A stretch of DNA of 64,000 nucleotides, from NCBI GenBank assembly GCA_025201365.1, contig JAIXMF010000023.1, forward strand, positions 149,270 through 213,269. Reading direction: 5' to 3'. Each line of letters begins with the position of its first letter. Position 1 is the stretch's first letter. Origin of the DNA: Syncephalis plumigaleata. Taxonomy: Eukaryota > Zoopagomycota > Zoopagomycetes > Zoopagales > Piptocephalidaceae. This document shows, in pieces, positions 1 through 64,000 of the stretch. Made by a program: the position numbers and the translations under genes. The notes below the pieces were generated by a model. The model saw nothing but the letters and a program-made list of their open reading frames with translations. It searched no databases and was not told where the DNA came from.

Positions 1-372
1 TAGAGCTTACCTCAACAAACGGATAGAAACACTTTTCATTGAATTGAGCGTAATACGCTTTAGTATCGAATGTCACGCGATAACATCCAGGTTGAAGTGG
101 CTTACTAGCGCTACTTAAACCAGGACAACGACCGTCATCGTTGGTTGTACTAGTAGCAATAGCGAGTGTATACGTCATTCACCAGTGATTGATTAGTATG
201 GTCAGTAGACTTACGTGCCTCCCAGTATCTTCCATGCAACCTCCTCTTTCTGATGACTAGTAACTATTGCTGGCGTGTACTCCAACAATACCGGCACGTT
301 AACCGCTGGTCGACCACGACCAGTATCCAGGACGTGTGACGTAATTGGAGGTCGCGCGGAGTTAGTGGCCAT
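1..372 (-). CDS. 5-hydroxyisourate hydrolase (transthyretin-like), 3' end beyond window
   Basis: HIU hydrolase converts 5-hydroxyisourate to OHCU in urate breakdown. Exon 1 (372-215) encodes MATNSARPPITSHVLDTGRG followed by RPAVNVPVLLE, the family's N-terminal signature containing the catalytic His. A 65-nt GTAAGT...TAG intron follows. Exon 2 (149-11) encodes TNDDGRCPGL and the strand ending CFYPFVE. Exon 2 closes on a GTAAGC donor at position 10, so the last ~18 residues, including the expected YRGS tetrapeptide, lie outside the window. The reading frame is intact over the 99 codons visible. No peroxisomal signal can be judged because the C-terminus is missing. Family assignment is firm; localisation is not known. 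Confidence 0.9.
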
Positions 373-601
373 AGTTGGAGTCTACATACGAGGAATTAGT
401 TGAGTATGGAAGGCAATGCAGCAGTTTATATAGCGTACACCTACTAAATGCTGTCGATATTGGTCGAGGCGTAGTTGTGGACGAGAATTGCTCATGTCAA
501 AGCGACAAATAAACAAAGAGAGAAAGGAGAAGAATGGAAATGAACTCAATTACTAGTAGATTGATCGATGGTTATAAATTCTTATTCACCACTTTATAAT
601 T

Positions 602-2076
602 GTCGATATCACACATGTTTATTCAATAAATAACCGGGCACTATTTAGTATTGATGTAATGGAACCATGCGGAATAATGACTTGATCACCTATATGTATG
701 TATGTATCTACTTGATTTATCGGCCTATCCTAATAACATCTTGAAAGTCCTAGTATAATCATATGGTCAACTAACTAGTCAGCTATTAGTGTACACTCTA
801 CTCTACATACATGTCCATCGAGAGAGAAGTGTGTGTGTGCACCACGTTCAAGTTAACACACGATAGGCTGTGATCAATGGTTAAACTATAGTAGTCTTTT
901 TTATACATTACATTTAGTCAGGGGAGAGTCGTGCTGTGTAGTCAGCATGTCAACTTACAGCCTATTCGTCATCATCGCGTGTAAATAATCGGGTATCATA
1001 TTGTAATCAATGGGTCATATACTGTCATCTATGCATTAACTTACGGGCTATTATGGTAATTGTAGATTAATAAGATGTCACGTTAACATTAGAACTTTAT
1101 CATTTTAATCTACACGCTTACTTACCATCTTACATGATCATAAATAGATCGAATGCCATAGTAATCAGGTTAGTACGCCGTGTATTGAATCATAAGAGGA
1201 AACATGCTAACTTACAACCTATTACGTATGACAATAGATGAGTCGTATACATACATCATGTTACAATTAGCAAGCTATATGTTATATTCGGATGATTCAC
1301 TTACAATCTATGAATGATGTATCGAGTTGATGATCCATTTTAGTAAAGGTAAATATTTACTCTATTCTGCAGGTTAACTTACAGGCTACCATGCATAATG
1401 ATTACACATGGATCGTATGTGTGTGCGACATTGTATAAATTAGTACGGGTGATATCATCGATGCACTCACTTACCTAATGTCATTTACAAGCATGCATGG
1501 ATTGAGCGCCATTTTTTTTGCAATTAGTCTATGAATGCGTTGCAATTGTAATGGCAACTTACAGGCTATGGGTATGATTACACGTAGACAAGATGTTACA
1601 TGGCAATTAGCGGTGTTTTACACGTTACATTTGACGCGTTGACTTACGGGCTATAATGTGTACGCGTGTATGATGGGATGACATTATCATTAGCATATGT
1701 GTAGTACAGCTAGTAATGTGACTTACAATTGCTTATGAAATAGATATTTAGAACGTTGATTCGATTATCATTAGCATAGGATATGTTGCATCGACAGACT
1801 AACTTACGAGTTGCTATTAACAAAATTATTTGTAAATAAAGTATGCGTTATAATGTGATTAGCATAGCAAATGATAGTTTAACAATATGAGCTTACATTC
1901 CTCTGACGCTATTGAGCAATAGAATCAAATGGTAAAACATTACGATTAATTCACGAATAGAGCGATAAAGCTAGTAGAAACATACCACGACGCTCCAATT
2001 TGGGATGCGCATCAACCGTGCTTAGACTGGCCACGATGGCGAGGATGGTAAAAGCGGTAACGACAGAGAACTTCAT
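602..2076 (-). CDS. micro-exon secreted peptide gene A (candidate novel family)
   Basis: Exon 1 (2076-1986) encodes a clear signal peptide (MKFSVVTAFTILAIVASLST VDA) and then HPKLERR, ending in phase 1 at a GTATGT donor. Downstream lie twelve donor sites at a regular 78-92 bp spacing (first bases 1896, 1807, 1726, 1647, 1562, 1474, 1382, 1304, 1215, 1125, 1044, 958). Nearly all are preceded by a CTAAY branch motif, and the acceptor is the first AG after it. Apparent exons: 1902-1897 AGGAAT, 1813-1808 CAACTC, 1731-1727 CAATT, 1650-1648 CCC, 1565-1563 CCT, a zero-length junction at 1475/1474, 1385-1383 CCT, 1307-1305 ATT, 1218-1216 GTT, 1128-1126 ATG, 1047-1045 CCC, 961-959 GCT. Read together after ERR they give EESTPIPPPIVMPA. 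The terminal exon is uncertain: an acceptor near 900 would give TTIV and a stop. An AATAAA lies near 625. Not recognised as any known family; transcript evidence would settle the exons. Confidence 0.6.
958..1985 (-). repeat. array of ~85-bp intron modules bounded by 0-6 nt exons (gene A)
   Basis: Each module on the minus strand reads GTAAGY, 20-40 unrelated bases, CTAAT/CTAAC/CTAAA, about 40 bases without AG, then AG. Only the splice signals recur; the sequence between them is not conserved, so this is not an ordinary tandem repeat. Donor-to-donor intervals are 89, 81, 79, 85, 88, 92, 78, 89, 90, 81 and 86 bp. Confidence 0.7.
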
Positions 2077-2551
2077 GGTGACGACGACCCAATGTGAGAT
2101 ATGTAGGTGAACTGAATAGAAGGGGAATATAAGATGGTTGCAAGTACCAACAAGGGCAACAAAAAGGAATACTGACTACTGAACGGAGAAAAGAGTGGAT
2201 GTAAAGGTGGCAACTCGAGACATCAAGCTCGGTTTATTTATGCATGGCATGATAACAGGTTGGTATGCAGGACAAGACAACAATGCCACGGTGAACAACC
2301 GGTTACATTTTGTCTGTATGGTATTTCCATATATAAACATTGCCTTTGATTTGATGTACATCGGCTATACTAGGCTAACGCGGTAGCATGCGTGTTGATA
2401 CTGTGCAATAGTAGTAGATCCGCTGGTTGCCTCCTCATGTAGTAGGGCTATTCCAGTCGACTCAATGGTTGTAACATCCAATGAATGGTATTGCAATGCA
2501 TTCGACATTCATGCACCAATACTATTATTATTCAAATACAAGCATAATAGT
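2077..2551. other. intergenic; promoter side of gene A
   Basis: No supported gene. Two overlapping ~60-codon frames (one per strand) carry no recognisable features. The segment is the likely promoter of gene A and the 3' flank of the zinc-knuckle gene. Confidence 0.5.
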
Positions 2552-3247
2552 TTATTTATTAGCAAAAGTAGGACATGTCGCACTAGTATGTCCATCCTTG
2601 GAGCATATATAACAGTGCATCGAGGCGTGTGTCCAGACTAGTTTCGTCGGTGCAAATTGATTCGGAAAGGTAATCTTCTTTGGTAGGATATCCGCGACGT
2701 TCGGAGATCTACTTAGATCGTAAAAGGCAAACGCGTAGGATTCAAGCCAGTCCGTCATGGGATAGTAGACCAGGCGTAAATCCGCCAAATGACCATACTT
2801 CAACAGTTCCTCCTCGAGAACACAGGCAAGTTCTCGTTCCGGTGCGCATGGCACGTTCAATATCGTCACCATGAGTACATTCTCGTATGGACGCATGGTC
2901 AAGGACATGGGTACTTTGCATCCTTTATACGTGAATCCCTCCTCGACTATTCCCGACAGGCGGACACCCTCCTTCATCAACAATTCGTAACATCCGACAC
3001 CATCGCTCTTTCGTAGAGAGTAGGCGGAGTCTTTGTATTTCGCGTAGAGCGCCTCCAGTATCGCTACTTCGTCCGACTCAATAGTATTGAAACTTAACCA
3101 AATGGAATTCGGGAATCGAGACGCGGGTCTTTCGTCGAACGTAAACGTCGGGCTAAGCGAGGATAGAACACTTTTCGTCCTACGTGGTGGAATATTTCTG
3201 GAGGAGAATAGCGAGGTTGAGCCAGGTTCAGTTTTACGAGGAGACAT
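2552..3247 (-). CDS. zinc-knuckle (CCHC) nucleic-acid-binding protein, retroelement ORF1/gag-like
   Basis: Intact single-exon frame of 231 residues. The C-terminus carries one CCHC knuckle, CYICSKDGHTSATC (C-x2-C-x4-H-x4-C), at about residues 213-226. The middle (about 110-200) has an RRM-like alternation of strands and helices around MVTILNVPCAPERELACVLE and LVYYPMTDWLESYAFAFY. The N-terminus is basic and Ser/Pro-rich. This layout resembles ORF1/gag-like proteins of retroelements or domesticated versions of them. No reverse transcriptase, endonuclease, LTR or poly-A tail is visible nearby, so it is either a solitary relic or a host gene. Function is inferred from the knuckle only. Confidence 0.6.
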   Translation of the reverse strand: MSPRKTEPGSTSLFSSRNIPPRRTKSVLSSLSPTFTFDERPASRFPNSIWLSFNTIESDEVAILEALYAKYKDSAYSLRKSDGVGCYELLMKEGVRLSGIVEEGFTYKGCKVPMSLTMRPYENVLMVTILNVPCAPERELACVLEEELLKYGHLADLRLVYYPMTDWLESYAFAFYDLSRSPNVADILPKKITFPNQFAPTKLVWTHASMHCYICSKDGHTSATCPTFANK

Positions 3248-3616
3248 TAGACCGAATTACAAAAAGAATAGAACGAACTAAAGGAAAGGTACTAGTGTAA
3301 ATTTAGAGAGCATGAAGACACGTTGTCTTTATTTTTATTCATATTCATTATTGATGGCATCCATCGTACTACCGTAAGTTGACATTACAATCGTCATATG
3401 ATATTATCAATGATGCGCTAACCTCATATGTCAGTAAGGACATATTCAAAATAAGATTAATATTAAATCTATCATCAACACACACACACACACACACACA
3501 TCTATTACATTTCTATATTATCGTTTTTTCCTCGTCTTACTGATCACGTAGTTACGCGTGGTGCATTACTATTATTGCTATTGTTACTAGCTATTGCTGC
3601 TGTTTTATTATTCATC
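3248..3616. other. divergent intergenic with CA microsatellite
   Basis: Separates the minus-strand zinc-knuckle gene from the plus-strand ZNF830-like gene, so it probably holds both promoters. A (CA)n tract occupies about 3479-3500. Nothing else is recognised. Confidence 0.6.
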
Positions 3617-4823
3617 ATGTCAACGGCTGATGCACGCACTATATTGAAGCGTGCACGATTAGCCCGTGAACAACAGAAACGAGAGAGTGGCGACAAGGAT
3701 GCAGGACAGGGTAGCGGTAGTGCTAATAATGCTACAGCATCGCTATTCAATCACCGTTAGCTCGTTATGATGCACAAGGCAATCTACACTGTGCCATTTG
3801 TAAAGTAATGATAAAGTCAACTCAATTCTGGTCAGTTCATTTAGGCTCAGATACTCACCAGGAAACACTGGAACGTTTGCGTCAACTTAAACGGGCTGCC
3901 GTAACAAGACTGTGGAACGTGCACCTGAAAGTGATGAATCAGCGGTTAAGACGAAGAAACTGAAAACAACTAGTAATGAGTTTGCTGCGCCACCACCGCT
4001 ACGACACCGAAAGACAAGCGATAGCGAGCATAGTGAATCGGTGACAACAACCACGATAGAAGCGAGTAAAGTGACAAAACGTAAACATAGCAATGATGAT
4101 GCAATGGAAACGACTATTGTAGCGACCTCCACTGAATCTAGGAATAGCGGCAACGATGACACACTAGATACAACTGTATCCATGAATGAATCGACATTAC
4201 CCGCTGGCTTCTTTGATTCTCCCTCTGTGAATACCACCACGACAGTCAATGACAATACTACTACTGATACTGATACTGCTAGTAGTAATACACAACATCT
4301 ACCCAAGGGTTTCTTCGATGATGCTAATCAAGAGACTAAAGTAAGACGTGAATTAGGTATAGAATCGACTAAACCGCCATCTGTATCAGAAGAGACTATG
4401 GATATGGAATGGAAACGATTCCAAGAAGCGTTAGGTGAAGATGTGATCAGCACAGATAATGTAAAATCCACAGCTACTATTACAGCTACTGCTACCACTG
4501 CAATTACGAGTGATCATGTTGAACAACAGGAAGACGACAACAATGACAACAACGAAGAGAGCACATTAGATGATGATCTTGATCCATTGGCACTTTTACA
4601 AAGACGATGGGAAGCAGAGGAGGAGGAGATGCAAGACTGGCGAATACGTCTTGATCAGTTACAAGCACGCGCTGCCGAGACACGATCACAACTAGCGGCT
4701 AATCGTAAACAAGATGAACAGGAAGAGCAAGAACAAGATGAAGAGCAAGAGGATGATAGTGACAATGATGATATTGATTTAGATGATTTATTATTAGATT
4801 GGAGAACACAGCAATTAAGCTAA
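3617..4823 (+). CDS. ZNF830/CCDC16-like zinc-finger protein (two apparent frame slips)
   Basis: ZNF830-type proteins are nuclear C2H2 proteins linked to pre-mRNA splicing. Three parts occur in three frames. The start MSTADARTILKRARLAREQQ at 3617 is basic. A single finger lies at about 3754-3900 (LHCAICKVMIKS then FWSVHLGSDTH, C-x2-C ... H-x5-H). The long C-terminal part (3912-4823) has two LP(A/K)GFFD motifs, the MDMEWKRFQEALGED segment typical of the family, and an acidic coiled-coil tail. Both frame changes are repaired by one extra base in a short run (TT near 3750, AA near 3906), matching the error pattern across the window. An upstream hydrophobic in-frame start at 3575 is judged not used. 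Converges with the Bye1-like gene, leaving about 110 bp between them. Confidence 0.75.
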
Positions 4824-4892
4824 GAAAGAAAAGAAAAGTAAACATAATAAAGAAATGCTATAATAGCAAATGCTAGTCATTCAATATGAACT

Positions 4893-4923
4893 GCTACTAC
4901 TACTACTACTACTACTACTACTA
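4893..4923. repeat. (CTA)n trinucleotide microsatellite
   Basis: Ten uninterrupted copies of a CTA/ACT unit between the stop codons of two convergent genes. Confidence 0.9.
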
Positions 4924-4934
4924 TAAGTATAGTG

Positions 4935-7900
4935 TTAGGATCGATGATGATAAGAGCGATGTGATCCATAATGGTTACTACCGCTATTACTACCACTATG
5001 ATAATGATGACGATGATGACGGTAACTACTTCCACTATTATTGTTTGTACTATGATTACTACTACTACTACTGCCTCTACCACGATGTGATGATGATGCA
5101 CCTCCTCCATATCGATGTTGATTAGATGTTGATGCTGTCGAATAGCTAGTGTCATCTTCATAGTTGTACGTTGATGATCTATAATCATTCAATGGTGCTT
5201 GTGATGCATTGTAATGAGGATATGATGTGTTGCTGGTAGATTGATGTTGTTGTCCCTCATCTTCTGTAGGATAATAATGACTATTATAGCTTGCAGTATT
5301 GCTACCATTAGTTGCTGTTGATGTCATAGGAGCATTATTACTGCCACTACTAGTTGAATAATGACTCGTAGTTGTCGGTTGATAATTGTAATCTGGATTG
5401 TAGCTGGTTGTCGTATAGTCATTTGATTTGTTGTAATTCCAGTTATTCGATTTGATGAAATATCAATGACAGATGATGGTGCAGTTGGAGGAGCAGTTGC
5501 AGATTGATTTTGAATAGCACTCTGTAATACTTGTAGTAGGCAGGTGACAATCCATTATGTAATGCGGTACTAGCAATAGATTGACCAGTATTGGTATTGG
5601 TATTGGTATTGGTGTTGGTGGCATAACAGGTGGATTAGCTGTTGTTGTTGCTGCTGTTGTCGACATCATACCATTATTTAATAGAGATGAAGTAGCAGTA
5701 GTAGTAGCAGTAGCAGTAGAAGCGGGATAATTTAGTTGAGCCAATAATTGAGCCACTGATGTATTAGGTGATAATAGACCATTTGTGCCTAAATTGCCAT
5801 TATTACTACTATCAGCAGTAGCGGTAGCAGTAACAGCAGCAGCAGTGTTTGCTGTATTCTTTGTCATAATAGATAATGATGACGATGTTGATGGTAGCGG
5901 TGGTGGAAGTGGCGGTGTAGTGGATCTAGGTTTACGTTGACGATGACCGCTTTGTTTATGATATGATGTAGCGGTAGATGATGATGATGACGATGCTGCT
6001 GCTGCTGTTGTTGATTTAGGCTGATTCCATACAATAACTCCTAACAAGTAGTGCTTGTTACTCGATGCTGTATCAGGTCGATAGTCGAGTAGATTCATGA
6101 ACGAGGGAAGTACCGCCTGTGTAGTGGATATCGGTACAATGTACATGTCCTTCACCGATGATAGTGTATATCCTACCACGCCATAACGATGACGCGTGTT
6201 GAAATAGGACCACAGGGTTTGATAGGCACTGGCGTGTTCTTTAGCGTGTGGTGGGTTAAATCGTACAAGCAATAATTGTTTACTTGTAGATGATTGTATA
6301 ATCTGACGTAGATAGTCATCGGTACGACCAACATGTATACGTCCATCCACGGATAGAGCAGTAGGTAGTAGGTTATCCCATGCTACGCGATCAAGCTGCG
6401 ATTGACCCGCTACTTGTGAGGCAGTACACTGTAGATCTGCTACATCTGGCATGAAGAGTCTACCCTGCCAGATGGTAGGCAATACTTTGCCATTCTGACT
6501 TTTACCTAACAGCACAGAGGAAGTACTAGATAACGACGAGAGGGCAGGAGAGGTAGCATCAACATCGTTATCAGCATCAATATGAGCAATAGCATCATCA
6601 TCAATATCATGATCGTAAGGAGATGGAGAAAGCGAGTAGTCACGTGTCATATCATCGATCGTATCCATTGCAGTAGTAGAAGTAGCAGTAGCAGTAGCAG
6701 TAGAAGCAGTAGAAGCAGCAGTTGAATAGTTCAACGATACCGGCTCAAGATCATAATCCGCATAGGATCATGATTCTCTAAAGGTGGTGCCTCTTTACTA
6801 TTACCACTACTACGATTACCACCACCACCACCACTGGAATACGAAGTAGACTTAACCTGACGACGAGAATCAACATGAAATAAAGTATCATTATTATTGG
6901 TATTGTGATTATTATTATTTAATAAAGTAGATGCATGGTTAGTATCTCTCGCTTTATCCTCATCTTCATCTTCTTGTGGAAGACTAGCCATGAAATCATC
7001 AGGTAATTCTAAGTGATCCACATTAAAATCGGCCAATGGAGATATGGGCGTGATATAGTGTTATCACTAGTACTAATAGCAGCAGTAGCAGTAGTAGCAG
7101 CAGTAGTAGTAGCAATAGGTTTTGTGACATAAATACTATCTATGGTGGGACTTTTTACGTCTAATGACGAAGATCCAGCTACACTTGCTGATGTCGTATC
7201 TGATTCGTTTTTACTAGTCTTCGACGAATCTAACGCTTCAAATCGATCAAATACCTTATCAAATTTCGATAATGGATCGTTATTATCGTGTTGATCCATA
7301 CGCTTTCGATCTGATTCGGCAAATGTAGCGGTAATCGGTGTTGTAGCCATGGAGGAAGTGGCCGATTCACTGGCACGTCGACTAACAGAAGAGGAGGAGG
7401 AAGAAGTCGTTGCTGTTGTTGTTTTACGTGTGCCACTACTGCTGTTATTGCTACCGGTTATTCGACGGGTATCGTCATCAGCCGATGGACGTGTATCACC
7501 CAGCATCACCTCGCCCTTGTGCGTCTTCTTGACATAAGCGGATAGATCGATATCTTCAATGACCGAGTCACGAATGCCTTGTTCACGTACATCCTGCGCT
7601 AAATTACGCAATTCCTCATTGGCCATATCTTCATTGGACATGCGCACTAGCACTGATGAAGTAACCTGACCGGACAGCACACCGAATCGTAATGAATCGT
7701 TCTTTTTATCATTTAAACCAAATATAAGACTACGGAATTTACTCTTATACTCCTGACCACACTTTGGTCCATTGGATCTATCGGATCTATCGGCCAAATA
7801 GTCGAATAGGCCTCTTCTATTCCTCTGCATGGCGCGTAGATCTTCATCCGTAACAGCCGATGGATCGTCTTGCCTTTCTCGCCCGCTTCTTGTAGATATT

Positions 7901-9466
7901 CTTTAGTGCATCCGTCAATTTATTGACTACCATACGACGTAATGGATCTGGCTAGATGGAGTGCTAGCACTATGCTTACGCTGATGTTGACTGCTCGTTG
8001 ATACACTCGTGTCGATACGTGGCGGTTTAACTTGTTTCAATCGACCAGTTCGAGATGGTAATGTCTTTTGTGATGTCGATAGTTGTTGTTGTTGCTGTTC
8101 AACTCATTATCGCTTTCATCTTCATCATCAGTGTCGTCGTCATCATCTCATTGTCAACGTCCATTGTCGTATCATTCTCTTCTCGATAGTCCTCGTCATC
8201 AGCACTCTTTGGATAATTACGAATCTTCTTGCTTATTCGTTGTTTACCGGTAGTTGCAGTGGGATTGACACGATGAGTAGCTTGCTTCTTGGTGACACTC
8301 TGTTCTTCCATATCCTGTTGGGATAGACGACGTCTACGATGTGATGTTGATGTTGATATGGTTGCTGGATCGTTGATGGAATGTTTACGCGATGGAAATT
8401 GTACGCCACTAGCCTTGAGTTGAATCACCTCTGGACTATGCTCGCAAGTAGCACTACAGAATGTAGTCCAGCCATCTATCTCATTATTGCATGATGGTCG
8501 AGCACATTTATTATCCTATGATATTGTTAGCGATATTGTATTATAGAATCAATAAAGTTACTCTGTTTACTACTTACAGATGATGATATGACGATGTATC
8601 TGTATCCATTATAGTATTGTCATTATTGTTGTTAGCCGGTGTTGTTGCATCATTTGGTTTCCCCTTTTTAGATATAAATGCAGCTATAATCGTATATATA
8701 TATATATATCATTAGTATCACTATTGATCTGGATCAAGTATAATAATAGCTTACGTTTCATGGCACCTTTACTCGATATTCCACTAACACCAGGTAAGGT
8801 AGATATACACACTGGACAATAATAAGTGCTAATCTTTGCCACTTTACTCTTGGTAAGTCCCACACATTTAGCATGATACCTATTGTAAACATACAAATTG
8901 ATTAATAACTAGATAGCTAGATAGATAGATAGATTATTGACTTACCATTCGGAACAACCGTCGCAATTAATCATTACTGTACCATCATCAGGTTTACGAC
9001 ATAGACAGTAGACTTTATTGTCATCCTCGTCCTCATCCTCGTCGTCCTCATCCATCTGATCTTCCTCGTCATCATTCTCCTCCTCCACCTCCTTCGGCTG
9101 CTCCTTATCCTCGTCGTCTACTTGTTCATCTTGCGTTTCTGCAACGATCTGTTTGGTATTGATTGCCTCGATATACTGCATAGTAGGTTTACGTACTCGT
9201 CCACTGCGTCTGATTGTACCCGTTTCTAGCGTAGGCTGTGATCTATTGTCGTTCATCGTTTCCCTTAACGTGGTCGAGTTTGTCTCGTCAAGTGGCACGG
9301 TTGACGAATCTACTGATAGTGCGTTCTCCTGAATATCGACTGCTTCACCTTTAGTATCGGTGTTGATCGGTGACATGGTAGTGTCGTCGTTTGTTGCTGT
9401 GATCGGTGGTTGATCAGCAGTGTCTGACATATTGTCTGTCAACAACGATAATATTGCTAAAGCCAC
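4935..9466 (-). CDS. PHD-TFIIS central domain-SPOC protein (Bye1/PHF3/DIDO-like)
   Basis: Bye1/PHF3-type proteins bind RNA polymerase II and modulate elongation. Exon 1 (9466-8946; the better start is MSDTADQPP at 9430) is acidic and ends in the first half of a PHD finger, VYCLCRKPDDGTVMINCDGC. Exon 2 (8879-8755) completes it with YHAKCVGL and YYCPVC. From 8515 comes an extra Cys cluster (KCARPSCNNE, FCSATCEHS), resembling the zinc site after the PHD of Spp1/Cfp1. The TFIIS-M domain spans about 7950-7480 (DPLRRMVVNKLTDALKNI, KSKFRSLIFGLNDKKN). The SPOC domain lies at about 6480-6010 (IWQGRLFMPDVADLQC, LLVRFNPP, YGVVGYTL). The tail is Ser/Thr/His-rich. At least seven one-base slips break the frame, nearly all explained by a lost base in a short run. 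The phase between 8578 and 8515 could not be reconciled. Confidence 0.85.
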
Positions 9467-9609
9467 TAGTATGGCTAATAATAGCGTGTTAGTTCCTAGT
9501 CAACTATAATGAGTTACTGAAGAAAGTGGAAAAAAACTCGGAAAGCAAAACAACAAATGTAATCATACGTTGTGTGTGTGTATGCTTAAAAACCACCATC
9601 AATACAGTG

Positions 9610-10138
9610 TTTTTCCATCCAATTTGCGCATTTATCCTTTAACTTTTGCAGTTTATTAATAAATAGATTAACACAATTGTTAACATTATTATCACCATAG
9701 AAATGCCAATTAACACAGCATGATAATAATAACAATTCAGTATTAGTAATGGATCATTTATTGATAGCGATAACTATCATCATCAATTCTATAAGGTAAA
9801 CGATACAAGTGTACTAGTATAGTTGGATATTGCCATGTCATGTAATTACAAGTAGCTATTGATTATCGTATATGGAATCGGGATATGGCAGCATGTCTGA
9901 ATTTTATTCAGATTATTCACAGTCTCGCAATGGAAGTCGTATTCCAACACAATTCAACGAGGTGCCGTTCCTTCTAAGCGTTCAAGACAAGGAGGACAAG
10001 GACAACGGGGGTCCAAACAACAAAAACAAATTAACCCGGTGGTTATCGCCAATATTCCGCTTAAAAATACGTAAGTGTTAATATTATATTATTTATTCGT
10101 AACAACAAATGGCTAACTGCGCAAATTGGATGGAAAAA
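9610..10138. mobile_element. MITE-like element with perfect 21-bp terminal inverted repeats
   Basis: TTTTTCCATCCAATTTGCGC A at 9610-9630 recurs exactly as its reverse complement at 10118-10138. The ends enclose 529 bp holding the small gene at 9872. No clear target-site duplication is seen at the flanks (cagtg / gcctg). A related stretch (AACTTTTGC then TTTATTAATAAATA then CACAATTGTTAACA) occurs at about 9648-9690 and again at 11472-11510. Confidence 0.6.
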
Positions 10139-10162
10139 GCCTGTAGATGCAAATCAGTTTGA
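9872..10162 (+). CDS. small protein of unknown function inside the inverted-repeat element
   Basis: Exon 1 (9872-10070) starts MESGYGSMSEFYSDYSQSRN and is rich in Ser, Asp, Asn and Lys. It ends at a GTAAGT donor. The only convenient acceptor is the AG at the edge of the right inverted repeat, giving exon 2 (10140-10162) and a 73-residue product. No domain is recognised. A diverged relative lies at 13843 with the start MESGYDSMSECYSDYSQS, which argues the frame is real or recently was. Confidence 0.45.
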
Positions 10163-10327
10163 ATGTGTGCGTATGCTTGATATCGCCATTTTTATAGTCA
10201 TCACAATTACGCAAGAATAGGCCCAATCTTTTATTGGATAATGACAAGTTATTATTATGCGTGTATATGTTTTATTAGATAATTAATAAGGGGAATGCTA
10301 CGGAAGAGAATACAGTATATGCGTTGT

Positions 10328-11399
10328 TTATCGTTTACCAATGCAAACAAAATAGCTTTCGGCCGAGTCTTTTCTTGATGCCATCGGTTTTTCTATGTGT
10401 ACTTTACGGAACAGAGTGCGTAATTCTTGGCGGAATGTTTGATCGCCACCATCCATGAATATCTAGAAACGGTGGATTAGTGACATTCCACGGTGATACA
10501 GTCAGTGTGTGTTAGCTACTTGCCTTGCATACAAATATGCCTCCTTCTTTCAAGTATGTTTGTGCAAATATTAGTGCAGTCTCACACAATTCCTAGTCAT
10601 TATATTCGTTAATATCGATGACAATGTATAAACAGATGGTGCATCTAACGCGATGAGAACCTACCATAGATCTAGCCTGGTCAACTGTTCGAATACCTAG
10701 TAATAATAATGATATAGAGTGAGTGATAGCTGCTTGAATATGTGTATCTACTACTATACCTGAAAGTGATGGTGCCATATCGGATAGTACAACGTCCACT
10801 GGCTTATTATCAAGCAATTGAACTATTTTACTTTGTATCTCGTCCACTCTAAAATCACCTTGAATGAAGTGAACATTCGCTAGCGGTGACATTGCCAATA
10901 GATCCACCGCTACCACCAGTCCATTATCGGTTAAGCTTGCATCGGATTCTTGTCCCGTTACAGATGCTACACCTTTAGTTACTTTCAAGTCACGCGAAGT
11001 GCCTGGCTTCACCGAATTGCGTAGGATTAACTCGGCTGCCACTTGGCTCCAACCGCCTGGATTAGAGCCGCAGTCAATGCAACGAGCACCTGGCACTAGA
11101 AAACGATGCTTATCATTCATGGCCAGTAATTTATACGCACTCCTAGTTCGATAGCCATCCATACGTGCATTTTTCGCGTAAATATCGTCTCGTTGTCGTT
11201 GTAGCCATCGTTGTGAAGATCCCGACTTTTGTGCATTAACCACAGGAGTAGTGGACACTCGATGAATCTGGTTATAGCTACCTGTATTGCTGTTGTTAAG
11301 TGTAAAACTACGTGTTGCTGAGAATACTGGCCATACTGTTCGTACGGTAGTAATGCTCTGATTAGTCGACCAGCGTAGTTTATAGCGTAACATACTCAT
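10328..11399 (-). CDS. MRM2: mitochondrial rRNA 2'-O-methyltransferase (FtsJ/RrmJ family)
   Basis: Mrm2 methylates a uridine ribose in the mitochondrial large rRNA using SAM. Four exons, 11399-10760, 10696-10665, 10592-10524 and 10462-10328, join in frame to 291 residues without any slip. The N-terminus is basic and Ser/Thr-rich, as for mitochondrial import. FtsJ hallmarks: RTRSAYKLLAMNDKH with the first catalytic Lys, GARCIDCGSNPGGWSQVA (SAM motif), DVVLSDMAPSLSG (catalytic Asp), and FVCK at the exon 3/4 border for the late Lys. The third intron starts with GCAAGT at 10523, a GC-AG intron. Orthology to Mrm2 rather than the cytosolic relatives rests on the leader and overall length. Confidence 0.9.
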
Positions 11400-11944
11400 T
11401 ATTGTAAAGAAAGATAAAATATAAAATAAACAAAGGGTTTTTCCAACCGATTAACATTGTTAGTCATTAACTTTTGCTCTTTATTAATAAATAATATTAC
11501 ACAATTGTTAACACCATTATTGCATTGCTATTATTATTGAGTAGTTGTCATGATCCTAGCAGTTGAGGGAGATGTTAATGATCGCGATATCATATATTAC
11601 AATAGTGTTAACAAGCTATGATGAATTGGCAGGAACATCTAGTAAAGGACAACATGGATGCTTATTTTATTCAGTGCATTGTTATAATGACATTCAAGAT
11701 GATTCAGATAGCAAGCTTCAATCAAGCAGAATGAAATGATGACGCAGTACATGCACTATCGAGCAACATCCTCTATGCATCGAGAAGCATTCATCAGTTT
11801 GTACAGCTTGATGTCTCAATTGCTATTATAGTTGATTTATTCAATTAATCATTCAGTTCATAGAAAGTATCTGCATGTGTTATGGTTTAATGATGTATAA
11901 ACACTACTCTTATTAACTAATGTAGTACGATTTATTGATATTTG
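11400..11944. other. intergenic with partial copy of element 9610 sequence
   Basis: Contains the promoter side of MRM2. At 11438-11515 it resembles the left end of the 9610-10138 element (TTTTTCCAACC, AACTTTTGC, TTTATTAATAAATA, CACAATTGTTAACA). No gene is supported. Confidence 0.5.
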
Positions 11945-13573
11945 CTATAGTTCACCATACTCATGTATTGTTTGCGCAGGGCTGTCAAATGAACTATACA
12001 TCATACCAACCATTGAATACCTATCCAAAGGCCAATTTGTTTTTGGAATTTCCAATTTGTGGATCATTTCTTTTGTATTGATGTTTACGAGCAATCGACT
12101 GTACATAATAGTAGAGCTAGTTACAGTAAAAACATAGAAATCTCCAATAATATGTCTAATGAAAGTTATATCAGGTATTCGCAATACTTGATTATCATTA
12201 CAGGATAAATCTGTCCATATTTTTGTTGGTTTGGAATTAAGTGTTAAATACATGTGTCCATCTTTAGCAATGGGATAGGTATCTGCCGGTCAGTTATAGT
12301 GTAGCAATTACGTGGAGTATGGCTTTGACCATTGGATGCTACACTATGCATTATGTATGAATTATAATCAGTATGACCATGTAGTTTGATGATTATATGC
12401 GAATCATATGAATTATGAGCAAGATATATTACGTAGCCGTTATCTCCTTAGGTAGATGAAACCAGCCATTTCGCAATTGTACAACGGGATTATTGTTCGA
12501 GAACTGATACAATGCCCATTCAATACGACCACGTCATCATCTTTGACTATTCTTCCCGTATATACTATTACTGTATTATTGGTTGTTTTGTAGAAACGCG
12601 TCACATCCCATGTATCGTCAATGTTTCCTGGACACATGATATTATTATCTATATCGAATACCATTATATCGGCTGAATCCATTAATGATTAGTACTAGTT
12701 ATATTGCATCATTGTACAATTACTATGCTTACAAATATAAAGTGAATCATCGAGTATGTCTTTTGATTCACACACAAGCAATAACCATTTCCCTTCGACT
12801 GCCAGCATTTCATATGGTATTGGGACATCAAGTGTAGTAAAAACATCATAATGTTTGCGAGAGAGTATTTTCACATTATAGTGGGTATTGCTCTCAAATA
12901 CATAAGGGCGTACAGCTATATAATGGTCACCCAAAACATAAAAACACTGAGCATCAGCGCCACTACCCAATGGGAAAAGGTTTGGCGATGAGGATAATGT
13001 ACTGTTATATTCAATGTTGTTGCTGGATCTAAGATTCGAATGTGGCAAATATTCTAAACTATAATTATGATCTGGCATTTTGTTTGAGCGACCTTGTCGT
13101 AGCATAACTAAGCTGTTACGCTCAGCTTCTGTGCTATGACATACTCCATCCTTGTCATGTTCCATATCGATACGCGTAATATTGCATCGTCCATATCGCC
13201 AATTATTCTCGGTGCTCACTCGTCGACGATATGTGTTGTACCAGTCCACATTCTCTAGTAGATCGGCTCGTTTATCCGATGTACATGGATTGTTGACATC
13301 TGTGCGTATACACCATAATACGAAATCCATTTCTTTGTCGTAATACGCCCCCGATAGGAAATCCCTATGGTATAGTGCTTGCCATAATGCTCTATCATTT
13401 CGAACACTGCTTGTTAATGAGCGACAACATGCTGATAAACGCACTAATTCGATATGACCAAGTAGACTACGGAAGACACGCTGATCATGAGATGGAAGAC
13501 TATTCAGACAAACTAGTAATCTACAAGACGAGTTGGAATTACTCGATATTTCAGTAGTAGTAGTAGTAGACAT
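11945..13573 (-). CDS. F-box protein with repeat-like C-terminal half (frame slips)
   Basis: F-box proteins recruit substrates to SCF ubiquitin ligases. The first 292 codons (13573-12695) include an F-box at about residues 25-72: LNSLPSHDQRVFRSLLGHIE, LVRLSACCRSLTSSV, LWQALYHRDF. The remainder, in frames 12682-12440 and 12253-11945, is a string of beta-strand-like segments with recurring Tyr/Val/Ile-rich stretches, compatible with a propeller but without a recognisable WD or Kelch signature. Three frames are needed to cover the protein. Either one-base errors, as in neighbouring genes, or decay would explain this; the long open stretches favour errors. Substrate unknown. Confidence 0.6.
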
Positions 13574-13842
13574 AGTGGAATGGAATAAGAAAGATGATAT
13601 GGAGTAGCGAAATACGATGACGTTATTTCAATCAAGAATACACAAATAAATCATACACAAGTGTGGATAACAATGAAGCATGGTGTTCAAGTCATTCTAA
13701 TTGACGAGATATCCTACTGTCACTTGTCATGTCTTCTTAATATGAGTATAATGTATAACAATATACTCATTCATTATTCTATTAGATGCACACATCAGAA
13801 TTGTAATGATGACATGAATGGTAAAGGATTCGAGTATCGTGT

Positions 13843-14110
13843 ATGGAATCAGGATATGACAGCATGTCTGAGTGTTATTCAGATTATTCTCAGTCTTTGC
13901 AATGGAAATGGTGTTCCAACACAACTACATCGAAGTGCCATTACTTCTAAACGTTCAAGAAATGAAGGACAACAAGAAACAGCTTATTCGTGATGGTTAT
14001 CGCTACTCACATCTAAATACGTATTATCATAATTATTACTTACTAGTAAACAGCAAAAGGAATAGCTGCGCAAATTGGTTAAAGAAATCCTGTAGTCCTT
14101 TATTACATTC
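13843..14110 (+). pseudogene. diverged relative of the 9872 small gene
   Basis: Begins MESGYDSMSECYSDYSQS, then shifts frame and continues as NYIEVPLLLNVQEMKDNKK, mirroring FNEVPFLLSVQDKEDKDN of the first copy. It stops at a GTATTA donor in the same relative place (14021). Downstream, CTGCGCAAATTGG (14067-14079) matches the right end of the 9610 element. The acceptor used by the first copy is not preserved. It may be a decayed copy or one carrying a sequence error. Confidence 0.45.
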
Positions 14111-14151
14111 ACTTGTTTGTTTACTTATTCATTTATTAAATAGAATATCCT

Positions 14152-14833
14152 CTATTCCACAATGCCTCCTTCTGTTACAATCAAGGCGAGATCTTTAACG
14201 GCATCGCATACTTGACTGGCAAGGTCAAGTAGTAGACCTATACAATGATTGAGCAATTAGCGAAATAAACAGTAGTCCTAATGGCTACTTGCCTGTATTG
14301 GCTTGAATGTCAGCAATAAGTGAAATGACCAGAGGTGGTCGTGACGCTTGTACCAGTTGGTGCAAGCCAGTCATACAAGCTATAGCGCGGTGTCGTCCAA
14401 GTCCAAGCTTACTAGCCTGGAGATAATAAAATAGAATTATTGATGTTTAATGACTATTCACTATTGTCATATCTGCTAGTAATTACCTGTTCACTTGCTA
14501 TGGTAAATGTCGACGACATTGGCGGTTCTAGCATGCTTTCTCGCAGTTGCTCTGCCGTTGCTAGTACAGTATAGTTAGCAGTGACAAATTATTTGTAACC
14601 CATAGTAGAATACCTTGTCCCAGTATGACTCCTTCGCGGTCTGTTACTACGCAAGCAAGCAAATCGTGTGGATGACTAGACCAGCATTAGTAATACGCAA
14701 CTATATGTATATATGTATATATCCGCTATGATACTTGCCAGATAAGCAACTGGTGTAGATACGATTCCAACTCGTCTCGCTGCTGCTTTGTTTGAGATTC
14801 CTCGAGCACGGGTGAAGCTGATTCAGTAGCCAT
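14152..14833 (-). CDS. LAMTOR3: Ragulator subunit LAMTOR3 (roadblock fold)
   Basis: LAMTOR3 (MP1) is part of the lysosome/vacuole-bound Ragulator that anchors Rag GTPases and TORC1. Five exons join in frame. Family landmarks are LLACVVTDREGVILGQ, MSSTFTIASEQASKLGLGRH, and LVQASRPPLVISLIADIQAN followed by TG, as in the animal protein. The product is about 140 residues, normal for the family, and ends VTEGGIVE before TAG at 14152. Two of its four introns start with GC (GCAAGT at 14738 and 14292). Exon 1 is 14833-14739. The gene is absent from most yeasts, so it supports an early-diverging fungal host. Confidence 0.85.
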
Positions 14834-15265
14834 AATGGAATAATACGAAATGGTAAAGGAGACGAAATGATAAGTTGAATAGAAAGTAAAATGATGCACT
14901 ATCAATTTCAGTAAATAATAATGACAATACGCGTTACCATTCGCTAATGTAGTCATCATTTGACTAGCATCTCGTTTGTTTGCGTATACTTTCATGGATT
15001 TGTTTCAAGTAGTATCATTATACAATTAATCATTGAGAGCAATGCATTCTATAGAGTTAACAATTTACACATTAATCAATTCAAATATATCCGGTTGCAA
15101 TGTATATTTATAGGTAAAGATGCGTAAAAGAGAATAAAAAATCATAGATGAATGCAGACATAACCAGGAATGAAAAGAAGTTGCAATGAACATGAACATG
15201 AATGTGACAAGGAAGACGATGCGTATTTAACAATGGTATTTGTACCAAACAGTATATGAGCAAAT
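14834..15265. other. intergenic
   Basis: Promoter of LAMTOR3 and 3' flank of the secreted LPMO-like gene. No other feature recognised. Confidence 0.5.
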
Positions 15266-15736
15266 CTAATTGATCTCAATATCGGCGCATTGATCGTATA
15301 TCTTCGAGTCTTCATAGGTGTGACCGGTCTTCCATACCCAGCGTAAGACTTTCTTGCCAGTGACATTCTTTGGTAAGTTGATCAACCATGGCTTGTTCAT
15401 GGTGTCGAGACATTCTTGACGTTCATCGAGTTTTACGGCATTGCTCAAGTTTTCATCGAGCAAATAAATACGACATACACCGGAAGCAGGATCGTTGATG
15501 GTAAGTTTGACTTCAATCGATTGGGAAACGGGTTGCGCGGGACCGGCAAGTCTACTATTGCAGACGCCCTTTGTGTTTGGACCCTTGAGCTCCGCGGGAT
15601 AGTTGCTAGCAGATGCAACACCGCGTGGCAGTGGCGATACCATGTAGCCCTCGCCCAACACGCCCGTGATAGAAGTGAGAGTAAGCATAGCAAAAATGCA
15701 AAGCATCATGCCGAAGAAAGAAGCGAAATGGCTCAT
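15266..15736 (-). CDS. secreted LPMO-like (chitin-binding type-4-like) protein
   Basis: Intact single exon, 156 residues. Residues 1-28 form a signal peptide (MSHFASFFGMMLCIFAMLTL TSITGVLG). The mature part opens EGYMVSPLPRGVASASNYPA, matching the start of AA10/AA15-type lytic polysaccharide monooxygenases, which read H-G-x-M/V-x-x-P-x-x-R. It ends KVLRWVWKTGHTYEDSKIYD then QCADIEIN, the W-x-W ... Y-x-x-CADI closing strand of that fold. Four cysteines are spaced for two disulfides. The His that should be residue 1 of the mature enzyme and hold copper is absent: the motif is preceded by Gly-Glu. The protein is therefore more likely a non-catalytic binding relative. Fold assignment is from motif similarity only. 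Confidence 0.6.
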   Translation of the reverse strand: MSHFASFFGMMLCIFAMLTLTSITGVLGEGYMVSPLPRGVASASNYPAELKGPNTKGVCNSRLAGPAQPVSQSIEVKLTINDPASGVCRIYLLDENLSNAVKLDERQECLDTMNKPWLINLPKNVTGKKVLRWVWKTGHTYEDSKIYDQCADIEIN

Positions 15737-16383
15737 GATAGATATAATGAGTGAGTGGCTGAGTGAGTGAGTAAGCGAGCGAGTAAAGTGTCAATGGAAG
15801 AGGCGAGTGTAGAGTAGGATTCTAAAGAGCGGATAGGATGGTGAATGACGAGCGAACGTAATGTGTTTATTTGTTGCTTAGGTTGACGTTGAGAAAGGTG
15901 AAAGAAACGAGTAAAGACGTGCGTGTAGATGGAGTGTATGAGAGTTAATGTCGAATGCTGGACTGCATCTAACTGTAGCGTATTTATACTACTAGTGACA
16001 AGCCATTGGAATCAAGCATAAACCCTGATATTCCTCAAAGATTAATAATAGTTGAGACTGAAAGATGCAACTCATCAGGAATAATTGAAACGTTGCAACA
16101 GCAGTCATATTTCAAACAATGTTATGATAACATTTAGTGCTATTTTCAATCTATACAGTAGTAGTACCACATCATACTAGAGATAATATACTCGAATGTG
16201 CATGCTCTTGAATACACTAGGCGTTACAGATTCAAAACAAAAGTCGAAACAATCCAATGTTCTTTTTTGTATCACTATAACTCAACCTATTCTCACACAT
16301 TAGCTTTCACAGTCATCGCTACTTGCTCTTTCTCACTTTTTAATTATTATTGTATTGACAGTGATAATATTCTATAATTTACA
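15737..16383. other. divergent promoter region
   Basis: Lies between the start codons of the secreted LPMO-like gene (-) and CWC25 (+). The first ~100 bp upstream of the minus gene repeats GAGTGAGT-like units. No further gene seen. Confidence 0.5.
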
Positions 16384-17840
16384 ATGGGAGGTGGCGATCT
16401 TGTAAGTAATCTATCGCTAATCTCTATTACCAACTGATACTGATCTATCAATGTAGAATCTGAAAAAGTCCTGGCATACGGGCACGTTCCGTAACCAGGA
16501 GATGGTATGGAAACGTGAACAGGAGGTTGCCGAAGAAAACAAGAAACTCGAACAGCTAAGAAAGGAGCTGGAGGAGGAGAGACAGTTGCAGGAGCTGCAA
16601 CGAATGCAGGAGGCATCAGGAGGACGGTAAGTATACGATTAGGCTATGGTTATGGCTGAGCCATCACTCGTGTATACTGACGATATTATCCGCCAATGTA
16701 GGAAACGAACTGAACGACTGGAATGGATGTATGCAGCGGGACCTGGTCAGTCGGCCGCCACACGTAGTTCTGACCTCGAGCAGTATCTACTTGGTAAGAA
16801 ACGAGTAGATGATATTGTAGATGCGGGACATACGGTAGACGAGGTAAGTTGTAGGCGAGCATTTAGCATGTATGTAGCATTTCTCATAACTCGGCATTAC
16901 TCGTAGTTATCCGAGCGATCTTCCTCGGTGTTCCAAAAGGCCATGAATCAACAGGCGAATAATGCGCGTGATATGTATGCTAAAGTCAGGGAAGATCCAT
17001 TGTTTCTAATTAAGAAACAGGAGCAGCATAGTTTGGAGAGCATCATGAATAATCCTATTAAAATGAAACAATTGGCCGAGGTATGTATTTATTAGTTGTA
17101 GTTACTAGTGTAAGCATTCGATTAATACGATTTGCAACTACTATTAGGCAAAGAAACTATCCAAGAAGGATAAAAAGAAAGAGAAGAAAGAAAAGAAAGA
17201 ACGAAGAAAGCACCATCATGATAGAGATAGTGATGACAATGATGCTGCCGTTCATTACAGACGACATGAACGAGCTCATGTAGATAGACGAGATCGTCGT
17301 CATTCACGATCAAGATCACGATCACCATCATCTTCTAGACGTCATCGTAGTCCTGATCGTATTAGTAGCAGTAGTAGTAGTCATAATAATAGTAATGGTA
17401 GAGCCATACGTGACTACAATCATGATAGACATCATTCAAAGAAGCCGTATTCACGATCTACAACATCGGCAGCAGAAGAACGAGCAGCCAAGGAAGAGGA
17501 GAGACAGCGTCGTTTAGCTGCCATGATGCAAGATGCAGACTCGCTGGATCGTGAACGTGAATCACGTCTTAGTGCCATATTGAAAGAAGAGGCGGATGAA
17601 GAGAAACGCAATCAAGAGGATCGACTAAAGAGTGGTCGCTACGGTACAGGACGAGATTTCCTAAGGTAAGTTGTAGCTGGCTGACTCTATCAGATGACAT
17701 ATATAATAGCTCATTATTATTATTATTACTGTTATAGTCAAGCAAATCGTGCAGTATACGGTACATCTAAATCATCTAGTCTTGAGGAACGAGTAAGACG
17801 TAGTCGCGGCAATTTACAACGTCAAAGTGTAGGCGAATAG
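16384..17840 (+). CDS. CWC25: pre-mRNA-splicing factor Cwc25
   Basis: Cwc25 joins the activated spliceosome and promotes the first catalytic step. Six exons join without error: 16384-16401, 16457-16626, 16702-16843, 16907-17080, 17148-17665, 17737-17840. The N-terminus [20 protein letters not shown] is the family's Cir_N signature, followed by the coiled coil [20 protein letters not shown] and the [13 protein letters not shown] motif. The middle has [20 protein letters not shown]. The rest is Lys/Arg/Ser-rich with an SR-like stretch and a charged C-terminal coiled coil. Exon 1 is only 18 nt. All introns are 54-80 nt, a useful model of normal splicing in this genome. Confidence 0.95.
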
Positions 17841-17979
17841 AGAAAGATGAAGAAGACACGACGACAACTATACGTGGTTCTTTTTATTATTACTATTCTA
17901 GTTTATCCATGTTACTATTTCTATTATCATTTCCATTAAAGTATCACAAATAATCGGTGTCACCTCTAGACGCGATCAT

Positions 17980-20665
17980 CTAATCCCAGCACTCTTGTTG
18001 ATATCGACCGGTGCGTTTTAATGTAACAATTAGTTCACGCGCCTCTTGTTCCGATAGATTGCCTTGTTTCACGAATACATCACAGAATGCATCAATGACA
18101 TCCTCTGGCATACGTTTAGATTTCCTATTCATATATATATATATATAGATGTTGATATGTTAGCTATCATTTATATTATGTGGCAACAGTACAAGTAAAC
18201 ATTACTTACCCGCATACGTAGATTGATCCATGTTGATGCTGAATAGCTGTCCATATCAATGCTGCCTGTTTCATGATAACATGTTGTACGTATTGCTTTT
18301 CATTCTATAACGTGTCAATATCTAATTAGTAAATGATGATAATCATTTGAGATGAACGCGTGCTACTACACATACTTGATCACGCGAGAATGCCGTAAAC
18401 AATTGTAGCGCGCCTTTCTCGCACATTACTCGCCATTCATCGCTGAAGTAAAAGTCGGCCTGTTGATGTCGACAACCAAATATCAAAATATTGCCTAGTA
18501 ATGTTAGGAATTAATAATGATTTATTGTCTATTAGTATAACTTACTGTGTTGCTGTAAGGCTAGACGCTCTTCGAGTAAGGCACGCATAGGTGCTAGACC
18601 CAATCCTAAATGAATTAGCAAATCAATTAGTAATACGCAGACATATATATATATATGTACATGATGACATTACCTGGTGCAATCAATATAATGGGACCAT
18701 CACTTGATGGTAAGCGTAATGTACCACGTCTAATCCATACCGACAATGTGCGTGTACTCTCCTCTAACAACTCGATATTAGTAATGAGTATCCATGATGT
18801 CATTTCCTTCACTTACTACTATTACCATTGTCATTAATATCTATTGGTGGTAGATCAGCTAGCCATCGAGTGAATACACCGGTACGTGGTGTTGCCATTC
18901 GTGTACGATACTTGACAATACCAATAAGTAGTTGTATTGTGTTGTCGTGCACCTATCCACATAGTAGATTAGCAATGATGATGATTAATAATGATATTGC
19001 TACCTTTGACGATGAAGCAATAGAGAATGATCTAGGTCGTAGAATTGGAAATATTTCCAATAAATAATCGAGTGGAAGCTTGATTGAATTAAAGTCTTGC
19101 AATACTTCAAATGCTGTACGCCGCATTCTATAGCAATAAGCGTATAGATCATCCTAGTATAGATGTACGTGTTTGTATATAGTCGATGACAATGTCAGTA
19201 GTGTGCATCTTCTACATAATCGATGCTTTTACCTGTCCTGCAGCAGTACTGAAATAGTGTAATTTCTCGGCATGCTCTGGATCTTCGGCAAAATGAGCAG
19301 TCAACTCGAAGAACGAGCGACGTGGCACGGAGAATATATCAAGCCAGCAACGACACAAATCGCGTAATGTCAATATAGCACTAATCCTACTCGGTAAAGG
19401 ATAATCTACCAGTGACTATTAACTCACATTATAATCGAATGTGTCTCATTAGTGTTACATACTAGGATCCGGTGAATCTATTCGAATCAATCGATCAGCT
19501 TGCTCTAATAGACCGATATGTTCAAGGAATGTCTCCACGTCTTTTGAGCAATTCTCAGGCATGATATCAATGATATCGCCTGGTTGATACCTAACTCAAT
19601 CATTAGCAATGATAGTACACGATTGAATGGAACACTTACGCCGGCAGTTGATCAAACTCGAGTTCTACCAAGCGTACATCTTGAAAATGACTTTTCGGTG
19701 TAACACGTTGATTTCTAGTCAATCGTGCCAAATGATCTCCTGCATGCTGAGGTACAATTGTACCAGTAGATGATGCATCTTCATCTACAAATCTAATAGT
19801 AAAACTAGATGGCAATGTAAGCTGAGTGATGTAAGCATCTAAGCGTCAATTGTACTAGTAATAAATAAATAAATGAAATGCAACAATGATTACACTAAAG
19901 GATATAATACGCTATCGTCCATTTCACGTAATTCAACCGATAATGGGAATCGACTGGCTAGCGTATCCCAAACGGCCTCTAGCCATGGATCTAATGCGCC
20001 GTCAAGCCTATTAATCAATTGACGAGTTAGCTATCTAATGTGTATATAGTAAGCTTACTACGTCATACTTACCCCAAGTAATGTTGGTCATCACCATCAC
20101 CACGAGCATGGAATGGTTGAGCACCCAGTTGCTGTAGTCGTTTGTGCAACTTCTTTGCTGGATAATTAAATCTACCAAATGATTAGGATTAGCCGGGATA
20201 GATATGTAACTGTTCGTCTACATACTTTTCATAAGATGAATCACCAAGACCAAACACGCTATACTCCAGTTGAGATAGTACATTCTTCGGCAGGTCTTTA
20301 CGCAATAGAAAACGCCAGAATTTCTAATTATTTATTTATTAATATTAAGATAATCATGTAGGAAGTATCGTCTATCGCTTACTTTCATATTATCGGGTTC
20401 TTCACCCTGTCCCGTGGTAGACACTATAAATACAGCCAGTTTCTCCTCTACTAGTCGTGTCTAGTTTGTAAATGAATACAAAGTCATTCCAACGGTTAAT
20501 CGTGTGTATAACGCGACAACTTACTCGGTCGTAATCGTCGAGTGCAAATAGCGCGGGCTGGTAGTGTCAACGCTTTGCTGCGCGTCGAATACGTTCGGCC
20601 ACATCGGCAGCACAGCCAGTCTGCGAACCATAAAGAATGAGTAGACGTGGTCGTGTGGTAGACAT
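17980..20665 (-). CDS. TAH18: NADPH-dependent diflavin oxidoreductase (Tah18/NDOR1)
   Basis: Tah18 passes electrons from NADPH through FAD and FMN to Dre2 in cytosolic Fe-S assembly. The start at 20665 reads MSTTRPRLLILYGSQTGCAA, the flavodoxin FMN-binding loop, followed by FVSTTGQGEEPDN and QLEYSVFGLGDSSYEK. FAD-domain segments include the substrate-loop region near 18900 and KYRTRMATPRTGVFTRWLAD. The NADPH side has GPIILIAPGTGLAPMRALLE (about 18700-18560) and FGCRHQQADFYFSDEW. It ends CWD before TAG at 17980. About a dozen short introns interrupt it, and one base is apparently missing near 20570 in the flavodoxin domain. Length and domain order are those of the family. Confidence 0.9.
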
Positions 20666-21979
20666 ACTTGCCGATAAAAAGAAAAATACTAATAATAGAA
20701 TAAGAGGAAATGAAGCAATCATCTCCATTCATCTGATAAGAGGAAGCACTATGGGAATACGCATGACCAATCAGAGGACTCCTCATATTTCTCAATGAAA
20801 ATAAGAGAGGTGGCTTTCTCATTAGATTCCGCTATCTTCTACATTGACTTGATGCTTAAGGGTGAGTTCTAAGCCGAATAGTTGTATCATATTGTGGTGT
20901 AACATCCTTTCATATGAGCATGCGTGTGCCATCTTTAATAACCGACCTCACTCCCATTGCGAATAAGCCGACCTATTAGACACGGGTAACCGAGTAGACC
21001 TTAAACAACTATGGCGCAACCGTACATGAACATCAAAGGATATGTCAAGATCTAGTGCAAGGCGATGAGGCGACACATCTTGCCTATTCTTTATGGATAT
21101 ACTTGATCAATTTGGTGCCCTTCATAAGGCCACGGTTACCGCGATAAGATAGAATACGTCTTTTTATATCAGTGATATATCGATGATAGTTACTAATGCT
21201 ACAGCAAATAAACAGTATGTCCTAGTATACCGTTGTAAACAAGTATATTGCTGGCTGGTGAGGTCATTTCGCCGAGAACCCATGCAAACGGTTAGATGTC
21301 ACCGACATATAATGATCCAACGAATTTGTGACGGCAATGGACGGTGTAGATGCATACATACATGCGTGTGTGCGACATGGCCGCTCGTACTGATGATAGA
21401 AACCGGTAAGAGGCCTACCGCTGTCACAGAATATTAGTAGTTATTATGACGGGTCAAGCCCACGTGATGGATTAATTGTAAAACAATAACAGGATTATAC
21501 GAACTAGCATCATCGGAATACATCTTTTTATGTATACGCACACATATATATACATGCCTTAATAGGAATGCTTATTTTAAAGCCATTCCGTAATACTCGT
21601 TACATGCTCGTCTTTATTCTACACTCATTAAATAATCGTTGTAAGTTATACTGGATATTTGAGATATCCTTTCCCTGTCCCTCTTTTGTGGCTCTTGTCA
21701 TCATCATCACCATCATCATAAGCATTACTATACTCCTCTAGCTCTTGCTCGAACTATCCTTGCTCGCCTTTACTCGCCTACTCTCCTCTTCTGTTTCTTA
21801 TTTGGCGTTTCGATATAGCAATACAAGTTGCACGTACACTTCTTTGCAACCACTCTAATTCTCATTTTGTATTACCTTTTTCTTTATTAAGCAAGTGCAA
21901 TATCGCCACTTGATCCTCATTTCTTTTACACGTCTAGCATCATCCTTTAATAACCATAACCATAACCATAATCACTACT
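20666..21979. other. 1.3-kb intergenic region
   Basis: Divergent spacer between TAH18 and the seven-helix gene. An 84-codon frame at 21183-21437 has no recognisable features and is not called. The last 25 bp before the next gene are tandem CATAAC units (about 21950-21973). No tRNA or other RNA gene was recognised. Confidence 0.5.
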
Positions 21980-23925
21980 ATGAAGTATTTACTATTATTG
22001 CAGTGCTGCATTATGAGTCTATTCATAATATCAGCGAAATGTGCTGTTGTCATTACCAAGATGGATAAAACAATTGTCTCGAATGACCCACCCAGTATTG
22101 CCTCGTTGCCATTTAATGTAACAGGCGTGTTGGTGAGACCACTATTCATTGATGGTGAAAAGTGCAGTATCGAAAAGGCACCATCCGCCCATGTACGCAT
22201 ACGTGGTAATGGCACGGACGGTGACAATGCCGTGATATTCATCCTAAGAATATCAACGGCTATAGAACGTGGCTGTGCCACTGTAGATGATGTAAGAAGT
22301 AGAAGCACAATAGTAGTAGTACAAATAGCTAAAGTACTAATCACTACTGCTATTGTAATAACGATAATAACAATAGATTATCTCTGCTACCATTGTTTAT
22401 AATCAGTGGGCTAACGATATTGGTATACCCGAGGTGAAGGCCATCATTTTACTTGACACGTTTACTGACCTAAAGCAAACACCTACCTGGCCATTCTTTG
22501 CAACGGAAACATTCCCCCATCGACGAGGCCTGCCCATTCCTGTCACTCTAATTCGTGCTGAGAATGTTCCAGAGATCCGTAACACTGTCGACTATCAGCA
22601 GTCCCGAGTGATTGCGACGGTAACTCATGGTATGCATTCCACACATATATATATATGTATGTATGTATGTATTCTCTATTTCTATACTCATCCTATCCTT
22701 ATAGATCCAGGAAAGATCAATAGAGCACTATTCTCCAGTTGGTTTCAAACGCTGAGATGGGCATCCTTTGTCATCATTGTCATGTTCTTCCTACATGCTT
22801 TTGGCAATATCATCTTCATCGCTATCTATGGTAAATTCGAATTTGATCTACGTACATTGGCATTCGCCTTGGCATTTATTTCAGTGATAAGTAAGTGGTT
22901 AATCATGACTATAGATAGTAAGCTAACCGATGATTACTCGTCAACCTGTTCGCTTTAGTGGCACTTATCTCATTCCCCATGGAGCACCAGAGTATCGCAT
23001 GCCAATTTATCACATGCGGTTACAATTTACTATTCACCATTTCCTATTACTTTTTACTAGCTATTTGGTAAGTGATCATTACAACCATAAAGTAGCATCA
23101 TATTAATAATAGCATGATTGATCGACTATTAGGTACACGGCCAATTTCAGTGCTAAACTAAAGCGTCGCATCATCATACTACGCTCCGTTATCCATATTA
23201 GCTTTGTCCTACAAATTACCGCTCGTATAGTTATCATCGTCACTTATGCGTTTGAGCTACTCGCGATTACACGCGAGAATTACGGCTTCATTTACGTTAC
23301 CGCCAATTCCGTATTATTCATCACAGATGCATTAACCGCTATTATCTTTGCTTACTATGGTAATTATTCCACTCTATCTGCACATACCACATCCGCTGTA
23401 AACTAACAACTTGCTCTATTGTTCCCTCGAGTGTAGCCTCTATCATTTACCAGCGTATGAATTATTGCGTGAATAATGCGGCTCGTAATGCATTGGCTCG
23501 TGTAAGTACAGTCATTGACGTATACCTACTATTATCACATCAAATGTATATACATATACTAACAATCATCATGTAACATGTAGTTTGCGCTCATCTCCGT
23601 TGCTGCCTCGGCTACCATGCTTATCACGGGCATTCAATGCATGCTGTATAGCAGTGTTTACTGGTCTATCGTACCGGATAAGGTGATCGCCCGTCGTATT
23701 TACGGTATCATCTGTTTGACGGCTAAAGCAGGCGTTCTACTCTATATGTTTGGCATCAGGATGCCAGAATATCCGAGTATAATGTCGGAAACGTTCATCT
23801 CTACACCTTGCTATACCTATCGTATTCTATGGTGCGAGATCAAGCGACGTCTATCCACCAAGACATATGTTCAATCCAATACTTCAACCAGCACTCTCGT
23901 ACCGTCATCTGTTCATGTATTTTAG
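21980..23925 (+). CDS. signal-peptide, seven-transmembrane protein with PA-like ectodomain
   Basis: Exon 1 encodes a signal peptide (MKYLLLLQCCIMSLFIISAK) and an ectodomain of about 200 residues with two N-glycosylation sites (NVT, NGT). The segment NAVIFILRISTAIERGCATV resembles a protease-associated (PA) domain edge. Seven hydrophobic stretches follow across several exons: ASFVIIVMFFLHAFGNIIFI, TLAFALAFISVISVALISF, YNLLFTISYYFLLAIW, IIILRSVIHISFVLQITARI, VTANSVLFITDALTAIIFAY, FALISVAASATMLITG and YGIICLTAKAGVLLYMFGI. The cytosolic tail is Ser/Thr-rich. The layout resembles a GPCR-like receptor; ligand and coupling are unknown. It converges with UTP5 with ~170 bp between stops. Confidence 0.7.
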
Positions 23926-24099
23926 TGTATCCAGTACACTAGTTGCTCTACTCGTTACTTTTTACTTTTTCCATCTTATCTATTAGCATTCCATGTATCA
24001 TTATGTTCATTAACAGAAGAACGAGAGAGAGAGAAACAAATGGAGTGACTATATATTTATTAATAACGCTTAAAGAAAATCTAAACCATAAAATATTTT

Positions 24100-26646
24100 T
24101 TAAGAAGACATTGGATCATCGCTATCCTCTTCATCCTCTTCGTCTTCGTCTTCATCGTCTTCATCTTCTTCATCTTCATCTTCGTCATCTTCGTCATCAT
24201 CATCGCTATCCAAATCCTAAATCAATTCATTCACGTCAATAAACATTATTCAACATTCAATATATAAATATATATGCTTACATCATCATCGGAATCGGCA
24301 CCTTCAATAAGTTCAAGCATATCTTCATCATCTTCCGCGCCACTTTGTCCACTCATATCATCTTCTTCACCCTCGATGTACACGGATTCCGGTGCACCAT
24401 CATCTTCCGGTTGTAGTTCATTGGGTCTCACGTCCACTTGACTTAATAGCAAATCGAGTCGACCCGATAAGCGTAATAGACGACTATGATTATTGACGCG
24501 TGCATCAATCGTTTGATAGAGCAACGAGAGCTGTTGTACAACACTTGGCAACTAATACAAAGCATTGTCAATTCCTTTTCTTCTTCTCATTATTGTTATT
24601 ATTAAGCTACATCATCAACTTACCGTAGCCAAGTAGGATGTATGATATAGGAGTACAGCCTTGATCCAAGTGCTATAGTGTCGTGACTGCAAGGGCGAGG
24701 CACGGAATCGTTCAATAAGCGTGTCTAGGAATGGTACAACCAATCGTGCGGGTAATCTACGCACTGTATTATGCACTAGTTGCTGATTACTATGCGCTAA
24801 ACAGCCAGTTAATAAATTCTGATCGTTGCTCTGTAACGCTTGCACCAAGACTTGTTGTAATGAATTCGCCTTTGGCACAACTACTGCTTTGTCGCCAGCT
24901 GCCTGAGTAGACTTGTTGTCTTTGTTTTTACTATCATTTACAGCTAGTTGACGTAATTGTTGCTCAATTGTCATACCACGCGACTGTTTATAATACAGCA
25001 ATAAGTTACACGATTACTATCATTCTCTAATGTACTCACCTCTTTGTCGCCTTCTTCATCTGAATCCACCTGATCTGCTCCAGTATTACCATTGACCATG
25101 ACCGGTACCTCATTACCAGTTACAATCATGGCATTGTTTTCCTGATAAGACGATGCTGCATTCTTCTAAGGAGGACTGTTAGTCTTGTTTATTTATTTCA
25201 ATATGATCGAGTTTACCTTTGCATCAGCAGATATACCATTCTTTAATAGGGCACCTTGTTCATAGACACGTTTTAGATTCATCTCCTTGGGAGTATCCAA
25301 TTCATCTGACCATGGTATGCCCTAAATAATAGCAATGATAAATATACATAGATATAGATATAGATATATATTGCATCTATTTACTTACTACTACTTCAAA
25401 TTCTGGTTTCAAACTACTGCCACGCGCCACTAATATCCGAGAGGCATCGTCATTATGAGCATAGCATGCTGCAATGGTTGGAATGGTGACATTCTCATCA
25501 GCCGTACTAGTGAAACGAACGACTGTAGCGGGTAGACGTGTGGCCATACGTTTCTTCTTACTGCTAGTTAGTGCCGATAATGCAGACTGGCTAATATCCC
25601 GCCATAATGCAATTCTTCCATCAGCTGATACGGCCATTAGACTATGATCGAAAGCCAAGTCCATCTGAACGATATCATCATCAAATGACAATACTAATAG
25701 ACGTATATATGAGTATATATGAGTATATATATATCTGTATTATTTATCTGTATTATTACTTACCGGTAGCAGCACCAATATCTGCTGAATCAGCTCGACA
25801 ATCCCATACATTAATGGTACGATCATTCTCGGCACAAGTGGCACTCTTGTGACCATCCGACGTAAATAGGGCAGACTTCACCATAGACGCATGACCCGTG
25901 AAACTCTTGGTTACCGATTGTTTGCGTAGATCCCACATCTCCAGCTTGTAGCCGGCCACCAGCAAGTATCGTTGATCATGGCTCAGTTCAATGCTACGTG
26001 GATTAGACACGGTAGCCTTCCAGTCACGCTTCATTTGACCGCCACTTTTAGTTAATTCCCATTCTACTAGTTTACCATCATCGCTACAACTATAGGCGGT
26101 ACATCCATCGTGCGTAAGTGCGATATCTCGTACAGCGCTAGTGTGACCACTTGATAGATAGTAGAGAGGTTGACCCGAGTTAACATTGTAGAACACGATA
26201 CGACCACGATCAGTACCGAGAACAATGACCAATAGCTTGTCCTGACCATGTGCCGCTCCTTTCGCTGCTTTACGTTTTCTACCCTTTGATGCCAGCTAAA
26301 TAATAGCAATATGGTTATTATTATATCAAGCAATGATAGACATCTTCTCCTAGTTACTTACAGCGTTTGCTTTATCACTAGCGGGATTATTGCTCGTCGT
26401 CACTGCACCCCAACCGAGTGAAGTAAGTTTCTCGCCGTTTTCAGATCGGTAATCACATTTCAACGTGCCAGTCTCCGTATCAAATACACGCATACGATGA
26501 CAGTCGACAGCCAGGGTGACCAGTGCAAAGTAGGCAGGGTCAGGACGAGAGAACGCCGATAGTAGAGCTTCTTGTGCTTGTGCCACTACTTTACGGCCAA
26601 CAGACCGATTACTCGTATCATTAGCGAATAGATTCGTTTCCCGCAT
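24100..26646 (-). CDS. UTP5: U3 snoRNP/t-UTP subunit Utp5 (WDR43)
   Basis: Utp5 acts in the nucleolar t-UTP complex at the start of 18S rRNA processing. The N-terminal half is a WD-repeat propeller: LVTLAVDCHRMRVFDTETGT, SSGHTSAVRDIALTHDGCTA, LVAGYKLEMWDLRKQSVTKS, FTGHASMVKSALFTSDGHKS and ENDRTINVWDCRADSA. The C-terminal Utp12 domain (about 24950-24450) includes LQALQSND-type VLVQALQSNDQNLLTGCLA and LIERFRASPLQSRHYSTWIK. The protein closes with a long Asp/Glu tail and MSS before TAA at 24100. About seven introns, exon 1 26646-26362. No frame slip was noticed in the joined exons. The order WD-Utp12-acidic tail is diagnostic. Confidence 0.9.
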
Positions 26647-26950
26647 AGTGAACGATACTAATCAATGGAACGTGAACAGGTAGAATTAGCACGGACAACG
26701 TTATAGCAGTACCGACACTGTAGAACGAAAAGAAAGTGGAGTAGAGTAAAGGGTGATGTGTATGTGCGGGTGTGTGCCTTGCATATACACTACAAATAAA
26801 AAAGAAAAAAAAGAAAAAAAACCTTGCTCAATCATGATCACAGTATTTTGTTAATACGCTCGCTTTCTGTTATTTATAATTCAGACAAGTTAAAGGGAAC
26901 ATCACAAGTACAAATGATATTATTTATTTTCTATCCAATTAGTAAGCTTA

Positions 26951-29419
26951 TTAGCTTCTATCCCTTCGACGACTACCGTACATACGATCCCATTCTATGT
27001 AGAGGGTCAGGTCATTATCGCTTACACTTGCTCGTACTACATCAAGTCATTATTAGTTAATACAAAAAGATATGAATATATATGAAATAATCAATAGTTC
27101 AGTTCAATGATGTTTACCTTGAGTAAGAGCACTCTCAAAGTCTTTAAACTGAATGGGTTGTACTTGTTCCACTAGATATTCGTAATCATCGGATGGTCAG
27201 TCCCATGAGTTATCTCTTATAGTTGTAAACACTTACGATTAATAGTTCGTATATCCGTGATAGATCGAATAGGTCCCAATGCAGCCTCTATGGCAATAGT
27301 TAGCACAATAGTCAATGTGATCGACTACTTATATGATCATGATGACTTGCCTCGACACAATCCATCCATGTCTGAACCCGAATAGCCTAGTCGATGTTTA
27401 GGGTTATTACAAATGAGTATCCTTCTATTGACATGTAGAGTAATAGTAAGCGTACCTTGTGTTAATTGACATATCTTATCTATTTCTTCCTCGGATAATT
27501 GATGATTCTGCTTGTGTAGTAAATGACGTATAATACCAATTCGACCACTTTCATCAGGTAATGGAATATAAAGACGTTTACGAAAACGACGACCTATTAT
27601 TAATTAGATAACAAATGAACATCATGATTATTATTATGAAAGTGTAGATGTCAATATATATATATGAATAATTACGAGCAGCTTCATCGATTTCTTGTGG
27701 TCTATACATGATTACAATCATTAGCATTAGTATTTACTTGTGTTTACTAGACAAATATCCACCTACCGATTGGTTGCACCTAATTAATACAGCATATTAA
27801 TAATAATAATTGTATAATAGAGCAAACAACTTACCAATAATTAATATACGATCATCTTCCTTGGTAGTACCACAACCATCCTATTATTGTACAATTCATA
27901 AAGTATGTATATGTATCTGTATTAACTTGTAATGAATCAACTTACAAATTGAATAAGAAACTCTGTTTTAATTCGTCTTGATGCCTCATTCTCCCATCTG
28001 TACGCTGACTCAGTAACGAGTCAATCTAGTATAGCCAGTCAATGATCTATCTATCTATGATGAGACTGATAATAATGATGACTTACCTCATCTATGAAGA
28101 TGACAGCCGGTTGTTTTACACGAGCTACGGCAAACAATGCTCGCACCTATATCATCAATGATAAGCAAGTATTAATGACAATGATTGAACAACGTGATAC
28201 TTGCCATTTTCTCGCCTTCTCCAATCCATTTCGAGGTAAGTGACGATGAACTATTTCATTGTAAGGGTGAGTAATCATAATATACAGTAATAATATGCTA
28301 TACCTTATACTAAAGAAGGTTGCTTTAGATTCACTAATCAATAGATATATCTCATTAGTAATGGATGTCATTCAATTTATATATGTATAATTCACATTAC
28401 CTAGCAATCCATTTACCAATCAAGGTTTTCCCTATCATAGATAGAATGGCCTATTAGTATTATGAATAGTAACTGAACAGATAACATAATCTTACCTGTT
28501 CCCGGTGGTCCAAATAATAAAACACCTAATTATACAATGTTAATAATCACGTTAACACGTAACAATCATCTTACCTTTTGCCGGCCCTAATAATCCTTGG
28601 AATAGATCACTATATCGATAGAGTGTAAATAGTTACTAAATGATTGTCACTCATTATATATCGATTAGCTTACGGTCGTTCCATTGGCCATACAACGATC
28701 TCTTTAATGGTTTGCTTAGCATCTTTTAGTCCAGCAATATCATCTTCGAGTATTGGTCGACCTTGATCCATAATCTTTATTTGATGTCAGTATCTATTCA
28801 ATTACTATTACTATTATTGCTAATAAGCTTACCTCATTCTCAATCATTTCAATCATACGTGGTTCGATATTACGTAGACGTGGATCTACTTGTTCATTAT
28901 TTGTAGTGGCAGTATTACTACCGTAATTATTACTATAGCACTAGATTAATATGAAATAATGTATAAGTATCTACATCTACATCTACTAACCTATCTGTGT
29001 CATCTCCAGATCTATTAAGAAGTGGTGGTATGAATTTACGACTACCAGGTGGATTAAGTGGACGTCGTTTTGCGCCTAATGCTCGATTACCATCACCCAT
29101 AGATGATTGACGTGTTACTGATGAATTAGTTGTATTATTACTATTATTACCAGTATCATTAGAACGGAATGAATTAGTAGTAGTAGGCTTTGGGTAGTCT
29201 TTCGTCTAATACATATATATATATACATATATATTAATAATCATTATACTGAATGTATATATTCCATAGATTACCAGTTGTTCCTTGGCTGTAGTAAATC
29301 CTGTACGTACTACTGCATTATTGTTGTTGTTGTTGTCACCATGATCTAAACCACTTGTATCCATTGAATCATCATTATGTCTATACATTTGATCGGCCGT
29401 CTATTTCATATATATGAAT

Positions 29420-29454
<35 letters not shown>

Positions 29455-30199
29455 AATTGCTTACGCGTTTTCTATCCAATCCATCTGCATTGTCCTTTCG
29501 TTTAGGCTTAAAGAAATTAGGATCAAGTCGACCGGCAAATCGAATAGGTGTGTCATTCCAGCTCTGTACGCTATAAGGATCTTTTGAACCGGTGATGGGT
29601 GCTGCACTGAAACCTGTAGAACGATTTACTAGTATCATTGTGGTATGAGTCATTAGCTAGTTCATTGTTATGTTTTGCTTACATCGTCTACTATTTTCCT
29701 CGCATGTTGCTAATGCTGTGGCTAGACAACCGGTTGGTTCTTGATCATGTATACGACATGACTAATATCATTAATCAATAACGCTATAAACAACTGATAA
29801 CTAGTAAATAATAGATATACCTGTTCTAGCATGGTTTCCAGACTTAGACTGGTATAGTTGATTTTATCCAATACTGGAGTGAATCCGCGTTTCTCTCGCT
29901 TATTCTCCAGTAAACTATCCACTCGACTGACTAGGGTGACTGTTTCCGGTCCACTTATTGTTTCGCGTGCATTACGATGCCATAACTGTCACGTTCACGT
30001 AGTAGACTATGAGCAGCTGACTGGGCGGTAGCTCTCTCCTCCAGCGTGGCACTAGACCTGATACTCTCGCTAGTGGCTAATAGATAGGCGGTCAGCTGGT
30101 GTTGTAACATTTGACCATGTCTATCCTGCGTAGATAGTTGCTCATTGTCACGACAACGATCTATAGCAAATATTTCTGTCTCATAACTGTGCCTTAACA

Positions 30200-30200
<1 letters not shown>
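26951..30200 (-). CDS. FIGNL1: AAA ATPase fidgetin-like 1
   Basis: FIGNL1 is a meiotic-clade AAA ATPase acting in homologous recombination. The N-terminal half (30200-28800) is poorly conserved and low in complexity, with a frame slip near 29963 where AAAA reads as AAA. The AAA core is intact over many tiny exons: [59 protein letters not shown] (Walker A), [36 protein letters not shown] (Walker B), [15 protein letters not shown] (sensor/Arg finger), and [20 protein letters not shown]. The C-terminal Vps4 helix ends [14 protein letters not shown] then VRASVSDND. About 17 introns, one a GC-AG intron at 28204. Widely lost in yeasts. Confidence 0.9.
29421..29453. repeat. (AGT)n trinucleotide microsatellite in a FIGNL1 intron
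   Basis: Eleven AGT units, within an intron read on the minus strand as (ACT)n. Confidence 0.9.

Positions 30201-30233
<33 letters not shown>
30201..30233. repeat. (AGT)n microsatellite at the 5' edge of FIGNL1
   Basis: Eleven AGT units directly abut the FIGNL1 start codon, so the immediate 5' leader would be (ACT)n on the mRNA. Confidence 0.9.
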
Positions 30234-30234
<1 letters not shown>

Positions 30235-30431
30235 ATGACTCAACTAAATGGAAAGGTAACTCAATGAAACGCGTAAAAAGAAAAAGATAACAAGCAGTTA
30301 AAAACGCGTAATTATAAAAATTGAGAAAAATGAGCTGAGAAACAATAGCATCACATCATTTCCTTATAGAAAAACATCACCTCTTTTCATTTATCCACTT
30401 TTAGTACAGTATATACATATTCAGTCTCATC

Positions 30432-30786
30432 ATGAGTACACTCTCACAAAAAGTCAGTGAACAACTAGGAATATCACTAGATGATGCTGAACTACAAACT
30501 GCACTGGATACGGTGGCACAAATAGCAACTACAAAGTCATTGTCGATAGATTCACTTGTACCGGAACTACCTTCAACACTAGAAGCTCAGCTAACGAACA
30601 ACATTCTAGCATACTCAATACACTGGATAGTTTATTAGCAGTAAGTACGTGTTATTACAATACTATATGACTCATTATTACTATCACTATATTTAGCAAA
30701 TACAAAATGTACAACAAAATGCCGAATCTCTACAGCAGTTATTGTGCCATATCTACGAAGAGTATAATAGTGCGAGTTCCTATTAA
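30432..30786 (+). CDS. small helical protein of unknown function
   Basis: Two exons (30432-30641, acceptor near 30698) give about 95 residues if one lost A near 30593 is allowed. The start MSTLSQKVSEQLGISLDDAE and end IQNVQQNAESLQQLLCHIYE are heptad-like and should form helices or a short coiled coil. It resembles small subunits of tethering or kinetochore complexes in size and composition, but no family is recognised. Divergently placed from FIGNL1 by ~230 bp. Confidence 0.5.
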
Positions 30787-31048
30787 TATCCTAATAAATT
30801 ATGAAATAGTCTTAGCTTGACATGCTTAAACTGATACAATTGATCTATAATCGATCACTTACTTTCCATTTACCTTGACCACCACACTCCTATTCACTAT
30901 TCGCTATTTATTACTGTCGAGTATTACTCTACTACTACTACGTGGATTACTGGTTTATTTCTCGTATACATTCGTGTCATTATTCTCATCGTCTTTAGTT
31001 ATTGCTACTGTTACTACTGTTACATTGTTCTATTACTGCTATTATACA

Positions 31049-31950
31049 ATGGAGCGATATTTACGATTGGAAAAGTTGGGTGAAGGCACCTATGCTACTG
31101 TTTATAAAGGAAAGCGAATCAGTACCGGTACTATTGTGGCGTTGAAGGAGATCACGCTAGATCCTGACGAGGGTGCACCAAGTACAGCCATCCGTGAGAT
31201 TTCGCTAATGAAAGAGCTTCATCATAATAATATTGTACGGCTTCATGACGTCATTCATACGGAGACACGTTTATGCTCGTGTTCGAGTATATGGATCTAG
31301 ATCTTAAAAAGTATATGGATCTACACGGGAATAATGGTGCACTACAACCTACCGTGTGTTGCTCGTTGATGTATCAACTACTACTCGGTCTAGCCTATTG
31401 TCATCATCATCGTGTGTTGCATCGTGATTTGAAACCGCAAAATCTACTGATTAACTCGCGTGGTGAATTGAAACTCGGTGACTTTGGATTAGCGAGAGCA
31501 TTCGGTATTCCCGTCAACACTTACTCCAACGAAGTGGTTACGCTATGGTATCGTGCACCTGATGTGCTATTAGGATCGCGTAACTACACCACCACCATCG
31601 ATATATGGTCGGCGGGTTGTGTTATGGCCGAGATGTACACGGGACGACCCTTGTTTCCCGGTGCCACTAATGAAGATCAGCTGCAGCGTGTGTTCCGCGC
31701 ACTTGGTACACCCAATGAATTGACATGGCCCGGTGTTAGCGCGCTACCAAGTTGGCGGGAAGATTTCTCATTCTACGCGGCACGTCCGTTGGCCCAACTA
31801 CTACCGCCTATGGCTAATGATGGCTATGCACTCGATCTATTGGCACGTCTACTTCAGTATCAACCCGAGAGACGTATCTCTGCTGAGGAAGCGTTAACTC
31901 ATCCGTATTTCAATAGTTTACATCAATCAGCGGCAGCTCAACAATCCTAG
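31049..31950 (+). CDS. PHO85: cyclin-dependent kinase Pho85/CDK5-like
   Basis: Pho85 partners several Pcl cyclins in nutrient and cell-cycle signalling. Single exon. Starts [20 protein letters not shown] with the Gly-rich loop; VALKEITL holds the ATP-binding Lys; the cyclin-binding helix reads [14 protein letters not shown], as in Pho85. [18 protein letters not shown] and [13 protein letters not shown] are complete, so the kinase should be active. One base is missing near 31271 (TTATG for TTAATG), splitting the frame between HTETRL and [15 protein letters not shown]. An in-frame hydrophobic extension to 30875 is taken as leader sequence. Length about 300 residues, normal for the family. Confidence 0.9.
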
Positions 31951-32180
31951 TTTATACGATGTGTTACCATTGCTGTTGTAATAAAATTATAGGTAGTTAC
32001 TATAGTCATCGTCTAGGTAAATAATAATGAAGAGCTTTATTATTAAACCACTACCACGATAATCACCTTTACACAACTTGACAATTGCGTAGTTAGTTTG
32101 ATACGTTCATGGATGAATAATCAATGTTTGTTTGTTTGTTATTCGATTCGATTTGATTTGAATATACGTATATGTGTGAT

Positions 32181-33667
32181 TTAAGACAACGCCTTACGCA
32201 ATAGTTCACCCATCTTGGCTGGAGATGGCGACACAATGACATTAGCACTCTCAAGTGCCTTGATTTTATCGGAAGCACCACCCTTGCCACCAGCAATAAT
32301 AGCACCAGCATGACCTAGATATTCAATATACAGCAATTAACACATACTCAAATGTAGATAAATGTATATATATATGGTGACTTACCCATACGACGACCTG
32401 GTGGTGCAGTTAGACCGGCAATAAATGAAACAACTGGCTTTGGCTTGGCCTTGGTCAAGTTATGCTGCTTCAAGTATTCAGCGGCTTCTTCTTCGGCCGA
32501 TCCACCAATCTCACCGATAAGAATAATACCTAATAGAATGATATACATATATTTATATACATGATTACTAACTAGTCTCATGATTCAATAATAGCATTGT
32601 TTTACTTACCTTCAGTTTCTGGATCATCCAAGAATACTCTTAGACAGTCGATAAAGTTAGTGCCGTTGAATGGATCACCGCCAATACCGACGCATAGTGT
32701 CTGACCAAGACCAACAGCGGTTGTTTGTCCAACAGCTTCATAGGTAAGGGTACCGAACGTGACACGATACCAATCTTGCCTGGCAAGTGAATATGACCTG
32801 GCATAATGCCAATCTTACAGGCACCTGGCTTAATGATACCAGGACAGTTGGGACCAATAAGTCGTGTCTTTGATTGAGTAGACAATGCTTGTTTAACCTA
32901 TTAGAATGATATATATGTATATATGTATGTATGTATGTATGTATGAAGTGTGAGTGATATCATATTAACAGCAGTAGTAGTAGTGGCAAGTTACATACGC
33001 GAACCATGTCTTGTTGTGGGATACCTTCGGTAATGGCTACAACAAGCGGCACTTCTGCCTCGATTGCTTCAAGAATGGATGCCGCAGCTACTGGTGGTGG
33101 TACATAGATCACGGATGCATCGGCCTTTACTTCTTTCATCGCCTATATATACATATATACATACATATACACATACATAAGAGCATTACGTGTTATTAGT
33201 CAATGGCAATATCAACGAGGATTACGCTTACATCTTGTACTGTGCCAAATACCGGGAGACCTAGATGCTCGGTTCCAGCCTTCTTGGGCGACACACCACC
33301 CACCATATTTGTGCCGTATTTAATGGCTTGTTCAGAGTGGAAGGTGCCCTAGTAAGATAGTTAGTTAATACGTATATCGCCAGCATGTCATCGGTATAAG
33401 AGGTAGCATCCTACCTGTTTACCCGTAAATCCCTGGCATATAACACGAGTATCCTTGGAGATCAGCATATTCTTGACCGTATCCTCATACGATTGCGCAC
33501 GAGCTGTGGCACTGAAACGACGGACTGACGCTAAGATGTTGATAATCCACAACAGCAATAAAACAGATTAGCCTATATGCATCTATGCGTATCTATTGAC
33601 TAGTAGACTCGTAATACTCACCGGCCATAGAGCCAGTCGAGCGAAGAAGTGAGGATACACGAAGCAT
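32181..33667 (-). CDS. LSC1: succinyl-CoA ligase alpha subunit, mitochondrial
   Basis: The alpha subunit binds CoA and carries the phospho-His of the TCA enzyme. Start [15 protein letters not shown] is a mitochondrial leader. Conserved blocks follow: [92 protein letters not shown], and the active-site loop [20 protein letters not shown]. Ends ALS before TAA at 32181. Seven or so exons. One G is missing near 32763, moving the frame out of [15 protein letters not shown]; otherwise complete. It is divergent from KRI1. Confidence 0.95.
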
Positions 33668-33985
33668 ATTCAATTATTTGGAATCAAACTAGGAAAAAGA
33701 AGTGTTACGGGAACAAGTGAGGCATGTGGTGACATATCCCATTTAATAGGAGACGCGTATCATCTTCAGCATCATCATCAACATCAACATTAGTAGTATT
33801 TACATATTGACATGATGACTATCGGGATTTTAATACTAATAATTGAGTTTAGCAGTTTATAACAAAAACTATTGAAATAAATAAATAAAAAACCTATTCT
33901 ATTACTTCATCATACATGTCTGTCACTCTGTGTGCGTGTTACTGATTTTATTTGTTTTTTTAGTCTTTTTTTCTTTACATTCACC
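33668..33985. promoter_or_regulatory. shared divergent promoter LSC1/KRI1
   Basis: 318 bp between two start codons on opposite strands. AT-rich with a T-tract next to KRI1. No specific site can be named. Confidence 0.4.
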
Positions 33986-34593
33986 ATGTCCAGTTCAGAT
34001 GAAGAAACCTTTAATATTCGCGTTAATGAAACATACGCTAAAAAGTATGAAGAAAAGAAGCGTAAAGAAGAGTTGGGCCAGTGTAAGTGACTATGAAATA
34101 CAAGTAGAAACCACTCATAGACTGATGTTGTATATACTTGTTAATTCCATAACTAGTACGAGAAAAGTATGGCGATATCGAGGGGATAGACGACGAGAAG
34201 CTATCGCGTATGGCGGAACGTGCTCGTAAATATGGAATACGTGAGAGTGAAGCCATGCTTGAAGACGACTCTGAGTATCCTCTAGTTCGGATGAAGAAGA
34301 TGAAACGGGTGAACTACTTACACCAGCCATGGATGCACAGATTATGCGTACACTATTGGCATTACGTAACAAAGATCCAAGTGTCTATGATGAGAATACG
34401 AAGTTTTATTCAGGTAAGTTATAGCTAGTCAATCATAGTCAATAATACTAATACTAATACTAATGCAACTATCACGATAGAGGAATTGGTTGAAGAAGCA
34501 CAACAGAAATGGAAAGAGACGCAGATAAAAAAGAAGGTTAGTATTGGATAAAGTAATGGTTGTCATTCAGTCATGAATATACTTACTTACATC

Positions 34594-34628
<35 letters not shown>

Positions 34629-36668
34629 TGTTGATTAGAATTCTAAACCAGTTACGCTACAAGATTTCCAAAGAAAATGCTTCTTGAAGAGGGTGGCATC
34701 GTTGATGAAGAGAAGGAAATGACCGGCACATTAACTCATGCTCAGGAACACAAATGTTAAAGGATGAACTAAAGGTAAGGGATTGTTTATAAAATAGTAG
34801 ACTAGTCATGTTACTCACTCTATTAAATAGTCTGCAGTTAAACAAGCATTCGGTGATGATGATGATGATGATGACAATGATGACGAGGAATTATTTACGC
34901 AGCGTAATGCAAATAATGACGGTGAAGTTAATTATAAATCATTCCTATTAGAAGCTATTAAGGTATTGTTATTACAATAGTAATAATAGTAATAGTAATA
35001 GTAATAACAATGTCTATTAGAGTGGAGATAGTAACAAGCATACTGATAAGCTAATGAATTCCCTAAATACTGATGGCAACAATAATAATGAGGATGCATT
35101 TCTACTAAAGTAAGAAGATGAGCTGATGATGTTATCATGTAATACTAATGCTGTATTGTTTGTATTAGCTACGTGCTTAATCGTGGATGGCTTGATGGAA
35201 ATGTGGGAAAGCAAGTCGAACCCATTGTTGATGATGTTGACTTGGTGGAGGATGAGCAAGCTGTAGAGGCAGCTGATCATTTTGAAAGCGAGTACAATTT
35301 CCGATTTGAAGAAGAGTAGGTTATTTGCTAGTTAGTCATGATAGTTGCACTGATTAATCATGTATAACAGAGGAAGCACGCAGCTAGTACATCATTCGCG
35401 TAATGTCGAGGATACACTACGTCGTAAAGATAATACACGTAAATTGGAGCGTGAACGACGCAAGGAAAGAAAGGAAGAGGAGAAGCTAAAGAAGATGGAA
35501 GAGTTGAAACGACTCAAGAATCTAAAGAAGATGGAGATCATGGATAAACTACGAAAGATTCAAGAGATCACAGGCAATACTAGTAAGTGGACAATGTATG
35601 CATATAGCATGGTCATTGTAACTGAATTGATTATGTATTATGAAGATGTCGGTGTAGATGACATTAATCTGGAGGAGGACTTTAATCCTGATAGTTATGA
35701 TGCTACTATGGGTCATCTATTTGATAACACTTACTATGAAGAGGTAAATATAGCTACTATTAGTATTAGTATACAAGCTAACTATTCTATGACATAGTCT
35801 GATAAACGAAAGCCAGTATTCGAGGATGATATTGATATTAGCGATATTATTGGCAATGAAGCAGATAATGCTGATGAGGATGGTGGTGACAAAAAGAAAG
35901 ACAAGAAAAAGAAAAAGAAGAAGAAGAAGAAGAAGGGCGGTGAAGGAGATGAAGACGGTGATAATGTTGACTCGAGTGCATTAGACTATGAGATTCATAT
36001 GGATGCAGACTACTTACCGGATGGTGAGAAGTTTACACAATCAGGTGAGTTTACCTTGTTAATACAAGAAGATAAAGTAATTTGGAACATGGCTAATTGA
36101 TTAATTGATTACATAGAAGAAGCAGTGAATAATGAGAAGACAAGTAAAAAACGCAAGAAACTAGACGACTACTTGGATGAATATTACAAATTAGACTATG
36201 AGGATATCGTAAGTTGATAGAATGATAGAACGATAGAATGATAGAATAGGAATGTGATGGATTATACAGTACTCATACTTGTTGTATAGGTGGCAGGTAT
36301 TCCTACTCGTTTCAAATATAGACAGGTTAAGCCATCTACCTATGGACTTTCCCCGGTGGATATACTATTAGCGGATGATACCGATCTTAATGCTCACGTA
36401 TCCGTTAAGAAACTAGCCCCGTAAGCGATTTGTATTGTTATTACTACTAGTATTGTTTACTAACATATTCTACTAGATATCGAGCACCGGAAGTGCAGCA
36501 AAAAGATGAAAGAAAGTATTCAAAGAAGAAACGAGTACAGGAATTCCGTAAGAAACTCGAGCAACAACTTAAGCAGCAAGAGAAGGAGAACGTAAAATCA
36601 ATCGTGACAAGGATTCCGTTGACGAGGAACGAAAGCGAAAGAAGCGAAAGAAGAGTAAACAACATTAG
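33986..36668 (+). CDS. KRI1: ribosome biogenesis protein Kri1
   Basis: Kri1 works with Krr1 in 40S assembly in the nucleolus. Start MSSSDEETFNIRVNETYAKK followed by YGDIEGIDDEKLSRMAERA. Family blocks: SKPVTLQDFQRK, SYVLNRGWLDGNV, DHFESEYNFRFEEE, RKDNTRKLERERRKERKEEE, EDFNPDSYDATMGHLFD and IPTRFKYRQVKPSTYGLSPV. Around 35900 is a Lys-rich run, and elsewhere acidic runs, both typical. Roughly ten introns. Frame slips near 34280 and 36590 fit single lost bases; the repaired C-terminus is basic and ends KSKQH before TAG at 36666. It overlaps no other gene. Confidence 0.9.
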
Positions 36669-36973
36669 ACACAGAAATGCATCATGTTTTAATAAATTAC
36701 TAAATGTGCACAATAGACACGCGCTATTCTATAACAAATGTAGCAAATGTAACATTTGAGGCTATACAACTATAATGATGGTACTACACGTTGTATGACA
36801 TCCATTTCGATCTAAATTACCATGTGTGAACATGATCTTATTGAGCGATGCTATTCAATTAATTGGGGAAGGATAAACAGCGCTGAATAGTTTTGTCTAT
36901 CTGCTTTTATTTGTTTTTCTTCTTTTTCATTCATATCATATACGATATCCATCATTTAGCTAGTTAGTTAATA
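36669..36973. other. intergenic
   Basis: 3' flank of KRI1 and promoter of the secreted kinase-like gene, with a pyrimidine-rich stretch at about 36895-36935. Nothing else seen. Confidence 0.5.
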
Positions 36974-38377
36974 ATGACGATTAAACGCAATATACTTTTA
37001 GTTGCTGCACTATTTATTATCTCCATAGTCTATGGCGTTACTGGTGATGATAATAATGGTGCTGATACGATTGATGGGGATTATATAGGTGAGCAGTTTA
37101 TTATCAATGTAGAGAATAAACTAGATTGTATTGACATTGATATTGGTAATAGGGGAATTAGAAGAGATGGTGTTGGCTATGCACCAACCGGTGAATTAGG
37201 CGTACCATCTCAACCGATGCTAAACATTAAGGCATGGATGAAAGCAACACCGGCAGTGAGCTTTGCCTTGGCCACATGGTCTAAAAAGAAGGCATTACTA
37301 AAGTGCAAGTCTAATCGAATCAGTTAAGCGCGGAATTAGAAGCACTCACGGTAAGCATCAATTGTACACTTGATGATTCTATGAATTGTTACTCATTGTG
37401 CAAAAAACACACACTCTCATTTAGCGACTACATAATGATGCTAGAATGCACAAATGGATCAAGCGAGCGGGTGAACAAAGTGTTCTTAAGAAGTTGCATA
37501 CCTATGAAGTAGAGAATGGTGTGTGTATCGTGTATCCATTCATTACTGGTAAATCCATACTGGATCACTTTGATGGTAAATCGTGGGATGCTAAAGCAAA
37601 GGAACTACCATTCATTCACACAAGGATTAAAAGGTAACATGATCGTTGTGTTACATTTTCGTACATACTAACTATTATTGTTAAAGCTCTTCAGTATCTA
37701 CATGAGCTAGGTATTATACATAGAGATATATGGCATAAGAGTAAGTAGATATATATATATATATATAAATATACATAGGCACTAATCATTTATCATGATC
37801 ATTGGTAAAGATATCATGATTACACCAGCAACGAAGGGCAATCCAGTCAAACTTACGATAATCGACTATGACAGAAGTGAATTCCTTGATACAAATGCAT
37901 TTCTACCGCTGGATACTTGGCGAAGGCTACTCAACAACAGAAGAAGATGTCAGTCAGCTATTGTAACAATATTCACTACCATGCTACGTGTGCAATTCGA
38001 TGACAATAGCGTTGCCGCTATAAAGGATTACGTTAACAAAGCGGGCCATCGTCTTCAACAGATGAAGATACACGGCTACGAGAATTGGAGATCTCCATTC
38101 AATTCGCCAATCACCAATGGTGATAATTATAACCATTATCCGAGTATCTTCCTGATTCCACTAATTTGGATATTGCTCGATCACTCGTGCCCTTCTTCAC
38201 AGTGCTGCTTCCATGCATAATACGAATGTTAGTGAACAAAGGCCAATTAGCGCGTATTTGAGATACTTCAAGTCATACTATAAAGAGAACTGGCTTCAAC
38301 GGGTTGCTAAAAAGTTGAAACCACAATGCACAACAGGTATATGTGACAATCATAGAGGCACATTTAACAATGAATAA
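36974..38377 (+). CDS. secreted or luminal protein-kinase-like protein
   Basis: Starts with a signal peptide (MTIKRNILLVAALFIISIVYGVTG). The N-lobe may include the strand ATWSKKKALLKC with a candidate ATP-binding Lys. A second block (37446-37634) has the hinge-like VCIVYPFITGKSILDHF. The catalytic part is spliced: ALQYLHELGIIHRDIWHKN joins NIMITPATKGNPVKLTIIDY across a 37741-37812 intron, giving HRDxxxxN and DYD in place of DFG. Catalytic Asp, Asn and metal-binding Asp are therefore present. The C-terminal part to TAA at 38375 has two or three frame slips and ends QCTTGICDNHRGTFNNE. Domain relatives are not identified; it may be a secretory-pathway or exported kinase. Confidence 0.6.
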
Positions 38378-39671
38378 ACTCTAATATATACATTTCAGTT
38401 TGATGCTATTTGACTGGTTACTTGTAGATTGTTGTACAATTATTTAGTAGAATGATTGATTACTACATATATTCTTAGTATTGTTGTTGCTGTTGGCATT
38501 CTAGTAAATTCAAATGCAATAGACAATTACTATTATTATTATTACTTTCACGGTGAAAGTGTAATAGAATAACTAGACTGTATTTCAAGTTAGCATAGAT
38601 TTCCTAAGAAGAAACACAATATAAATAATAGTACTTTGGGATAATAATGGAGACCACAAAACTCAATGTTGTTGTTATCATTCTTATCTTTGTTACTGGT
38701 ATAGAAATAAGCATAAAAGGTGCAAAATCAATGATAGTAATAAGTAGTAGTGATGATGACGTAATAAATGATAGAAGGATATAGGCGTGTTCATCAAAAA
38801 AAAGTGAGAGAGAGAATAACATAATGTCATAATAATGAATCGTTTCGTCTGTAGTAAGAGGCAAAAGGAAAGAGTTAAAATATACAGACAAGAAACAGTG
38901 ATAAACATCGATTTCGCGCATCTTTCTTCTTTTCCACTTGCTTGATCCTTATACATCATGTCATGTCATGTCATGTCATTACGTATACTTGTTGACATTT
39001 ATGATCCAATGATAGCAGTATTGGTATTAGACAACTCGTATCGAGTTACTATTCCATCATGCTCATGCCTACAAGAGATACATAGACTAACGCGTACAAG
39101 CTAGATGTGGATAGAGATAGAGAAATCCACTGTAGAGTACGCGAATCAATGAGACGATTAGCAATAAGGTAGAAAAGAGCTGTAAAAAAGAGGGAAATCA
39201 AATGAATAAGATAATAATAAAGGTAATGAATGTGGTTGTGAGATAATACTAAATACTAAATAGTAATAAAACAATAGGAACGCAGTAATAATATAAGATC
39301 ATAAAATAGTTGCGCACCGATTGAAACAACCATAACCACCATAGAAAAAAAAGAGTGCGTGTGTAAGAGAAAAGAAAGAGATGATATATGACTATAAGCA
39401 TGGACTATGTTGCCTATTATCGTATAGAAACCAAAAAAATAATAACGAAGAAAATACGAATGGTAAACCTAATAACACGTCCATCATAACAACAAATAAA
39501 CTTGGACTAATTGACAAAATGGAGTAGAAAAGTTAAATCACCATCATCACCGTGTAATCAAGTGTTTGCGAGCAAGAATAAAAAGGTCACAATTGATCTA
39601 CCATCATAGATAATATATATATATATTACTATGCTTGACATTGAAGATGAACAATTATCCAGCAATGGCAA
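38378..39671. other. 1.3-kb AT-rich intergenic region
   Basis: Lies between convergent genes. Contains a (CATGT)n run at about 38957-38980. Overlapping minus-strand frames of 88-105 codons near 38600-38960 are Ser/Leu/Ile-rich by composition and are not called. Confidence 0.5.
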
Positions 39672-41888
39672 TCATGCCAGAACTAGCAGTGGTATGCGTG
39701 CTTGAACTGGATGTAGTCGTTGCAGATGTTGCAGTAGCTGTTGCTGTGTTATGTCATTGTCTTCAATATGTTTCACGGTTACCGATGATGCATCTACAAG
39801 GTCAAGTTCCATCGGCGATACAAATTGTTCCATCTCGGCAAACACCGCATCCACATCGAGAATATCTGTGGTAGCAGTGCTAGTGGCAGTTGCAGCAATT
39901 ACCGCCAAGTTTGCTTCCATGACTGATGTTGCAGCGGCTATATTGAGCAGGTAAGCCTCGCAATAATCAATATCCTCTTCAATCTCGTCGTCAATGGTGG
40001 ATGCTGAACAAGATGAATAGGTGGAGGGATTCAATGCGATATCCGTGTAATCACTGTGATCAAACATTGCATCGCTTGCACTTGATGCTAACTCATCTAG
40101 TGACCAGCTTTGATGTAGTGGCGAGGTAGTCAATGAACCGGAACATACGTCAGCGCGTGGTTGAGCATAAGCACGCGGGCGTAATGGACCAGTGATCTTG
40201 CCTATACGTGTCATGTACGTTTCGACCGCGGTGACAAGCCAACGATTGGAGGATTCACGGTTGCGACGTGTTCTACGTGCGGGCGTATCCATGCATGGTA
40301 CGTAAGCGCGTTGTTGGGCTATTTTACGAAGACGTGTTGCATCATCGCATGGAGGACAGTAGCCGAATGGATCTCGTGGTGGTACACCAGCTGATTCCGG
40401 TTGTTCCATCAGAGTGGCATTATAACGAGCGCGCGTTGTCAGAATGGAATAGGCTTGTCGTGCCTGCCATGTACGAGTGGCACCGCATGTCATTGCCATA
40501 TCACGTCGAGCATCAGCCAAGTAGAGTGCCGCACTACGTGAACGTAGTAGTAGTTGTTGGTGATTATCAATAGTATTAGCACTATTGTTGCTGTTGTTGT
40601 TGCTCGGTTGACCTAATGGCTGACAGGATGATGTCCAAGATGGTCCTGTACTGATGGGGGAGCAGGTGGATGATGCAACACCCATCGATGGTGATAATGT
40701 GGGCGATGATCGTGGTGTCTGACGAGCTAGACAGTAATCCTCTTCGTCGTCATCTTCGTCGTCATCGTCATCGAAATAGTCGTCTTCATCGTCGAGATCG
40801 GCCAGCGAGATAGACTGAGGACTAGGTAAATGACGAGATTGACGCTGATAGTGATATTGATAGTCATTATCTGACGTATCTTCCATAATATCAATGTCTT
40901 CATCATCATCATCTTCAACAACAATATCTTCACCATCATACTCATACTCATCATACTCATCATCATCATCATAAGATGTGGTTGTCGTGCTATAAGGATC
41001 ATGAGACATTGGCGTGTATTCCATGGAGGTGGACATGTTCGAGGTTGCTGCGGTGGTGGTCGTCGTTGTATCTAATTGGAAGCATGATGCCTCTGAAGTC
41101 AACTTGTCTCCAATCAATTTGGGTGGACCTCGTACAAGTAGGAATGTATCCAGTGCCAACAACTCATCATTAGTCGTAGATGATTTGGTATTATTAGTAG
41201 ATTAGATGTAGATGTAGTAGATGTTGCAGTTGTAGTTGTAGTTGTATCTAAACGTTCGTTATTATTCTATTGGAACGAGATGTAATTAAAGCGGATGCAG
41301 CCGTAACTGCCATCGAGTTATCGCTATCAACATTGTCGACATTTGCTTGACCCATAACTCGAGCGCAACATGCGTGCATTGCTTGTAATATCAAACGACG
41401 CTTACGTCCACCGTCTGGCAGTGGCATAAAGGTGCGCCATGTGTTGGTTGAACCAATAGTCTCGTATTATTTTCTTTGTCTTCTCTCGCACAAGTGGCTA
41501 GTAGTGTTTGTGCTTCGCGACGAAGTGCCTGAGCGGCAGCTGCCGTGGCAATCGTCTCAAAGTTGATCGGTGAGCCATTGGCGTTAGTAAGAGAAATGGT
41601 GGCGTGTCGCTTGCCTTTACGTGTGCGGGTAGTTTGACGAGCTGACAGTCCAGTGGCGGCCTCCATTCGACGGGATCGTGTCGTGCCACGTTGCGACAAC
41701 GAGTAAGGTTGATGTTGTTCGCGTGGCGACGTTGGAGATGTAGCCATAGCATTATTGCTATTAATTGGGACTGCCGTGGCTGCCATAACAATGGCCGCAC
41801 CTTCAATACGGCATCGACGCTGTAGTGCAGTCACCATGATGTAACACGGGCCAAAGAGGAACGCGTTGGCAAAAGTGCGTATGTGCAC
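39672..41888 (-). CDS. unknown protein C1, paralogue of the 45720 gene
   Basis: Frames 41888-41391 and 41162-39672 belong together: the bridge (RRLILQAMHACCARVMG...) is open in another frame, and two lost bases restore it. The probable start is MVTALQRRCRIEGAAIVMAA at 41837. The product is ~700 residues, Ser/Thr-rich, with acidic runs (DDDDEYDEYEYDGED). Two blocks are shared with the gene at 45720: SAALYLADARRDMAMTC (relative: RLEAARLDMANTC) and NRWLVTAVETYMTRIGKITG with PLRPRAYAQPRAD (relative: SQQWLMQALETSM, CPLKPRTVLSPRTD). No known domain is recognised. Nuclear or scaffold roles are conceivable but unsupported. Confidence 0.55.
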
Positions 41889-44800
41889 GTGTGTACACTT
41901 GGGACTTGATAATGATGATTATTAGTTGACTATATATATATATATATATATATAAACAGTTAGTATTTATTGATTCTTTGATCGACTAGTTTGCTTGTTT
42001 GCTTGTTTGTTTGTTATTCCCACTTGTAACAAAGTAAATGGATAGCACACGTTTCAGAGTAATAATAGAATCAAAGTGTATAACCAACAATGAGGCCAAC
42101 AATCATAGGAGTAAGCAAGTGTAACATGATCACAAGTATCCAAATAAACCATAATATCTACAATGCCTTGATGCTAGAACAATCGAAATAGAAGATATGG
42201 CAACAATGCCTATATGCCTATCCTCGTTATGCATCGATCGTGTAGTATAGCATGCCTTAACTCGCCTATGCTTCCCATTGCCTATACTACGAACAACTAT
42301 GAGGCAAGAGAGGCATTTGCCACAAATAAACATCTATCATCTATTATCTCATCTCATCTCATGCATTATTTATAGGTGCACATGCACGCATACACACACA
42401 CACACCTATTCACTAATGTGTATACCATGAAAAAAACGCAGTCGAGAAAAGGGGATAAATGAGTGGCAGGTCCATGTATGCTCACTCTCACTCTCACCCA
42501 CATACACAATAAAAGATGCTTACCAATAGATCCACGTATCTGCATACGTAAACACAATTGTAGTATATATATATAACGTGAAAGTGGATAGCGGTTAAAT
42601 CCTAATTCGGATTGCCGTAACTGTAGCAATTGACCAAGGATATAAAACAGAAAGGTGTTGACGCCTGGTTATGGTCAATTAGCGACAGCTTATGATAGAA
42701 AGTGAGGCGAGCGGTAGTGGTAATGGAGAGGAGGGTCAAGGTTGAGGGATGTGAAGCGTTGCAAAGGAAAGAAAGAAAGAAAGGAATATGCTAGAGTACG
42801 AGGAGAGTAAGGAGGGAGATAGAGAGAGAACAACAAGTGCAATATGATATGAAGCGATAACGAGTACGTCGACGACGACGACACGAGGACGAGGACGAGG
42901 ACAATGATGAGAATAAGGAATTTTGGTAGAAAGGGCTGTGTAGTGGTAGGATGAGTGAGTGAGTATGTAGGTAAAGAGGGAAAGGAAAGGCGTAAGGAAA
43001 AGAGAAAAGGAAATGTGCGAAACACAAGCACGAACCAAAAAGTCAATGGGGAACATGTGCAGAAAGGCGACATATATAGTAGTGATAATGCAATGAATGA
43101 GCACTGTAGTGATTGGGTGTTAGCATGCGTTCTCCTTCTATGTGTGTATATGTTGTTGTTGCTGCTGCTGTATGCATTCCACTTTAATACGGGGCTAACC
43201 TATTTATTTATTTATCTACAGACATGCATTAATGGAAGAGTATTCCTAATATAATGTCACTTAGTACCATTTGTATACTTTAAACAAATAACTATTCATA
43301 CTACTATTATCATGGTTTTAGTAATGAATAATGTGTAAATCATCTTATCTAGTTAGAATGCAGGCAAAAATCATTACATAACAATATTCGATACTAATGC
43401 AATGATCTGCTCTATATACAAGCATCGTATACATTTCTTTATTGAGAAATACTCTATCGAACGAGTGAGAGAAAGAGACATGATGTTTGTTTATTTCAAA
43501 CGAAGATGAGCAGATGATATCAACAATAAGGGAGGTGGCAATGTTTCATCAATGTAACAACACGATGAATGAACCTGTCTATAAATTACAAGTATTTGTT
43601 TTGTATTTACTAGTTGAAGCAGGAGATCGACGTATAGTAATGGAATAAACATGTTGACAATCCTAAATATTGCTAGCATGATTGTATATAAAGATCAACT
43701 TATTGCAATGTCCATTATGTGATACTGCATTGTTATAATACAAAAAGCAAACTATTATTCATTTGTTAGCAATATTTCATTAGACTATATACACAGATAA
43801 ACTATCAGTACATACAGATCTATACCATTTTTACTAGCATTGCAGGTGGCTTGATTGGATAAACGTAAGTTACATCCGATCATCAGGTGATAATCTAGTC
43901 ATCGAAGATATAAACCTTATTTTATCTTACATCTCGTGACTCTCTCTCTATATATGTATATACACTCGTAGCACTATGCTTCAATGGCACAGCTGATCAT
44001 CATCTTGACATTAGACAAGTATGAAGGAAAAGAAAACCCTGATGCAGACTTTGCACATTCACTTCATTTGTCACTGTTATGACAGTTGGTCAGTTGGTCA
44101 GTCACCATCTACATTGTTGTCACATGATCAACCTGGATACTCACGTGAATCGTTTTCTAGTCATTTTTACTGAATGATTGACCGAATCCGGAACACTTGA
44201 ATTTCTATCATTGTTCACCTTCCGGTATCATTCGGACATTCAATTGATTGAAGCACTCAGTTGTGATAGAAAATACGAGTAGCATAAAAAGAAAGAATTG
44301 GTTCTCTATCATCATCATCATCACCATCGTTCACTTGCTCGCACCTATCATTGATCAGTTTCATTCTCTTTCTCTTCTTTCTCTTCTTTCTATTCTTTCT
44401 CTTACTCATTCTCATTCTACACTTTTATCTCTTTCTCCATACAGCATTCTGTTGTTCCACTATCATTCTTATACTGTTTACCTATTTCTACTATTCTAGT
44501 CTACTGCTATTATTGTAGAGATTCCATCAATATACACTACAGTGACAATCGCGACATTCACTCAACTCTACAGGTGAGTTCTCCTTTGCCGCTCCCTTTC
44601 TGGAAAGAGCTACTCGCTGGTTGGTGTTGTCATATGCAGTGGATACACTCCACGATGTAGTCGGGCATATGCCGCCATCAATGTATGCACTATTGGCGAG
44701 TCCTCTGTCGGTCTCTGTCTCTTTCATATGCATGTACACGTTGTTGGGGCAAAATCCGCCCCTTCCCTTCTTTTTCTTTTCACACTGTCAAACAGTCGTG

Positions 44801-45719
44801 ACTGTTCCATACAAGTGTCGCCTCTTTTCTTCTTCAACTTGTAGACCAACTGTGTTTGTGTAAACTTGACTAGCTTTCGCCTACTTTTCTTACCAGTGTG
44901 TGTTTGTGCCAGTACTAACCATTATACTATAAATACTTGCCTAGATTGTCAGGATAGCCGCAGTTATTGCAGTCATCCTTTTTTTCCTTTCCAATCATTT
45001 CAATCAAATACTTTGCCACATTACTCATTTGAATCATCTCTCTCTCTCTCTTTCCTATCTCTTGGAAAAAACACGCCCCTTTCCGTGATTTTACGCTACG
45101 CTTTTTCTTACGCTTTTCTCTTGCTTGTTGTTGTCAAGGTGACATTTGAGGTATCTTTCTTGGCATATATATATATATATATTAAATGCGCTTGATCTAT
45201 TAGCGTGTTACTCATTTATTTGCTACAGTTAGTTGGTTATACATTGATTGCTATCAACGACGTTGATTGCTATATATATATATATTATTATTACTATTAC
45301 TACTATATCGACTAAGTTTATTTCTTGGCTTATTGGTTTGTAACAAATCAATACAATCCTATACGTTATCTCATTATTACTATTACTACTACTATCACTC
45401 GATTCGAACCGCGTTTTTTCCTTTTCTATCTCTGAATCGTTACATTTATATTTCTTGTTTATCGCCATCATCATCCTCATCATCATCAATTCACTCTATA
45501 GTGAGTAATTGATTTGTTGCACAAGTGTCCTCGTTATCGTATTCTTTCTCTTTCTCTTTTTCTCTCTCTCTGGTATTTTTACGATATAGTTTGTGTGTGT
45601 GCGTGTTTTTACGCCTCATAGTCAGCTGTCATAAAGAAGTGTTACGTATTAATTTCTATTATATTTCGATTGAGAGAAGTTTAACGGTTCAGGCTTGTTT
45701 GCGCCGATACAATATCGTA
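41889..45719. other. 3.8-kb bidirectional intergenic region with long pyrimidine-rich leaders
   Basis: Separates the head-to-head paralogues. The mRNA-sense strand of each is pyrimidine-rich: the minus strand at about 42690-43060 and the plus strand at about 44330-45640. Overlapping low-complexity frames (Leu/Ser/Phe-rich) in both tracts follow from composition and are not called. A (TA)n run sits at about 41931-41953 and another at 45163-45182. No RNA gene recognised. Confidence 0.5.
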
Positions 45720-46630
45720 ATGTCACTATCAGTTCCTGCATGTCGTTTACAAATGAAAAATGGATTAGTAGATGTACGACCGTTAACAAGCCGCGATAGC
45801 AACTTGGTAACAATAAATCATCGTGCTGATATATCGTGTGGACATCCATCATCCCGAACGAAAAGTCCGCGACGTGTTATTACGCGAAAACTAAATGTAC
45901 CTTTACCTAGTCCATTTTACAAACGAGCATCATCTTCATCGTCCTCTTCATCGTCCTCTTCTTTATCTTCTTTGTCATCTCTGTCATCATCTTCATCAAA
46001 GATGTCGCCTTTAACTATCCCAACTGCATTGGCTACACGTGCCATATCGACGATTAGCGTGGTAGCCACCATGCATATGGATACTGCTAGCTCCACGTCA
46101 ATACATACCAAGCCGGTACAAGAACAGCACAGCTACCACTCGTGTACCACCACCGCTGCATCTGCGTCTCCTCGGTCGGCAAAGAGCATCAATCCAATTA
46201 ATAAAGAGAATACACCGGCCATCGAGGCATTGTCTGTTGCGAGTAACGGCATGAATTTGTCGATGAACAAACACGACACGTCCACATGTTTATTTGATAC
46301 ATCCGGTGATGATAATACCGATACATTATCCTTACCAATGCAGAAAAAACCACTATTCCTACATGGTTTATCGTTGTCGTCTGCCGCATCTTCTACGAGT
46401 GGAGAATCCCTCTACTCCCTTGATTCTAATGATAATGACCGTTCCCTATTTGATTTGACATTTATTTATTCATCATTGAACCTTGATCAGGTTAAATCGC
46501 ATCTAAGCTTACCCAAGTGGTGTCGTGCCATCCCGTACAGTCCTGTATCCGATTGTATTCATTCGCATCATCAATCGCAGCACTCATCATCTTCATCATC
46601 ATTGACAAGTCAACAAAGCCAGTCTACTGT

Positions 46631-46670
<40 letters not shown>

Positions 46671-47480
46671 CAACGACGATCACCATCACCATTAGTAACT
46701 ACTCGTCAGAATACTAGCAAAAGGATATCATTTAATCCACTATTGTCCGCTGCTCCACTTTCTTCTTGTACGACTGATAATGGTGGTAATAATGAACAAT
46801 CTGACTGGGCTGGTTCGGTCGAATCATTAGCGGGATTATCCTCGTCAGATATCCCGGAACAAGGTCCACCTGCTTATACGGCGAAACCTCCATCGCCTCC
46901 ACCGGCTTATACATCATCATCATCATCAGATGAGAAGATGACAAGTAGTAAGAATCCATTTATTCGAAATAAACTTACACCGGCTGCACGTTTGGAAGCG
47001 GCACGACTTGACATGGCCAACACTTGTAATCCCACTCTGGCCTGGCACGTCTACCGTTTGCATAAATTGGTGGCAGCACGAACACAAATATACCGACAAT
47101 TAACGAAGAAGCAGAATAGCGAGAAGAAGCATAGTAGTAATATGAATGGAATGGATAAGCAACAAGATCCAATATCATTTCCTTCTACTATGGCTCATTT
47201 GCCATTGGCATGGACTGCCTTACAATCGACGTCGTATAAGAAGAAGACAGTGCCCACAGAATCATTAGAGCAAAGTACCTCGCGTCAAATGCGCGTCAAC
47301 TCGCAACAATGGCTGATGCAAGCATTGGAGACGAGTATGATGCTCGAGCGTAAGATTATCTGTCCGCTTAAACCACGAACTGTACTATCACCACGCACCG
47401 ATCAGAGGACACCTCTGACATGTACTATGCATAAACCATCGTCATTAAGAGAAATGACGTCTTTTAATAACAATGAATAA
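45720..47480 (+). CDS. unknown protein C2, paralogue of the 39672 gene, with PPxY motifs
   Basis: The frame is open from 45525, but the likely start is MSLSVPACRLQMKNGLVDV at 45720; the upstream part is pyrimidine-tract translation. The product is ~586 residues, Ser/Thr-rich with a homothreonine run encoded by (ACT)n at 46630-46667. Two PPAY motifs (GPPAYTAK, PPPAYTSS) could bind WW domains of Rsp5/Nedd4-type ligases. The C-terminal third carries the two blocks shared with the divergent neighbour (AARLDMANTC and CPLKPRTVLSPRTD). The frame is intact. Function unknown. Confidence 0.7.
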
Positions 47481-48011
47481 TCTTTAGTATCCAATAAACC
47501 TTTTGTTTTCATATTTATTCATATTGATTATAACTAATGAGACTCCTATAATAATATTAAGATAATTAAATACAAAACATGTTTTGACTCGTTATTATGA
47601 AGCAATCCGAGTCCTTCTTGATTAAGCAAAACATCAAATCGCAAACAATTGGTCTCCAATGATCCAGAATGTTCTAGCAACTTTTTCTTAGAATCATTGA
47701 TGACGACACACGCACTCTAACACACACACACGCACACACACACAATTCAATTCATTTGCAAATTTTCGCTATTCATACGAGTTAACGTGTATGTCTCGAC
47801 CTATTCACTCTCTCTGTCTCTCTTTCCCTTTTTTTACTTCCTCTTTCTCTTTATCAGCCTTAACGGTTGCTTTGTTGTTACTGCTATCTCTTTATCGTGT
47901 CGTAATCTATTTGTTTACTTTTCCTTTATCACATTATACTTGTTTAAGTGTATATCGATAACGTCATTTGTCTAACTACTAAACTACGATTCGTTTTATT
48001 CGATTCTTGTT
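47481..48011. other. intergenic
   Basis: Promoter of the DnaJ gene. A CA-rich tract at 47720-47743 and a pyrimidine-rich stretch at 47805-47855. No gene supported. Confidence 0.5.
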
Positions 48012-49132
48012 ATGGCTAAAGACTATTATAAAATACTTGGCGTAGCTAAAGACGCCGACGACGATACAATCAAGAAAGCATATCGTAAACAAGGTAAGTC
48101 TTTTAGAAGTAATACCCATATATCCATAAACAATTGACTGACATCGATATTTATATGAGAAAAGCATTGAAATGGCATCCTGACCGTAACAAAGATAATA
48201 ACGATGAAGCCAATAATAAGTTTAAAGAGCTCTCGGAAGCCTACGAAGTGTTAAGCGACAAGGATAAACGAGCTATCTACGATCAATACGGCGAGGAAGG
48301 TTTGAAGGGTGGTGCTCCTTCACCAGGTGGTGCCAATGGCTTCCATGGTGGCTTCCCCGGTGGTTTCCCCGGTGGTGGCGGCGGCCACACCTTTACCTTT
48401 ACATCAGGTGGAGGCGGTGCTGGTGGATTTAAGCCATTCCATCCCAGTAATCCAGAAGATATTTTCGCGCAATTCTTTGGTGGTGGCTCTGACAATCCAT
48501 TTGCATCTCGCGGTATGGGCGGCATGGGCGGCATGGGAGGCATGGGTAATATGGGAGGCATGGGCGGTATGGGAGGTATGAGTGGTATGGGAGGTGCCTC
48601 ACCGCCTCCACCTACCTCGCAACATCGACTTCCATGCTCGCTCGAGGATTTATATACGGGAACTACTAAGCGGCTTAAAGTTACACGTCGACTGCGTAAC
48701 GGTACATCATCTGAAAAGGTGCTCACCATCGATATTAAACCTGGTTGGAAGTCGGGTACAAAGATTAAATTCGAGAATGAAGGCGATGAAATGCCGGATG
48801 GACGTGTACAAACCATAGAATTCCTTGTTGAAGAGAAACCACACAGTCGATTCCGTAGAGAGGGCAATGATCTACATGTAGATATTACACTGTCACTAGT
48901 GGAGGCATTGACGGGCTACGAACGTACAATACAAACGCTAGATAATCGTAATTTACGAATAGCTGATAAGAAAGTAACGCAACCCGATCAGAAAGCGCGA
49001 TTCCCTCGTGAGGGCATGCCAATTAGCAAGCAACCCGGTAATAAGGGCGATCTTATTGTTCATTTCAAGGTAGAGTTTCCAAAATCGCTTACAACACAAC
49101 AACAAGAAGATATTCGTAAAACATTGGCTTAA
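48012..49132 (+). CDS. SIS1: Hsp40 co-chaperone, type II DnaJ (Sis1/DNAJB1)
   Basis: Sis1 delivers clients to Hsp70 in cytosol and nucleus. Exon 1 (48012-48093) encodes [27 protein letters not shown]. After a 71-nt intron, exon 2 (48165-49132) encodes [13 protein letters not shown], so the HPD motif is intact, and [12 protein letters not shown] closes the J domain. A Gly/Phe and Gly/Met region follows ([13 protein letters not shown]; repeated GMGGMGGMG). Two beta-barrel client domains include [19 protein letters not shown] and [18 protein letters not shown]. The zinc-finger of type I DnaJ proteins is absent. The C-terminus matches the family ([20 protein letters not shown]). Frame intact. Confidence 0.95.
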
Positions 49133-49445
49133 TATCACTACTAGTACCATTATTACTTGCATTCAATTGACTATATCATATTTTATCAAAATAAATCCAC
49201 CAACTACTAGCAGACTATACGTCTATAATTAGTGATTTAGCGTATAGTAATAAGAGGAATAAATTGTATTAATGATGATGATTATCATTTGAATAGAGGT
49301 GTATTGATTGTATATTAATAAATTTCTTCTTTTTCCGTTAAATCACCGAGGATTCTCTCATCTACTACCATTAAGGATCTATTTGTTTATTGTTCATTTG
49401 TAAAACAAACACTGTTATTGTTATTATTAGTTGGAATCTACAGTT
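49133..49445. other. intergenic
   Basis: AT-rich spacer between SIS1 and the SPO7-like gene on the same strand. Nothing recognised. Confidence 0.5.
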
Positions 49446-50563
49446 ATGGTTGTAACGCGTCGTGGTACTGATACAGAACAGGCATCGCCTAATAACTCAG
49501 CAGACGAATTATCCGTCGCTGATCCGTTAGAGACGAGGGAAGACACGTCAACACCGGATATCATCGATGGCGGGACCGTCTCTCATCCTAGTCGTGCTAG
49601 TCATGCTAGTGGTAATACGGGCAATAGTTCGTCTGCATTGAATACGCCGTCACCTTTATTGTCATCTACGATGAATTCGCCTGTATTTGCAGCAACTCCC
49701 GAGAGAATAGCGGCTGAAGATGCACTGGCTGATAGTGAGAATGAGGAGGATCGGATTCAAGAGCGAATTGAAGCGGATCTCATGCATCCCGATACTGAAC
49801 GACGACAATTTCGAGATTTATTGGTGTTTGAGGAGCGACTACGACAAAATGCGGCACGTTTACGCGCGCAACAACAACGTTCGGAAAGTAAGTAGATTTA
49901 TTAGGGAGACGATTAATATCATTGTATTTGATGTATTAACTACTAGTATATCCATTGGGATGTACTACTAGTGTTCCTAGGTGCACTTGTACTAGTAACC
50001 GCTATACTCGGTTGGTTTGCCATAGTTCAACCAAGTGAGGCAAGTAACTACCTAATAATTAGCGATCTATTGACAGAGAGAAAGCAAGCAAGCAAGAGAA
50101 AGAAAACTTACCCTGTAATCACCGTTAGGATGTTTATCTACGTGTACTTGTTAAATGCCTACTAGCAGCCAGTGTTATTGGCATGATCGCTCTATGCTAC
50201 ACTGAACCGATGACGCAGGCTTCCAAGTGAGTAGAATGATGATGATGATGATGATGATGGGATTAGTAACTTGTAACGCGTTTGACTCATACTAATGGCG
50301 TGTGATTGATATGATGCTATCTAGATTTCTACCTCAGTGTAATCGAGCACTCATTAGCATTAACATACAGCTAGGCGCACACGGTCTACAATTTCATCGA
50401 TCGGTACCACGTCGACTACGAGATGGTTATGCGGCATTCCGTGATGCCTATCATCAACGACGACGTGCACCGTCTAGCACGTTCACTCGTGGTTCAACTA
50501 CACTCGCTAATGATCATGCGAATCATCATCGTACTACACCACGACGACGTGGACCTACATAGA
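49446..50563 (+). CDS. SPO7: Nem1-Spo7 phosphatase regulatory subunit (Spo7/NEP1R1-like)
   Basis: Spo7 holds the Nem1 phosphatase at the nuclear envelope/ER, where it activates the lipin Pah1. Start ATG at 49446 (MVVTRRGTDTEQ). The N-terminal ~110 residues are Ser/Thr-rich. The family helix RRQFRDLLVFEERLRQNAA follows, then two membrane segments, FLGALVLVTAILGWFAIV and SVIGMIALCYTEPM, and the signature FLPQCNRALISINIQLG. The tail is Arg-rich. Four exons; the second intron works with a GTGAGG donor at about 50035. A (GAT)n run occupies an intron (about 50237-50259). Assignment is from the helix, two TMs and the F-P-x-x-N-x-A-L motif. Confidence 0.8.
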
Positions 50564-50798
50564 CCATTGTCTATCATATATACATCTATATATATTATAT
50601 GGGTTAATAAGATGTTACTGTTGCTGTGGTTATTGTCATTCCTAATTAATAGGCGTATATTTCTAAAGGACTGTAATCATCTCAAAGGCACAGTGTGTAT
50701 TTCAATAAAGACTTTATTCTATCGTAACATGTGTATCATTACTATTCCTCCTTTTATTGTTTCGTCATCGCTCTCGCTCACTCTTTTTGTTAAACGTT

Positions 50799-53700
50799 AT
50801 GTTTGGATTCATACGTAGCAATACTTCTACAAGTCGTGGTCTTACCACCAGTAACTCGTCTCGTCAAAGTCGTTCTACCGATAGCGCACGGGAAGGGTCG
50901 TTATCAGGAGGAGGAGGAGTGTCACCCGAGGCATTACTGGCCAATTTGAATATTGACCTATCTGCCGATATAAATATTGAAGTGAATGACGAGGATGAAA
51001 CAGGCCTCGACGACCCAGACCTACTAGTGAGTGTATACACGTAGAATGAGAGTGAACATGAATACTTATGAAGTGACAATTAGGCGCAATTAGCGGCACT
51101 TTCAGTTACTTCTGATACTTCTTCAATTCCACCAGAAAAAGTACAGAAAGCGAGAAAAGCACCAAGCACACAGAATACTGAACAATCCAATCAATCAATC
51201 GACTGGCAAGCATTGGATGACATTAGCAAGACTGCATTAGTAGGTAGTCATCAAGACGATGAAGACGATGAAGACATTGAGGTTACTGAGGAGGACATGC
51301 AAGACCCTACGCTCTTGGTAACTACTAGGATAAATGAAGTATAGATTGAATATTAACCATACTGTATAAGGCGGAATTAGATAATATAGTACAACCAAAT
51401 GAATATCAGAGTGCTACTACTGCTACCGCTACTGCTACTACTACGATAAAAAGTACGATTGTAACAAGCTCACTTAGCACAGATAGTCAACAGCAGTCAG
51501 ATGATGCAGTAAGCGATACGAATATACCTGCAGAGATTGAATCATCATCTGGTGAACCTCCTATGGATATTGATCCAATGGCAGATCAATTGGACATTCT
51601 AGATGAGATTGAAGTTGAAACACAACGAATGCGAGCAAGTAGATCGGTCGATGAAGTTAAACGCGGTCTAACTAGAATGCAGCAACGTGTCGAGGCAGCA
51701 CATCGAATTAGTAATACCGTAATTGCGGATGCAGCACAACATGCGGTAACTCAGTTACAATCCCATTTAGCAACACTGCCAAGCACTGATTCAAATGAAC
51801 CAACAGCCGCATCAGCGTCAGATGAGAAGAAGAAGAAAAATGATTATACGACAATTGAACAAGAACTTGCTAATTATTTGGCATGTCGAGATGTAGTGAA
51901 GATTGAACATGCTATTAAGCAATTTAAAATCCAGGCAGTTCAAGCCAAACGAGCAGGACAATCGGAATCAGCACTTTTGTATTTGCGTGCCTCTAAGCAA
52001 TTGACCACACATGCAACATCATTAACGAGTCAATCAGTTGAAGAATCGAGCATGACTATTACTACTGCTACTACTGCTACTGCTGCTAATAGTAGTAGTA
52101 GTACGACAATCGAACAAGAACGTAAATTAACTGCATCTACTACTACTATCACTACATCTAATACAGATGTCATTGATCAGGAATCTACATTATTGGACAT
52201 TGATCTGCTTAAATCCCGTCTGCAAGCGTATAAAATATCTGCAATAGAATCGAAGCGTAAAGGTGATCTAGGACAAGCTCGAGAGCATTTGATTATTGTT
52301 AAACAACTTCAATCTGTACTTGAACAACAAGCAGCTGGCATTACGATAACCGATTTTACGATGCCACCACCACCACCACCACCTACTTCTTCAGCTGGTA
52401 TTAAGAGCAATGACAATGATGATCATGATAGCAATGTTAGTATTGGAGCCGAGTTACAAAGTCAATCCAATGTGAATAGCGTCAATATTGCATCTACCAG
52501 CAATACAACCGAGAATGTAATGGCAAATAGTCAACCGGTAATTGATTATTCATCAACGGTAAGTTTATTTGTTATTAATATGGTAGAGATATATATATTA
52601 ATACTATGTAGACACTTGATTATCAGCAAGTTAAATCACGTCTTACGGAACAAATACAACTGGCAACCACCATTGCTAGTAACGCTTATCGACGTGGTGA
52701 TAAGGAGACCGCATTGCAATTCCACAAGACTAAAAAGATTCTATTAACTGACGTGGAATGGATAGACTCTTTGCATGCACATCGGCAACCATTGCCGCTT
52801 ATCGATTATCAAGATGTGTCCTATACGCTAGAGACGAGCAATGACGATCTAAACGCCAATGAACTAGAGGTTGTCATTCATCGTGCTTGGGACTTGCACG
52901 GGGCACGTGATGCTTCACCAGGACCGATGGATTTATTTGTTCAATGGGATAATGGACTGGAGGGAGGGAAAGGGACCTCGCCTACACTGACGAAACAGCA
53001 GGAACCAGGCAAGTAGGAAAATATGTGTATAAATATACATAAATATTAATGAGCAGTATCAATGAATAGTGTTTGATTATAAAGCAAAACAGATTATTCA
53101 ACGGAATCGTACGTTACAACGACACTTGGAAAGAAAGAAGATGACATTTGATATAATGTCCTATCGAGGATTTCTACGAGGATCCGTGTGTATTGGACGA
53201 GCTGCACTGAAGCTGGACGGTCTACTAAAGCATTGTACAATCGATGAAATTATACCGGTAATAGTAGAATAATAGCGTAATAGAGTAATATTGCTAACTT
53301 GCTAGTTTTGCTGATTACAGCTGATGGAACCGAATAGCAGACGTGCTACCGGTGGTAAACTACAAGTTAGTCTACGATTGAAAACACCGCTATTAGGAGC
53401 GGATAAGGTCAAGCATGAAGAACGATGGCTATTCCTGAATCATTCGCGTATATCTGCTGCAACCACAACTGCCTCTACCGCCGCTAAAACGGAGACAAGC
53501 AAGCCTGCCACTTTAACATCGGTGAGCAAACCAGCAACATCATCAAACAAACCATCTACCGTAGCAGCAGCAGCAGCAGCACCATCACCATCAACTACTA
53601 CTACTACAACAGCTCAGGATGATTCGCAGCTTGATACACTATTACAAGCATTTGATAGTATCGATAATATAGTATCTAATATGGTGTTGGAAGCGGAACA

Positions 53701-53989
53701 AGAGCAGATACAAGCACAATTACAAGGGAAACCGGCCAATAGCGCCGAATTACGTGATCGATTACAAAGTGTGCAGATCAAGTTGAACATGCTGGTATTA
53801 CAAGTGCAAACGGGTACATTAACCTTGCCTGCGTATATTCAGAATGTACGACAATCCATCGAGCAGACGAAACGACAAGCACTACAATTTAAACGTCTTA
53901 ATCGAATGGACAAGGCGCGTGAAGCGATGAATCGACTCAAGATCATGCAACAAGAGGTAGCCGAAGTGGAACAGGCTGGTTTAATTTAA
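50799..53989 (+). CDS. CC2D1/Lgd-like protein (DM14 repeats and C2 domain)
   Basis: Lgd/CC2D1 proteins bind Vps32/CHMP4 and support ESCRT-III function on endosomes. Start MFGFIRSNTSTSRG. Acidic N-terminal blocks (SPEALLANLNIDLSADINIE, IDWQALDDISKTALVG) are followed by DM14-type repeats: IKQFKIQAVQAKRAGQSES, LKSRLQAYKISAIESKRKGD and VKSRLTEQIQLATTIASNA. A C2-like domain spans about 52800-53430 (NELEVVIHRAWDLHG, VFDYKAKQIIQRNRTLQRHL, GGKLQVSLRLKTPL). The C-terminal ~110 residues form a coiled coil (KLNMLVLQVQTGTLTLPAYI). About six introns, frame largely intact. Missing from most yeasts. Confidence 0.85.
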
Positions 53990-54100
53990 TCATAATCATA
54001 GTAATAAGCATACTAGTAGTAGTAGTAGCACTATAAAGAGTTGATTCGCCTTTCTTTTTGTAATAAAATAAGCCATGTGTTTTTATTTGATATATGTAGA

Positions 54101-54854
54101 CTACTTTAACAATGAACTGGCCAGTCGCTCCTTGGCCGTTTGATAGGCTTGCATTAATGTCTGCTCATTCAATACCACATCCATATTATCAATACCACGC
54201 TTAGTAACGCGTGATACAATTAATTCCTCGTCTACTTCTAGGATGATTCTACATAGATGATCAATGTTACCAATATTGTTATTATTAGTAGTACTAATAG
54301 ATAAGCAATACCCGTTCACTACTTACCCGTCATCAATACATTCATCCAGTGCTAGAACTACCATATCATAGTAGCTTTGAATTGATTGCTTATCCATTTG
54401 ATGTCTAATCATAATTATAGTAGTATCGATTGAATGATTAGTCTATCATTAGAGTATAGTATACGCATTACGCAGTTACCTTAACAGTGTATCAAGTGCA
54501 TCGACATAGGCATTAAGCGTAGACGAGAGAATCAGTTCATTTTCATCGGCTGATCCCACCAGGTAAACGTAGACATCGACTACACTACGATAGCAAACGA
54601 TATGTCCATCAAGTAGGGTAATCTCCGCTAATATATTAAACCATGATATTAGTGCCAGTTATTAGTACAGCTAATAAGCAATACAATTTACCGTTAGTTC
54701 GTCGTGTCTTATCGAATAACGACTTTTCAAATGCACGCTGATCTTTAACCGCTGCAAACTCTGTAGCATGTGGATAGTATTTGGCCATCAAGCGATTACC
54801 CTCAGTATCAAGTATTAATACAGCTTTAACTGAATAAAGTGATAAATTGGACAT
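54101..54854 (-). CDS. RET3: coatomer zeta subunit
   Basis: Zeta-COP is a small subunit of the COPI F-subcomplex on Golgi vesicles. Start MSNLSLYSVKAVLILDTEGN followed by RLMAKYYPH. Later exons give ITLLDGHIVCYRSVVDVYVY, LVGSADENELILSSTLNAYV, ALDTLLRHQMDK and ALDECIDDGIILEVDEELIV. It ends ASSLLK before TAA at 54101. Four exons with introns of 60-80 nt. About 180 residues, the family length. Frame intact. Confidence 0.95.
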
Positions 54855-55226
54855 GATGCCTATAGTTCTTCCTATACGAGCTATTGAGTTGGAAACAGAC
54901 TTGACAGTAATAGAGTAATAGTCAACGAATATGGACGAGAAACGAGATGAAAGCGAGTAATGTGCGTCTTTACACGAAACGATAATGGAGGATGCAGGTA
55001 AGTGAGTGAGTGAATCGAATTTGCCACGTCAAAAAACACGAATGGCGATAGAGTTCGATTTGTTCGATTACAGTTGAATCAACTTAGAACCACGTCACCA
55101 TCATCACACACACACACTGCCGGGAGAGAGAAAGGATACTTTGATTTCATTTCATTTTTTTTATTTCTATAGCATTGTATCTAAGCATAACACGTACTCA
55201 TCTACAAATATATAAACGTATATAGC
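54855..55226. other. divergent promoter region
   Basis: Between RET3 (-) and the CorA gene (+). Contains a short CA tract (about 55101-55118). No further feature. Confidence 0.5.
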
Positions 55227-57657
55227 ATGACAGACCAGTCAATAAGTAGTAGTCAACGTAATAATAATAACTATATTATGAATACACATTATTGTACTAT
55301 TGCTAATGAAATATTACCACTATTATTGAGTATAGCCATACTGCAAGGGTCACCAACACCGTCGACGTCTACGGATACTGTAGCGGCAACAGTTGGCGCA
55401 GTAACCACACGACCAAGTGTAAAGCGTCGTTTCCAAAATGCCGCTAGACGAGTGATGAATGCTCAAAGCTTTGCACGACAAGCGAGTAAGTGGAATCCAT
55501 GGAGATAGGATGATGATGATGATGATGATGCTTAATGTCAATCGATTATGATATATACACATTGTCATAGAGTATACTTGGCAATGGCAGCCTGGTTCGG
55601 ATCCAGGTGTTGATGTACACCGAGCACAAACGGAACTTTACGAGAGCAGTCTGGTAAGTATATATGAGCATTACTTCTATTGCTACTACATCAAAGGCCA
55701 TTACGATCAATGTAATGCTGTGTCACTCCACTCCTTTAACTCTTTTGACTCCTTTGACTTGTAAAACAGCAACAGTAACAGTAATATCAGCTAACATTAT
55801 TGTCTATTTTTAGACGGAATGTAAAATTACTATAGTTGATTATTGTAAAGGTTAGTATGATTGTCTAGCTACTTGATAGTGTATATATAATATGATATTA
55901 TTTAGAGAAAGTTCAAGTTAGCCCGACATTAACGAATGATGATTTGGAGGCATATCTACGTAAACCGGTATGTGCTTTTATTTCTATGGCGTAATTATAG
56001 TTAGTTAATGTCAATTAATAGCGAGGATCATGGAGTAAAGTACGATGGATCAATGTGGAGGGTCTGTCCTACAATGTCATTTGTACATTGGCCTTGGAGT
56101 TTAGTAAGTGATTGCTTAATGTGCATGAGCGTATATGTAATTGAGTATTTACCATTCATGCTAGATTTGCATCCATTGGCAGTGGAGGACATTTTGCATA
56201 TACCACAACGTGAGTACTGTCGATTACCTGCCCTTTACATAAAAGAAAAGTAGTTCATATGACATGTACATGCTATTGTTATTATAGGCACAAAGGTGGA
56301 TCGTTATCCATCTGCACTTTATGCTTCGATTATCCTTCATGCTGCGTGTCCACACGAGGAATTGAATCAAGTGGAAAGAACTCGTAGTTTTCTCACCGAG
56401 CATATGTTCGGTGATCAGAGAACACCTCGTATTAAGGCGGTCAAGGACTTCGAAGTAACCGTAGAGCAAGCGAGTTTATTCCTCTTACCCAATGGTAATT
56501 GACAATACCATAGAGGATCCTACTGTAGTTTACATATTAACTAGTGTATTCGTAATCATTATCTTGCTACTAATAGGTACGGTATTAACCTTTTTCCAAC
56601 ATGAAGGAGAATTGGTATGCCAGCCTATATTCAAACGATTACAAGGAGATGGCACGATTCTACGTACATCGGAGGATGCTAGTCTGCTCGTTCAAGCGGT
56701 GCTAGATGCCGCAGTTGATCATGGTATTGAATATTGAATGATATTGATGATAGATGACATAGCTTATTTAACCTGTATGAATGTAGCATTTCTAGTGGTA
56801 AATGCTTATCGCAATGAGTTATTTGAGTTGGAAGGCAACGTACTTGCTCGTCCACATGCTCAACTAACAAAAGGTACTAGACATGCGTGTAGATTACCCT
56901 ATACACGATGGCATTTCATTATACTGACAACGACGACGATTATATTCACATAGATTTGCATTTATTAACCGGTGAATTGAATCAATTTAAACGCACGTTC
57001 ATGCCGACACTCGCATTAATACGTAGTCTTCGTGAGAATACGGTTGTAGACGGTGCTGACTGGCATATTTCCAACTTGGCACGCGTCTACCTAAGCGATG
57101 TTCAAGTGAGTTCTGACATAGACAGCAAGCAGTAGCAAGGATCGCTCATTTGTAATAGGATCATTGCACGGTTATTAACGACGATCTAAGCGACTTGATC
57201 ACGCTAGCTGACAACTTGATCAATCTGGCAAGTATATGCGTCTATACAAATACCGGTAAACTTGAACTAGTATTGATGTGTGTACACTCTCGATTATTCT
57301 AGATCTTCAACTTGATAGCATCTCAAACCAATAGTATTATGTTTGTACTATCCCTAGTTAGTTGCGTATTTCTACCGGTTACCTTTATTGCAGGAGGCAA
57401 GTATTAGCATAGATTGTAACGAGTAGCATCATCTAACATGTTTACTACTATTCTCAGTATACGGCACTAACTTTGAAGTATTCCCTGAGCTCAAGTATAG
57501 CGATGGTATTCTATACTTTTGGAAGGTTTGCGGTATTGTTACCGCACTAGTCATTGCTATATTTGCTCTTGGCTTCTATCTAATGAATCGACGAACGAGT
57601 CGATATCAACCAGGCAGGGAAATATCCCGACAATTACGTCAACGCTCACGTCATTAA
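55227..57657 (+). CDS. CorA-family divalent-cation transporter with GTN in place of GMN
   Basis: CorA proteins are pentameric Mg2+ channels. Cytosolic blocks: LTNDDLEAYLRKPRGSW, VRWINVEGLS, FDLHPLAVEDILHIPQR, TKVDRYPSALYAS, GTVLTFFQHEG, and the long stalk helix ELNQFKRTFMPTLALIRSLR. TM1 is IMFVLSLVSCVFLPVTFIAG. The loop reads VYGTNFEVFPELKYSDG, and TM2 is ALVIAIFALGFYLMNRR. The usual Y-G-M-N selectivity signature therefore reads Y-G-T-N (TAC GGC ACT AAC near 57463). About twelve short introns, no slip noticed in the pore region. Substrate could differ from Mg2+; plasma membrane or vacuole cannot be decided. Confidence 0.85.
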
Positions 57658-58024
57658 GCAGACAATGTGGATATCCTATAAAATACACTGATGAATCATG
57701 AGTGCATATTTATTTTTACAATAAATGCCGTAAATTTTTACCATTTCATATCATCTCGTTCTTGCCACAAACGGCTACCTCCAAACAATAACAGCAACTC
57801 TTTTCTTGTATGATCAACCTTGTTAGTATAGTTGTTGTTGTTTAGTCAAACACGCTACTTGTCAATCTATTCACTTTTTGTCTCTTCTCTCTCTCCTTCT
57901 CCTATACTGGATAAGTGGTTGCTACATGTGCTCCGTGCATTAGCAAACTTATTCTGCAAACAACCGGTATATCTGCCATTTTGTTGCGTACACGCGTACA
58001 CTTGCGCATCTAGGCTGAACAACC
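57658..58024. other. intergenic
   Basis: Promoter of the large acidic membrane protein gene. Pyrimidine-rich at about 57835-57905. Nothing else recognised. Confidence 0.5.
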
Positions 58025-61000
58025 ATGTCAGACTCGCATGACGCCACGCTAGAAGCGGATCCCCTAAACGCTTCTCCCCTATTACTAGTCCTACCACCAC
58101 GGACGACTCTACCAAAGAGACCCCTTTGCCTTCGGATACCTCATCTCTCGTAGTCACCAACGATAGCTTGATATCGACCGTCATGACCACGGAGTCAAGC
58201 GAGGAAGCAACGGTATCGAGCACAGCTATTGAATCGACTACTGATCCAGAGCCGAGCGAGCCCACTAGCCATAGCGAGTCAACGTCGGAAGCAGTGGAAT
58301 TATCGTCAACTAAGGCTGCCACTGTTGAGATTACAACATCCGAGGCGGAATCCGAATCTACTACATCTACCGAAACAACTCAGTCTACTACCACTGGTAA
58401 GTTTATTACTTAGGTATATAATACACAATAGGTGTATAACAAATAGATCAACTAGGTAATCTACAAGTGCCACCTGTTAATCGACCACGTCGCACGGACC
58501 CAGATCATTTTCAGTTTGAATTAGTTGACGAGGAATTCAACTGGGCAGCTTCCGGTATGCAAACCCCGTCAGACCTTGGCGAAGTACTAGGAGAGCGGAG
58601 TGCGTCATCCGTATCATCTTCGAAAGCCGCATCAATCCATGAACAAGCAATTAGTGAGCTTGACCGTGTACATAGCTTGGATAGTGAAGGCAATTGGAGT
58701 GAATCTGAGACGGCCTCCCTGATTGGTGACGAAATGACGGATAACGACACTATAGATGAAGATGTAGAAGAAGATATCGAGGAGGAAGATATTGACGAAG
58801 ATATCGAAGAAGAAGAAGAAGAGGCGGCACAAGAGCAAGAAGAGCAAGAAGAAACTGTAGCTGAATCAGTAGTGGATATACAAGATATTGTAACACCTGT
58901 ACATTCAACAGATATTGCTGCAAGTGCAGAAACTAATAGCAGCGCGTCAATATCCTCATCAACCGGATCGCTTGAAGCACCTATCGTAGATGCGACACCA
59001 TCCTCTGGATCTAATAATACACTAACAGCAACAACAACAACAACAACAACAGCAACAGAGGAATCAAAGGAATCAACAACGGAAGAGTCGGCAGCAGAAG
59101 AGTCGGCGATAATGAAGCTGAATCATTGTCCTCCAACTTGTTGAAAACACCAAAAGCTGCTAAGCGTACCAACCAGCTACCAGAGTTTACTAGCAATAAT
59201 GTAACACCAAAGTCGGCAAATAGAATTCTAATGGATAAACCATCATTTCGACCGATATCCGAGGAGAGTCCACCCTTAGAGTCATTGGAAACGGAGAGCC
59301 CGCCGTCATTTTTCGTTTGTAATGATGATCCATTAACTGAGTCGCGTGGACGTTCATTGAAGTTTGTCGTGCCAACTTCTTCAAAGACAGCATCATCTAC
59401 TACTACTACCACTACTACTACTACTGTTAGTGGTGAGGCACCTAGTAAAGCACCATCAACGGCTGACGAGGGTGAACGTACGGCCATTCATATGGGTGAT
59501 GATCATGAAACAAGTACACTAGGAGATCTAAGTAGCATTCTACACGAACCAATTCCCGAAGTGGTACAAGATATATCATTAGATGGAGAGGTGGAAATTG
59601 AAGAAGAAGTGGACGAAGCCGTGGTGGCAGCAGCGAAGATAGCAACTGTTGTGGCTGCATCGCCACATCGGCGTCGTCGCGAGGTTGAAACACCCGAATT
59701 GTACGCATCGGTAGCGTTGGTGGTGCAACAACAGCAGGAGGAGGCTCGTCGAACACGCTTGTCGATATCAGAGCCTAGAGGACAGATTGAGGCACAATTC
59801 ATAAACCGATTACAAGAAAGGTGAGTTGCTTTCTAGTTATATCAGAGAATAATAACGATAATAACACTGGTAATATAGTATCAATGCGGCAAATGCTGCT
59901 TCATCTGTTAGTCCTAATACATCTGCACCACAAGCCTTACTCACGAGTGAGAACGATTTCGACACGGTAACATCTGTGCTTGACTCACATGCACGCATGA
60001 GTAGTTCACTACCAGCTCTAAACAACATGCATCGTTCACTGGGTTCCTCCATGCTACGCGCTAATTCCAATGAGGATAAACTTACCGCATTGCTGTTGCA
60101 ACCATCCTCGTTGGAGAGTCTACGTAAAATTGTACCTGCACCAGAGACGACACTCAGTCGTTTATCGGTCGTGTTAGCGGGTGATGCCCCGGATGAGATG
60201 TCGCGTCAGCATGTATTACGTGCATTTGCTCGTGCACTACACACCGGTGGCAAGGGTGGCTCCGCTATCGGCAATCTAGACGAGTATGCCAATATCGCAC
60301 AGTATGGCCTTCATGTAACTGATGTTACGGGGACCACGGCTCAAGCGCAGCAACAAGCGGCCATTCGACACTCGGAACTATGCGTTTACTTCCTTCGACC
60401 GCCCGTGTCCAAGAGTCAACTAGACGGTGCCGCGGATTGTGCTCGTCAAATCACCATACTACCCGTGTGTCTTAGTCAGGGCGAACGACTATACGCGGAT
60501 CAACGATTGATTACGCGTGGATTGACTCAGCGTAAAGTCGCTAACACCGTGCTTACACCGGGCACCACGTCCACTGTAATGCAACTGGCCGAGATGCATC
60601 CCGCTACACTTGCATTCTCGCTTCAACTGGCTCAGGAGCGTACCGTTACTGAACGTGCCGCTAACAAACGACAACGTATACGGTTCATTCTATCGATGAT
60701 CATGCTATTCCTGACCAGTCTATTCATTCTAGTTATCTTGCCCGGTGAAGGATCCACCGGTCGAGATGCACTAGATGCCGCGTTACCCGTTGCTTGGTCG
60801 CGTTGGCTTGCACGTTGGTCGCCGTTCACTGGATTGTCATCGTCATCGTCACCGTCATTACAGTCGACCTACCCGCACTATTACGACACTGTCTATTATC
60901 ATGAAGGAACTGAAGACGATGATCCACATGCCGATTGGATATACGCACCGGATAACGTAATAGTAAGCATCATTATGGCAAACATTACAGCTTAATAGTT

Positions 61001-61627
61001 GACATTACTAACGTGCATATACATAGATCGAGGAACTGCCAGAATACGAAACATTACCGCCGCAATCGGCCAAGATGGAAGGTGGTAGCAATGGCAAACC
61101 GACTGATGAAAAGAAGGAAACGGAAGAGGAGGAGGAAATACCGGATGATCTATTCTCGTGGTTTGCCAGTATGACACGTCGATTATCGCAATATCTAAAG
61201 AAGGAGGAGTTGCCCCAGAAGAAAGGTGTAGTAGGCATGGGAGTGCGTACTATCGTCGAATGGATAGATACGCTCTTTGGTGTGGAGGAAGAGGAACATG
61301 AAGAAGAGAAACAGGCAACTCAAGCGGACACGACAGAAGAAGAGCGACAACAACAGCAACGGCATCGTCGTCGTCGTCGTATAAGAATACGTAGAACACG
61401 ACATCGTACCTACGAATTAGGTATGCGTGGCAATCTACACTGGGTCATGGATGTAGGGCTAGATGCCATGGACGATGCTAGAATATGGCTATTCCGTACT
61501 ACTGAACCACTACGACGTGAATTACTATATCAATGAAGATATTCCAAAAGACCGCATTAGGTCAACATTAATGGCTATACGACAAGCATTACGCGATCAG
61601 TTGGCGAAATTGATAAAAAGAATGTAA
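58025..61627 (+). CDS. large acidic single-pass membrane protein of unknown function
   Basis: Start MSDSHDATLEADP at 58025. A long Ser/Thr/Glu-rich, low-complexity first half has an acidic run around 58755-58850 (EEDIDEDIEEEEEEAAQEQE). The second half is ordered: RQHVLRAFARALHTGGKGGS, NIAQYGLHVTDVTG, ELCVYFLRPPVSKS and LPVCLSQGERLYADQRLITR. One transmembrane helix follows at about 60685-60750 (FILSMIMLFLTSLFILVIL), then an Arg-rich tail (RHRRRRRIRIRRTRH). At least three one-base slips (near 58064, 59110 and 61533); allowing the last, the frame runs to TAA at 61625. No family recognised. Confidence 0.6.
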
Positions 61628-62369
61628 CTATTCCACTATTCAACATAAGCACTAGCTATGTTGAGTGTGATTACCTAGCAAGTATTAAAAATAAACGATT
61701 ACAATAAGTTAGTAGTAAATATATACATGTGTGTCTGCTATTATGAGCTATGGTGAACCAAGTATAATGATGCGGATGATTCTATTATTGTATTAAACAT
61801 TATCATAGCATTATATGTTTATTTATGCTCTGTTAGAAATGGTGTACTTAATAGATACATACATGTATCGAATACTAGCCACATCTACTGAATGAATTGA
61901 TTAATTGATTGATGCTAGTGAATAGAAGCAGATGTGCAAAGTATCATTGGTTCAACACGCTGACCAACCACATTCGTTAGGATTGGGTGTTTAGTTTTTT
62001 CGTAGGTCAAGCACGCTGATAATTGAAGAAAAAATGATACTGCTGTCATATGGGTTACACGACATGACAGGTATTCCACTGTTTAGTCGCTACTATTGGG
62101 TTAACATCGATTGAATTGAAGGCACTGCACATGCAGCACTCGGACGACGAATGGAAGTACTTGTCTATGACGGTATCGCCTTATACTACATGACAAGTTA
62201 CCAGTATATCTCTCACCGCCTATAAATGGATGCTTGACATTGCTCGCTCATTCACTTCATTCACTCGCTTAGCATGCCGATTTCACATTAATCCTTTTAG
62301 TCTACTTTATAATTGCCTATTGATTCTATCCTTTCATATTGCTTATTCGTCTGTTAGACCAACATTACC
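61628..62369. other. intergenic; promoter side of gene B
   Basis: AT-rich. No supported gene. The 150 bp before gene B are pyrimidine-rich (TCATTCACTTCATTCACTCG). Nothing else recognised. Confidence 0.5.
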
Positions 62370-63822
62370 ATGAAGCTATCTATTATTGCTGTTGCTATCG
62401 TCACTATTATGGCCGTAGCTAGACTGGTCGCCGTCGATGCCGTACCCGTATTGGATCGTCGTGGTACGTTGACTTATGGACGCATCGATTGTGATACTAA
62501 TATTATCTTACAATTTATTCGATCATCAATGGCTATTGATAGCTCGTAGGTTTATACATCATTCTCATTGAAGTACTCTATCGGAAATACTAACCCTATC
62601 GTGATGTCTATTCCATATACAATGTTGGCAATGCTAGCTCGTAAGCTACTCTAACGATTGTCACGTTTACTGGGCTAACTCCATTATGAATTGTAATCGC
62701 GTACAAACATTTTTAAAGAACCTGTAAGTTAATGCATGCGATTTTGGTGTACCATGAATTAATTGTAGCGTGACACTTTTTAACCCGTGTATGATTATAT
62801 TAACAGGCTGTAAGTTAAACACGACAACTACACTTGACAATACACTAATTGTTATGTGGTATACGTTTCACATATTATTATTACGGAGCAGAGGGTAAGC
62901 TAAAATATACATAGATTAGCCGAAAATGAATGATGTGCTAATGTAAATGTGGAACACGATCCGGACATGCCAATATACTAGAGAGTAAGTTGACAGTTTG
63001 GATGTAGTCTACAAGGGGCTAATTGCAGCATGGCATACACGCATCATATGCGTTTACATCTATGCAATAGAGAGTAAGCTAATTTGTCGCTCACAATGTA
63101 GGGTGTACTAATTGTATGGTGATATGTGAGCAATAGGATGTAGGTTAACGGGCTAGGCATAGTAACAAAGTACTGACCGTGATATGACTTGTGATCTACA
63201 CACGATGCTATGCAATAGGACGTAAGTGACCATTTGATTGTATTCTATGATACGCTAATTGTAACGTGGCATAACAATCTATGCACAACTATGATAGTCG
63301 GTAAGCTAATATACTATAGATGGTGTACACGATATGCTAAACATCATCTGGCGAATGACTCGTGTATAATTATGAAGGCGACCGTAAGCTATCATTTCAA
63401 CTATAGTATATTATAACATGCTAATTCAATACGATATACCCTCTACGTATCATAGCATTAATCGGTGAGTCGCGTATTGTACGAGGCTATGCTAGTATTT
63501 TACTTTTAACTAAGCGATTAAAAGGAAGGGCTAAGCCATCGTTGTCCGTGTAAAAAGGGAATTATTGGGAATCGGTAAGTATAGAATTCGGGATTACTAC
63601 ACCTAATAGAAAGATTACACACTTGTTAACGCGAAATAACCACAGAACAAAAAGCAAGAGCATCCTCAAGTAGATATTATAGGTAATCAAGTCAAGGATG
63701 CATTGGTACTACAAGACTCTCATTTAGCGTCCATGCCATTCAAGTCATTATTCCTTGGATCCATTTCATAAACATCAAATAATACCTAGTTGATTTATTG
63801 AATAAATATGTGTGATATTGAT
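62370..63822 (+). CDS. micro-exon secreted peptide gene B (paralogue of gene A)
   Basis: Exon 1 (62370-62463) encodes a signal peptide ([24 protein letters not shown]) and VPVLDRR, ending in phase 1 at a GTACGT donor, exactly as in gene A. Apparent exons follow: 62543-62545 CTC, 62638-62640 CTC, 62719-62723 AACCT, 62807-62809 GCT, 62889-62894 CAGAGG (or 62892-62894 AGG), 62982-62984 AGA, 63071-63073 AGA, 63137-63139 GAT, 63219-63221 GAC, 63298-63300 TCG, 63378-63383 GCGACC, 63456-63464 CATTAATCG. Joined after DRR they read APQPA(Q)RRRDDSATH and a stop inside the 9-nt exon. If that exon is skipped, a longer 3' exon ending at 63574 would be used instead. The 3' end (63741-63822) matches gene A and carries AATAAA. 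The product would be a basic/acidic secreted peptide with dibasic sites; function unknown. Confidence 0.6.
62464..63580 (+). repeat. array of ~85-bp intron modules bounded by 3-9 nt exons (gene B)
   Basis: Donor positions 62464, 62546, 62641, 62724, 62810, 62895, 62985, 63074, 63140, 63222, 63301, 63384, 63465 and 63575. The spacing is mostly 79-95 bp. Most modules contain CTAAT/CTAAC/CTAAA about 40 bases before the AG. As in gene A, only splice signals recur. Confidence 0.7.
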
Positions 63823-64000
63823 CTATACGAGTATTGCGACGGAAATCTTGATGGCTACGTGTTCTCTAAGCATGGCTGGGTGTCCTCCTATGGTACACGA
63901 TGTGTCAAGCCGCCTATCATCTACGGAGATATCCACGGTCATTGACTTGGCCGTTGGATATCATTCGCTATGCTCAATAACTTACCAGTCGTCCACTTGA
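63808..64000 (+). pseudogene. fragment of cobalamin-independent methionine synthase (MetE)
   Basis: From ATG at 63808 the frame reads [20 protein letters not shown] then [22 protein letters not shown] before a stop at 63943. This is a central block of MetE, whose family motif is NGWVQSYGSRCVKPPI-like. In the next frame, IIRYAQ and LTSRPL continue the alignment, interrupted by TAA near 63978. The large N-terminal part of MetE is missing upstream, where the gene B 3' end lies, so this is a truncated copy or an isolated exon. It runs off the right edge, so the remainder is unseen. Confidence 0.6.

Follow-up and report, generated by a model that had tools for sequence, protein, structure and literature searches.

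One-codon exons in tandem intron arrays of Syncephalis plumigaleata and their probable assembly into secreted peptides

Syncephalis plumigaleata is a zoopagomycete that lives on other fungi, and Syncephalis is characterized as mycoparasitic in the excerpts of PMC10386755 and PMC6784888. The window considered here (the whole stretch of DNA analysed, 64,000 nt of contig JAIXMF010000023.1) carries a series of evenly spaced splice donors with only a few nucleotides between each acceptor and the following donor, which raises the question of whether these few nucleotides are exons read one codon at a time and what kind of product such a gene would have. The answer proposed below, drawn from genomic sequence and deposited protein models, is that the sequential splicing of one-codon exons very probably assembles dibasic-processed secreted peptides in a large gene family of Syncephalis plumigaleata.

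Two genes of the window and their arrays

Gene A and its array are located on the minus strand, the strand having been unstated in the earlier note. The gene starts with the ATG at 2076 and, by the splice parse, is interrupted by 13 introns of 73-89 nt; its exons include one for the predicted signal peptide, one of 5 nt that restores the phase, and eight of a single codon. The twelve GTAAGY donors previously described as lying 78-92 bp apart were recovered with this spacing (78-92 nt), starting at 1896, 1807, 1726, 1647, 1562, 1474, 1382, 1304, 1215, 1125, 1044 and 958. An extra (thirteenth) GTAAGC at 1121 overlaps the donor at 1125. The internal exons are, in order, 12, 6, 5, 3, 3, 0, 3, 3, 3, 3, 3 and 3 nt long; the sizes of 3, 5 or 6 nt claimed earlier hold for most of them, but the first internal exon is of 12 nt and one is of zero length. 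The exon lengths do respect the frame: exon 1 leaves phase 1, the subsequent 12 + 6 + 5 nt restore phase 0, and every later exon is one whole codon. The internal exons add up to 47 nt, which together with the one base left over from exon 1 amount to 16 codons, within the 14-16 inserted codons that had been predicted. The predicted mature peptide is ASEESTPIPPPIVMPA, then FNH and the stop, the last acceptor being uncertain. The features of gene A are as follows:

1986..2076, minus strand: exon 1, 91 nt, MKFSVVTAFTILAIVASLSTVDAHPKLERR plus 1 nt (phase 1), with the predicted signal peptide, a short pro-segment and the dibasic RR; ends at a GTATGT donor
1909..1985, minus strand: intron 1, 77 nt, GTATGT...TAG
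1897..1908, minus strand: exon 2, 12 nt
1814..1896, minus strand: intron 2, 83 nt
1808..1813, minus strand: exon 3, 6 nt, CAACTC
1732..1807, minus strand: intron 3, 76 nt
1727..1731, minus strand: exon 4, 5 nt, CAATT, which restores phase 0
1651..1726, minus strand: intron 4, 76 nt
1648..1650, minus strand: one-codon exon CCC (Pro), by the splice parse
1566..1647, minus strand: intron 5, 82 nt
1563..1565, minus strand: one-codon exon CCT (Pro), by the splice parse
1475..1562, minus strand: intron 6, 88 nt, the best match of the window to the intron model from other genes (nhmmer E 1.7e-7)
1386..1474, minus strand: intron 7, 89 nt, abutting intron 6, with a zero-length exon AG|GTAAGT at 1475/1474 as a possible ratchet point
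1383..1385, minus strand: one-codon exon CCT (Pro), by the splice parse
1308..1382, minus strand: intron 8, 75 nt
1305..1307, minus strand: one-codon exon ATT (Ile), by the splice parse
1219..1304, minus strand: intron 9, 86 nt
1216..1218, minus strand: one-codon exon GTT (Val), by the splice parse
1129..1215, minus strand: intron 10, 87 nt (nhmmer E 3e-6)
1126..1128, minus strand: one-codon exon ATG (Met), by the splice parse
1048..1125, minus strand: intron 11, 78 nt
1045..1047, minus strand: one-codon exon CCC (Pro), by the splice parse
962..1044, minus strand: intron 12, 83 nt
959..961, minus strand: one-codon exon GCT (Ala), by the splice parse
886..958, minus strand: intron 13, 73 nt, with an uncertain acceptor, since an in-frame stop likewise results from the use of an AG 10 nt upstream
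874..885, minus strand: terminal coding exon TTT AAC CAT TGA, the acceptor choice being uncertain
618..623, minus strand: AATAAA in the TTATTGAATAAA context common to the 3' ends of the family, identified in the sequence (blastn to the 3' region of relative L042 at 631-613, E 0.017, weak alone)

The second family member, gene B, begins at 62370 on the plus strand and predicts the product ...VLDRR-APQPARRRDDSATH. It comprises:

62370..62463, plus strand: exon 1, 31 residues plus 1 nt
62464..63455, plus strand: micro-exon array with 12 introns and the exons CTC, CTC, AACCT, GCT, AGG, AGA, AGA, GAT, GAC, TCG and GCGACC
63456..63464, plus strand: terminal coding exon CAT TAA TCG, followed by GTGAGT as a possible 3' UTR intron donor, as in the relatives
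63655..63758, plus strand: homologous 3' UTR shared with relative L042 (83% over 104 nt, E 9e-25)

Excess over chance and extent of the family

The array of gene A had been considered too regular for chance, which the counts bear out. With donors required to lie 70-95 nt apart and to have an AG no more than 6 nt upstream, its longest chain comprises 12 of them, whereas 2000 shuffles of this stretch that preserved the dinucleotides never produced more than 2; gene B has a chain of 6 (9 donors), 2000 shuffles likewise giving no more than 2. Genome-wide, the pattern ATAG-NNN-GTAAGY-N62-92-AG-NNN-GTAAGY gave 762 + 632 = 1394 matches, and the same pattern written backwards, as a control, gave 0 + 1; a chance array is ruled out by the shuffles together with this control. 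The intron model built without genes A and B had 20 matches in the window at E<=1, 18 of them inside the arrays of genes A and B and the other two, both weak, at 3374 and 23068, and the reversed window produced 0 matches to the same model. The common consensus of the introns is GTAAGTTAtCATTCTGAttGTAATgaATGAnGTACTAATtAcaaTATGaCACAtGATCCACaTATGTTtnTGTATgATAG (150 introns), with the donor hexamer being GTAAGT in 691 of 940 introns. The last base of the one-codon exons has no preference for G (T 329, C 263, A 126, G 121), and, therefore, the donor must rely on the intronic hexamer. Applied to the reversed arrays, the splice parser still found a mean of 5.2 introns (maximum 15) vs 16.1 observed, and at most 4 in 72 other segments of the window; reversed arrays are thus ill suited as a null for this parser, and less confidence attaches to individual exon borders than to the array itself. 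The whole window had 0 Rfam matches at the gathering score, and a bacterial-type promoter scan, a method unsuited to a fungus, gave nothing above the shuffles.

An exon similar to exon 1 of gene A was found by the genome search at 67 places (E<=10), and the consensus exon 1 of the family gave 177 candidates and 150 scored places at E<=1. The first parsed set of 44 loci included 42 of the 67 places, gene A (L001) and gene B, with 24 of the 67 unparsed as arrays (17 among 20 set aside and 7 without a start-pattern match; L022, L038 and L039, initially among the 20, were later added back). The addition of L069 and of L068, which covers the L028 locus at greater length, brings the final set to 46 parsed entries, near-copies included, with 1038 introns and 992 internal exons; 839 of the latter are of 3 nt, and as many as 45 one-codon exons follow one another in a single run. 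The symmetric length characteristic of micro-exon genes (MEGs) was found in 942 of the 992 internal exons, which are divisible by three (the single zero-length one counted), and the other 50, of 2, 5, 14 or 16 nt, are mostly the phase-setting exon; in most relatives a 5-, 2- or 14-nt exon resets phase 1 to phase 0. Extrapolation from the 1394 matches, with the ratio of the 839 exons of 3 nt to the 389 matches that the pattern has in the parsed genes, leads to an estimate of about 3000 one-codon exons genome-wide, haplotype copies included. One of the array genes, L070, lacks an evident signal peptide, which suggests that the one-codon architecture extends beyond secreted peptides. A search with a profile made from eight predicted spliced proteins and two intron-free ones listed 29 proteins of the database at E<=1, of which 18 bear the name Syncephalis plumigaleata and none that of a MEG; the weaker matches were from environmental contigs, and five of these (P0136, P0138, P0142, P0143 and P0145) continue past RRG into what looks like the beginning of intron 1.

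Phase-0 coding and the agreement with deposited and intron-free relatives

Stop codons are absent from the 3-nt exons in the predicted phase. Thus, 750 such exons from 44 loci contain 0 stops vs 16.3 expected from the position composition, with P ~7e-8 being too strong a value because near-copies are counted among the 750. In the runs of at least three consecutive 3-nt exons the stops per frame were 0/697, 7/647 and 86/647, and in 39 non-redundant runs 0/556 in frame and 4/517 and 71/517 in the other frames. The stop was found in the last parsed exon in 30 of the 46 entries and in none of the parsed exons in 14, which are mostly loci cut short by the stretch taken (in genes A and B the stop comes after the last intron); in L030 and L054 it occurs early and in frame. 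The three frames could not be told apart by the correlation of codon usage (0.14, 0.18, -0.13).

The splice parser had been fixed before the comparison with deposited proteins. The prediction for L057, made before any deposited protein was seen, is ...RRAPQEPPCPPIHWKDGKTYEMHFENGKGCMFSNGTPPGWISPSDPIGPVQPKKH, and L068, a near-copy of L057 (C362:262196, minus strand), gives this prediction with RRG. The deposited protein P0121 (BDF22DRAFT_685685), of the sister gene at L068, reads ...RRGPPPPIHWKDKTYEMHFENGKGCMFSNGPGWISPSDIGPVQKETLSS... and contains 38 of the 41 predicted one-codon exons in order, its C-terminus leaving the predicted frame because a 2-nt exon is absent there. Similarly, P0126 (BDF22DRAFT_685769, C362:301756, L069) contains 40 of the 45 predicted one-codon exons in order and differs from the prediction at its start, between RRG and NPING; L069 was parsed after P0126 had been seen, with the parser unchanged. 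Both models presumably rest on transcripts, since ab initio gene finders hardly place dozens of 3-nt exons. Among the deposited models compared with their loci, only these two follow the arrays. P0133 (locus L012) departs from its array by reading into intron 1 and P0134 (contig of L020) by leaving exon 1 early, and a weak search with one candidate only found no deposited protein for genes A and B.

Since P0121 and P0126 each lack several of the predicted one-codon exons, it may be supposed that the splicing is real but deliberately variable, with single-codon exons often skipped and each gene yielding a cloud of peptides that differ by single residues, the more so as any skipped 3-nt exon keeps the frame. 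However, the same gaps would be left by aligners or gene predictors unable to place 3-nt exons, and two isoforms of one gene are not indicated by anything here; such programmed variability is, therefore, a possible but rather doubtful explanation of the gaps.

The exons separated in the arrays are found joined in the intron-free paralogs. In L023, L025, L027, L031 and L037, CGTCGTG runs directly into CTC, CCC or GTC and then into nine bases resembling those of exon 3 in the micro-exon genes, as in CGTCGTG-CTC-CTCAATTTG of the intron-free L037 vs |CTC|CCCAATTTG| of L034. Exon 1 of L031 is shorter. At the 3' junction, TAAGCA is joined directly to A[AG]CAAGAC[AG]AGGACA in the intron-free L025, L026, L031 and L037 (4/4 tested), and the exact TAAGCA-AACAAG junction is absent from the intron-free L023, L027 and L005. 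Correspondingly, T[AG]AGC[AG] closes 32 parsed entries, and in 31 of them a GT..AG intron of 51-55 nt precedes the same 3' sequence (at most 4 substitutions); the sole miss, L059, has AAG at this end, outside the pattern allowed. A last family intron of about 87 nt, a length set by the minimum intron length of the parser, was rejected, as the intron-free paralogs give 51-55 nt instead.

The N-terminus of the predicted proteins consists, by inspection, of MKFS, a hydrophobic stretch and small residues. For the mature part, 29 peptides were taken as complete, with near-copies dropped: those having the stop in a parsed exon (L030 and L054 included), genes A and B, and L055, in which, as in genes A and B, the stop lies beyond the last parsed intron. 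The cysteine motif C..CC..C occurs in 7 of the 29 vs 0.47 expected, a number reached in 0 of 2000 residue shuffles, and it is also present in the intron-free paralog L023 (RRAPQGLSCDKEKCCIMDSDICRPSSAKTHA). The start APQ of predicted peptides recurs in intron-free paralogs and in gene B, and some of the predicted peptides are short and of low complexity (HHGHHGGHH, AKAKAKAK), as expected from unit duplication. Eight predicted or deposited proteins had no Pfam match above the cut-off (three weak ones were below it), and the search of PDB by sequence with P0126 gave 0 matches at E<=1.

These data bear on the alternative that the array is one composite intron removed by pure recursive (ratchet) splicing, with the 3-nt bits as spacers that would contribute little, if anything, to the mRNA. 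In recursive splicing, an AG stands beside GTAAGT, and the removal of one intron regenerates a donor. The arrays have AG next to GTAAGT as well, their AG-NNN-GTAAGY unit resembles a ratchet point with a 3-nt remnant, and the zero-length junction AG|GTAAGT of gene A is in line with such a mechanism. Unlike in recursive splicing, however, a codon is left at almost every step, the zero-length junction having been parsed once, and mere spacers would neither avoid stops in one frame (0/556 vs 71/517) nor recur in order in deposited proteins nor give C..CC..C, which makes the composite intron extremely improbable. The earlier proposal of a short secreted peptide spliced from single-codon exons finds its support in the family as a whole, namely in the stops, P0121 and P0126, the intron-free paralogs and the splice-site conservation considered below.

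Splice-site conservation, unit turnover and relation to known systems

Between near-copies, compared in 9 near-duplicate pairs (L051 used twice) with a splice site taken as 6 donor and 3 acceptor positions, differences are about 5- to 6-fold rarer at splice sites than in intron interiors: 8/1966 vs 395/15390 (P 1.5e-12) for the sites called in one copy. Because sites are called only where they fit the consensus, the sites called in either copy were recounted, which gave 9/1969 (P 9e-12), or 9/1618 vs 395/12621 (P 5e-12) once the identical pair L051/L053 was left out. The exons differ at 21/804 positions (11/751 without L048/L049, which have a shifted unit) vs the same 395/15390 of the intron interiors. 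Thus, the splice sites are kept and the codons change about as freely as the intron interiors, with no clear purifying selection on the codons themselves. These counts weigh on the supposition that the arrays are decaying or non-coding tandem repeats (an intron-derived satellite) and the genes are pseudogenes or are spliced otherwise. The tandem duplication of the units and the early stops in 2 of the 46 parsed entries would fit such decay; the conserved splice sites, the lack of stops in phase and the T[AG]AGC[AG] kept before the last intron in 32 parsed entries argue against it, and this supposition is deemed very unlikely.

The units themselves are gained and lost as a whole. A single 162-nt gap between L046 and L047 corresponds to two units, and 166 of the 653 mid-array introns with a match (25%) have their best match within the same gene, often a few units away, where 3.8% is expected. 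The best match of the other 487 is in another gene. With near-copy genes left out, 752 of 768 introns match another one at E<=1e-3 with the median best identity of 87%, all within this gene family, so that near-identical introns in many genes of one genome, the mark of introner-like elements, are present here within the family. The question arises whether the arrays stem not from unit duplication but from introner-like elements inserted at every boundary between codons in an ancestral peptide gene that had no introns. The likeness of introns across genes and the very existence of intron-free paralogs speak for insertion; the enrichment of within-gene best matches and the two-unit gap speak for duplication, and the intron-free copies could equally be cDNA-derived, so that insertion at each boundary appears an unlikely, though conceivable, origin.

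For the preferred reading, sequential splicing of one-codon exons, the following mechanism may be proposed. The repeat of about 83 nt would consist of an intron of about 80 nt (a strong GTAAGT donor, a CTAAY branch site and a TAG or CAG acceptor) and one in-frame codon. Exon 1 would encode the signal peptide and the pro-segment ending in the dibasic RR, the 5-nt (or 2- or 14-nt) exon would set phase 0, the one-codon exons would spell the mature peptide, and the terminal exon would give the stop. As U1 and U2AF can scarcely fit on a 3-nt exon at the same time, the introns are probably removed one after another by intron definition in a ratchet-like manner, each codon joined bringing the next GTAAGT to the end of the exon as it grows. 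Judging from the anatomy of the predicted precursors and the mycoparasitic lifestyle, the peptides may be secreted, released by Kex2-like cleavage at RR and act on the fungal hosts. As each unit contributes exactly three in-phase nucleotides, its duplication or loss would add or remove one residue without a frameshift, and rapid evolution of the peptides would be possible. On balance, it is somewhat favoured that a tandem repeat is here read as one codon per repeat, over perhaps about 3000 such exons, and that the peptide varies residue by residue through unit duplication or loss and, possibly, exon skipping.

The earlier view that such genes are not a described class agrees with the literature consulted: among the best 20-30 matches each for fungal micro-exons, 3-nt exons, introners with microexons and Syncephalis genomes (e.g., the best 20 of 2,814) there was no earlier description of one-codon-exon arrays, and in the main text of the genome papers PMC10386755 and PMC6784888, as far as it was available, neither exon nor intron occurs. 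According to the accessible part of PMC11121469 (2024), functional microexons had been undescribed in filamentous fungi until then, and the limited earlier fungal reports it cites were tested only in Schizosaccharomyces pombe; the functional microexon of Trichoderma Xlr2 given there is a single one in a transcription-factor gene, unlike the arrays of one-codon exons considered here. The schistosome MEGs, as portrayed in the portion of PMC5825161 consulted, encode secreted or membrane-anchored proteins mostly in very short exons (6-36 bp) that are multiples of three, with variants presumed to arise by alternative splicing. The Syncephalis family, whose products may likewise be secreted, is similar to them in the mostly short multiple-of-three exons, but its 3-nt exons (839/992 internal) lie below the MEG range, and it is set apart by description through the runs of up to 45, the tandem homologous introns of near-constant length and the fungal, not animal, host genome. 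The aphid bicycle genes (and the megacycle gene) are outlined in the excerpt of PMC9168663 as large families of putative secreted effectors that evolve fast, contain many micro-exons and are difficult to detect by sequence, with about 17 exons on average, the internal ones being almost all of phase 2; unlike them, the present genes are fungal, have one-codon exons of phase 0 after a phase-restoring exon and include a C..CC..C subset. Fungal introner-like elements, by the segment of PMC4457414 at hand, are many similar introns multiplied within one fungal genome and gained in individual genes, and the present introns share this multiplicity in one genome but differ in forming tandem arrays with one codon per unit and signs of unit duplication.

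Of the deposited models of the family, at least two depart from the array entirely, and the two that keep to it have lost codons, which suggests that a large candidate set of secreted peptides can escape standard annotation. The lower limit of exon size is pushed here across a whole gene family, which provides a natural test of how the spliceosome handles exons too small for U1 and U2AF together. For the fungus itself, the arrays would be a means of altering a secreted peptide by single residues with the reading frame kept.

Micro-exon features of the window

A second micro-exon peptide gene, gene B, lies in the window together with the following features.

62370-63811, plus strand: gene B
1475/1474, minus strand: zero-length exon AG|GTAAGT, a parsed junction of gene A
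3374, plus strand: weak match to the array intron model (E 0.03), outside genes A and B
23068, plus strand: weak match to the same model (E 0.8), outside genes A and B

The predicted peptide of gene B has the APQ start as in the family, and its 3' UTR is conserved. The two weak matches are possibly ordinary introns sharing the origin of the array introns. The zero-length exon, which is the single one among the 992 parsed internal exons, may represent either a ratchet point or a unit whose codon was lost.

The 3' UTR intron and paralogs of differing structure

The micro-exon genes, such as the family locus L042, contain a conserved intron of 51-55 nt in the 3' UTR, immediately 3' of the stop codon (TAAGCA|GT), that might influence nonsense-mediated decay or regulation. 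In the paralogs L025, L026, L031 and L037, both the first introns and this 3' UTR intron are missing, precisely at their junctions; the introns are likewise absent in L023 and L027, but with a different 3' junction. Such intron-free paralogs could be either copies derived from cDNA or the ancestral form. Two other family members, L030 and L054, carry an early stop in the predicted spliced frame and are possibly pseudogenes.

Distribution of the micro-exon architecture

Relatives of exon 1 were found on environmental contigs (proteins P0136-P0138, P0142-P0145 and P0147-P0149), and in five of them, P0136, P0138, P0142, P0143 and P0145, RRG is followed by a TSGHGHIN-like stretch resembling the start of intron 1. 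This suggests that the micro-exon architecture is also present in uncultured relatives.

One further array gene of the genome has the following location.

G000:C1:1410900-1418400, minus strand: L070, micro-exon array gene, 76 introns parsed, with the frame lost at several points of the parse

Its first exon (MELSADNNNNNN...) has no evident signal peptide, and the gene includes a coiled-coil-like stretch; given L070, the one-codon exons may not be limited to secreted peptides.
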